Below the pieces are notes generated by a model. That model was not told the DNA's origin. It made no database searches and saw only the letters and a program-made list of their open reading frames with translations. Positions 1 through 46,803 of a stretch of 46,803 nucleotides of DNA are shown in pieces (the first letter of the stretch is position 1; every line of letters begins with the position of its first letter). A program made the translations under genes and the position numbers. Origin of the DNA: Zoogloea ramigera (GTDB lineage: Bacteria; Pseudomonadota; Gammaproteobacteria; Burkholderiales; Rhodocyclaceae); the NCBI RefSeq assembly GCF_006539865.1, contig NZ_BJNV01000038.1, positions 1 to 46,803 of the forward strand. The letters are read 5' to 3'.

Positions 1-96
1 CGCCACCACCACCGACACCTTCACCTACACCATCTCCGACGCCCAGGGCGGCACCAGCACCACCACCCTCACGGTTACCGTCACCGGCACCAACGA
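1..96 (+). repeat. Near-identical copy of bases 1663-1758 inside the adhesin
   Basis: Bases 1-96 match 1663-1758 at all but two positions (42 and 43), an in-frame offset of 1662 bases. The segment encodes a VCBS repeat end (DTFTYTISD to VTGTND). A related, more diverged copy lies at about 1018-1113. Such identity at DNA level suggests recent duplication or gene conversion. Confidence 0.85.
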
Positions 97-3000
97 TGGC
101 GCCGTGATCACGGGCCCTGATTTAGGCACCGTCACCGAAGACGCCACCCTCAGCGCCAGTGGCCAGTTGCTCGCCACCGACGTGGACAGCCCCGCCCAGT
201 TCACCGCAGCCATCGCTCCGGGCGCCTACGGCAATTTCAGCATCGACGCCGCCGGCAACTGGACCTACACGCTCAACAACAGCGACCCGGCCGTCCAGGC
301 ACTCGGTACAAACGACGTGCGCATCGAGCAGTTCACCGTCAACACCAACGACGGAAGCACCCACATCGTCACCATCAACGTCAACGGTGCCAATGAAGCC
401 CCCACCGCCGTCGATGCCAGCGCCACCGGCGCCGAGGACGCGGCCTCGATCCCCGTCACTCTCGGTGGTGGCGACGTGGACGGCACGGTGGTGAGCTTCA
501 GCCTGGCCAACCTGCCCACCAACGGAGCCCTTTACCTCGATGCAGCGATAACCAAGCCGGTGCTCCCCGGCACCCTCTTGCCTGCCACGAGCGGCGCCGC
601 CAGCCTGTACTTCAAACCGAACGCCAACTGGTACGGCAACACCAGCTTCCAGTTCATCGCCACCGATGGCGAAGGGGCAAGCTCACCCCTGGCCACCGTG
701 ACGATCGAGGTCACGACAGTCAATGACAATCCCATCGCCGCCGACAACCGGGGGGCGGTGCGTGAGGACGGCACACTCAACGCCATCCCCAGCAACGGCC
801 TGATCGCCAGCGCCCTCGACCCGAGCGGCAAGGACACCGACATCGAGGGCGACCCCCTCACCGTCACCGCCCTTCGCACCGGCACCGAAGCCGGCAGCGG
901 CACCAGCGGCACGGTCGGCAGCCCCCTCTTGGGCACCTACGGCAGCCTCACCGTCTACCCGCAGGGCAGCTACACCTACGTCGCCGACCGCGCCACCGCG
1001 CTGGCCGCCGGCAAAACCGCCACCGACACCTTCACCTACACCATCTCCGACGGCAAGGGCGGCACCGACACCGCCGAGCTCGTCATCACCATCACCGGCA
1101 CCAACGACGCCCCGGTCCAGGTCGGCGCGCTGCCCGGCGTCAACGGCACCGACGCCCAGCCCGTCACCATCCCGACCGCCGCCGCCTTCGCCGACCCCGA
1201 CACCGGTGACACCCTCACCTTCAGCGCCACCGGCCTGCCCCCCGGCCTCGGCATCGACCCGGTCACCGGCCTCATCACCGGCACCCTCGCCAGCGACGCC
1301 TCGGTGCGCGGCGCCTACCCGATCACCGTCACCGTCACCGATGGCGCCGGCGCTCAGACCACCCAGACCTTCACCCTCAGCGTCGGCAACCCGGCCCCCT
1401 CGGCCAACCCCGACACCCTCACCGTCACCGAGAACGACACCCAGGGCGGCAACGTCCTCACCGGCTCCGGCATCGGCGGCGACAAGGCCGACATCGACCC
1501 CGACGCCGACGCACTCGTCGTCACCCGCGTCGGCACCGGCAGCACGCCCGACACCGACGTCACCCCCAACGGCACCGTGATCGCCGGCCTCCACGGCAAC
1601 CTCACCCTCAAGGCCGACGGCAGCTACACCTACACCGCCACCGACGACAGCCTCGCCACCGGCGCCACCACCACCGACACCTTCACCTACACCATCTCCG
1701 ACGGACAGGGCGGCACCAGCACCACCACCCTCACGGTTACCGTCACCGGCACCAACGACGCCCCGATCGTCCTCGCCACCACCGCGAACGTCTCGGAGGA
1801 AGGCCTTGCGGGCGGCGAGGCCGACACCTTCGGCACGATCGACACCACCGACGCAGCGAGCCATAGCGGGATGATCAATCTCTCCGACATCGACGGAGAC
1901 ACCCTCAGCGTCAGCCTGTCTGCGCCCGCAGACAGCATCAGCTCAGCCGGCGTGCCGATCACCTGGACCGGCAGCGGCACCCAAACCCTCATCGGCTCGG
2001 CGGGCGGCGTGGAAATCATGCGGGCCACGGTCAGCAACGATGGCCGCTACACGGTCACCCTCTCCGGCGCCATCGACCACCCGGCCACCACCGGTGAAGA
2101 CGCTCGCAGCCTGGACTTCGGCGTGAACGTCAGCGACGGCACCACCACCGTCCAGAGCACGCTCACCATCACCGTCGAAGACGATGCCCCTCAGGCTGCC
2201 CAGATCAACCAGACCATTGAGGTCGCCCCGATCGACACCAACCTGCTGCTGACCCTCGACGTCTCCAGCAGCATGCAAATCAACGACGGCATCAACGGCG
2301 CCACCCGCCTAGAGGCCGCCATCAGCGCACTCAACCAGTTGCTCGACAGCTATGACAATCTCGGTGAAGTGCGAGTCAGACTGGTCACCTTCAGTAGCAG
2401 GTCTGCCATCCAGGGTACCGAATGGACCTCGGTTGCCGAGGCCAAGAACCTGCTGAGTGCCATAGATACCGGCGGCGCCACCAATTACGACGCGGCGCTC
2501 ACGGCAGCCCAGAGCGCCTTTACGGCGCCCGGCAAGCTGGCATCCGGGCAGAACATCACCTACTTCCTGTCGGACGGCATTCCCAGCATCGACTTGTGGC
2601 ACGTCAGCCCAAGTGAGGAAGCTTCCTGGAAGAGCTTCCTCACCACCAACCAGATCACCAGCTTCGCCCTGGGAATGGGCTCCAACGCAGACCAGGGACC
2701 GCTGGACCCGATTGCCTACGACGGGATCACCAACACCGACCTCGATAGCCAGGTGATCACCGACTTCAACAAGCTGGCCAGCGCCCTGCAGACGACCATC
2801 CCGCCGACGGCCAGCGGCGAGATCCTCTCCGGCTCGCTCCACGGCACCGGCTTTGGCGGCGACGGCGGCCATGTCAGCTCGATCACCGTCGACGGGGTCA
2901 CCTACACCCCCGACACCAGCCTCGGCACCCTCACCGCAAGCGGCGGAACCAGCACCGCCACCTATGACGCCACAACGAATTCGATCCGTGTGCTAACCGC

Positions 3001-3715
3001 AACCAGCGGCATGCTGGCGCTCGACTTCGACACGGGCAGCTACACCTACACCCCGCCCCCCTCGGTCAGCACGAGCGTCATCAACGACGGATTCACCTAC
3101 GTTCTGACCGACAATGACGGCGACAGCGCCAGCTCGCGCGTGCTCTTCACGGCCAGCCGGATGAATGAGAACACCATCACCCTGAGCTCACCGCAGCAGG
3201 TCAGCGGTACCAGCGGCAATGACAGCATCACGGGCAGCAGCGGCAACGACAGCATCTCCGGTGGCGCCGGCAACGACATCATCAAGGGCGGTGACGGCGT
3301 CGACCTGATCGCCGGGGGAGCAGGCCATGACACGCTCACCGGCGGCGCAGGTGCAGACACCTTCAAGTGGAGCCTCGGCGATGCGGGCACCGCTGCGGCC
3401 CCAGCGGTCGACGCGATCACCGACTTCAACACTGCCGCAGCCAGTAGCGGTGGCGACGTCCTCGACCTGCGTGACCTTCTCCAGGGTGAGAGCCACACCG
3501 GCAACTTGGCCGGCAACCTTGGGAGCTATCTGCACTTCGAGAAGATCGGCGCCGACACGGTCGTCAATGTCAGCTCCAACGGCGGCTTCAGCGGCGGAAA
3601 CTACAGCGCCACCGACCAGAAGCTGATCCTCCAGGGGGTGGATCTCACCACCCTTGGCACCGACACGCAGATCATTCAGAACCTGCTCGTCAACGGCAAG
3701 CTCAACACCGACTGA
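2..3715 (+). CDS. Giant RTX/VCBS adhesin with vWA domain, 3' part (5' end outside window)
   Basis: The reading frame is open from base 2 without a start, so this is the C-terminal 1237 residues of a larger secreted adhesin. The order is VCBS/cadherin-like repeats (recurring DTFTYTISDG and VTGTNDAP signatures, to about 2200), a von Willebrand A domain with MIDAS DVSSS at 2258-2272, GGATNY at 2471-2488 and SDG near 2570-2578, another VCBS-like segment, RTX nonapeptides (3206-3364), and a type I secretion C-terminal region. The product should be exported by an ABC/MFP/TolC machine and displayed on the surface. The adjacent lapD, lapG and tolC-like genes suggest a LapA-type, protease-released biofilm adhesin. 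The N-terminal retention module and LapG cleavage site would lie upstream and are not visible. A clear terminator follows the stop. The adhesin class is secure; the ligand is unknown. Confidence 0.93.
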   Translation, partial: ATTTDTFTYTISDAQGGTSTTTLTVTVTGTNDGAVITGPDLGTVTEDATLSASGQLLATDVDSPAQFTAAIAPGAYGNFSIDAAGNWTYTLNNSDPAVQALGTNDVRIEQFTVNTNDGSTHIVTINVNGANEAPTAVDASATGAEDAASIPVTLGGGDVDGTVVSFSLANLPTNGALYLDAAITKPVLPGTLLPATSGAASLYFKPNANWYGNTSFQFIATDGEGASSPLATVTIEVTTVNDNPIAADNRGAVREDGTLNAIPSNGLIASALDPSGKDTDIEGDPLTVTALRTGTEAGSGTSGTVGSPLLGTYGSLTVYPQGSYTYVADRATALAAGKTATDTFTYTISDGKGGTDTAELVITITGTNDAPVQVGALPGVNGTDAQPVTIPTAAAFADPDTGDTLTFSATGLPPGLGIDPVTGLITGTLASDASVRGAYPITVTVTDGAGAQTTQTFTLSVGNPAPSANPDTLTVTENDTQGGNVLTGSGIGGDKADIDPDADALVVTRVGTGSTPDTDVTPNGTVIAGLHGNLTLKADGSYTYTATDDSLATGATTTDTFTYTISDGQGGTSTTTLTVTVTGTNDAPIVLATTANVSEEGLAGGEADTFGTIDTTDAASHSGMINLSDIDGDTLSVSLSAPADSISSAGVPITWTGSGTQTLIGSAGGVEIMRATVSNDGRYTVTLSGAIDHPATTGEDARSLDFGVNVSDGTTTVQSTLTITVEDDAPQAAQINQTIEVAPIDTNLLLTLDVSSSMQINDGINGATRLEAAISALNQLLDSYDNLGEVRVRLVTFSSRSAIQGTEWTSVAEAKNLLSAIDTGGATNYDAALTAAQSAFTAPGKLASGQNITYFLSDGIPSIDLWHVSPSEEASWKSFLTTNQITSFALGMGSNADQGPLDPIAYDGITNTDLDSQVITDFNKLASALQTTIPPTASGEILSGSLHGTGFGGDGGHVSSITVDGVTYTPDTSLGTLTASGGTSTATYDATTNSIRVLTATSGMLALDFDTGSYTYTPPPSVSTSVINDGFTYVLTDNDGDSASSRVLFTASRMNENTITLSSPQQVSGTSGNDSITGSSGNDSISGGAGNDIIKGGDGVDLIAGGAGHDTLTGGAGADTFKWSLGDAGTAAAPAVDAITDFNTAAASSGGDVLDLRDLLQGESHTGNLAGNLGSYLHFEKIGADTVVNVSSNGGFSGGNYSATDQKLILQGVDLTTLGTDTQIIQNLLVNGKLNTD
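1663..1758 (+). repeat. Second copy of the 96-base VCBS repeat segment
   Basis: Partner of the copy at 1-96, with two mismatches. Both copies are in the same reading frame of the adhesin, so recombination between them would remove or add 554 codons without a frameshift. Confidence 0.85.
3206..3364 (+). repeat. RTX calcium-binding nonapeptide repeats
   Basis: Tandem GGxGxD-type units (GTSGND, GSSGND, GGAGND, GGDGVD, GGAGHD, GGAGAD) encode a short Ca-binding beta-roll just before the secretion signal, as is typical for type I secreted proteins. Confidence 0.9.
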
Positions 3716-3739
3716 GCCAGCCCCCGGCAACCCCGGCAG

Positions 3740-3763
3740 AGGCCCCGTCACGGGGCCTTTTTT
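3740..3763 (+). terminator. Rho-independent terminator after the adhesin
   Basis: An 8-bp stem AGGCCCCG/CGGGGCCT with a TCA loop is followed by a run of six T. It lies 25 bases after the adhesin stop and separates it from the oppositely oriented lapD. Confidence 0.9.
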
Positions 3764-3805
3764 ATCTGTTTCAGCGTCTCCAAGGCGGGGCGGCTGGCGC
3801 GCTGC

Positions 3806-5737
3806 CTAAGCCGCCATGCGACGGGAAGCCTCGGGCCCGGTCATCCCGCCCACCCCCAGGCTCACCGCGGTGGCCCACTCGGCAGCGCTGTGCACCTGCT
3901 CGGCGTACACCACCACCCCAAGCCCACGGGCCACATCCACGATGGCCTTCACCAGGCGTTGGTGGCCCGCGTTGTCGTCGAGCCCGGCGACAAAACTCCC
4001 ATCCAGCTTCAGGTACGCCAGACGCAGCGCGTACAGGCGTGGCAGCGCCGCCAGCTGGCGGCCGAAATGTTCGATTCCCAGCTGCGCGCCATGCCGCGCC
4101 AGGACTTCGGCCAAGCCCTCCAGACCGGCGAGCTGGGGGTCCAGCCCGCGCTCGCTGACCTCCACCGAGATCCGCCTCGCCGCAGCCCCGGCCCCCGCCA
4201 GCAGCACATCCAGACGCTCCAGGAAGCCCGGCTCGATCAGCGACCGAGGTGCCACATTGATCGCAATCGGGTCGCCCGTCTCAGCCAGCCGGGCAATGCC
4301 CAGGCGCACGGCCTCGAGGTCGCAGGCCGACGCCAGCCCCACCCGCACCGCTGCCGGCATGAACTGCCCGGCAGTCAGCACCGCGGCCCCATCGCCCCGG
4401 GGCAGGCGGAGCATGCACTCCCGGTGCACCAGGCGGCGGCCGTCCTCGGCCAGCACCGGATAGTCGGTCAACACAAATTCGTGATCCGCCAGCGCAGCCT
4501 CCAGCAGCGCCCGCCAGGCCTCCTCGCCGGGCACGAGGGGCGCATCGGGCAGATGCTCCGCCTCGGCCACCAGGGTGCCTGCCGACTCCGCCCTCATCAA
4601 CGCAGAATCGACCCGCGCCAGCAGCGCTCCCGGCACCTCGTCCCGTCGGTAGGTCACCACCGCCGCATGCAGCCGCAAGCCGCGGCCCGTATCACCCTGC
4701 AAGTCGAGCGCCGCCACCGCACTGCACGCGCGCTCGAAGCAGGCCTGACCGTCGGCAATCCGCAGCCCCGGCAGCAGGATGCCGAACTCGGCACCGCCCA
4801 GCCTAGCCAGCGTGGCTTCCTCCACCCCGGCAACACAGCCCTGCAGGGCCTCGGCCACCGCCACCAGCCACGCGTCGGTGCGGGCCCGGCCCTGGGCTTG
4901 GTTGAGCGCCGTCAGATCGGCCACCCGCAGCACCCCGACACACCCCTCGGCCGGCGCATCGGCCTCGGACAAGGCCCGCCGCAGCTCGCCGCTGAAATAG
5001 GCGCGGTTGAGAAGGCCGGTGCCTGCGTCGCGGCTCCCTTCGTCCCGCAGTGCAGCGATGCGCCCCGCCTGCTCGGCGAACAGGCTGCGCACGCGATCCG
5101 ACATGTGGTTCAGGGCCCGCGCCATGCTCCGCAACTCCAGCACCTTCGGCTCGTCGAGCACGCGGAACTGCCCGGCGCCGATGGCCTCCGCCTGCTCGGC
5201 CATGTCTTCGAGCGGGCCTCGCACCCAGCGCAGCAAGGCCGACACCGCCAGCGCCCAGAACATGCCGATCGCCAGCATCAGGCTGCCCAACTGGAGCACC
5301 CCGCGCCACAGGGAGCGATAGGCATAGCCGCGGGCCGCCTCCACCGTCACCTTGCCGACCTGGCGCCAGCCGTCACTCACCATGGCCTGCCCGGGGCGCA
5401 CGCTCATGGGCAACAATTCAGGCAGCCAGCCCGGCACACCGTCGGCCATGTCGGGCTGCGTGCGTTCGACGAGCACCCGCCCGGCCGCATCCGTGAAACG
5501 GATCAGCCGGTAATGCCCACCGTCGAAGAGCGCCGCCACCAGCAGCTCGGAGGTCGCCACGTCCTTGCTCTGCTGGGACATGGACAGGGCCAGCGACACC
5601 GCACCGTCGCCCGACTGGGCCTGCAGCTGCTGTTCGAAATAGCTGCGCGCGGTGATCAGGCTGACCGCAAACGCGCCCGCCAGCACCACCGCCATCGCCA
5701 CCACCACACTGATCCACAATCGTCTCACCAGCGACAT
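3806..5737 (-). CDS. lapD: LapD-type c-di-GMP receptor (degenerate GGDEF-EAL membrane protein)
   Basis: Inside-out signalling receptor of 643 residues. Cytoplasmic c-di-GMP binding is relayed to a periplasmic domain that captures LapG and so protects the adhesin. There is a membrane segment at 8-30, a LapD/MoxY-type periplasmic domain (about 31-145) with a tryptophan at W124 in the position family members use to bind LapG, a second membrane segment at about 148-170, HAMP, a GGDEF-like domain with GGAEF (314-318) and an EAL-like domain (about 405-640). Both enzymatic signatures are degenerate, as known LapD proteins require only binding. The ATG at 5737 is chosen because it follows a GGAG ribosome site and begins the transmembrane segment; the frame upstream overlaps lapG. 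It lies 10 bases after lapG, so the two are an operon. Confidence 0.9.
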   Translation of the reverse strand: MSLVRRLWISVVVAMAVVLAGAFAVSLITARSYFEQQLQAQSGDGAVSLALSMSQQSKDVATSELLVAALFDGGHYRLIRFTDAAGRVLVERTQPDMADGVPGWLPELLPMSVRPGQAMVSDGWRQVGKVTVEAARGYAYRSLWRGVLQLGSLMLAIGMFWALAVSALLRWVRGPLEDMAEQAEAIGAGQFRVLDEPKVLELRSMARALNHMSDRVRSLFAEQAGRIAALRDEGSRDAGTGLLNRAYFSGELRRALSEADAPAEGCVGVLRVADLTALNQAQGRARTDAWLVAVAEALQGCVAGVEEATLARLGGAEFGILLPGLRIADGQACFERACSAVAALDLQGDTGRGLRLHAAVVTYRRDEVPGALLARVDSALMRAESAGTLVAEAEHLPDAPLVPGEEAWRALLEAALADHEFVLTDYPVLAEDGRRLVHRECMLRLPRGDGAAVLTAGQFMPAAVRVGLASACDLEAVRLGIARLAETGDPIAINVAPRSLIEPGFLERLDVLLAGAGAAARRISVEVSERGLDPQLAGLEGLAEVLARHGAQLGIEHFGRQLAALPRLYALRLAYLKLDGSFVAGLDDNAGHQRLVKAIVDVARGLGVVVYAEQVHSAAEWATAVSLGVGGMTGPEASRRMAA

Positions 5738-5747
5738 CTTGGCTCCC

Positions 5748-6452
5748 TCAAGGCACGTAGCCTTCCAATCGCATCCGAAGCAGCAGCTCACGCCAGCGCG
5801 ACACCCGGTCAACCGGGCTCGAAGCCTGCTCCGAGCTCCCCACGAAAACGCCCTGCATATTGAAGCTGAACACCGGCGCCAGATCGGGCCGTGCACTGGC
5901 GGGCTTGATGCTCGACACGAGATTATCCAGCACCAGCGGCATCCCGCCCGGCTCCGCGTAGTAGCCAAGCACCATGTGGGCCTGGCTCACCGAGCTGGCC
6001 GGCCCGCCGACGCGCGCCCGCACATAGGTCATGCGCAGCCGGCTGTCGGCAACACCCAGCTCGCGCAGGCTGAAGTACTTCGCAAAGACGAAGTCCTCGC
6101 AGTCGCCGCTCCCCCGGGCCAGGGTTTCGAGGGGCGTGGCCCAGTAATCCGGCTGCCCCCAGACCACCGGGTCGTCGGCGAAACGAATCCGCCGGTTGAA
6201 GAACTCATTGACCCGCTGCAGTTGCTCCGCCTCGGGAAGCTCGCGCCAGCCGGCCATCGCCGCCCGCCAGCCATCGACAGCCTCGGCAGCGGCGGCACCG
6301 TAGCGTTGCAGGGCCGTCTGACGCATCCGCTCGAGCTCGAACGCCGCCCCCGCAGCACCCGCCAGCACCACCCCGAGCAACAGCGACGTCACCCGGCGGC
6401 GACCGTAACGCAGCAGCGAGCCTGACAAACGCTGAAAACGGGGGCAAAGCAT
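5748..6452 (-). CDS. lapG: LapG-type periplasmic cysteine protease (transglutaminase-like)
   Basis: The family cleaves the N-terminal region of LapA-like adhesins at a di-alanine site, releasing cells from the surface when c-di-GMP falls. The protein has 234 residues with an N-terminal signal/anchor (about 20-38) and a bacterial transglutaminase-like fold with the likely triad C118 (GDCEDF), H159 (SQAHMVL) and D176 (LVLDN). The conserved PDYWATPLE stretch precedes the cysteine. It is the first gene of the lapG-lapD pair. The likely substrate is the adhesin immediately to the left, but the cleavage site is outside the window. The start is the ATG at 6452; its ribosome site is weak. Confidence 0.9.
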   Translation of the reverse strand: MLCPRFQRLSGSLLRYGRRRVTSLLLGVVLAGAAGAAFELERMRQTALQRYGAAAAEAVDGWRAAMAGWRELPEAEQLQRVNEFFNRRIRFADDPVVWGQPDYWATPLETLARGSGDCEDFVFAKYFSLRELGVADSRLRMTYVRARVGGPASSVSQAHMVLGYYAEPGGMPLVLDNLVSSIKPASARPDLAPVFSFNMQGVFVGSSEQASSPVDRVSRWRELLLRMRLEGYVP

Positions 6453-6767
6453 CTGGGCTGGAATGACGAGACCGGGGTGAACAGGCAGCAGAAAACCGGA
6501 TGACGAAAGGTTACTCGTCCGGGGGGAACGCTCAATGCTTGGCTTTACGGCGCAGCCCTGTAAAAATTGAGTATCCTGGCCTAATGACGAATATTTGTAA
6601 AAAATTGAAGCACAAACACCCCCTGCATTTATTTCTCAAGAGAAGATCCAACTCTGTCGCACTCCTGCACATGTTGGGCAATTAAAATCCCAGGCAGCTC
6701 CCTCAACCGACGCCGAGCCCCGGAACCTGAATCAGCACCCTGGCGCAGGCAGCCGACCCGAATAGTG
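6453..6767. other. Divergent intergenic region between lapG and the tolC-like gene
   Basis: About 315 bases, clearly more AT-rich than the flanks. It must hold promoters for both directions. A weak candidate for the plus strand is TTGAGT at 6567-6572 with an AT-rich block (AATATT) near 6590-6595. I see no convincing ORF, terminator or structured RNA here. Confidence 0.4.
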
Positions 6768-8594
6768 ATGAAAAAATTCAACGCATCCCCGCTTGCCATC
6801 AGCCTGACGCTGTCCATCCTTGCCCTGCCGACAGTTCAGGCCGCAACGCCCGGCACCCTGCCCGACGCGGTCGAAAAGGCGATCCTGCGCAACCCCGAAG
6901 TCATGGCCCGGCTGCACGACTACCAGGCCGCCGATGCCGAGCGGGACGTCGCCCGCGGCGGCCTCTTCCCGCGGGTTGACCTCCAGGGCTACACCGGCCG
7001 TGAGCGTCGCGACACCCCAATCAGCCCGGTCAGCACCTACAATCGCCCCGGCTACCAGCTCCAGTTGCGCCAGCTGATCTTCGACGGCTTCGCCACCCAG
7101 AGCGACATCAAGCGTCTGGGCTACGCCCGCGCCGTGCGCTATTTCGAGCTCCTCGGCACCACCGACGAGATCGCCTACGAAGCCTCCCGCGCCTACCTCG
7201 ACGTGCTCCGTTACCGCGAGCTTGCCAGGCTCGCCCAGGAAAACTGGGCCATCCACAAGGAAACCGTCGACCAGATCGAGCGCCGCGTCAAAGCCGGCGT
7301 GGGCCGTCGGGTTGACCTCGAGCAGGCTTTCGGCCGTCTCGCCCTCGCACAATCGAACTGGCTCACCGAAAGCTCCAACCTCCACGACGTCAGCCAGCGC
7401 TATCAGCGTATCGTCGGCGAGGCCCCCCTCGACAGCCTGCAGGCGCCACCGAAGTTCGCCGACAAGCTGCCGTCCGACAAGGACGTCCTGCGCCAGGCCG
7501 TGACGTCCAACCCCGGCTTCCGGGCGGCAGTGTCCAACATCCGCTCGTCCCGGGCCAACATCGACGTGCAGCGCGCCAACTACACGCCGACGGTCGAGTT
7601 CCGCGCCAACACCGGCATGGACAGAAACCTCCTCGGCGTCACCGGCGAAACCAACTCCAGCGCCATGCAGGTGCTGCTCAACTGGAACCTCTTCAAGGGG
7701 GGGGCCGACGAGGCGCGCATCCGCCAGAGCCACGAGCAGCTCTACAACGCCACCGACCTGCGCGACAAGGCCTGCCGCGACATCCGCCAGCAAACCGCCA
7801 TCGCCTGGAACGACATCAAGAAACTCAAGGAACAGCTGGGGTACCTCGAGCAGCATCAGCTGTCCACCGAGAAAGCCCGCGACGCCTACCGCCAGCAGTT
7901 CGACATCGGCCAGCGCAGCCTGCTCGACGTGCTCAACACCGAGAACGAACTGTTCGAAGCCAAACGCGCCAGCGCCCGTGCCCGCTACGACCTGACCCAG
8001 GCCGAGCTGCGCGTCCTCACCCAGACCCACAGCATCCTGCCCAGCATGCAGCTTGCGTCGGTGGCCAAGCAGGGCCCCGAGGAAGCCGGGGCCACAGAGC
8101 CCGCCGAAGACGAAACCCTGCAATGCAGCACCGAGCTCCCGGCGGCCCAGCCCCTCGACACGGTCGGCGCCATGCGTGGCCGCCCCCAGCCCACGGAGTT
8201 GCCGCTCCCCGCTCCCATGCCGCTGGCGAGCCAGGCTTCGGGCACACCGCCAGCTGCCGCCACGCCTGCCATCGAGCCCCTCGTCAAGGCCTGGGCTGCC
8301 GCGTGGTCAGCAAAGGACGTTAAGACCTATCTCAGCTTCTATTCGCCCCGCTTCAAGCCCGAACAAGGCAACCTCAGCACCTGGACCAAGCAGCGTACGC
8401 AGCGCATCGAGAAGGCGAGCAACATCACCGTCGAGGTGGACAAGCTCAGCGTGCGGAGCCTCTCCCCTAGCGCCGCCGAGGCCCAGTTCATCCAGCGCTA
8501 CGGCTCGAAGCGCACCCGCGACGTCATGAACAAGACCCTCCAGTACGAACTGGAAAACGGTCAATGGAAGATCGTTCGCGAAAGCAATCGCTGA
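6768..8594 (+). CDS. TolC-family outer-membrane channel with C-terminal NTF2-like (Cds6-like) domain
   Basis: Outer-membrane exit duct for type I secretion, 608 residues. A signal peptide covers 1 to about 26 (ends VQA). The OEP/TolC domain runs to about residue 435, with the internal duplication typical of the family (LPDAVEKAILRNP start and a second repeat near 230). A proline/alanine linker (about 440-510) leads to a roughly 95-residue NTF2-like domain starting WAAAWSAKD, resembling the C-terminal domain of Cds6-type proteins. Ordinary TolC/LapE proteins end after the OEP domain. The codon before the chosen ATG is GTG (6765), an alternative start. Its position beside the adhesin and lapGD argues that it exports the adhesin; no ABC transporter or membrane-fusion gene is visible. 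Confidence 0.9.
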   Translation: MKKFNASPLAISLTLSILALPTVQAATPGTLPDAVEKAILRNPEVMARLHDYQAADAERDVARGGLFPRVDLQGYTGRERRDTPISPVSTYNRPGYQLQLRQLIFDGFATQSDIKRLGYARAVRYFELLGTTDEIAYEASRAYLDVLRYRELARLAQENWAIHKETVDQIERRVKAGVGRRVDLEQAFGRLALAQSNWLTESSNLHDVSQRYQRIVGEAPLDSLQAPPKFADKLPSDKDVLRQAVTSNPGFRAAVSNIRSSRANIDVQRANYTPTVEFRANTGMDRNLLGVTGETNSSAMQVLLNWNLFKGGADEARIRQSHEQLYNATDLRDKACRDIRQQTAIAWNDIKKLKEQLGYLEQHQLSTEKARDAYRQQFDIGQRSLLDVLNTENELFEAKRASARARYDLTQAELRVLTQTHSILPSMQLASVAKQGPEEAGATEPAEDETLQCSTELPAAQPLDTVGAMRGRPQPTELPLPAPMPLASQASGTPPAAATPAIEPLVKAWAAAWSAKDVKTYLSFYSPRFKPEQGNLSTWTKQRTQRIEKASNITVEVDKLSVRSLSPSAAEAQFIQRYGSKRTRDVMNKTLQYELENGQWKIVRESNR

Positions 8595-8633
8595 GCTCAA
8601 CCAATCGGCCCGCACCCGCGGGCCAGTGCAAAA

Positions 8634-8666
8634 CAAAAGGGAGCCCATGGCTCCCTTTTGCTTGGT
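8634..8666. terminator. Bidirectional terminator between tolC-like and Rieske genes
   Basis: A perfect 12-bp stem (8634-8645 with 8649-8660) and a CAT loop. The stem carries an A-run on one side and a T-run on the other, so it can terminate both convergent genes. Confidence 0.85.
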
Positions 8667-8683
8667 TCGACGCGTCGCCCTCG

Positions 8684-9787
8684 TCAAATATGAGGTGCCA
8701 TGACCCGGCGGTAGAACTCATGGAAATGCTGCATGCCGTCCTCGTAGGGCGACTGGTAGGGGCCTACCTCGTTGCGCCCTTCCTTCATCAGCGCCAGCCG
8801 GCCGCGGTCCATCCGCTCGCCGATGTCGTCGTCCTCGATGGCCGTTTCCATGTAGGCAGCCTGCTCGGCCTCGACGAACTCGCGCTCGAACTCGAGGATG
8901 TCCTCGGGGTAGTAGAACTCGACCACGTTGGTGGTCTTGTTTACGTCCGTGGGGATCAAGGTGCTCACCACCAGCACATGGGGGTACCACTCGACCATGA
9001 TGTTGGGGAAATAGGTGAGCCAGATCGCGCCGTGCTTCGGCATCTCGCCGCCGTTGTAATTGAGCACCGCCTCATGCCAGCGCTTGTAGGCCGGCGAACC
9101 CGGTTTTTGCAGTGAGGTGATCCCCACCCGCTGCACCGAATACCACTCGCCAAACTGCCACGCCAGGTCGTCACAGGTGACGAACTTGCCCAGCCCCGGA
9201 TGGAAAGGCTCCACGTGGTAGTCCTCGAGGTACACCTCAATGAAGGTCTTCCAGTTGTAATTGCACTCGTGGATCTCGACCTTGTCGAGCTTGTAGCCGC
9301 TGAAGTCGAGCTCACCCGCCACCTGCATCCCGGCAAGGTCGGCGTTGGGCGAACGGGGCCCCTTGAACAGCAGGCCCTGCCAGCGCTCGAGCTTCTCCCG
9401 CTGCAGATTGAGGCAGGGGTTGTCGGGGAAATGGGGCGCCCCGATCAGCAGGCCGTCGGGGTTGTAAGTCCAGCGGTGAACCGGGCACACGATGTTGCGA
9501 TCGGCGACGCCCGCCCCCTGCATCATCACCGCCTGACGATGGCGGCAGATGTTGGACATGCGGTAAAAACCGTCATCCCGATTGATCAGCAGCTTCGAGT
9601 GATCCAGCCACTCAAGGGAGCGGAACTGGTTGGGTTCCGGCACCATGAGCTCGTGGCCCACGTAACCGGGCCCGGCATCAAACAGAAGACGCTTCTCCAG
9701 CTCGAAGATTTTTTCGTCGAAGTACCACGAGACCGGCAACTGGGAGACAGCCGGCGAAAGATTTGCCTGAGAAGCGATATCAGACAT
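8684..9787 (-). CDS. Orphan aromatic-ring-hydroxylating (Rieske) oxygenase, alpha-subunit type
   Basis: The 367-residue protein has a Rieske [2Fe-2S] site C81-x-H83 and C101-x2-H104 (CRHRQ, CPVHRW), and a mononuclear-iron motif E188-x2-H191-x4-H196 (EDYHVEPFH) in the C-terminal catalytic domain. The family uses dioxygen and electrons from a separate reductase to hydroxylate or demethylate substrates. No beta subunit, ferredoxin or reductase lies nearby. The gene is divergent from xseB-ispA-dxs, an arrangement I believe recurs in betaproteobacteria and which may hint at an isoprenoid or housekeeping substrate, but the substrate is unknown. The ATG at 9787 follows a GGGGG ribosome site and gives the usual length; an upstream in-frame start would run into xseB. 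Confidence 0.88.
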   Translation of the reverse strand: MSDIASQANLSPAVSQLPVSWYFDEKIFELEKRLLFDAGPGYVGHELMVPEPNQFRSLEWLDHSKLLINRDDGFYRMSNICRHRQAVMMQGAGVADRNIVCPVHRWTYNPDGLLIGAPHFPDNPCLNLQREKLERWQGLLFKGPRSPNADLAGMQVAGELDFSGYKLDKVEIHECNYNWKTFIEVYLEDYHVEPFHPGLGKFVTCDDLAWQFGEWYSVQRVGITSLQKPGSPAYKRWHEAVLNYNGGEMPKHGAIWLTYFPNIMVEWYPHVLVVSTLIPTDVNKTTNVVEFYYPEDILEFEREFVEAEQAAYMETAIEDDDIGERMDRGRLALMKEGRNEVGPYQSPYEDGMQHFHEFYRRVMAPHI

Positions 9788-9834
9788 CCCGAACCCCCTT
9801 ATCGAAGGCGAAAGCCCGAAACGTAAAACGCGGC

Positions 9835-9840
9835 AGTATA
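9835..9840 (-). promoter_or_regulatory. Possible -10 box for the Rieske oxygenase gene
   Basis: On the minus strand this reads TATACT, about 48 bases upstream of the start codon. No good -35 box is seen at the expected spacing, so this is tentative. Confidence 0.3.
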
Positions 9841-9853
9841 TAGGATTAGCTGT

Positions 9854-9883
9854 TTGACCTAAAGCCCGGCGATAGGCTATTTT
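9854..9883 (+). promoter_or_regulatory. Candidate sigma-70 promoter for xseB-ispA-dxs
   Basis: TTGACC (9854-9859) and TATTTT (9878-9883) are separated by 18 bases, placing a transcript start shortly before the xseB start at 9917. Confidence 0.5.
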
Positions 9884-9916
9884 TACGGTTTGCCTCACGC
9901 CAGCTCCGGCCCCCGC

Positions 9917-10144
9917 ATGGTCAAAACACCTGCCACCAAGTCTGCCACCTTCGAATCCGCCGTCGCCGAACTGGAGACCATTGTCCAGGACATGGAAAAC
10001 GGCCAATTGCCCCTCGATCAAGCCCTCAGCGCCTACCAGCGCGGCACCGGCCTGCTGCGCCATTGCCAGGGCCTGCTCACCAAGGCCGAGCAGACGATCC
10101 GCGTTCTCGAAGCCGAAGCCCCCCCGGAAGACACCCAGCCATGA
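9917..10144 (+). CDS. xseB: Exodeoxyribonuclease VII small subunit
   Basis: Small helical subunit (75 residues) that joins the XseA large subunit to form the nuclease degrading single-stranded DNA from both ends. The core FESAVAELETIVQDMENG and LDQALSAYQRG segments are diagnostic. The ATG at 9917 is preferred over an in-frame TTG at 9890 because it gives the normal length. Its stop overlaps the ispA start (ATGA), so the two are translationally coupled. xseA is not in the window. Confidence 0.93.
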   Translation: MVKTPATKSATFESAVAELETIVQDMENGQLPLDQALSAYQRGTGLLRHCQGLLTKAEQTIRVLEAEAPPEDTQP

Positions 10145-11031
10145 CCGCCTTCAGCCAATGGATGGCCGACATCCAGCAACGCACCGAATCCGCCCTCGAC
10201 CGGGCCTTGCCCGCAGCCGACATCGCCCCTGCCCGCCTCCACGAAGCCATGCGCTATGCGGTGCTGGGCGGCGGCAAGCGGGTGCGTCCGCTCCTCGTAC
10301 ATGCCGGCGGCCAGCTGAGCGGCGCCGAGCCGGAACGCCTCGATCGCGTCTCCTGCGCCCTCGAGATGATCCACGCCTACTCCCTCGTCCATGACGACAT
10401 GCCCTGCATGGACGACGACGTGTTGCGCCGCGGCAAGCCCACCGTGCACGTCCAGTTCGACGAGGCCACCGCGCTGCTGGTCGGTGACGCCCTTCAGACC
10501 CAGGCCTTCCAGCATGTCGCCGACGCCCCGATCGCCGACGACCCCCGGCGCCAGATCGCCATGATCCGCCAGCTGGCCCAGGCCACGGGCTCCCGCGGCA
10601 TGGCCGGCGGCCAGGCCATCGACCTCGCCGCCATCGGCCAGCAGCTCAGCCTGGCCGAGCTCGAGTTCATGCACATCCACAAAACGGGCGCGCTGATCCG
10701 GGCGTCCATCAACCTTGGCGTACAATGCGGGCGCACCCTGACGGATGAGCAGATGGCCACCCTCGATCACGTGGGCAAGGTCATCGGCCTGCTGTTCCAG
10801 GTGGTGGACGACATCCTCGACGCCGAGGCCGACACCGCAACCCTGGGCAAGACCGCCGGCAAGGACGCCGCCAACGACAAGCCCACCTACGTGAGCCTGC
10901 TCGGTGTCACGCGAGCCCGCCAGCTGGCCGAAGAGATGTGCCAGGACGCCCTCGACCGCCTCGCGCCCTTTGGCGACGCGGGCCAGCGCCTTGCCGAACT
11001 CACACGCTTCATCGTGCGTCGTCAGTTCTGA
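10141..11031 (+). CDS. ispA: Farnesyl diphosphate synthase (polyprenyl synthetase)
   Basis: Condenses IPP with DMAPP and GPP to farnesyl diphosphate, precursor of undecaprenyl phosphate, quinone side chains and other isoprenoids. The protein has 296 residues with the first aspartate-rich motif DDMPCMDDD and the second DDILD, plus the GGGKRVRP substrate-binding stretch near residue 43. The start overlaps the xseB stop by four bases. dxs follows after 54 bases, so the operon supplies both the first MEP-pathway step and chain elongation. Chain length (C15) is inferred from the family and context. Confidence 0.95.
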   Translation: MTAFSQWMADIQQRTESALDRALPAADIAPARLHEAMRYAVLGGGKRVRPLLVHAGGQLSGAEPERLDRVSCALEMIHAYSLVHDDMPCMDDDVLRRGKPTVHVQFDEATALLVGDALQTQAFQHVADAPIADDPRRQIAMIRQLAQATGSRGMAGGQAIDLAAIGQQLSLAELEFMHIHKTGALIRASINLGVQCGRTLTDEQMATLDHVGKVIGLLFQVVDDILDAEADTATLGKTAGKDAANDKPTYVSLLGVTRARQLAEEMCQDALDRLAPFGDAGQRLAELTRFIVRRQF

Positions 11032-11085
11032 GCATCGCCCCTTCGCCGATAACGCAACACCCTCCACCAACGACCCGGAACCGGA

Positions 11086-12984
11086 ATGCCTTCTTCAAAG
11101 CCGCCCGCCAGATCCCGCGCCCACCTGCTGGAAAGCATCGGCTCGCCGGCAGACCTGCGCAAGCTCGAACCCGGCGAACTCCCCGCCCTCGCCGACGCGC
11201 TGCGTGATTTCCTGATCGACTCCGTCTCCCGAACGGGCGGCCACCTCTCGTCCAATCTTGGCACGGTAGAGCTGACCATCGCCCTGCACTACGTCTTCAA
11301 CACGCCCGAAGACCGCATCGTCTGGGACGTGGGCCACCAGACTTACGCCCACAAGGTGCTCACCGGCCGCCGCGAGGCGATGTCCAGCCTGCGCCAGTAC
11401 CACGGCCTCTCGGGCTTCCCCAAGCGCTCCGAGAGCACCTACGACACCTTCGGCACCGCCCACTCGTCCACCTCGATCTCCGCCGCGCTGGGCATGGCCG
11501 AGGCCGCCCGCCTGCGCGGCGAGGACCGTCGGGCGATCGCGGTGATCGGTGACGGCGCGATGACCGCCGGCATGGCCTTCGAGGCCCTCAACAACGCCGG
11601 CGACATCCACGACACCAACCTGCTGGTCATCCTCAACGACAACGAGATGTCCATCTCGCCGCCGGTGGGCGCCCTCAACAAGCACCTCTCCCGGTTGCTC
11701 TCCGGCCGCCTCTACAACGGCGCCCGCCAGATCGGCAAGCGCGTCCTCGGGAACCTGCCGCCGCCGGTCATCGAGCTCGCCCGCCGCACCGAGGAGCACG
11801 TCAAGGGCATGGTGATGCCCGGCACGATGTTCGAGGAGTTCGGCTTCAACTACATCGGCCCCATCGACGGCCACGACCTCGAATCCCTGCTCCCCACCCT
11901 GCAGAACCTGCGCACCCTCAAGGGCCCCCAGTTCCTGCACGTGATCACCCGCAAGGGCCAGGGCTACAAGCTCGCCGAAGCCGACCCCATCCTCTACCAC
12001 GGCGTCTCCAAGTTCGACCACGCCGCCGGCATCGCCACCGGCAAGGACGCCAAGGGCGGCGGCAAGCTCACCTACACCCAGGTCTTCGGTGACTGGCTGT
12101 GTGACATGGCCGCCCTGGATAAACGTCTCGTTGCGATCACCCCCGCGATGCGCGAAGGCTCCGGCATGGTCCGCTTCGCCCACGAATACCCCGATCGTTA
12201 CTACGACGTGGGGATCGCCGAGCAGCACGCCCTCACCTTCGCCGCCGGCCTCGCCTGCGAAGGCCTGAAGCCGGTGGTGGCGATCTATTCAACCTTCCTG
12301 CAGCGGGCCTACGACCAGCTGATCCACGACATCGCCCTGCAGAACCTGCCGGTGATGATGGCCATCGACCGGGCTGGCCTGGTCGGCGCCGACGGTGCCA
12401 CCCACCACGGCGCCTTCGACCTGTCCTTCCTGGCCTGCATTCCCAACCTCGTCATCTTCTGTCCGGCCGACGAGGACGAATGCCGGCAGATGCTCTACAC
12501 CGCCTACCGCCACGATGGCCCCACCGCCGTACGCTATCCCCGCGGCAGCGGTCTGGGCAGCGTGCCCCGGCAGGCGATGAGCGAGCTGCCGATCGGCAAG
12601 GGAGAGATCCGTCGCCAGGGCAAGGGCTGCGCGCTGCTCGCCTTCGGCAGCATGCTCGGCACGGCCCTGCAGGTGGGCGAAGAGCTTGACGCGACGGTGG
12701 CCAACATGCGCTTCGTCAAGCCCATCGACCGCGACCTCATCCTGCAGCTCGCCGCCGGACACGACCTGCTGGTCACCCTCGAGGAAAACGCCACCATAGG
12801 CGGCGCCGGCTCGGAAGTAAGCCGTGTGCTCAACGAGGCAGGCAGCCGCGTCCGCGTGCTCCAGCTGGGGTTGCCCGACCGCTTCGTCGACCACGGCGAC
12901 CAGGCCCAGCTGCTCGCGGAATCCGGCCTGGACTCAGCTTCTGTCCTAGACAGAATTAAAAAGGCCTATCAGGTAAATAGTTGA
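11086..12984 (+). CDS. dxs: 1-deoxy-D-xylulose-5-phosphate synthase
   Basis: Thiamine-diphosphate enzyme making DXP from pyruvate and glyceraldehyde 3-phosphate, the entry step of the MEP isoprenoid pathway (DXP also feeds thiamine and pyridoxal synthesis). At 632 residues it is full length. The ThDP-binding [13 protein letters not shown] stretch, the HSSTS histidine motif and the transketolase-type GIAEQHA segment are all present. It is the third gene of the xseB-ispA-dxs operon. No truncation or unusual residues are seen. Confidence 0.97.
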
Positions 12985-13073
12985 GCGCTTTTGTCGGGAA
13001 TGATACGATTTAAATATCGAGGGGCACCAGACCCCGATTCCCTTAAGCCCAACAAGACCTTTTGAGAACACTC

Positions 13074-13883
13074 ATGACCACCTGCGCCGCCACCACCGTA
13101 ATTCCGGACGTCCAGAATTCCGAGGACTCCCGCCAGATCGCCATCAACAAGGTCGGCATCAAGTCCATCCGCCACCCCATCAAGGTGCGGGACAAGCAGG
13201 CAGGCGTGCAGCACACCATCGCGCTGTTCAACATGTACGTCGGGCTGCCCCACAATTTCAAGGGCACCCACATGTCGCGTTTCGTCGAAATCCTCAACAG
13301 CCACGATCGTGAGATCTCGGTGGAGTCCTTCGAGCCGATGCTGCGCGAGATGGTCAGGAAGCTCGAGGCCGAAACCGGCCACATCGAGATGAGCTTCCCC
13401 TACTTCATCAACAAGGCGGCGCCGGTCTCGGGTGTGCAGAGCCTGCTGGACTACGAAGTCACCTTTATCGGCACGATCAGCGCCGGCGGCAAGTACGAGT
13501 TCACAATGAAGGTCGTCGTCCCCGTTACCAGCCTGTGCCCCTGCTCCAAGAAAATCTCCGCCTACGGCGCCCACAACCAGCGCTCCCACGTCACCGTCAC
13601 CACCGTGACCAACAGCTACCTGTGGATCGAAGAGCTTGTCCAGATGATCGAGGAACAGGGCTCCTGCGAGCTCTACGGCCTGCTCAAGCGCCCCGACGAG
13701 AAGTACGTCACCGAACGCGCCTACGACAACCCCAAGTTCGTCGAAGACATGGTTCGCGACGTGGCAGGCGTGATGAACCGCGAGGCTCGCATCGACGCCT
13801 ATGTGGTCGAATCCGAAAACTTCGAGTCCATCCACAACCACTCCGCCTACGCCCTGATCGAGCACGACAAGCGTAGCGCCTGA
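13074..13883 (+). CDS. folE2: GTP cyclohydrolase FolE2 (type IB)
   Basis: Converts GTP to 7,8-dihydroneopterin triphosphate for folate and queuosine synthesis. FolE2 is the alternative enzyme that can work with metals other than zinc. The 269-residue protein has the SLCPCSK catalytic/metal cysteine segment, the HNQRSH stretch and the conserved SHMSRF-like region (THMSRFVE). It lies 89 bases after dxs and may be the operon's last gene or have its own promoter in the AT-rich segment at about 12990-13020. The ATG at 13074 is used; a TTG at 13062 is in frame but unlikely. Confidence 0.95.
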
Positions 13884-13950
13884 GGAGCAGCCCGAAGCGC
13901 CGACACCCTCGGCGCCGCGGAAAACATGGCGCAAAAATGAGGCTCAAAAA

Positions 13951-13978
13951 AAACGGAACCCCAAGGGGTTCCGTTTTT
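13951..13978. terminator. Bidirectional terminator between folE2 and rplS
   Basis: An AACGGAACCCC / GGGGTTCCGTT stem with A- and T-runs on both sides. It lies between convergent genes and can serve both. Confidence 0.9.
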
Positions 13979-13995
13979 CGTGCTGTCGTAAAAGC

Positions 13996-14397
13996 TTACT
14001 GGGCCTTGGCAGCAGCGGCCTTCGCAGCGAAGGACTTGTAATCCAGCTTTTCCTTGATCCGCGCGGACTTGCCGGAGCGGCTGCGCAGGTAGTAGAGCTT
14101 GGCGCGACGAACATCACCGCGACGCTTCACTTCGATGCTGGCGACCAGCGGGGAGTAGGTCTGGAAAGTACGCTCCACACCTTCACCGGAAGAGATCTTG
14201 CGAACGATGAAGCCAGAGTTGAGGCCGCGGTTGCGCTTGGCAATCACGACGCCTTCGTAGGCCTGCAGACGCTCACGGGTACCTTCCTTGACCTTCACCT
14301 GAACGACCACGGTGTCGCCGGGGGCGAATTCCGGGATGCTCTTGCCTTGGGTCAGGCGGGCGATTTCTTCTTGTTCCAGCTGCTGAATGAGGTTCAT
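13996..14397 (-). CDS. rplS: 50S ribosomal protein L19
   Basis: Large-subunit protein at the 30S-50S interface, 133 residues. It starts [12 protein letters not shown] and contains the typical FAPGDTV, YEGVVIA and RRAKLYYLR segments, with a short alanine/lysine tail. The ATG at 14397 has an AGGAGCT-type ribosome site (revcomp of agctcctgag) just upstream. It is the last gene of the rpsP-rimM-trmD-rplS operon. Confidence 0.97.
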
Positions 14398-14485
14398 GCG
14401 TAGCTCCTGAGAAAATATGGCCTTGGGCCGTTCGTGCAGAGCAGGTCGCCACCTGATACACGCCATTATTATGAAACCGGCAAAG

Positions 14486-15283
14486 TTACGGCGCCGATTT
14501 CCTGTTTGTCTGCCGGAATGCTTCCAGCAGACGCAACTCTTCCTTGCTCAACTTCCGCTCCGCCAGCAGGTCCGGCCGACGCAACTCAGTGCGCCCCAGG
14601 GACTGCTGCAGACGCCAGCGACGGATCTCGGCATGATTGCCCGACAGCAAGACATCGGGCACCGCCATATCCTCGTACACCACCGGCCGGGTGTAGTGAG
14701 GGCAATCCAGCAAACCATCCACGAAGGAATCCTCGACTGCGGAATCCCCGTCGTTCAATGCACCCGGCAGCTGCCGGATCATCGCGTCAAGCAGAACCAT
14801 CGCCGGCAACTCGCCCCCGGAGAGGACGAAATCGCCCAGCGAGATCTCTTCATCGACACAACGCTCGATCAGCCGTTGATCGACGCCTTCGTAGCGCCCG
14901 CACAGGAGCACCAACGCCGGCTCGGAAGCGAGCTCCAGAACCCGGCCATGATCAAGCTGACGCCCCTGCGGCGAGAGGTAAATCACCCGCCCGGCGGCGC
15001 CTGTCGAAACAGCCTGTCGAGCCTTTGCCGAAGCAATGGACTTCTCCAGCGGCCCCGGCAGCATCACCATCCCCGGGCCTCCACCGTAAGGGCGATCATC
15101 GACGGTGCGATGACGATCTTCGGTAAAGTCCCGCGGATTCCAGCAGCTCAGCTCATAGAGACCGCGCTCCCGGGCCCTTCCCGTGATGCCGGAGCCCGTG
15201 AGGGCCGAGAACATTTCAGGGAACAGCGTGACGACATCGTAGGCCTTGCGGCCCCCGGGCTCGATCACCAGTCCGCTTCCCAT
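14486..15283 (-). CDS. trmD: tRNA (guanine37-N1)-methyltransferase
   Basis: SPOUT methyltransferase that uses S-adenosylmethionine to make m1G37 in tRNAs reading CNN codons, preventing +1 frameshifting. The 265-residue frame contains the knot and AdoMet-binding signatures [23 protein letters not shown] and [13 protein letters not shown]. Two starts are possible: ATG at 15283 (overlapping rimM by 19 bases) or GTG at 15268, which overlaps the rimM stop as GTGA and gives the more usual N-terminus (260 residues). I list the longer frame but regard the GTG as at least equally likely. Confidence 0.95.
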
Positions 15284-15768
15284 TCGACGCTGATACGACC
15301 GCTGTCGATATCGACTGCGGTGACATAGCTCGCGACAAACGGAATGAGGCGTTCAGCATCGCCGTCCTGGATCTGCAGGACATCATGGGCACCGGTGGAC
15401 AGCAGGCCAGTGACCTTGCCCAGCACGACCCCAGACGCATTGCGAACCTCCAGGCCGACGAGGTCGCCCCAGTAGTATTCATCTGCATCAGGCTTGGGGA
15501 GCGCCTCCCGCGGTGCGGCAATGTAGTAACCGCCAACCGCTTCGGCACCGTTACGGTCGGGGACCTCGGCGAAGGATGCAACGATGCCACCCTTGCCATG
15601 TTCCTTGCACCCCGTAAGGGTGTAAGGTACCCAGACCTTACCGTCCGGATCGGTGCCCAACCACCATTGCGGCATTTTCTTCCACGACAACGGGTCATCC
15701 CCGAAGGGATGTACCCTGACCCAGCCCTGGACACCAAAGGGCGCGACAATGCGCCCAAGAACGATCAT
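15265..15768 (-). CDS. rimM: 16S rRNA processing protein RimM
   Basis: Assembly factor that binds S19 in the 30S head and aids 16S rRNA maturation. It has 167 residues: an N-terminal RimM barrel beginning [17 protein letters not shown] and a C-terminal PRC-barrel-like domain ([20 protein letters not shown]). The ATG at 15768 is chosen because it directly precedes the conserved barrel; a TTG at 15813 overlapping rpsP is the alternative. It lies between rpsP and trmD. Confidence 0.94.
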
Positions 15769-15805
15769 CGGCGAACCACGCTGGGCGTCAGGACGATCAC
15801 CCTGC

Positions 15806-16057
15806 TCAGGCAACGGCCTTGGCAGCCTGCTTGGCCAGGCGAGCGACGGTGTCGGACAGCTGGGCGCCGGTACCTTGCCAGTAAGCCAGGCGCTCGGCGT
15901 TGATCACGAGACCCTTTTCGTTGCCGGAGGCAACCGGGTTGTAGTAACCGACACGCTCGATGAAACGGCCGTCGCGGCGATTGCGGGAATCAGCGGCAAC
16001 GATGTTGTAGAACGGGCGCTTCTTGGAACCACTGCGGGCGAGACGAATGACAACCAT
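15806..16057 (-). CDS. rpsP: 30S ribosomal protein S16
   Basis: Small-subunit assembly protein of 83 residues, starting [20 protein letters not shown], the S16 signature, and continuing with [16 protein letters not shown]. It is the first gene of the operon, with a good promoter just upstream (16095-16123). Confidence 0.97.
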
Positions 16058-16094
16058 GACTGTTCCTGATCCGATGGAATTGGAAAAACGCGTG

Positions 16095-16123
16095 ATCTTA
16101 AATTAGTATGCGAAAAACAGCAA
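16095..16123 (-). promoter_or_regulatory. Sigma-70 promoter of the rpsP operon
   Basis: On the minus strand: TTGCTG (16123-16118), a 17-base spacer, then TAAGAT (16100-16095). The boxes sit about 40 bases upstream of the rpsP start in an AT-rich stretch, as expected for a strong ribosomal promoter. Confidence 0.75.
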
Positions 16124-16252
16124 GAAAACCTGAACACCCGTCACATTGCCAGGGCCGCGTGTGAACAAGCCCGGAATGCCATACCCATTCCGCACACCCG
16201 TTTTCGGGGAACTTAATTACAATGGCCGCTTAGCCAAGAGATCCCGTAGGCG

Positions 16253-17740
16253 ATGAGCGCTGCCGATACCTCCCAATCCGACCGCACGGCCCCAGTTCTC
16301 GACTGGCTGGCTACCGAACTGTCCGCCGACGCAGACCTCGAGCTTGCCGCCCTCGTTCGTCACCTCGACGAGCTTGGGCGCCCCGAGATCAGCCGCAACC
16401 AGTTTCATCGCTGCCTTGATCTGCTGCATGTGCGCTCCCTCGCGATCAGCGGGCTCTTTCGCGACCGCTTCGCCACCGCAACGCTTCCGCTCACCGTCAG
16501 CCTGCACCGTTCGGCAACCCGGCTGGTCTCGGCGCTCGGCAAGATCGCGGCGGGCTACGAAGAAGTGCTCGCCGAAGTCCGCCACCGGCTGGTTCGCACC
16601 GTCCGGCGCAACCCGGAAGCCATCAGCGCCAAGGCGCTCGAGATCCTCGGCGAGCAGCTCACCGTCGCGCACCTCGCAGGCAACAGCGCGCCCTTCGAGT
16701 TCTGGCTGCGCGCTCACTCATTCTTTCGCACCAGCAAGGTAGACAACTCCCCCGATGTCGCGGCCGGTCAGGCCGCCGAGGGCGCACTGCGCGCCTACAA
16801 GTACATCCTCGCCTTCTCAGCGGCCCAGCCCGAAGGCCTCACCGGCACCGAGATCAACTGGCTCTCGGAGTATCTCGCCAATGCCGCCAAGAACCTCATC
16901 ATCCGCGCCTCGCTGCCCGGCGAAGGGGGTTTCGGCTGGCTGTGGATCGACCCGGACCAGGATACACCGCCGGTTTCCATCAGCCGCCGGGAACCCCCGG
17001 AGGTCGACGGCCTGATCTACTTCACCGCCGAAGAACTGGCCCGACGCGCCACCGCCCTGATCGAGCAACTCGAAGGCGAGGGCGAGCCGCCCGGCAACCT
17101 GCCCACCAGCCTGGGCCGCGCCGAGACGGCGACCCTGCTGCGACGCGTGCGCGAATACTGGACCTCCCCACCACACCGGGAACACCCCCGCCGGCGCAAT
17201 CAATATGCCGTGAGTGTGTGCTGCGGGCTCGAGAACATCTGGAAGATGCTGCGGGAGCCAACCACCACCGCCCAGACACGCCTCGCCACCCAGTGGATGG
17301 TGGTGAACGAGAGCCCCACCGGCTACGCCATCATGCAGGTCACCGGCACCGCGAGCGCCCTGACGCCCGGCATCGCGATCGCTCTTCGGCGCAGCCCGGA
17401 CGAACCCTGGACCCTCTGCGTCGTACGCTGGATCCGCAGCGAAACCCCCGAACAGATCGAACTTGGCCTGCAGGTCATCGCCAACACCGCAAAACCTGTC
17501 ACCGTGGGCTTCCGCGGCGGCTCGAAACCCCGGCCCATGCGCCCGGCGCTGGTGATGCCGCCCATCGCTGCCCTGGGCCGCCAGCAGTCCATCCTCGCGC
17601 CCGCCGGCACCTACTCGGCCCGCCGCTTCATGCTGGTCTCCGACATCCACCGGCTCTACATCGCCCAGGGGCGCCTGCTCAGCCTCGACATGCAAACCCC
17701 GGCGGTCGAGCTTTTCCAGTACGAGATCGACCCCTACCCC

Positions 17741-17746
<6 letters not shown>
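16253..17746 (+). CDS. Uncharacterised protein with degenerate PilZ-like domain
   Basis: A soluble 497-residue protein. Residues 1 to about 290 are helical, with no signal peptide or membrane segment. Residues about 310-425 look PilZ-like: an arginine cluster (R313-R315) and R343, followed by NESPTG (352-357), which fits the D/NxSxxG half of the c-di-GMP motif, then beta-strand-like sequence. The c-terminal 60 residues are unassigned. If functional, it would be a c-di-GMP effector, which fits a genome carrying lapD, but the spacing of the arginines is atypical and binding may be lost. It is divergent from the rpsP operon and convergent with the yihY-like gene, whose stop overlaps its own. Confidence 0.7.
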
Positions 17747-19992
<2,246 letters not shown>

Positions 19993-20023
19993 GCCCCCTC
20001 CCCCGGGCCTGCAGCCCGACAGG

Positions 20024-21556
20024 TCAGACCTGGGGATTCAACCTTTCCGTGCCCGCCTCGAGCTTGTTGAGGGCGTTCAGATAGGCCTTGGCCGATGCGA
20101 CGATGATGTCGGTATCGGCACCCTGGCCATTCACGACCTTGCCGTCCCGCGCCAGCCGCACGGTAACCTCGCCCTGGGCGTCGGTCCCGGTGGTGATGGC
20201 GTTCACCGAGTAAAGCAGCAGCTCGGCACGGCTGTCGGCGATGCTCTCGATGGCCTTGAAGGCCGCATCCACCGGGCCGGAGCCGGACGACTCGACGTTC
20301 TGCTCGCGACCATCCACGGCCAGCGTCACTCGCGCGCTGGGCTGCTCACCGGTTTCGGAGTGGAAGGAGGACGAAAGCAGGCGATAATGCTCCTTCGGCT
20401 CCGAGCTGTCGTCGTTCATCAGGGCCTGCAGGTCCTCGTCGAAGATCTCGTGCTTCTTGTCGGCCAGCGCCTTGAAACGGGCGAAGGCGCTATTGAGCTG
20501 CTCCTCGGACTCGATGACCACCCCGAGCTCCTGCAGGCGCGAGCGGAAGGCGTTGCGGCCGGAGTGCTTGCCCATCACCAGCTTGTTGGCCGTCCAGCCC
20601 ACGTCTTCGGCACGCATGATCTCGTAGGTTTCGCGGTGCTTGAGCACGCCATCCTGGTGAATACCCGACTCGTGGGCGAAGGCATTCGCACCGACGATGG
20701 CCTTGTTCGGCTGCACCGCAAAACCCGTGATGCCCGACACCAGCTTGGAGGCCGGCACGATGTGGGTGGTATCGATGCGCGTGTCGCACTGGTAAACATC
20801 CCGGCGCGTCCGAACGGCCATCACGATCTCCTCGAGGGAGGCATTGCCGGCCCGCTCACCGAGGCCGTTGATTGTGCACTCGACCTGGCGTGCACCAGCC
20901 CGCACCGCCGCCAGCGAGTTGGCCACCGCGAGGCCCAGGTCGTTGTGGCAATGCACCGACCAGACCACCTTGTCAGAATTGGGCACACGTTCGATCAAGC
21001 TACGGATGGTGGCCGCGAACTGTTCGGGCACGTTGTAGCCGACGGTGTCCGGCACGTTGATGGTGGTCGCGCCGGCCTTGATCACCTCTTCGAAGATCCG
21101 GCACAGGAAGTCGATCTCGGAGCGGCCCGCGTCCTCGGCCGAGAACTCCACCTGATCGGTGTATTGGCGCGCCCAGCCGATGGCCTTGACGGCCTGCGAA
21201 ACCACCTCATCCGGACTCATGCGCAGCTTCTTCTCCATGTGGATCGGGCTGGTCGCGATGAAGGTGTGGATACGGCTGGAGGCCGCCGGGCGCACCGCCT
21301 CGCCGGCACGGCGGATGTCGGCCTCGTTGGCCCGCGCCAGCGAGCAGACGGTGGAGTCCTTGATGGCCTCGGCGACGGCCTTGACGGCCTCGAAGTCGCC
21401 GTTGGACGCCGCCGCAAAGCCGGCCTCGATCACGTCGACGCGCATGCGCTCCAGCTGGCGGGCAATACGCAGCTTCTCATCACGGGTCATCGAAGCGCCG
21501 GGGCTCTGCTCGCCGTCGCGCAAGGTGGTGTCGAAGATGATCAACTGGTCGTTCAT
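20024..21556 (-). CDS. leuA: 2-isopropylmalate synthase
   Basis: First committed enzyme of leucine synthesis: condenses acetyl-CoA with 2-oxoisovalerate. The 510-residue protein has the N-terminal TIM barrel ([29 protein letters not shown] metal ligands, GLGERAGN) and a C-terminal LeuA regulatory domain that in the family binds leucine for feedback inhibition. An AGGAGCT ribosome site precedes the ATG at 21556. It is the last gene of the ilvB-ilvH-ilvC-pssA-leuA cluster, 148 bases after pssA. Confidence 0.97.
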
Positions 21557-21704
21557 GATGAGCTCCTGCAGGATTCTGAGTATTTGATGAGGCAGCGCCC
21601 GCGACGTTCAACAAAGCGGGAACACATCGGGGCATCGCATGGCTGCCGCCACAACCGGCTGGCAGCAGGCCGACGGAGACGATCGGGGCAATCGGCGGGC
21701 TAAG

Positions 21705-22493
21705 CTAGGCGTCACCCTCGGGCGGGCCAGCCGGCGCGGGGACGCGCTTGCGCCCCTTCAGCCAGTTCCACAGGCCCAGCACGTAGCCGGACACGGCGTA
21801 GCACAGGAACAGCCCGAAAAGCACGCCCGGCGGGTAGCTGGACACCAGCAGGAAGCCGAGCACGAAGGCGATGATGACGATGAAGGGCACGCTGCGGCGC
21901 AGGTTGATCTCCTTGCCGCTATAGAACAGCACGTTGCTGACCATCGAGACGCCGGCAAAGATCGTCAGCGCGCAGGCATACCAGCGCACGTCGGGCCCGG
22001 CGATGCCGTTGTCCATCATCACCCACACCAGCCCTGCGACCAGCGCGGCGGCTGCCGGGCTAGGCAGCCCCTGGAAGTAGCGCTTGTCCACCACGTCGAT
22101 GTTGGTGTTGAAGCGGGCGAGACGCAGCGCCGCGCCAGCACAATAGATGAAAGCTGCCATCCAGCCCAGCTTGCCCATGCCCTTCAGGGCCCATTCGTAC
22201 ACGATGAGCGCGGGCGCCGCGCCAAACGACACCATGTCGGAGAGCGAATCGTATTCGGCACCGAAGGCGCTCTGGGTGCGCGTGAGCCGCGCGACCCGGC
22301 CGTCGAGGCCGTCAAGCACCATGGCGATGAAGATCGCCACCGCGGCCTGCTCGAAAAGCCCGTTCATCGCCTGGACGATGGCGTAGAAACCGGCAAAGAG
22401 GGCTGCCGTGGTGAACAGGTTGGGGAGAATATAAATACCCTTGCGCCGGCGTTCCGGATTCAGCAGGGGTTTGCGGGATTGCAGATCGGCCAT
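21705..22493 (-). CDS. pssA: CDP-diacylglycerol-serine O-phosphatidyltransferase
   Basis: Inner-membrane enzyme making phosphatidylserine, precursor of phosphatidylethanolamine. The protein has 262 residues with the CDP-alcohol phosphotransferase motif DG-x2-AR-x8-G-x3-D-x3-D (begins LDGLDGRVAR) and about seven membrane segments, the type found outside the E. coli phospholipase-D-like PssA. The ATG at 22493 is chosen since the upstream extension is not conserved in character. It sits between ilvC and leuA, a standard betaproteobacterial arrangement without pathway logic. Confidence 0.94.
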   Translation of the reverse strand: MADLQSRKPLLNPERRRKGIYILPNLFTTAALFAGFYAIVQAMNGLFEQAAVAIFIAMVLDGLDGRVARLTRTQSAFGAEYDSLSDMVSFGAAPALIVYEWALKGMGKLGWMAAFIYCAGAALRLARFNTNIDVVDKRYFQGLPSPAAAALVAGLVWVMMDNGIAGPDVRWYACALTIFAGVSMVSNVLFYSGKEINLRRSVPFIVIIAFVLGFLLVSSYPPGVLFGLFLCYAVSGYVLGLWNWLKGRKRVPAPAGPPEGDA

Positions 22494-22562
22494 GGGCGGG
22501 ACGATGGGTGAAGTCGAACCGGATTGTAACGCAGGAGATGCCTTCGGGCCCTGAAAACGACA

Positions 22563-22582
22563 CGGGGGACTTTCGTCCCCCG
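22563..22582 (-). terminator. Hairpin after ilvC, probable terminator
   Basis: An 8-bp stem CGGGGGAC/GTCCCCCG with a four-base loop lies 26 bases beyond the ilvC stop on the minus strand. The following T-run is short (GTTTTC), so termination may be partial before pssA. Confidence 0.6.
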
Positions 22583-22608
22583 CGCGCATTGCATCAAGCC
22601 AGACTCGA

Positions 22609-23655
<1,047 letters not shown>

Positions 23656-23699
23656 TCAAGGGAAAGCGCGGGCCGGGACAGCCCACGCCACATCCCACA

Positions 23700-24191
23700 T
23701 CAAACCTTCAAAACGCGGTCGCCGCGAGCGACGCCGCAAATACCGGAACGCACGGTTTCGAGAATCAGGCCGGCGTCGAGGGCGCTGACAAAGGAATCGA
23801 GCTTGGCCTGGGTGCCGGTCAGCTCGATAACATAGGTCGTGTCGGTCACATCGATGATGCGCCCGCGGAAGATGTCCGCCATGCGCTTGATCTCTTCACG
23901 GTCCTTGCCGGCGGCGCGCACCTTGATGAGCATCAGCTCGCGCTCGATGTGCGCCGATTCGGACAGATCCACCACCTTCACGACCTCCACCAGCTTGTTG
24001 AGCTGCTTGGTGATCTGCTCGACGATGTCGTCGGAGCCGGAGGTGACGATGGTCATGCGCGACAGGGAAGCGTCCTCAGTGGGCGCAACCGTCAGGCTCT
24101 CGATATTGTAGCCCCGCGCAGAAAACAGGCCGGACACGCGGGACAGCGCGCCGGCTTCATTCTCGAGGACAAGGGAGATGACGTGTCTCAT
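23700..24191 (-). CDS. ilvH: Acetolactate synthase small (regulatory) subunit
   Basis: ACT-domain regulatory partner of the catalytic subunit, conferring valine feedback inhibition. It has 163 residues, the same as E. coli IlvH. The N-terminal ACT domain (VLENEAGALSRVSGLFSARGYN) is followed by the C-terminal ALS_ss domain. The ATG at 24191 begins MRHVISLVLEN. It lies 105 bases after ilvB and 74 before ilvC. Confidence 0.96.
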   Translation of the reverse strand: MRHVISLVLENEAGALSRVSGLFSARGYNIESLTVAPTEDASLSRMTIVTSGSDDIVEQITKQLNKLVEVVKVVDLSESAHIERELMLIKVRAAGKDREEIKRMADIFRGRIIDVTDTTYVIELTGTQAKLDSFVSALDAGLILETVRSGICGVARGDRVLKV

Positions 24192-24296
24192 GTTCGTTTC
24201 GTGCTGGATGACCGGCGGGCAGCGCTGGAAGGCAGCTGACCAAGCCGGTGGATAAGAGGGCTGCCGCAGGCTGCGCGCGGCCTGCCCTCCGGCCAA

Positions 24297-26006
24297 TCAA
24301 AGATCTTCGGCCGACAGGATCATGTCGGTGAGCCCCTTGCCGCCCTGGACCATCGGATAGACGTTCTCGGTCTGATCCACCTGGAAGTCGAGGAAGACCA
24401 GATCGCTCTTGCGCGAGAAGGCCTCGCGCAGCGCGCCTTCCACGTCGCCCGGCTTGTCCACGCGGATGCCGACGTGGCCATAAGCCTCGGCCAGACGGGC
24501 AAAATCGGGCAGCGAATCCATGTAGGACTCGGAGTAGCGGTTGCCGTGGAAGATCTCCTGCCACTGGCGCACCATGCCCAGGTAGCGGTTGTTGAGCATC
24601 ACGACCTTGATCGGCAGGCGGAACTGGCGGCAGGTGGCGAGCTCCTGGATGTTCATCTGGATCGACGCCTCGCCGGTCACGCAGGCCACCGGCGAACCCG
24701 GGTGGGCGAGCTGGACGCCCATCGCGGAGGGCAGGCCGAAACCCATGGTACCCAGGCCGCCGGAGTTGATCCAGCGGCGCGGCTTGTCGAACTTGTAGTA
24801 CTGGGCCGCCCACATCTGGTGCTGGCCCACGTCGGAGGTCACGAAGGCGTCGCCGCCAGTGACTTCCCACAGCTTCTGGATGACGAACTGCGGCTTGATG
24901 AGCTCTTCGCCCTGGTTGAACTTGAGGCAGTCGCGGCGACGCCATTCCTCGATCTGCTTCCACCAAACCCCCAGCGACTCTTGGTCGGGGCGCTCGGAGG
25001 TGGCGTCGAGAAGCGACAGCAGCTCACCCAGAACCTCGTCGACGTGGCCGACGATGGGCACATCCACCTTGACGCGCTTGGAGATCGACGACGGGTCGAT
25101 GTCGATGTGGATGATCTTGCGCGGCTCGGATGCAAAGTGCGCCGGGCTGCCGATCACGCGATCGTCGAAACGCGCACCAACGGCGAGCAGCACGTCGCTG
25201 TAATGCATCGCCATGTTGGCTTCGTAGGTGCCGTGCATGCCGAGCATGCCCACGTTCTGGCGATCGGTGGCCGGAAAGCCGCCGAGGCCCATCAGCGTGT
25301 TGGTGCAAGGGAAGCCGAGCTTGCGCACCAGCGCCGTCAGCTTGTCGGCCGCATCGCCGAGCACCACACCACCGCCGATATAGACCATCGGGCGACGGGC
25401 GCCGAGGAGAAGCTGCAACGCCTTCTTGATCTGCCCGTGATGCCCCTTGACCACCGGGTTGTAGGAGCGCATCGAGACGGTTTGCGGGTACTCGAACTCG
25501 CACTTCTGGGCGGTGATGTCCTTGGGGATATCCACCAGCACCGGGCCCGGACGCCCGGTCTTGGCCAGGTAGAAAGCCTTCTTGATGGTGTCGGCGATGT
25601 CACGCACGTCGCGCACCAGGAAGTTGTGCTTCACGCACGGGCGGGTGATGCCCACCGTGTCGACCTCCTGGAAGGCGTCCTGGCCGATCACCGCGGACGG
25701 CACCTGGCCGGAGATCACCACCAGCGGAATGGAGTCGCAGTAGGCCGTGGCGATGCCAGTGACGGCATTGGTCGCCCCCGGGCCGGAGGTCACCAGCGCG
25801 ACGCCGACCTTGTCGGTGGACCGCGCATAGCCGTCGGCCGCGTGCACCGCCGCCTGCTCATGACGCACCAGCACGTGACGAACCTTGTCCTGCTTGAACA
25901 ATTCGTCGTAGATGTACAGCACAGAGCCGCCGGGATAGCCGAAAAGATAATCAACCTTTTCTTCCTGGAGACACCTGATTACAATTTCCGCACCGGTCAA
26001 TACCAT
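24297..26006 (-). CDS. ilvB: Acetolactate synthase large (catalytic) subunit
   Basis: ThDP/FAD/Mg enzyme joining two pyruvates, or pyruvate and 2-oxobutyrate; first common step of branched-chain amino-acid synthesis. The 569-residue protein has all three domains. The catalytic glutamate lies in VRHEQAAVHAADGYAR, the FAD/central domain near residue 190-340, and the ThDP-binding segment is GEASIQMN, where the usual GDG is GEA. It is the first gene of the ilv operon with a good promoter at 26046-26074. The symbol could equally be ilvI. Confidence 0.96.
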   Translation of the reverse strand: MVLTGAEIVIRCLQEEKVDYLFGYPGGSVLYIYDELFKQDKVRHVLVRHEQAAVHAADGYARSTDKVGVALVTSGPGATNAVTGIATAYCDSIPLVVISGQVPSAVIGQDAFQEVDTVGITRPCVKHNFLVRDVRDIADTIKKAFYLAKTGRPGPVLVDIPKDITAQKCEFEYPQTVSMRSYNPVVKGHHGQIKKALQLLLGARRPMVYIGGGVVLGDAADKLTALVRKLGFPCTNTLMGLGGFPATDRQNVGMLGMHGTYEANMAMHYSDVLLAVGARFDDRVIGSPAHFASEPRKIIHIDIDPSSISKRVKVDVPIVGHVDEVLGELLSLLDATSERPDQESLGVWWKQIEEWRRRDCLKFNQGEELIKPQFVIQKLWEVTGGDAFVTSDVGQHQMWAAQYYKFDKPRRWINSGGLGTMGFGLPSAMGVQLAHPGSPVACVTGEASIQMNIQELATCRQFRLPIKVVMLNNRYLGMVRQWQEIFHGNRYSESYMDSLPDFARLAEAYGHVGIRVDKPGDVEGALREAFSRKSDLVFLDFQVDQTENVYPMVQGGKGLTDMILSAEDL

Positions 26007-26045
26007 CGCTGCACCCGAAGCTGTCTCGGCTATGTAAAACGCGGA

Positions 26046-26074
26046 ACCTTACCGCCGAGCCGGCAATTGGTCAA
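26046..26074 (-). promoter_or_regulatory. Sigma-70 promoter of the ilvB-ilvH-ilvC operon
   Basis: On the minus strand: TTGACC (26074-26069), a 17-base spacer, TAAGGT (26051-26046). The predicted leader is only about 33 bases, too short for a classical peptide attenuator. Confidence 0.7.
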
Positions 26075-26121
26075 GGCGCCCCGCACGAGGCACCCATCTC
26101 CCGGGGTGGCTGCCCCATTCT

Positions 26122-26742
26122 TTGAAACTGTCATCCAGCCCGTGCGCCGGTGCGTGCCAGACATCTGAGGATCACCCCCTGCCCTCCCGCCTCGAACTAT
26201 CGGATTTCCTCGCCAGCGTCGAAAAACGAGCCTTCAAACAGGCCTTGTTCGCGGTCCGCAACGAAGAGTCAGCCCTGGACATCGTGCAGGACGCGATGAT
26301 GAAGCTCGCCGAAAAATACGGCGACAAGCCACTGGAAGAGCTCCCGATGCTCTTCCAACGCATCCTGCAGAACGTGATTCGCGACTTTTACCGCCGCCAG
26401 AAGGTGCGCAGCATGTGGACGACCCTGCTGTCCGCCTTCTCCGGCCCGGAAGACGACGAACACGACCCCCTCGAAGTTATCGAATCGGCTGACAGCGACT
26501 ACAAGAGCGAGTCGCCGCACGCCCAGTTCGAGCAGCAACAAACCCTGACTGCCATCGAGAAAGAAATCGAAAAACTGCCTCCCCGTCAACGCGAAGCCTT
26601 CCTCATGCGTTACTGGGAAGAAATGGATATCGCCGAAACGGCTGTGGCAATGGGATGCTCGGAAGGCAGTGTCAAGACACACTGCTCCCGGGCTACGCAC
26701 ACGCTTGCCGCAGCACTTGCAGCAAAGGGCATAACACTATGA
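26122..26742 (+). CDS. ECF-like sigma factor
   Basis: RNA polymerase sigma factor of the sigma-70 family with only regions 2 and 4. Region 2 (about residues 33-95) includes LDIVQDAMMKLAEKYG and the RDFYRRQKVRS segment. An acidic linker follows, then region 4 with LPPRQREAFLMRYWE and the helix-turn-helix MGCSEGSVKTHCSRA. The start is uncertain. The open frame begins at a TTG (26122), with no ATG or GTG before the conserved core. A CTG at 26179 has GAGGA about 10 bases upstream and may be the true start. It overlaps the DUF3619 gene (ATGA). That neighbour may be its membrane anti-sigma factor, but this is inference. Target promoters are unknown. Confidence 0.88.
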   Translation: MKLSSSPCAGACQTSEDHPLPSRLELSDFLASVEKRAFKQALFAVRNEESALDIVQDAMMKLAEKYGDKPLEELPMLFQRILQNVIRDFYRRQKVRSMWTTLLSAFSGPEDDEHDPLEVIESADSDYKSESPHAQFEQQQTLTAIEKEIEKLPPRQREAFLMRYWEEMDIAETAVAMGCSEGSVKTHCSRATHTLAAALAAKGITL

Positions 26743-27113
26743 ATGAGCACGATTTTCAGTTTCGCGTGCGGCAGCATCTCAACACCTCCGCGCGCCAGGT
26801 CTCCCCGGCGGTGGCGAGCCGCCTCCATGAGGCCCGCCAGAAGGCGCTCGGCCGCCAGAAAGTCACGGTGCGCCGCTTCAGCCTGGCCGGGATCAGCCAT
26901 GCGTTCACCGAGCGCGCCCTGCCCCAGGGGCGGACGGCGGTCGCGATGGTGCTGATCCTTCTCCTCGTCGTCGGCAGTGGGCTGCTGGGCGAAATGCAGC
27001 GCATGGCTGAACTCGAGGAGGTCGATAGCGCCCTCCTCTCCGACGATCTTCCGATTGACGCCTACCTCGACCAGGGTTTCGACGCATGGGTTCAAAACAA
27101 TTCGCCCGATTGA
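26739..27113 (+). CDS. DUF3619 membrane protein, possible anti-sigma factor
   Basis: 124 residues: a basic cytoplasmic N-terminus (about 1-60), a single transmembrane segment (AVAMVLILLLVVGSGLLG, about 66-84) and a short acidic periplasmic tail (LEEVDSALLSDDLPIDAYLDQGF). The family is betaproteobacterial and routinely follows this sigma factor. Single-pass topology plus coupling to a sigma gene fits an anti-sigma factor, yet no ZAS-type zinc motif is present, so the role is inferred. The start overlaps the sigma stop; its 3' end overlaps the next gene by 28 bases. Confidence 0.82.
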   Translation: MNEHDFQFRVRQHLNTSARQVSPAVASRLHEARQKALGRQKVTVRRFSLAGISHAFTERALPQGRTAVAMVLILLLVVGSGLLGEMQRMAELEEVDSALLSDDLPIDAYLDQGFDAWVQNNSPD

Positions 27114-27811
27114 TCGGGGGAGTTGCCCTCGCCTGCTCGACCCTGGCGCTGGCCACGCCGCCCATCACAGCCCCGGCCTGGCGCGACCTCACGCCCGCCC
27201 AGCAGCGCACCCTCGCGCCCCTCGCCAAGGAATGGCAGGATCTTCCCGACGAGCGCAAGCGCAAGTGGGCCGGCATCGCCGACCGCTTTCCCGCCTACAC
27301 GCCTGAAGAGCAGGACCGCCTGCAGGGCCGCATGCAGACCTGGATGAGCCTGACGCCGGAAGAGCGCAGCCGTGCCCGCGAGCAATATCGCAATCTCCAG
27401 CGCATTCCGCCAGAGAAACGCGAGGCGCTGCGGCAGAAGTGGAACGCCTACAAGGAGCTCCCCAGCGAAGAAAAGGAGCGCTTCACCGAGGCCGCCAAGA
27501 AGCCGCCGGTCAAGCCCGTCGCACCCAAGGCAGGCGCCAAGCCGATCAAGCCGCTTACGGCACCGCCGCCGCCGCGCCCGGCGCTGCCAAAGATCGTCGT
27601 CCAGAAGCCGCCACCGGCCCCGGCAGTCATTGAGCCTGCACCAGGCACCGCCGCGGCGGCCAACCCTGGCTCCGCGCCCGCGCTGCCCTCCGGAGTCGCC
27701 AGCCCGGTGGCAGCACCCGCTCCCGCCGCAGCAGCGCTCTCCTCCCCCGCTCCGAGCCAGCCTTCATCCGACCCGACAACGCCGGCTGCCGTCACGCCGG
27801 CAAAACCCTGA
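27086..27811 (+). CDS. DUF3106 secreted, proline-rich protein
   Basis: 241 residues. A signal peptide (about 1-23, ending ALA) precedes repeated short helical units with the pattern W-x-x-L-T/P-x-E/Q-x-(R), such as WRDLTPAQQ, WMSLTPEERSR and RIPPEKREALRQKW, typical of DUF3106. The last ~110 residues are low-complexity Pro/Ala/Lys, probably periplasmic spacer. The helical units recall periplasmic CpxP/Spy-like and heavy-metal-sensor (CnrX-like) helical hairpins, suggesting a periplasmic stress partner of the sigma/DUF3619 pair, but no function is established. Confidence 0.85.
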   Translation: MGSKQFARLIGGVALACSTLALATPPITAPAWRDLTPAQQRTLAPLAKEWQDLPDERKRKWAGIADRFPAYTPEEQDRLQGRMQTWMSLTPEERSRAREQYRNLQRIPPEKREALRQKWNAYKELPSEEKERFTEAAKKPPVKPVAPKAGAKPIKPLTAPPPPRPALPKIVVQKPPPAPAVIEPAPGTAAAANPGSAPALPSGVASPVAAPAPAAAALSSPAPSQPSSDPTTPAAVTPAKP

Positions 27812-27819
27812 CCGCAACC

Positions 27820-28296
27820 ATGCCCAAAGAATCCACCCGACCTGGGCCTGCAGGCCCCGGGAGGCAGGCCGTCGAGCTCGCGGGCCTGCGCCGGCGCCTG
27901 GCCAGCATGCTTTACGAATGCCTGCTCCTGCTGGGCGTCCTCGCACTGACATTCATGGTTCCGCTGCTCATCCTGGGAGCTGGAACGAACTACACCCCGC
28001 CCGGCGGCGTGCTCTGGCTTCATGTGTTTCTGGTGCTGGGAGCGTACTTTCTGTGGTACTGGCGCAGGGGCGGCCAGACCCTGGCGATGCAGACCTGGAA
28101 ACTGCGCATCGTGACCGCCGACGGCAATCCGGTATCGCTGCAACAGGGCTGGCTGCGTTATGCCCTTGCGTGGCCGTCGGTGCTTTGTGGGGGGGTCGGT
28201 CTGTTGTGGGCACTCGTCGACCGGGACAGGCAATTTCTTCACGATCGCCTGGCGGGCACGCGGATCATCCTGCTGCCCGGTCTCCCCAAGGCCTGA
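27820..28296 (+). CDS. RDD family membrane protein
   Basis: 158 residues with the RDD signature (R-x3-S at RRLASMLYE, then GGQTLAMQTWKLRIV and LVDRDRQFLHDRLAGT) and three to four membrane segments. RDD proteins are small transport-like proteins of varied or unknown role. It lies eight bases after the DUF3106 gene and ends the sigma operon, only 12 bases from the convergent lptG stop. Confidence 0.88.
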   Translation: MPKESTRPGPAGPGRQAVELAGLRRRLASMLYECLLLLGVLALTFMVPLLILGAGTNYTPPGGVLWLHVFLVLGAYFLWYWRRGGQTLAMQTWKLRIVTADGNPVSLQQGWLRYALAWPSVLCGGVGLLWALVDRDRQFLHDRLAGTRIILLPGLPKA

Positions 28297-28308
28297 CCAG
28301 CCCCGGCG

Positions 28309-29388
28309 TCAGCGGCGCTCGACCCACCACATCATCGTCATCGCGGCGATCAGGAACACGATGCTCGGCGTGAGAGCCGCAACCGCCGGAACCCAGCCGT
28401 TGATCACCCCGAGGTTCGAGAACAGGCCATTGAGCAGGTGGAAACCCACCCCGATCATGATCCCGGAGAAAACCTTCAGGCTCACCCCGCCCATGCGCGT
28501 CTGCATGTAGCCAAACGGGAGCGCCAGGCCCATCATGACCAGCGCCGCAAACGGATAGGCGAGCTTCTTCCAGAGGGCGATCTCGTAGCGGGTGGTACGC
28601 TGGTTGTTCTCTTCGAGGTGGCGGATGTATGAGTACAAGGTCGACACCGACATGCGCTCCGGCACCACCATCAGCACCGACAGCACCTCGGGCGTCAGCT
28701 CGGACTTCCAGACCAGGTCGGGCAGCACCCGCGTATCGGTGTGGTCACCCAGAAAGCGGGTCTGCTCGACGTTGCGCAGGCGCCAGCCTTCCGACGCGCC
28801 CTCATGGACGCCGGTCTTCGCCTCGCTGATCGAAACCAGCGCAGCCCGCTCGTCGAACTCGTAGATGCGAACGCCCTCGAGCGACGTATCCGGCAACACA
28901 CTGCGCACGTTCACAAACCGCCTGCCGTCGCGCACCCACAAGCCGGTACGCAGCTCCTGGGACACCATCGAACGGGTTGCCGCCAGCCGCCATTGCTGGG
29001 CCGCACGCTCAGCCGGCGGCGCCAGGTATTCGCCAAAAATGAAGGTCAACGCGACAAAGACGCTGCCGATACCGAGCAGCGCAAGCAGAAAACGCGTGGT
29101 TGACAGGCCCGAAGCCCGCAGCACGGTGATTTCGGAATGCCGGGCAAAGGTGGTCAGGGCGTACAAGGTGCCGATCAGGACCGCGATCGGCATGAGCTCA
29201 TACACCCGGCCCGGCATGATCATCGCCACGTATACCGCGGCGTGGTAAAGCATGTAACCGTTCTTGCCGACCTCATCGAGCTCATTTACGAGGTCGAAGA
29301 ACGCGAACAGCCCCAAAAAGGCCAGCAGCACCAGCAGTACCGCGGCGTAGATCTCGCGGCTCAGGTAGCGGACATAAACCGGAATCAT
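28309..29388 (-). CDS. lptG: LPS export ABC transporter permease LptG
   Basis: Inner-membrane half of the LptB2FG complex, which extracts lipopolysaccharide and feeds it to LptC and the Lpt bridge. It has 359 residues with a YjgQ fold: three N-terminal and three C-terminal membrane helices flanking a periplasmic beta-jellyroll (about 110-265). The ATG at 29388 overlaps the lptF stop in TGATG, so the two are translationally coupled. The ABC subunit LptB is not here. Confidence 0.94.
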   Translation of the reverse strand: MIPVYVRYLSREIYAAVLLVLLAFLGLFAFFDLVNELDEVGKNGYMLYHAAVYVAMIMPGRVYELMPIAVLIGTLYALTTFARHSEITVLRASGLSTTRFLLALLGIGSVFVALTFIFGEYLAPPAERAAQQWRLAATRSMVSQELRTGLWVRDGRRFVNVRSVLPDTSLEGVRIYEFDERAALVSISEAKTGVHEGASEGWRLRNVEQTRFLGDHTDTRVLPDLVWKSELTPEVLSVLMVVPERMSVSTLYSYIRHLEENNQRTTRYEIALWKKLAYPFAALVMMGLALPFGYMQTRMGGVSLKVFSGIMIGVGFHLLNGLFSNLGVINGWVPAVAALTPSIVFLIAAMTMMWWVERR

Positions 29389-30464
29389 CAACGTCTCCGC
29401 CAGCGCGCAAACACGCTGATCCGCCTGTAAAACAAGATCGCCAGGACACCCAGCATCACCACATGGGGCGCCAGCAGGCCTACATCGAAACGCATGCGCC
29501 CCTGCCCGATCCACGACTGGCAGACACTGACCGCGTTGCTGTAAATCAGGTAAACCAGCACCGCCAGGATGAGGTTGTTGGTGCGCCCCGCCCGCGGATT
29601 GACGAAGGACAGCGGGATCGCCAGCAGCGCCAGCATCAGCGCCAGCAGGGGCGTGCTGATGCGCCCCATCAGTTCGCCCCGGTTGCGGTCATCCGGGTTC
29701 TTGATGAGCGCCGGCAGCGCCAGGGTTCTGGGCTGGCGGGGGCCGCTGGCGGCCTCCTTGGACTCCATCCGGATCTGGTAGCGCTCGAACTCCATCACGC
29801 GGTAGCTGGGCGTACCGGGCGTGCCTTCGTAGCGCCGCCCGTTTTCGAGGATCACGAAGCGGTTTCCGGAAGCGTCGACCTCAGTCCGCCCTTCGGCAGC
29901 GACCATCACGCCAAGCCGGCCGTTCTGCATGCTGCTGGCAAACACATTGCGCACCCGGCCTTCCTCGCCGGACAGCGCCTCGACAAAAAACACCCGCTCA
30001 CCGCCCGAAGACTCCCGAAACAAGCCCGGCGCGACACGCGAGACGTCGTCGCGGTTGCTGAGCTGCTCCTTGTACTCGACGCTCTTCTTCTGCGCCCAGG
30101 GCGCGCCGAAGAGCGACAGCGCGGCGATCAGCACCGCCACCGGCAGCGCAAAGCGCAGCACCGGACGCACCCAGGCCGTAAGGGGCAGGCCGCTGGAGAA
30201 CCACACCACCATCTCCGAGTCCCGGTAGCTGCGCGACAGGGACATCAGGATCGCGATGAACAGCGTGAGCGACAGCACCACCGGCATCTGGGCGATCGCA
30301 CCAAAGCCGATCAGCGCCAGCACCGCGTCCGCCGGCACGCGCCCGCCCGCCGCCTGGCCAAGCAGGCGGATCAGCACAGTGGAAATGAGGATGGCAAACA
30401 GCGCCACGAAGACCGCCACGGCGTTCTGCGTGAATTCGCGCTGGGCAGCTCGAAGAAAAATCAT
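29388..30464 (-). CDS. lptF: LPS export ABC transporter permease LptF
   Basis: Partner of LptG in LPS extraction. It has 358 residues with the YjgP fold and the same six-helix plus jellyroll layout. The conserved N-terminal FLRAAQREFTQNAVAVF helix, ALIGFGAIAQMPV segment and C-terminal R-x-NNLILA region support it. The gene is divergent from pepA, an arrangement common in proteobacteria. Confidence 0.94.
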   Translation of the reverse strand: MIFLRAAQREFTQNAVAVFVALFAILISTVLIRLLGQAAGGRVPADAVLALIGFGAIAQMPVVLSLTLFIAILMSLSRSYRDSEMVVWFSSGLPLTAWVRPVLRFALPVAVLIAALSLFGAPWAQKKSVEYKEQLSNRDDVSRVAPGLFRESSGGERVFFVEALSGEEGRVRNVFASSMQNGRLGVMVAAEGRTEVDASGNRFVILENGRRYEGTPGTPSYRVMEFERYQIRMESKEAASGPRQPRTLALPALIKNPDDRNRGELMGRISTPLLALMLALLAIPLSFVNPRAGRTNNLILAVLVYLIYSNAVSVCQSWIGQGRMRFDVGLLAPHVVMLGVLAILFYRRISVFARWRRR

Positions 30465-30498
30465 GGGGAAACGGTCTTGGCGTCAGCAGGAGGGCTTT

Positions 30499-30527
30499 TT
30501 GACGTTGGCCAGGGCGCCGGCCATAAT
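30499..30527 (+). promoter_or_regulatory. Sigma-70 promoter of pepA-holC
   Basis: TTGACG (30499-30504), a 17-base spacer, CATAAT (30522-30527). Each box matches consensus at five of six positions. The predicted leader to the GTG at 30569 is about 35 bases. Confidence 0.8.
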
Positions 30528-30568
30528 GGCGCGATGTCCTATTGACGCGTGTTTCGAAGGAGAAGCGG

Positions 30569-32056
30569 GTGGAATTTACCATAAAGGCCGGATCACCGGA
30601 AAAACTCAAAAATGGCTGCGTGGTGGCCGGTGTGCTGGCCGGTGGCGAACTCAGCGCTGCCGCGCTCGCCCTCGACGAAGCCTGCGACGGTGCGATCTCC
30701 ACCATCCTCGGCCGGGGCGAGCTCGACGACAAGGCCGGTGCCACCCTGATGCTCCACGCCCTGCCCGGCCTTGCCACGCCCCGCGTGCTGCTGGTAAGCC
30801 TCGGCAAGCGCGACGAACTCTCCGACAAGGCCTACCGCGACGCCGTCACCGCCGCCGCCAGGCAGCTCGCCGGCTCGGTGGCATCCGACGCCGCCTTCTG
30901 CCTTGCCGAGATCGAGCTCCCCAAGCGCGACCTGGCCTGGCGCCTCGCCCAGGCCGCCCAGATTCTGAAGGACAGCACCTACCGCTGCGACGAACTCAAG
31001 TCGAAGAAGGAAGAATCCAAAAAGGGCGTGCGCAAGCTCGTCTTCGTCGTCAAGAACAAGGCCGGTGAGCAGCTCGAGCATGCCGTCCGCCGCGGCGAAG
31101 CCGTCGCCGAAGGCATGGCCCTCGCCAAGACCCTCGGCAACCTGCCCGCCAACGTGTGCACCCCGGGCTATCTCGCCACCACGGCACGCAAGCTGGCCAA
31201 GGACCACAAGGTCAAGGTCGAGGTGCTCGACCGGGACGACATGGAAAAGCTCGGCATGGGCTCCCTGCTTTCGGTCGCCCGTGGCTCCCACGAGCCGCCC
31301 AAGTTCATCATCCTCCAGTACAAGGGCGGCAAGGCCAAGGACAAGCCCGTCGTGCTGGTCGGCAAGGGCGTCACCTTCGACACCGGCGGCATCTCCCTCA
31401 AGCCCGGCGAGGGCATGGACGAGATGAAGTACGACATGTGCGGCGCGGCCAGCGTGCTCGGCACCTTCAAGGCGATCGCCCGGATGGAGTTGCCGATCAA
31501 CGTGGTGGGCCTGATCCCCGCCACCGAGAACATGCCCGGCGGCTCGGCCACCAAGCCCGGCGACATCGTCACCTCCATGTCGGGGCAGACCATCGAAGTC
31601 CTCAACACCGACGCCGAAGGCCGCCTCATCCTGTGTGACGCCCTCACCTACGCCGAGCGTTTCGAGCCGGCGGCGGTGATCGACATCGCCACCCTCACCG
31701 GCGCCTGCATCATCGCCCTGGGCAACCTCACCAGCGGCCTCCTCGCCAACGACGACGCCCTCGCCGCCGAACTCCTCGCCAGCGGCCAGGCGGCCGGCGA
31801 CAAGGCCTGGCAGCTGCCCCTGTGGGACGAATACCAGGACATGCTGAAGAGCAACTTCGCCGACATCCCCAACATCGGCAGCAAGGGCGCGGGCACCATC
31901 ACCGCCGCCTGCTTCCTGGCCCGCTTCACCAAAGCCTACAAGTGGGCCCACCTCGACATCGCCGGCACCGCCTGGAAGTCCGGCGCCGAAAAGGGTGCCA
32001 CCGGCCGGCCGGTGCCGCTGCTAACCGAGTTCCTGATCGGCCGCGCCGGCCATTGA
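30569..32056 (+). CDS. pepA: Leucyl aminopeptidase (M17, cytosol aminopeptidase)
   Basis: Dizinc/manganese aminopeptidase removing N-terminal residues; in some bacteria PepA also binds DNA at recombination sites. It has 495 residues with the N-terminal macro-like domain and M17 catalytic domain: [15 protein letters not shown] (metal-binding lysine and aspartate) and the family signature NTDAEGRL. The start is the GTG at 30569, with AAGGAG eight to nine bases upstream. Confidence 0.96.
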
Positions 32057-32075
32057 GCCCGGCCCACTGCGCCCC

Positions 32076-32507
32076 ATGACCGAAGTCTGCTTCTACCACA
32101 ACGCCCCCGACCGTCTGCGGGTCGCTTGCGTGCTCGCCGGCAAGGCCCACGGCAACGGGCGGCGGATCGTGGTGTTCGCCCCCGACGGCGGCATGGCGCG
32201 GCAGTTCGACCAGATGCTGTGGACCTTCACACCGCTGGCCTTCGTCCCCCATGTGGCGGCCACCTCACCCCTGGCCGCCGAAACCCCCGTCGTGATCGGC
32301 ACTCAGTTCGAAGGCCTGCCCCACGACGACGTGCTCATCAACCTGGGCGACGACCTCCCGGCGGGCTTCGAGCGTTACCGCCTGGTGATCGAGATCGTCG
32401 GCCGCAGCGACCCCGAGCGCCAGGCCGCCCGCGGGCGCTACCGCGCCTACCAGGGCCGGGGCTGCGCCCTGCGCGCCCATGACCTCGCCCAACGGAGTGG
32501 CGAATGA
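32076..32507 (+). CDS. holC: DNA polymerase III chi subunit
   Basis: Clamp-loader accessory subunit linking the replisome to single-strand binding protein, 143 residues. The start TEVCFYHNAPDRLRVAC, the QFDQMLWTF segment and the LINLGDD stretch are typical. It follows pepA by 19 bases and overlaps the next gene (ATGA), a conserved pepA-holC-valS arrangement. The Psi partner HolD is not in the window. Confidence 0.95.
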   Translation: MTEVCFYHNAPDRLRVACVLAGKAHGNGRRIVVFAPDGGMARQFDQMLWTFTPLAFVPHVAATSPLAAETPVVIGTQFEGLPHDDVLINLGDDLPAGFERYRLVIEIVGRSDPERQAARGRYRAYQGRGCALRAHDLAQRSGE

Positions 32508-32992
32508 CCCAAGCCCCGAAAGCCGAACTCGAAATCCCCCTCGAAGACGAAGACGCCGACCCGCTCTTCGAAAAGGCCGACGCCCTCATCCAGCGCCACG
32601 CCAGCTTCGCCATCGAACCCGAACTCGACGACCTGCCCGTCCTCACCGACGTGGTCGAGACACCACCGCCAGCTCTCGACGCGGCCCCCACGACCGAACC
32701 TGCCGAACCCACCGAGCCGGACGCCCCGCTGCCCGATCTCGCTGCAGCCACGGCCGCCGCCACCCGGGCCGAAGCCGACCGGCTCGCCGAGCGCCTCGTC
32801 CTGCTCGACAGCGCGATCAGCCGGCACATCCAGGAGTGGGTCGCCACCGAGCTCCCCCAGCTCGTCTCCCTTGAGCTCGACGACCTCGCCGAGCGCCTGC
32901 AGGCCACCGCCGCCTCGCACCTGCGCGCCACCCTGCTGCCGCTCATCTCCACCGAGATCGCCGACACCCTCGACAAGGGCCCCGAGGCCTGA
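32504..32992 (+). CDS. Conserved hypothetical acidic protein between holC and valS
   Basis: 162 residues, no signal peptide or membrane helix. The N-terminal ~95 residues are acidic and proline-rich ([13 protein letters not shown], then [14 protein letters not shown]), probably disordered. The C-terminal ~65 form an amphipathic helical region ([33 protein letters not shown]). That layout resembles small polar-organising or SSB-tail-like scaffolds, but I recognise no domain. Four-base overlap with holC indicates coupled translation and perhaps a replisome-related role. Confidence 0.8.
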
Positions 32993-33002
32993 GACACACG
33001 TT

Positions 33003-33032
33003 GCCGGGCCCTGCCCCACGGGCAGGCCCGGC
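33003..33032. other. Strong GC hairpin before valS
   Basis: Arms GCCGGGCCCTGCCC and GGGCAGGCCCGGC pair around a short loop with a one-base bulge. No T-run follows, so it is not a standard terminator. It sits immediately upstream of a TATAAT at 33041-33046. Confidence 0.6.
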
Positions 33033-33040
33033 GCATCCGC

Positions 33041-33046
33041 TATAAT
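33041..33046 (+). promoter_or_regulatory. -10 box for valS
   Basis: A perfect TATAAT, 29 bases before the valS start. The position of a -35 box falls in the 3' arm of the hairpin and does not match consensus. Confidence 0.5.
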
Positions 33047-33074
33047 CCGCGTTTTGCCAACAAAGACAGACCCC

Positions 33075-35921
33075 ATGGAACTGGCCAAGAGTTTCGAGCC
33101 GGCGGAGATCGAACGCCGCTGGTATGAGCACTGGGAGTCGAGCGGCTACTTCGCCGCCGGCCTCGACCGCAGCAAGCCCGCTGATCAATCCTTCTGCATC
33201 CTGCTGCCGCCGCCCAACGTCACCGGCACCCTGCACATGGGGCACGGCTTCAACCAGACGATCATGGACGCGCTCACGCGCTATCACCGCATGCGCGGCT
33301 GGAACACCCTGTGGCAGCCCGGCACCGACCACGCCGGCATCGCCACCCAGATCGTCGTCGAACGCCAGCTCGACGCCCAGGGCGTCTCCCGCCACGACCT
33401 CGGCCGCGAGAAGTTCCTCGAGAAAGTGTGGGAGTGGAAGGAATACTCCGGCGGCACCATCACCCGCCAGATGCGCCGCATGGGCACCAGCCCCGACTGG
33501 AGCCGCGAGCGCTTCACGATGGACGCCGGGCTCAACAAGGTGGTCACCGAAACCTTCGTGCGCCTCTACAACGAAGGCCTGATCTACCGCGGCAAGCGCC
33601 TCGTCAACTGGGACCCGAAGCTCCACACCGCCGTCTCCGACCTCGAAGTCGTCCAGGAAGAAGAAGACGGCTTCATGTGGCACATCCTCTACCCCTTCAG
33701 CGAAGGCCCGATCGGTGACCTGCAGGGCCTCACCGTCGCCACCACCCGCCCCGAGACGATGCTCGGCGACGTGGCCGTGATGGTGCACCCCGAGGACGAG
33801 CGCTACGCCCACCTCAGCGACAAGACGGTGCGCCTGCCCCTGTGCGAGCGCGACATCCCGATCATCGTCGACGACTACGTCGACCGCGAGTTCGGCACCG
33901 GCGTCGTCAAGGTCACCCCGGCCCACGACTTCAACGACTACGCCGTCGGCCAGCGCCACGGCCTCGCGCAGATCAGCATCCTCACGCTGGATGCGAAGAT
34001 CAACGAACACGCCCCTGCCAAATACCAGGGCCTCGACCGCTTCGACGCCCGCAAGGCCATCGTGGCCGACCTCGAAGCCGCCGGCGTGCTGGTCGACACC
34101 AAGCCCCACAAGCTGCAGGTGCCCCGCGGCGACCGCACCGGCGTGGTCATCGAGCCGATGCTCACCGACCAATGGTTCGTCGCCATGTCCAAGCCGGGCG
34201 AAGACGGCAAGTCCATCACCCAGAAGGCGCTCGATGTCGTCAGCTCCGGCGAGATCCAGTTCGTCCCCGGCAACTGGGTGAACACCTATAACCAGTGGCT
34301 CAACAACATCCAGGACTGGTGCATCTCGCGCCAGCTGTGGTGGGGCCACCAGATCCCGGCCTGGTATGGCATCGACGGCGAGTGCTTCGTCGCCCATTCC
34401 GAGGAAGAAGCCCGTGCGCTGGCCGACAAGGCCGGCTACCCCGGCCCCCTCACCCGCGACCCGGACGTCCTCGACACCTGGTATTCGTCCGCCCTGTGGC
34501 CGTTCTCGACCCTCGACTGGACACCCGAGTACCCGGCCCAGTCCAATGACGCGCTGGATCTTTACCTGCCGTCCACGGTGCTCGTCACCGGCTTCGACAT
34601 CATCTTCTTCTGGGTGGCGCGCATGGTCATGATGACCAAGCACATCACCGGCAAGATCCCCTTCAAGCACGTTTATGTGCACGGCCTCATCCGCGACGCC
34701 GAAGGCGCCAAGATGTCCAAGTCGAAGGGCAACGTGCTCGACCCCATCGACCTCATCGACGGCATCGGCGTCGACGCCCTGGTGGCCAAGCGCACCACCG
34801 GCCTGATGAACCCCAAGCAGGCCGCCAGCATCGAGAAGAAGACCCGCAAGGAGTTCCCGGACGGCATCCCCGCCTTCGGCACCGACGCCCTGCGCTTCAC
34901 CTTCGCCAGCCTCGCCAGCCCGGGCCGCGACATCAAGTTCGACATGAGCCGCTGCGAGGGCTATCGCAACTTCTGCAACAAGCTGTGGAACGCCACCCGC
35001 TTCGTGCTGATGAACGTCCAGGGCCACGACCTGGGCCTCGAGCACCAGCAAGGCGGCCCGGCCTGCGGCGGCAGCGGCCCGCTGGAGTTCTCCTTCGCCG
35101 ACCGCTGGATCGTCAGCCGCCTGCAGCGCGTCGAAAAGGAAGTCGAGCAGCACTTTGCCGAGTACCGCTTCGACCTCGTCTCCAAAACCATCTACGAGTT
35201 CATCTGGGACGAGTACTGCGACTGGTACCTCGAGCTCGCCAAGGTCCAGATCAACACCGGCAACGAAGCCCAGCAGAAGGGCACCCGCCGCACGCTGATC
35301 CGTGTCCTCGAGACCATCCTGCGCCTCGCCCACCCGCTGATCCCCTTCGTCACCGAAGAGCTGTGGCAGACGGTGGCCCCGCTCGCCGGCCGCAAGGACG
35401 TCGACAGCCTGTGCCTGGCCCGCTACCCCCAGGCCGACATGGCGCGCATCGACGAGAAGAGCGAAGCCGCGGTGGCCGAGCTCAAGGGCCTCATCTACGC
35501 CTGCCGCAACCTGCGGGGCGAGATGGGCATCTCGCCGGCCCAGCGCATGCCCCTCGTCGCCAGCGGCAACGCGGAGCAGCTGCGCAAGTTCGCGCCCTAC
35601 ATCGCCGGCCTGGCCAAGCTCTCCGAGGTGCAGGTGGTCGACGAAATCGGCAGCGAAGAGCTCGCCCCGATCGCCATCGTCGGCGAACAGCGCCTGATGC
35701 TGAAGGTCGAGATCGACATCGCCGCCGAGCGCGAGCGCCTCACCAAGGAGATCGCCCGCATCGAGGGCGAGATCGTCAAGGCCAACGCCAAGCTGGCCAA
35801 CGAGAGCTTCGTGGCCCGCGCCCCGGCCGCCGTCGTCGCCCAGGAGAAAGACCGCCTGGCCGGCTTCAGCGCCACCCTGGACAAGCTCAAGCCCCAGCTG
35901 GCTCGCCTGCCCGCCGCCTGA
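33075..35921 (+). CDS. valS: Valyl-tRNA synthetase
   Basis: Class I synthetase charging tRNA-Val, with an editing domain that removes mischarged threonine. It has 948 residues. It has the HIGH-type motif HMGH in [16 protein letters not shown] near residue 55, a CP1 editing domain (about 190-340), KMSKS in [11 protein letters not shown], an anticodon-binding helical domain and a C-terminal coiled coil ([17 protein letters not shown]). The ATG at 33075 matches the usual N-terminus ([16 protein letters not shown]). Confidence 0.97.
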
Positions 35922-35945
35922 TCACGGCGACGCTCCAAGAGCAAG

Positions 35946-35976
35946 GAGGCCACGCATCTGCGTGGCCTCTTTTTTT
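35946..35976 (+). terminator. Rho-independent terminator after valS
   Basis: A perfect 10-bp stem GAGGCCACGC/GCGTGGCCTC with ATCT loop followed by seven T. It lies 25 bases after the stop. Confidence 0.95.
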
Positions 35977-35988
35977 GCCGGGCGCCGC

Positions 35989-36219
35989 TTATTTGCGGCG
36001 CAGGAAGAACTCGTGGGACTCGTCGGGCAGCGCGTTCTGGGCTGCCAGCTCGTTGCCGGTCTGCCGGGCAAAGGCGGCGAAATCCTTCACCGAGCCCGGG
36101 TCGGTCGCGACCACCCGCAGGACCTGGCCCGCCTGCATTTCGGCGAGCGCTTTCTTGGCACGTAAAATGGGCAGCGGACAGTTGAGTCCGCGGGCATCCA
36201 CTTCCTTGTCGAATTCCAT
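35989..36219 (-). CDS. TusA-like sulfurtransferase
   Basis: 76 residues. The family signature C14-P-x-P (LNCPLPILRAKKAL) carries the catalytic cysteine that forms a persulfide. Members move sulfur for tRNA thiolation, molybdenum cofactor synthesis or sulfur oxidation. There is no tus or dsr operon here, so the partner is unknown; soxYZ and moaC lie 6-7 kb away on the other strand. The gene is monocistronic, convergent with valS. Confidence 0.9.
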   Translation of the reverse strand: MEFDKEVDARGLNCPLPILRAKKALAEMQAGQVLRVVATDPGSVKDFAAFARQTGNELAAQNALPDESHEFFLRRK

Positions 36220-36344
36220 TGCTTTGCTCCAGTTCGGGATGAGGGCCGTCGAGGCGCAATTTTACTCCGTCAAGCCCCAAAACCCGACATAGATCACGGC
36301 CGGGACACACTCCAAGAAAAAATGCTCAGGGCTTTGTGAAATAA

Positions 36345-36370
36345 TGACAACTCGAAAATCATGTTATAAA
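36345..36370 (+). promoter_or_regulatory. Candidate extended -10 promoter of the Roadblock-GTPase operon
   Basis: TGTTATAAA at 36362-36370 fits an extended -10 (TG-n-TATAAA). ATGACA at 36344-36349 is a -35 candidate at a short 15-base spacing. The leader to the ATG at 36469 would be about 90 bases. Confidence 0.5.
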
Positions 36371-36468
36371 CGGTTCGACACCCTTTGCTGCGGGGGCCAT
36401 TTTGCCCCAAGGTAGAGGTCAAAAACGGCCTTCAAACAACCCTGACCCACATTTCGAGGTACTGCACG

Positions 36469-36834
36469 ATGCGCTCAAACATGCTCCAAACGGTTCTCAA
36501 CGACTTGAACGGAACCTCCGCAGACATCGAGGCTTCGGCCATCATTTCGTCCGACGGCCTGATGATGGCCGCCCTGCTGCCCAACACCGTCGACGAAGAC
36601 CGCGTCGGCGCCATGAGTGCCGCCATGCTGTCCCTGGGCGACCGCACCGCCCGCGAACTCGCCCGCGGCAGTCTCGACCAGGTCCTGATCAAGGGCGAGA
36701 AGGGTTACGTCCTGATGGTCCAGGCCGGCGCCGACGCCGTGCTCACCGTGATGGCCAAGCCTAACGCCAAGCTCGGCCTCGTGTTCCTCGACGTCCGTCG
36801 CGCCGCCGACGCCATCGGCAGGATCCTCGGCTGA
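36469..36834 (+). CDS. Roadblock/LC7 domain protein
   Basis: 121 residues forming a single Roadblock/LC7 fold: helix 1 (LQTVLNDLNG), strand with SAIISSDGLMMAALLP, long helix (VGAMSAAMLSLGDRTARELARG), then the strand pair QVLIKGEKGYVLMVQAG and VLTVMAKPNAKLGLVFLDVRRAADAIGRIL. Such proteins dimerise and act as GAPs or partners for small GTPases (MglB with MglA; Streptomyces conservon proteins). It is the first gene of a seven-gene run that also encodes a GTPase. The ATG at 36469 has GAGG upstream. The family is clear; the partner is inferred. Confidence 0.9.
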   Translation: MRSNMLQTVLNDLNGTSADIEASAIISSDGLMMAALLPNTVDEDRVGAMSAAMLSLGDRTARELARGSLDQVLIKGEKGYVLMVQAGADAVLTVMAKPNAKLGLVFLDVRRAADAIGRILG

Positions 36835-36848
36835 AAGGAGCCATCATC

Positions 36849-37328
36849 TTGAAGGACATGGATCCCGCCGACATCGTCGGCGAAGCAGTCGAACATGTGC
36901 TCACCTACACCGGCGGAAACACCCGCCGGGTGTATGTCACACCCATCGAAACCCCTTACCCCCACGGGAAGCTGATCGTCTCGCGCACCGACACCCGGGG
37001 CATCATGACCCAGTGCAACCCGTCTTTTGTAGACATGTCCGGCTACGGCGAGGCAGAACTCATCGGCCAGCCCCACTGCCTCCTGCGTCACCCCGACATG
37101 CCCGCCGCCGCCTTCCGCGACCTCTGGGAGACCGTCCAGGCCGGCCGCCAATGGCACGGCTACGTCAAGAACCTGCGCAAGGACGGCGGCCACTACTGGG
37201 TGTACGCCACGGTCGTCCCCAACGTCCGTGACGGCAAGATCGTCGGTTTCACCTCCGTCCGGCGCGAACCCTCCCGCGAGAAGGTCGCCGCCGCCGAGGC
37301 GCAGTACCAGGAGATGCGCGGATCATGA
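36849..37328 (+). CDS. Stand-alone Aer-type PAS protein
   Basis: 159 residues, mostly one PAS domain (about 44-140) strikingly like the FAD-binding PAS of the aerotaxis receptor Aer: RHPDMP at 80-85, AAFRDLW, W102, VKN at 106-108, then RKDGGHYWV. Aer-like proteins sense redox or respiratory state through FAD; here no HAMP or chemoreceptor domain follows, so the signal must go to another protein. The start is taken as TTG (36849) because AAAGGAG lies eight bases upstream; an ATG at 36858 is possible. It follows the Roadblock gene by 14 bases and overlaps the next gene by four (ATGA). FAD binding is inferred from residues. Confidence 0.85.
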   Translation: MKDMDPADIVGEAVEHVLTYTGGNTRRVYVTPIETPYPHGKLIVSRTDTRGIMTQCNPSFVDMSGYGEAELIGQPHCLLRHPDMPAAAFRDLWETVQAGRQWHGYVKNLRKDGGHYWVYATVVPNVRDGKIVGFTSVRREPSREKVAAAEAQYQEMRGS

Positions 37329-38071
37329 CCATCAACTTCACGGTAAGCCCGAGCTTTCCCAACGAGCGCATTTCCGACTGGTACATCTTCAACACCTGGC
37401 TGCAGCGCGCCCTGTCCGTGCCGATCCACCTCGAGCTCTACAACAGCTTCGGTGCCCAGCGGGCCGCCATCGCCGAGGGCAAGGTCGACCTCATCTACGC
37501 CAACCCCTTCGACGCCTCGCTGCTGGTGCGTGAAAAAGGCTTCCGCGCCATCGCCCGCCCCGAGGGCCCGCCCGACGAGATGGTCGTCATCACCGGCACC
37601 GACAGCCCGGCCCGGGAGATCCGCGACCTGCAGCCCGGCACGCGGCTGGCCTGCAGCGACGACCCCTGCGTGAACACCGTCGGTCGCATCCTCCTCGAGC
37701 CCGCCAACCTCGACGACAGCAACACCGTCGAGCACCGGCGCGAAACCTACATCCAGGTCGCGCGGGAGCTGCTGCGCGGCGAGGCCGACATCGGCTTCCT
37801 GCCGGTGGAAGCCTTCGAGGGCTTCTCCCCGCTGGTCCGGCGTGACCTGCGGGCCCTCGTCACCAGTGAGCTCCATGTGATCCGCCATGTCTTCCTGGTG
37901 GGGCCGGCCCTGGCCGAGCGCACCGACGAGCTCACGGCGCTGCTGCTGTCGATGCACGAAAGCGACAAGGGGCGCGGCATCCTCGAAGCCCTGGGGGCCC
38001 GGCGCTTGCTGCCGGTCCAGCACGAAGACGTCGAATTCATGATCGACATCATCTCGACCCTTGACCAGTGA
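37325..38071 (+). CDS. PhnD-like substrate-binding protein without signal peptide
   Basis: 248 residues matching the phosphate/phosphonate-binding (PhnD/SsuA) fold: SPSFPNERISDWYIFNTWLQRAL, then GKVDLIYANPFDASLLVREKGF, GTRLACSDDP and GEADIGFLPVEAF. Ordinary members are periplasmic components of ABC importers. This one begins directly with the first strand and has no signal peptide, lipobox or permease neighbours, so it is probably a cytoplasmic ligand sensor. The four-base overlaps on both sides tie it to the PAS gene and to the next gene. The ligand is unknown. Confidence 0.85.
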   Translation: MTINFTVSPSFPNERISDWYIFNTWLQRALSVPIHLELYNSFGAQRAAIAEGKVDLIYANPFDASLLVREKGFRAIARPEGPPDEMVVITGTDSPAREIRDLQPGTRLACSDDPCVNTVGRILLEPANLDDSNTVEHRRETYIQVARELLRGEADIGFLPVEAFEGFSPLVRRDLRALVTSELHVIRHVFLVGPALAERTDELTALLLSMHESDKGRGILEALGARRLLPVQHEDVEFMIDIISTLDQ

Positions 38072-38544
38072 AGCCCTTCCTCACCGACAAGACCTGCCCG
38101 GAACGCATCCGGACACCTGCACCACCGGCGGTCTTCGGGCTGCCGGTGCGCACGCTCAGCATCGCCTCCCGCTGGTGTTCGCCCGCGACCGGCGCCTTGC
38201 TTGCCGGCGAGATCGGCCGCAAGCCTGCCAATCTGCACCTGCACATCCAGCGCATCTCCCTCTGGCACGGGCTGGGCGACGACGACGCCACCGCTGCGGC
38301 GGTGATCGACCTGTGGATCATCCTCGGCGCCCTGGGGCAAGAACTCCGCACGCGCATGCTCCGCCAGCATTACGCGGCCCTCGACAAGCTCGATCTCGGC
38401 CTCTACCTGAGCGAGCGCCTGGAGCCGGGCCTCGATCGCCACGACCCGCTCATCGCCCTGCCCGGCTCCGTCCTCAGCCGGCCGGTTGCCGGCGCCCGGG
38501 CCTTCCTGCGTACCGTCCCCCTGCCGTCGGCGACGGCGCCCTGA
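38068..38544 (+). CDS. Unknown protein of the Roadblock-GTPase operon
   Basis: 158 residues starting at a GTG that overlaps the preceding stop (GTGA). No signal peptide or membrane helix. The middle section (about 60-125: LHLHIQRISLWHGLGDDDATAAAVIDLWIILGALGQELRTRMLRQHYAALDKLD, quoted in parts) is helical, with hydrophobic heptads that could form a helical bundle or coiled coil. I recognise no family. Its role is suggested only by tight coupling with sensor and GTPase genes. Confidence 0.75.
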   Translation: MKPFLTDKTCPERIRTPAPPAVFGLPVRTLSIASRWCSPATGALLAGEIGRKPANLHLHIQRISLWHGLGDDDATAAAVIDLWIILGALGQELRTRMLRQHYAALDKLDLGLYLSERLEPGLDRHDPLIALPGSVLSRPVAGARAFLRTVPLPSATAP

Positions 38545-38582
38545 CCCGTCGCCGCCCAGCGCCCCATGCCTTCACCTCGCCC

Positions 38583-38593
38583 GCCCCCCCCCC
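38583..38593 (+). repeat. Poly-C tract of 11 bases
   Basis: A run of 11 C in the short spacer upstream of the pseudo-receiver gene. If translation started at the ATG at 38566 the tract would be coding, and slippage would shift frame. Confidence 0.85.
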
Positions 38594-38637
38594 GAGTCGG
38601 TACTTTCCTGCGCAGACCTTCGCCCACTCATTTTTTC

Positions 38638-39882
38638 ATGATCCGCCACTCCAATCCTCCGGGCCAGCCCCTCACGGCCCTCTACCTGCTCCATGTGGGC
38701 AGCATGGACGCGCGCCTGATCGGGCTCTCCACCGAGCGCCACTGGAAGCATCAGGTGAAGCTGGCGAGCGCACTGAACGAGGCAGAGGTGGTCCTCGTCG
38801 ACTGTGACCGGCCCGGCATCGAGGCCGCTGTCGAACAGCTCGCATCGCGGCCCCGCACCGGTGTCGTGTACTACGCCTTTCACCCCAAGGATCACGCTCA
38901 GCGCTTCCCCAACCGTCTGATCCTCGGCAAGCCACTCAACCTCGAGGCCCTGCCGGCCATTCTCGCCAAGGCCGCCGCCGACGCGGCCCGCATGATCGCC
39001 ACCCCGCCGCCCCGCTTCGTTGCCCCGCCCCCGCCGCCGCCCGCCGCCCCGGAAGAAAAAACCCCGGCCTCCCTCGGGCATGGCCTGCAGACCGAGGACG
39101 AGCGCGACCTCTGCGGCGCCATGGACGACATCCCCGCCACGCCCGGCCAGCCGCTCCCCGACAGGCTCTTCTTCAACCCTGACGAATACATCATCGGCCA
39201 CATCCACCGGGCCGTGGAGCAGGCGGCCAACACCGGGCGCCCCCACCTGGTGGCCGGCCTGCCGCGCCTGATCGGCGTGCGTGCGACTCCGGTGCCGGCC
39301 TGCATCACCGATTTCCGCGACAACCAGCTGCGCCCGCTGTCGATGACGCAGCTCCCGCTCACCACCGCCCGCATCGTCAGCGCCTCCACGCTGCCGCAGA
39401 CATCCGGCAACGAGATCGTGCACAGCTCCGAAGACCTGCTCTGGAACGTCGCCGCCTGGGCGGCCCGCGGGCGCCTGCCGGCCGGCGCCGACCCCTACCG
39501 CCCGGTGCGCCTGCGCGCCTGGCCCAACTGCACCAAGGTCTTCATGTCGCCCCACGCCATGCGCATCGCGGCGCTATGGACGCGCACCTGGGCCAGCCCC
39601 GTCGACATCGCCGCCCGCCTGGGCATCGCCCAGCGCTACGTGTTCTCGGTGTATTCCTCGGCACGCTTCGCCGGCCTGATCGACTTCGCCGCTCCTCCCA
39701 AGCCGATCGTGCCTGCCGCCCCGGCCAGGCAGTTCAGCGCCCCCGAAGACCCCACCCTTCAGATAGTCACCACCGCCCCAGCTACCGACAAGGCACCTCC
39801 CCCCGCCCCGGAAGCCAAGCAAACACAACAACGTCCGTCGATTTTGTCCAGAATTCTCAGGAAGCTCCTCAATGCGGTCTGA
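38638..39882 (+). CDS. Pseudo-receiver / winged-helix-like protein of the GTPase operon
   Basis: 414 residues. The N-terminal ~110 resemble a response-regulator receiver: strands ALYLLHVGS, EVVLVDCDRP and GVVYYAFHP, and a terminal GKPLNLEALPAILAKA like the KP-x-lysine loop. The acidic pocket and phosphorylatable aspartate are not convincing, so it is probably a pseudo-receiver. A proline-rich linker follows (about 118-135). The central part is unassigned, and residues about 305-355 (MRIAALWTRTWASPVDIAARLG to FAGLIDF) look winged-helix-like. The basic tail (about 365-414) is low complexity. No ribosome site is evident. The start is the ATG at 38638; an ATG at 38566 would add 24 residues through the poly-C tract. 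It overlaps the GTPase gene by 11 bases. Confidence 0.78.
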   Translation: MIRHSNPPGQPLTALYLLHVGSMDARLIGLSTERHWKHQVKLASALNEAEVVLVDCDRPGIEAAVEQLASRPRTGVVYYAFHPKDHAQRFPNRLILGKPLNLEALPAILAKAAADAARMIATPPPRFVAPPPPPPAAPEEKTPASLGHGLQTEDERDLCGAMDDIPATPGQPLPDRLFFNPDEYIIGHIHRAVEQAANTGRPHLVAGLPRLIGVRATPVPACITDFRDNQLRPLSMTQLPLTTARIVSASTLPQTSGNEIVHSSEDLLWNVAAWAARGRLPAGADPYRPVRLRAWPNCTKVFMSPHAMRIAALWTRTWASPVDIAARLGIAQRYVFSVYSSARFAGLIDFAAPPKPIVPAAPARQFSAPEDPTLQIVTTAPATDKAPPPAPEAKQTQQRPSILSRILRKLLNAV

Positions 39883-40432
39883 ACGCGCCCGACATAACAA
39901 GATCATCTTCTCCGGGACGGTCGGTGCCGGTAAAAGCACCGCCATCGCCGCCCTCAGCGACATTCCCCCGGTGGCCACCGAAGCCGTCGCCAGCGACGAG
40001 ACCGGCCTGATCAAGAAGACCACCACCGTGGCCATGGACTACGGCGTCCTCAACCTCCCCGGTGGCGAGAAGGTCATGCTCTACGGCACGCCCGGGCAGG
40101 AGCGCTTCAACTTCATGTGGGAGATCCTCTCCGAGGGCGGCATCGGCCTCGTGCTGCTGATCAACAACGCCAACCCCGACCCGCTGGCTGACCTGCAAGG
40201 CTATCTGCACGCCTTCAAGGACTTCATCTCCAAAACAGCCGTCACGATCGGCGTGACGCACATGGACCGGGCCGAAGCCCCCGACCTCGACGCCTACCGC
40301 ACCCGCCTCGCCAGCCTCGGCCATCAACCGCCGCCGGCCGTCTTCCGGGTCGACGCCCGCAGCCGTGACGACGTGGCGATGCTGGTAAAGGCACTCCTCT
40401 ACACCCTCAATCCCGGACTGATCGATGCTTGA
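39872..40432 (+). CDS. Small Ras-like GTPase
   Basis: 186 residues of a single G domain. The P-loop is GTVGAGKST (15-23), switch I lies around TTTVAMDYG (50-58), G3 is YGTPGQERF (71-79), and the G4 position reads VTHMD (128-132) where Ras proteins have NKxD. The arrangement is like bacterial MglA/Rup-type GTPases and the GTPases of actinobacterial conservons. It starts with an AGGAAG ribosome site and overlaps both neighbours (11 and 8 bases). With two Roadblock proteins in the operon it is probably the core switch; GTP specificity with THMD instead of NKxD is not proven. Confidence 0.9.
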   Translation: MRSERARHNKIIFSGTVGAGKSTAIAALSDIPPVATEAVASDETGLIKKTTTVAMDYGVLNLPGGEKVMLYGTPGQERFNFMWEILSEGGIGLVLLINNANPDPLADLQGYLHAFKDFISKTAVTIGVTHMDRAEAPDLDAYRTRLASLGHQPPPAVFRVDARSRDDVAMLVKALLYTLNPGLIDA

Positions 40433-41057
40433 GATTATTCCCGGCAACTACCTTACGGTCACACCCTACGGGGCCTGGCGCGCCGTGGCCCGCGCCGACG
40501 ACAGCCCCGAACGGCGCATCCTGATGGCCATCCTGCGGGAAGCCACCAGCCCCGAACTCACCCTCGCCGCCGCCAGCTTCTGGACCGGCGAGAGCGACGC
40601 CGAGGCCGCCCTCACGCCCCTCCTCCGGCTGCAGGAGGACGCCAGCCTGCAGGCCTGGCCCAGCGCCCGGGCTGCCCCGCTGGGCACCCTCGAGGCCACG
40701 CTGCCGCAGTTCCTGGCCCAGCTCAGCGACGCCGGGCAGGCGGTGCTGGCCGACAGCATGGGCTTCTGCCTGGCGATGACCGGCTACGACCACGAGACCG
40801 GCGAAGCCCTGGCCGCCCTCGGCGCCGACATGCTGTCGGTGGCCGAGCGCCAGTCGGCTGCCCTGGCCAAGCTGGGCGACCACCTTCTCGATGGCTGGGG
40901 CAACGTCGACGCCGCCGGCATCAGCGGCCTCAGCTTCTGGCCCATGCACGTCGGCCGCACCCGGCTGGCCCTCACCGTGAGCGGCCGCCCGCGCTTCAAC
41001 CAGCAAGCCTTCGCCGATCTGGTGTGGGCGCTCTGCGTGCGCTACGGGCGTCTCTAG
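40425..41057 (+). CDS. Divergent Roadblock-like protein with N-terminal extension
   Basis: 210 residues. Residues 1 to about 85 form a small helical module (RRILMAILREATSPELTLAA, then ESDAEAALTPLLRLQEDAS) that could be winged-helix-like. Residues about 100-210 fit a diverged Roadblock fold: LADSMGFCLAMTGYD, long helix EALAALGADMLSVAERQSAALAKL, then TRLALTVSGRPRFNQQAFADLVWALCV. It overlaps the GTPase by eight bases, suggesting equimolar production and direct interaction. The fold call is tentative and was made by eye. Confidence 0.72.
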   Translation: MLEIIPGNYLTVTPYGAWRAVARADDSPERRILMAILREATSPELTLAAASFWTGESDAEAALTPLLRLQEDASLQAWPSARAAPLGTLEATLPQFLAQLSDAGQAVLADSMGFCLAMTGYDHETGEALAALGADMLSVAERQSAALAKLGDHLLDGWGNVDAAGISGLSFWPMHVGRTRLALTVSGRPRFNQQAFADLVWALCVRYGRL

Positions 41058-41084
41058 ATAAACCCCGGTGGCCGCGCCACAGGC

Positions 41085-42524
41085 TCAGCGCTGCTGACGC
41101 GTCTCGCGCAGCTGCTCCTCCAGCAGCACGCGCACCTCCCGCAGCCGCGAGTCCACCGCCGACTGCTCGAAGAAATCCCCATCACCCGCGGCCCGGGCCA
41201 GCGCCAGCTGGTTGGCCGACTCCGCGTAATTGCCCTGGATCGCATACACCTCGGCCAGTGATCGGTGCTGGGCCAGGCGCTTGCCGAGGGCCGACTCGGC
41301 CCGCGCGCGGAGCTCCCACAGCCCCGCGCTGGCCGGGCGGGTGAGCGTCTCGGCCTTGGCCAGCTCGAAGGCCTCGGCCGGCCGGCCCGCCTCCAGCAGC
41401 GCCTCCAGTTCGCCGTGCAGCAGCCGGCGGGCCTGGGGGAAACGCGCCCGCGCCTCGCGGAAGACCTTCGCCGCCCCCAGCGGATCGCGGTGGGCCAGCC
41501 GCAGCTCGGCCGCCAGGCCGTCGATCATCGGCGAGACGGCCTGCCCCTTGCGCAACTGCGCCATCGCCCGATCCGCATCGCCCAGGCGCTGGGTGCTCAG
41601 ATAGGCCCTCACGAGGCCGTACTGCGCCGCGGTGCTCGCCCCTTCAGCCGCGGCAGCCCGCTCGAAGGCCTCGAGCACCTCCCGCGAGGCCACCGTGCCC
41701 ACCTTCAGCTTCGCCCGCACCAGCTGGAAGTCGAGGGAATCCGGCACCTGCCGGTAAGGCAGCTGCATCACCCGGCCCTCCATCTCGGAGATACGCTCGC
41801 CGGTGAGGGGGTGGGTGCGCAGGTAGGCGGGCGCGTTGTTCTCGTAGAGCCGGCTGTTCTTCTGCAGCCGCTCGAAGAAGGCCGACATGCCTCGCACATC
41901 GAAGCCGGCGGCGGTGAGGTTCTGCAGGCCGATGCGGTCGGCCTCGTGCTCGAAGCTCCGCGAGTAGGCCAGCTGCGAACTCATGCTCGCCGCCTGCCCG
42001 CCCATGATCGCCGCCTGGCTCATCTGCGGGCTCGACTTGGCGGCCAGCACCGCCACCAGCAGCGAGGCCAGCATCAGCAGCCCGGTCTCGCTCTGCCGCC
42101 CCACCATGCGCGCGATGTGGCGCTGCGTGACGTGGGCCACCTCGTGGGCCATCACCCCGGCCAGCTCGGATTCGCTCTGGGCCGCCAGGATCAGGCCCGT
42201 ATGCACCCCGATATTGCCCCCCGGCATCGCAAAGGCGTTGAGACTGCTGTCGTCGACCCCGAAGAACTGGAAGGGCAGCCCGGCCCCGTCGCTCACCGCC
42301 ACCAGGCGGCCCCCCAGATGGTTGAGATAATCCTCCACCTCCAGGTCGCGCAGGTAGGCCGGGTCGCGCCAGCGGATCTCGCGCATGATCTGCGCCCCGA
42401 GGCGCTGCTCGGCGAGCGGTGACAGGTCGGCGGAGGCACTATCGCCCAGCTCCGGCAGGGTCTGAGCGAAGCCTTGCGGCAAAAGGGCCACGCACAACAG
42501 CGCGGCGATCAGGCGATTTTTCAC
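41085..42524 (-). CDS. M48 family periplasmic metalloprotease with TPR repeats (BepA-like)
   Basis: 479 residues with a signal peptide (about 1-20, ends FAQ), an M48 zinc-peptidase domain with HEVAH and the downstream glutamate in FEHEADRIG, and a C-terminal region of about 200 residues with TPR-like helical repeats ([45 protein letters not shown]). BepA-type enzymes act as proteases and chaperones for outer-membrane proteins such as LptD. The start is a GTG at 42524, since no ATG precedes the signal peptide closely. It is divergent from moaC and convergent with the GTPase operon. Confidence 0.93.
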
Positions 42525-42581
42525 GATGCTATGATACGCGACCCCGCCAAGACGTTCCCCGACCCCACCCAGCGAGGCTCC

Positions 42582-43061
42582 ATGACCGACACCCTCACCC
42601 ACTTCGACGCCCAGGGCCAGGCCCACATGGTGGACGTCTCCGCCAAATCGGAAACCCGGCGCGTCGCCCGCGCCGAAGGCTGCATCGTGATGCAGCCAGC
42701 CACCCTGGCGCGCATTCTGGCCGGCGACAACAAAAAGGGCGACGTGATCGGCATCGCCCGCATCGCCGCCATCCAGGGCGCCAAGCGTACCGCCGACCTG
42801 ATCCCCCTGTGCCACCCGATCTTCCTCACCCGCGTGGCGGCCGACTTCAGCGTCGAGGGCGACACCACCATCCGCTGCACCGTCACCGCCGAAACCGTCG
42901 GCCGCACCGGCGTCGAGATGGAAGCCCTCACCGCGGTGCAGGTCGGCCTGCTCACCATCTACGACATGTGCAAGGCCGTGGACAAGGGCATGACGATGGA
43001 CGGCATCCGCCTGCTCGAAAAAGAGGGCGGCAAGTCGGGGTACTGGAAGGCGGAGGCCTGA
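42582..43061 (+). CDS. moaC: Cyclic pyranopterin monophosphate synthase
   Basis: Second enzyme of molybdenum cofactor synthesis; makes cPMP from the MoaA product. It has 159 residues. Diagnostic segments are [49 protein letters not shown] and KSGYWK. The ATG at 42582 has GAGG upstream and gives the normal length. soxY follows with a three-base gap, suggesting cotranscription. Confidence 0.96.
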
Positions 43062-43064
43062 GCG

Positions 43065-43538
43065 ATGGAGATGGCTCCCCACCGCCGCAGCTTTCTGCAG
43101 GCCTTCGGTAGCGCCGGCATTCTCGCCGGTCTGGTCGGAGGCGGCCTGCTCCGCCCGGGCCAGGCGCTGGCCGTGGACTTCAACCGCGCCGCCTTCGACG
43201 CCCGCTCCGCCGCCGACGCCCTGCGCCTCATCGGCGCCACCGCTGCCGAGACCAGCGCCGACATCGTCCTCAAAACCCCCGAGATCGCCGAGAACGGCGC
43301 CGCCGTGCCGATCGAGGTGATCAGCAACATCCCCGGCACCACGCGCCTGTCGGTGCTGGTCGACAAGAACCCCTTCCCCCTCGCCCTGCAGTTCAACTTT
43401 GCCCCCCCGGCCGTGGCACGCTTCCAGGCCAGGCTCAAGATGGGCGAAAGCTCCCGCCTGCGCATCGTCGCCAGCGCCGGTGGCAAGCACTACACGGTGT
43501 TCCGCGAGGTCAAGGTTACCGCCGGCGGCTGCGGCTGA
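43065..43538 (+). CDS. soxY: Thiosulfate-oxidation carrier protein SoxY
   Basis: Periplasmic carrier to which sulfur intermediates are bound via the terminal cysteine. It has 157 residues. A Tat-type signal (HRRSFLQAFGSAGILAG) is followed by the SoxY domain and ends in the swinging-arm motif GGCG (VTAGGCG). GGAGG lies eight bases before the ATG. It is paired with soxZ, but soxXA, soxB and soxCD are not in the window. Confidence 0.95.
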   Translation: MEMAPHRRSFLQAFGSAGILAGLVGGGLLRPGQALAVDFNRAAFDARSAADALRLIGATAAETSADIVLKTPEIAENGAAVPIEVISNIPGTTRLSVLVDKNPFPLALQFNFAPPAVARFQARLKMGESSRLRIVASAGGKHYTVFREVKVTAGGCG

Positions 43539-43556
43539 GCACCCCAGGAGAGACCC

Positions 43557-43874
43557 ATGTCCGACCCCATCAAGATCCGCGCCACCGTCAAGGGCAGCGA
43601 CGGCGAAGTGCGCGTGCTGCTGCCCCACCCCATGGAATCCGGCCAGCGTCGCGACGCCGGCGGGCAAGCCGTACCGGCCCACTTCATCACCTCCGTCACC
43701 CTCAGCATCAACGGCCGGCCGGTGATCGAAGGCGGCCTCGGCACCGCCGTGTCGGCCAATCCCCTGTTCGGCTTCCAGTTTGCCGGCGTCAAGGCCGGCG
43801 ACAAGGTGGCCATCGCGTGGCTCGACAACAAGGGCCAGCGGGGCAACGCCGAGACGGTTTTCGCCGCCGGCTGA
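43557..43874 (+). CDS. soxZ: Thiosulfate-oxidation protein SoxZ
   Basis: 105 residues; forms the SoxYZ heterodimer. It begins DPIKIRATVKGSDGEVRVLLPHPMESGQR and contains VPAHFITSVTL, typical of SoxZ. It has no signal peptide, as is normal: the pair is exported together through SoxY's Tat signal. It lies 18 bases after soxY. Confidence 0.95.
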   Translation: MSDPIKIRATVKGSDGEVRVLLPHPMESGQRRDAGGQAVPAHFITSVTLSINGRPVIEGGLGTAVSANPLFGFQFAGVKAGDKVAIAWLDNKGQRGNAETVFAAG

Positions 43875-43912
43875 GGGGCCTGCCAAGCAGCCGCACTGTC
43901 ACATGGGCGCGC

Positions 43913-43942
43913 AAGACAGCGCGCCGCCATCGGGTCTAGAAT
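43913..43942 (+). promoter_or_regulatory. Candidate promoter of the CYTH-CHAD/SixA/GNAT operon
   Basis: AAGACA (43913-43918), an 18-base spacer, TAGAAT (43937-43942), in the only spacer between soxZ and the CYTH-CHAD gene. The leader would be about 45 bases. Confidence 0.45.
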
Positions 43943-43993
43943 TGCGCGCGCGCCCTCATCCCGGGGGCGCCCCGTACCCGCGATGGCACCCCC

Positions 43994-45499
43994 ATGAGCC
44001 ACGAGATCGAACTCAAGCTGACCCTGCCCCAGAAGTCCCTGCCCGCCCTGCGCCGCCACCCGCTGATCGCCGAAGCCCCCCGCGACGGCCGCGCGTGCAC
44101 CCTCGAGAACACCTACTTCGACACCATTGATCTCGAGCTGCGCGAACGCCGCATGGCGGTGCGCACCCGCAAGGCCGGCAGCCGCTGGCTGCAGACCGTC
44201 AAGTGCGCCGCCGAATCGGTGGCCGGCCTGTCGGCCCGCCCCGAGTGGGAGCAGCCCTACGCCAACGCCTGCTTCGACTTCTCGGCCATCGACCGCGACG
44301 ACGTGAGAAAGCGCCTCGAAGAGCTCCAGCCGCGCCTGGTGCCGGTGTTCACCACCCACTTCCGCCGCGAGACCGTCATCCTCACCCCCCGCGAGGGCGT
44401 CAAGGTGCTGGCCATGATCGACAACGGCCACATCGAGGCCGCCGAACGCAGCCAGCCCCTCTGCGAACTCGAGCTCGAGCTCGTCGAAGGTGACCCGGCC
44501 GAGCTCTACGCCCTCGCCCAGCAGCTCGCCGAGACCCTGCCCCTCACCCCCGAGAACGTCAGCAAGGCCGAGCGCGGCTACCGCCTGTTCTCCAACCACG
44601 CCCTGCGCCCGGCCAAGGCCCGGCCGTCGCGGCTGGCCGCCGAGCAGTCGCCGGTCGACGCCTTCCGCATCATCGGCTTCGACTGCCTGGCCCTGTGGCA
44701 GGCCAACGAGTCCGGCGCCCGCGAGAGCGACGACCCCGAGTTCATCCACCAGCTCCGCGTCGCGCTGCGCCGCCTGCGCTCGGCGCTGCGCCTGTTCAGC
44801 CCGGCCCTGCCGGCCGACTTCGTGAGCCGCTGGTCCGACGGCCTCAAGGAGGCCGCCGACGGCCTCGGCGCCGCCCGCGACCTCGACGTGATGCTCGCCG
44901 AAGTGCTCAGCCCGGTGGCCGAATCCGGCCTCGCCGACGAAGCCACCCAGCGCCTCATCGCAATGGCCGTCGACCGCCGCGACCGCGAGAAGACCGCCGC
45001 CCGCGAGCAGCTCCTGGCCGCCAGCCACGGCCGCCAGATGCTGGCCCTCGCCGCCGATCTTTATGGCCTCGAGAGCGACGCGCTGGTCAAGTCGGCCAAC
45101 CTCACCACCTTCGCCCGCCTGCAGCTCACCCAGCTGCGCAAGCGTGCCCGCAAGCGCTACGCCGCCGCGGCCGACCTGCACCCCGACAAGCTCCACGAGC
45201 TGCGCGTCTCCCTCAAGCGGCTGCGCTACGCCATCGAGTTCCTGCTGCCGCTGCTGCCCGAGAAGGCCACCGTCCGCTACGCCAACGAGCTGGCCGAGAT
45301 CCAGGACACCCTCGGCTACATCAACGACGAGGCCGTCGCCCGCGGCCGCCTCAAGGCCTGGGCCGGCAAGGACCCCGAGCTGCGCAGCGGCGCCGCCTTC
45401 GTGGCCGGCTGGCACGCCCCCCGGATCGCCCGCCTGCGCCGCAACATTCTGCCCACCCTCGAGCCCGTGCTGTGGGGCAAGTCCCCCTGGCGGCGATGA
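43994..45499 (+). CDS. CYTH-CHAD domain protein
   Basis: 501 residues. The N-terminal CYTH domain has the ExExK signature (E4-E6-K8 in MSHEIELKL) and a basic tunnel with RR/TRKAG segments; CYTH enzymes hydrolyse triphosphates such as inorganic tripolyphosphate. A C-terminal CHAD helical domain (about 225-500) carries conserved histidines and basic residues (FIHQLRVALRRLRSALRLF; LHELRVSLKRLRYAIEF), known in other proteins to bind polyphosphate. Together they suggest tripolyphosphatase or polyphosphate-granule association. It is followed by sixA after 65 bases. Confidence 0.93.
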   Translation: MSHEIELKLTLPQKSLPALRRHPLIAEAPRDGRACTLENTYFDTIDLELRERRMAVRTRKAGSRWLQTVKCAAESVAGLSARPEWEQPYANACFDFSAIDRDDVRKRLEELQPRLVPVFTTHFRRETVILTPREGVKVLAMIDNGHIEAAERSQPLCELELELVEGDPAELYALAQQLAETLPLTPENVSKAERGYRLFSNHALRPAKARPSRLAAEQSPVDAFRIIGFDCLALWQANESGARESDDPEFIHQLRVALRRLRSALRLFSPALPADFVSRWSDGLKEAADGLGAARDLDVMLAEVLSPVAESGLADEATQRLIAMAVDRRDREKTAAREQLLAASHGRQMLALAADLYGLESDALVKSANLTTFARLQLTQLRKRARKRYAAAADLHPDKLHELRVSLKRLRYAIEFLLPLLPEKATVRYANELAEIQDTLGYINDEAVARGRLKAWAGKDPELRSGAAFVAGWHAPRIARLRRNILPTLEPVLWGKSPWRR

Positions 45500-45564
45500 A
45501 CAAGTCATCACCCCGTAACCTGCCGGCCCCAGACTCCGCGCCTTCAATAAAAAAGGAGGAGACC

Positions 45565-46017
45565 ATGGACCTGCTGCTGTGGCGCCACGCCGAAGCCGTG
45601 GACGGACTGCCGGACAGCACCCGCGAACTCACCGAGCGCGGCATCAAGCAAGCCCACAAGGTGGCCGAATGGCTGGAGAAGCGCCGCCCCAAGAAGCTGC
45701 GCGTGCTGGTCAGCCCCACCACCCGCACCCGCCAGACGGCGAGCGCCTTCACCCAGAACTTCGAGATCGTCCCGGCCCTCGCCCCGGGCAACGACATCTC
45801 CTCCATCCTCGGCGCCTGCGGCTGGCCCGACGCCGGCGGCTCGGTGCTGGTGGTCGGCCACCAGCCCGAGCTCGGCCGCCTCGCCGCGCTGCTGCTGTCC
45901 GGCCAGGAGGCCGACTGGACGATCAAGAAGGGCGCCCTGTGGTGGTTCACCAACCGCGTCCGCGACGACGAGACCCAGACGGTGCTGCGGGCGGTGATCC
46001 CCGCCGACCTGGCATGA
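45565..46017 (+). CDS. sixA: Phosphohistidine phosphatase SixA
   Basis: 150-residue histidine phosphatase of the RHG superfamily. The motif WRHAEA (R7-H8) gives the nucleophile, with second histidine in VVGHQPEL. In E. coli SixA removes phosphate from NPr, a PTS phosphocarrier; here the target is not known. The ATG at 45565 is chosen for its AAAGGAGGAG site; an in-frame ATG at 45496 overlaps the CYTH-CHAD stop but has no better site. It overlaps the next gene by four bases (ATGA). Confidence 0.92.
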   Translation: MDLLLWRHAEAVDGLPDSTRELTERGIKQAHKVAEWLEKRRPKKLRVLVSPTTRTRQTASAFTQNFEIVPALAPGNDISSILGACGWPDAGGSVLVVGHQPELGRLAALLLSGQEADWTIKKGALWWFTNRVRDDETQTVLRAVIPADLA

Positions 46018-46565
46018 GCGGTCTTGCCCTCCGCTCCGCCACCCTCGCCGACCTCGACGCCATCATCGCGATGGAGTCCACGGGCTTTGCCGCCCATCAC
46101 CAGGAATCACCAGACGTTTACGCGCGGCGGATCGAGGCCTTTCCCGAAGGCTCGCTGATCGCCGAGCGGGATGCGTGCATCGCCGGCTGCTTCTTCTCCG
46201 AAGTCTGGCAGCTGACGGGCAGCGTGCCGGACGAAAGCCACTTCCAGCTGGGGCATGACATCCGGGCGCGCCATCGCCCCCGGCAGGGCCGGACGCTCTA
46301 CGTGAGCTCCATGACGCTGGCCCCGGCCTTCCGCGGCCGGCAGCTTGGGCAACCCTTCTTCGCGGCCTGCCTGGATCGTGTGACCCGCAGCCTCTGCGGT
46401 CTCGAAGAGATCGTGTTGCTGGTCAACGAATCCTGGCGGGGCGCCCGCCAGATCTATGTCGCGACCGGGTTCGAGGAGATCTCGCGGCTGCCCGGCTTCT
46501 TCGGCCCCACCGAACCGAATGCCGAGGACGGCATCGTGATGCGCCGCCCAATCTCCCGAAGCTGA
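46014..46565 (+). CDS. GNAT family N-acetyltransferase
   Basis: 183 residues. GNAT features include the start LRSATLADLDAIIAME and a possible acetyl-CoA binding stretch VSSMTLAPAFRGRQLGQPFF, with the R-G-R/Q-x-G loop, then the YVATGFEEISR C-terminal beta-bulge segment. The substrate is unknown. Translationally coupled to sixA. Confidence 0.88.
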   Translation: MSGLALRSATLADLDAIIAMESTGFAAHHQESPDVYARRIEAFPEGSLIAERDACIAGCFFSEVWQLTGSVPDESHFQLGHDIRARHRPRQGRTLYVSSMTLAPAFRGRQLGQPFFAACLDRVTRSLCGLEEIVLLVNESWRGARQIYVATGFEEISRLPGFFGPTEPNAEDGIVMRRPISRS

Positions 46566-46618
46566 CTACCATCGGGTCTCCATCGAGGCTCGGATCAGGT
46601 CCACGCGGATTTCAGTGG

Positions 46619-46649
46619 GTAGGTCGGGATAGCGCAGCGTAACCCGACA
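46619..46649 (+). repeat. REP-like palindromic element, first copy
   Basis: GTCGGGATAGCGCAGCGTAACCCGAC is an imperfect palindrome. Its right half, CGCAGCGTAACCCGACA (46633-46649), is exactly inverted at 46787-46803. The TCGGG...CCCGA type is familiar from REP elements of proteobacteria. Confidence 0.75.
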
Positions 46650-46786
46650 GCCTGAGATGTGTCCGCGCGTGTCTGCTCGAATGTCTTGCAGTGCGCTGAT
46701 GGGGTTTCCGTTGATTGGCGGTTCGCTGATGGGGACCAGCGGACAACAAAAGGTTCGAACAGTCTCGCTCGGACCCGCCTCGAGGA

Positions 46787-46803
46787 TGTCGGGTTACGCT
46801 GCG
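46787..46803 (-). repeat. REP-like element, inverted second copy cut by window end
   Basis: TGTCGGGTTACGCTGCG is the reverse complement of 46633-46649, 17 of 17 bases. The pair encloses about 137 bases, and the second copy probably extends beyond the window. Confidence 0.75.

Follow-up and report, generated by a model that had tools for sequence, protein, structure and literature searches.

Results

The window (the whole stretch of DNA analysed, 46,803 nucleotides of contig NZ_BJNV01000038.1 from the wastewater bacterium Zoogloea ramigera) carries seven open reading frames between positions 36469 and 41057, all on the + strand, as the preliminary description had reported:

36469..36834, + strand: RB1, Roadblock/LC7 (MglB-like) protein of 121 aa (Pfam PF03259, Robl_LC7, E=4.7e-15)
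36849..37328, + strand: PAS, stand-alone PAS protein of the Aer type, 159 aa (PAS_3, E=3.2e-16)
37325..38071, + strand: PhnD-like protein (Phosphonate-bd, Pfam PF12974, E=8.7e-38), without a signal peptide
38068..38544, + strand: U4, the fourth gene, without a Pfam match
38566..39882, + strand: REC5, receiver-like N domain, linker and conserved C domain; the start may be 38638
39872..40432, + strand: GTPase, putative small GTPase of the Group 3 MglA type, from motifs and profile matches
40425..41057, + strand: RB7, second, divergent candidate roadblock protein with extra N-terminal sequence (Robl_LC7, 15.6 bits, below the cut-off)

Four of the six junctions overlap: PAS/PhnD by 4 nt (37325-37328), PhnD/U4 by 4 nt (38068-38071), REC5/GTPase by 11 nt (39872-39882) and GTPase/RB7 by 8 nt (40425-40432). 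RB1 and PAS are separated by 14 nt, so that five junctions overlap or are 14 nt wide, as described before, and the sixth, between U4 and REC5, measures 21 nt (about 93 nt if REC5 begins at the in-frame ATG 38638). Both neighbours, encoding TusA and an M48 protease, lie on the opposite strand. A search of 36100-36600 gave no sigma-70-like promoter. Because the operon genes co-occur again in Zoogloea and in other beta/gamma-proteobacteria, the seven-gene cluster is confirmed as real, beyond chance. The composition given earlier was borne out for the GTPase, the roadblock proteins, the Aer-type PAS, the PhnD-like protein and the receiver-like protein, with the reservation that RB7 scores below the Pfam cut-off for roadblock proteins.

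The GTPase contains the motifs GTVGAGKST, TPGQERF, THMD and DAR, and its profile matches Rab and MglA structures. Its best Pfam match is ATP_bind_1 (40 bits, above its cut-off), and the NCBIfam small_GTP match is below cut-off. The G4 motif, THMD, lacks the lysine of [NT]KxD, which is present in 20 of 102 relatives, and G5 is VDAR, with DAR in 91 of the 102. These relatives, from a profile search limited to the class, are beta/gamma-proteobacterial and include Neisseria, whose sequences are nested within a tree of these relatives with weakly supported deep branches. According to the excerpt of PMC4316618 on which we draw, Group 3 MglA proteins are found in beta/gamma-proteobacteria, Neisseria included, often lack the G4 lysine, have DAR at G5 and are encoded with a receiver-like partner and one or two MglB homologues. 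The window GTPase is likewise encoded with a receiver-like protein, one MglB-like roadblock gene and a second candidate one. By its motifs, gene neighbours and taxonomic range it fits Group 3 MglA.

The roadblock domain of RB1 scores above the Pfam cut-off, and the protein is 62-75% identical to most aligned gammaproteobacterial counterparts and 55-58% identical to those of Neisseria. For RB7 the Robl_LC7 cut-off is 23 bits. Its profile matched four PDB chains at E<=1: CvnB5 (0.0027), Rv3364c (0.061), presumably a roadblock protein, a designed helical repeat (0.46) and a Roadblock/LC7 chain (0.63). An hhalign comparison of RB7 with RB1 gave a probability of 6%.

Residues 34-155 of the PAS protein match the Aer PAS structure (PDB 8dik, E=4.6e-37), and 60 of the 122 residues aligned with the PAS domain of E. 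coli Aer are identical (49%). The RHPDMP region of Aer, which we take to be FAD-binding there, is present, and the RHPxMP motif occurs in 34 of the 38 PAS entries scanned, among which locus L238 is counted several times. E. coli Aer has HAMP and chemoreceptor signalling domains, whereas a domain search of the 159-aa window protein found PAS only and neither of these. The PhnD-like protein starts at the mature domain, without a hydrophobic stretch at its N terminus by our own hydropathy measure, which takes the place of a signal-peptide predictor. Because the signal peptide is absent, the protein is probably cytoplasmic. The corresponding scan covered 48 PhnD entries, with L238 present several times and five entries (L040, one piece of L192 and L238 three times) without a readable N terminus. 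A role of the PhnD-like gene as part of a transporter was ruled out, as there is neither a hydrophobic N terminus nor a permease or transporter gene in the operon.

REC5 matches no Pfam family, DNA-binding families included. Its N-terminal part matches response regulators by profile, and with the AlphaFold2 model (pLDDT 84) Foldseek returned receivers, covering only the receiver part among the matches listed. By profile and fold, this part is predicted to be a receiver. At least 90% of 63 aligned sequences share the aspartate D79, where strand 3 ends, and K122-P123; the acidic pair of a full phosphorylation site seems incomplete in the alignment. A start of translation at ATG 38638 rather than at 38566 is suggested by homologues and by the first 30 residues of the model, which are of low confidence. 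The model ends in three helices that, in our reading, could be a helix-turn-helix. Longer relatives of U4 carry an added TPR-like part that the Zoogloea protein lacks. A relative from L055 gave an all-helical AlphaFold2 model with weak, TPR-dominated Foldseek matches only (best E 0.13), and on these grounds U4 as a third roadblock protein is not supported.

The GTPase was found in 65 of 369 genomes, and 61 of these (all except G000, G197, G240 and G740) supplied 80 stretches from the class for comparison. RB7 is present in 31 of the 80, together with RB1 in 31, REC5 in 30, U4 in 25 and PAS with PhnD in 13; the 49 stretches without RB7 hold no PAS with PhnD. Other operons of the same type carry protoglobin, CZB or FIST proteins instead, and at 11 of the 31 loci no recognised sensor gene was seen by RB1 among the next genes that were scanned. 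Absences in relatives are to be read as lower bounds, because their genes are simple open reading frame calls and the stretches stop at contig ends. Relative to the usual gene order, that of Zoogloea is circularly permuted. A protoglobin match in L202 has no open reading frame of at least 80 aa and may be a remnant. Over 86 non-redundant loci bearing RB7 (8 of which were set to unknown in the parsimony count owing to a nearby contig end), PAS occurs in 37, with PhnD directly next to it in all 37, and the pair sits inside the operon in two arrangements. A search starting from PhnD gave 21 places in the 369 genomes at E<=1e-20, and all 16 matches of at least 41% identity, the window included, are in this operon type, 14 of them within 3 kb of a GTPase match. 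The stand-alone Aer-type PAS and the PhnD-like protein, which lacks a signal peptide, go together as a cassette.

The interpretation in the preliminary description is supported in part: the conserved synteny that it had proposed to look for is found in Zoogloea and in other beta/gamma-proteobacteria, but U4, the roadblock genes, REC5 and the sensors also occur without the GTPase, at 13 of 44 places. U4 searches gave these 44 places, of which 26 share a contig with a GTPase match and 18 do not (contigs of PhnD and U4 places were compared with GTPase matches by eye). Thirteen of the 18 have roadblock genes and no GTPase between or beside them, with protoglobin in six and PAS-PhnD in one. The order REC5-RB1-protoglobin-U4-RB7 is seen in L274, L276, L278 and L281, and U4-REC5-RB7-protoglobin-RB1 in L280 and L282. 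L266 has the full set with PAS-PhnD, L271, L272 and L279 have U4-RB7 alone, L285 has U4-REC5-RB7 on a cut contig, and in L268 and L273, from two genomes, U4 is fused to RB7 beside REC5. REC5 adjoins the roadblock genes in most of these loci. For 7 of the 13, the genome has a Group 3 GTPase elsewhere. In five genomes (G585, G803, G637, G541 and G756) none was found by a search that scores the best candidates of a first pass and that a divergent GTPase could escape. The loci without the GTPase count against a simple switch model.

A PilT-family gene is present in 65 of 65 GTPase-positive genomes against 244 of 304 others. In this by-eye comparison ancestry and genome size are confounders, and the E. 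coli control gives a match to the family too. The only pilus gene noticed in an unsystematic look beside the operons was a PilB-like ATPase in L061 and L189, two contigs of one length that are probably identical.

Discussion

The preliminary description knew of no characterised system with this composition. For the core this does not hold, and an unprecedented composition is ruled out there: to judge from their sequences, the GTPase, the receiver-like partner, RB1 and the candidate roadblock protein RB7 match the beta/gamma-proteobacterial system that Wuichet and Sogaard-Andersen defined by genomics in 2014 as Group 3 MglA. The two agree in the motifs of the GTPase, in the gene for a receiver-like partner, in having one or two MglB-like genes and in their taxa, Neisseria among them (excerpt of PMC4316618). 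Section 18 of that paper is silent on PAS, PhnD-like, protoglobin, CZB, FIST and U4 genes. The excerpt of PMC13343842 describes actinobacterial G protein systems, or conservons, that share an MglA-type GTPase and a roadblock protein, and some of those operons hold stand-alone accessory proteins (GAF, P450) as proposed inputs; conservons work via the histidine kinase CvnA, whereas the window operon has no kinase gene and other sensor families. In Myxococcus xanthus, MglA/MglB act with the TPR protein SgmX and the pseudo-receiver FrzS, which again brings together a GTPase, a roadblock regulator, a TPR protein and a (pseudo)receiver, with pili as the output, but the GTPase is of another group and the excerpt of PMC11580455 describes no PAS or PhnD sensor genes. 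These partners are also not encoded together (excerpt of PMC4316618), unlike those of the window. Searches of a collection of open-licence papers turned up, among the entries listed, no account of this operon or of sensors with MglA/roadblock systems like it, and no paper combining roadblock, protoglobin, GTPase and PAS. The core fits a known, little-studied family, and what may be new are the exchangeable sensors that surround it.

We tentatively favour the view that the operon encodes a Group 3 MglA system equipped with soluble sensors of its own. In this kinase-free scheme, the sensors would adjust how the roadblock proteins control an MglA switch, and the switch would act on type IV pili or polarity. 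This proposal is based on gene content, the Group 3 features, the linkage, the replacement of sensors and the U4-RB7 fusion. The GTPase would be the switch, RB1 and RB7 its GAP/GEF-like roadblock regulators, U4 a partner of RB7 and REC5 an adaptor of the receiver type. The Aer-like PAS would bind flavin and read redox or oxygen state through it, and the PhnD-like protein would bind a small ligand in the cytoplasm. Their target would be the roadblock/U4 part, through which both would alter the lifetime of the GTP form, so that signals would flow from sensors to roadblocks to GTPase. MglA-GTP would then act on type IV pili and cell polarity, and surface behaviour would track the redox state with no histidine kinase involved. 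For an output in polarity or motility, as the preliminary description had suggested, the support is indirect: it comes from the PilT-family counts and from the excerpt of PMC11112851, which reports that mutation of an orphan mglB in Snodgrassella altered colony edges in soft agar. The parallels with M. xanthus MglA and with the GAF proteins of actinobacterial systems also speak for the favoured reading. Against it stand the U4 loci without the GTPase, the 11 RB7 loci with no recognised sensor gene by RB1, the confounders of the PilT association, the C-terminal part of REC5 and the lack of the TPR-like part in the Zoogloea U4. A broader version is possible, if held with somewhat less confidence: a kinase-free module whose soluble sensors are exchangeable (Aer-type PAS together with a cytosolic PhnD-like protein, protoglobin, CZB or FIST) and feed a roadblock/U4/REC5 hub. 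The module would control a Ras-like GTPase, steer type IV pili and polarity, and in some lineages work with no GTPase. Inputs of these kinds are commonly coupled to chemoreceptors or c-di-GMP enzymes.

It is rather unlikely that the output is gene regulation, with REC5 as a receiver/winged-helix transcription factor whose DNA binding is controlled by the GTPase, roadblocks and sensors. The receiver fold with its conserved D79 and K122-P123, the three C-terminal helices and the position of REC5 beside the roadblock genes in most loci that lack the GTPase are all in keeping with it, and earlier authors read the C-terminal part of such proteins as DNA-binding from Phyre2 predictions for Group 3 partners (excerpt of PMC4316618). 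The Foldseek matches listed, however, stop at the receiver part, Pfam gives no DNA-binding family and REC5 has no known target sites. We also consider it unlikely that the GTPase is not central. In that case U4, RB7, RB1, REC5 and the sensors would make up an independent sensory complex, which the GTPase would serve as an optional client or in which another partner would take its place. The 13 of 44 U4 places without the GTPase and the five genomes without a Group 3 match point in this direction; yet 26 of the 44 are on the contig of the GTPase, 7 of the 13 loci are in genomes that have it elsewhere and the five genomes could hold a very divergent one. That PAS and PhnD are mere neighbours serving chemotaxis or c-di-GMP, with no signal to the GTPase or roadblocks, seems very improbable to us. 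A HAMP-PAS-GGDEF-EAL protein does stand beside another PhnD-like protein by the operon in L049, and an MCP gene follows RB1 in L207, but the pairing in 37 of 37 loci, inside the operon in two arrangements, and the linkage of all 16 PhnD matches argue against it.

How signals enter bacterial small-GTPase systems is largely an open question. In the present case the genes for candidate inputs lie next to that for the switch and are exchanged between relatives, which makes the question directly testable, in a system of one operon, soluble proteins and a PAS for whose best relative a structure has been solved. The versions without the GTPase raise the question of what roadblock proteins do in its absence. 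If the favoured reading is true, the operon would add a further type of sensory wiring to those based on chemoreceptors and on histidine kinases.

Results

Operon layout and family membership

The seven plus-strand ORFs that the preliminary description placed at 36469-41057 were borne out by ORF calls and by the junctions in the sequence. They encode, in this order, a Roadblock/LC7 protein (RB1), a stand-alone PAS protein, a PhnD-like protein, the fourth gene's product (U4), a receiver-like protein (REC5), an MglA-type GTPase and a second roadblock candidate (RB7). Four junctions are overlaps (4, 4, 11, and 8 nt) and two are gaps of 14 and 21 nt, the latter, before REC5, becoming longer if REC5 starts at 38638. 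The neighbors on both sides, TusA and an M48 protease, lie on the opposite strand. Consecutive plus-strand genes for MoaC, SoxY, SoxZ, and a CYTH-CHAD protein occupy 42474-45499.

Beta- and gammaproteobacterial Group 3 MglA proteins are described as often missing the G4 lysine and having DAR, and the Group 3 genes as being accompanied by a receiver-like and winged-helix-like protein and one or two MglB homologues (PMC4316618). Each of these traits (G4, DAR, and gene partners) is found in the window operon, whose GTPase carries GTVGAGKST, TPGQERF, THMD as G4, and DAR as G5; its relatives have DAR in 91 of 102 cases and the G4 lysine in 20 of 102. In L027, one of the nearest loci, the GTPase is 99% identical. 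The core of the operon falls within a family already known, though little studied, and we found no description of its sensor-rich variant in the open-access literature searched.

Individual proteins

RB1 is a clear roadblock protein (Pfam). RB7 scored 15.6 bits against the Pfam roadblock family, under the cut-off, and its profile matched four PDB chains at E<=1, the best being the roadblock protein CvnB5 (0.0027) and the three weaker ones including a designed repeat protein; RB7 is a candidate divergent roadblock protein. The REC5 profile matches response regulators (E down to 8e-5), and the predicted model (mean pLDDT 84) has a CheY-like N domain, for which Foldseek returned receivers with probability 1.00 in most top rows but E > 0.001. 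Because D79 and K122-P123 are kept in at least 90% of 63 aligned rows, labeling REC5 a dead receiver is not safe.

Among PDB entries, the PAS protein best matches the PAS domain of E. coli Aer (8dik, E=4.6e-37; 60 of 122 residues identical). The PhnD-like protein (Pfam) starts at the mature domain. None of the 43 PhnD entries with a readable N-terminus (48 listed) has a hydrophobic N-terminal stretch, the highest 15-residue mean hydropathy being 1.09, and for this reason the PhnD-like proteins of these loci should be cytoplasmic.

Window U4 matched no Pfam family. The predicted structure of a U4 relative from L055 consists of helices only and forms two bundles (mean pLDDT 84.7, pTM 0.51). Pfam TPR families match four of five longer relatives scanned (L072, L058, L271, and L273), mostly under the cut-off, and L050 gave no Pfam TPR match; Zoogloea U4 is without this C-terminal TPR-like part. 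The C-terminal part of the U4 profile also matches many long ORFs, which may reflect general TPR likeness; the one checked, in the window's genome, is FimV/HubP (TIGR03505, TIGR03504), matched mid-protein. A single ORF holds U4 and then RB7 in L268 (3742-5181) and L273 (4676-6118), both from one genome family, which argues that the two proteins function together. These fusion ORFs adjoin a REC5-like ORF in stretches without a GTPase gene.

Linkage, gene order and sensors

At E<=1e-20, the GTPase profile was positive in 30 of the 300 genomes searched at order level and in 65 of the 369 at class level. The conserved synteny proposed as a check in the preliminary description was found in relatives: among 80 stretches from 61 of the 65 positive class genomes, 31 have RB7, and these contain RB1 (31), REC5 (30), U4 (25), PAS with PhnD (13), protoglobin (5, one maybe a remnant), and CZB (1). 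Same-strand PAS with PhnD occurs in none of the 49 class stretches without RB7. A PhnD-started search of the 369 genomes (E<=1e-20) gave 21 places, spread over 19 of them. All 16 with at least 41% identity, window included, lie inside operons of this kind. Of these, 14 are no more than 3 kb from a GTPase match; the G585 operon has no GTPase gene, and in G803 a short contig carries the PhnD-like gene after RB7-RB1-PAS. None of the five weaker places (30-34% identity) is close to a GTPase match.

PAS is present in 37 of 86 nonredundant RB7-type loci, with PhnD immediately after it in all 37. Twelve loci (Zoogloea and one relative, G125) have the window's order, and most of the other 25 read U4-REC5-GTPase-RB7-RB1-PAS-PhnD; the two orders are one circle opened at different points. 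On the GTPase tree (78 labeled rows; deep forks weak), the PAS-PhnD label switches 15 times or more. In operons without PAS-PhnD, or next to it, protoglobin (PF11563) separates RB7 from RB1 or comes after RB1. Also located after RB1 are CZB (PF13682), FIST proteins (L206, L211), and an MCP (L207); all four are sensory families. No recognized sensor gene occupies these places in 11 of 31 class RB7 loci; one next gene that was scanned, in L224, encodes glycyl-tRNA synthetase.

Several arrangements were seen besides these. L109 (G125:C5) has two same-strand REC5-GTPase pairs within one stretch, likely a tandem duplication. At L049 (12593-16004), on the strand opposite the Group 3 operon, a HAMP-PAS-GGDEF-EAL protein adjoins a PhnD-like protein with about 50 additional N-terminal residues. 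In another operon type (L071, 9525-10868; L062, 9554-10903; L210), an ABC-ATPase-like plus dual-specificity-phosphatase-like protein, an uncharacterized protein of 130-158 aa, and a ferredoxin-reductase/globin protein are encoded next to the GTPase gene.

Loci without the GTPase

The U4 profile gave 45 match rows reaching the N domain, or 44 places (one split). A GTPase match shares the contig in 26; all 18 others were inspected, and 13 are loci with no GTPase gene beside the roadblocks, the remaining five being U4 alone or interrupted by contig ends.

GTPase-less loci by gene order
REC5-RB1-protoglobin-U4-RB7: L274, L276, L278, L281
U4-REC5-RB7-protoglobin-RB1: L280, L282
U4-REC5-RB7-PhnD-RB1-PAS-PhnD: L266
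U4-RB7: L271, L272, L279
U4-RB7 fusion: L268, L273
U4-REC5-RB7, cut contig: L285

Seven of these loci keep a sensor with REC5, RB1, U4, and RB7 (protoglobin in six, PAS-PhnD in L266). For seven of the 13, a Group 3 GTPase is encoded at another site in the genome; the profile search found no Group 3 GTPase in G585, G803, G637, G541, or G756. The window's own genome has a second Group 3 locus, L112 (G000:C14:46000-64000), which holds paralogues of U4, REC5, the GTPase, and RB7 and in which RB1 was not found; an outer-membrane efflux protein gene lies downstream.

Discussion

Across the 13 loci that are without the GTPase, roadblocks, U4, REC5, and sensors still keep together, and these loci count against a simple switch account of the operon. 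As for output, a PilT-family gene (E<=1e-100) is present in 65 of 65 GTPase-positive genomes versus 244 of 304 others (Fisher p=2.8e-6, confounded by ancestry and genome size), and the search was also positive in the E. coli control. In Snodgrassella, which has a Group 3 mglA, mutation of an orphan mglB is reported to have altered soft-agar colony edges and gut colonization, which the authors interpreted in terms of pilus-dependent motility (PMC11112851). In M. xanthus, MglA is described as working via SgmX, a TPR protein, and FrzS, a pseudo-receiver (PMC11580455). An actinobacterial G protein system is described as taking input from a stand-alone GAF protein that acts on a histidine kinase (PMC13343842); the Zoogloea operon has no counterpart of this kinase. 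Our hypothesis, to which we give somewhat less than an even chance, is that the sensors would act on the roadblock proteins and that the GTPase would act on pili or polarity.
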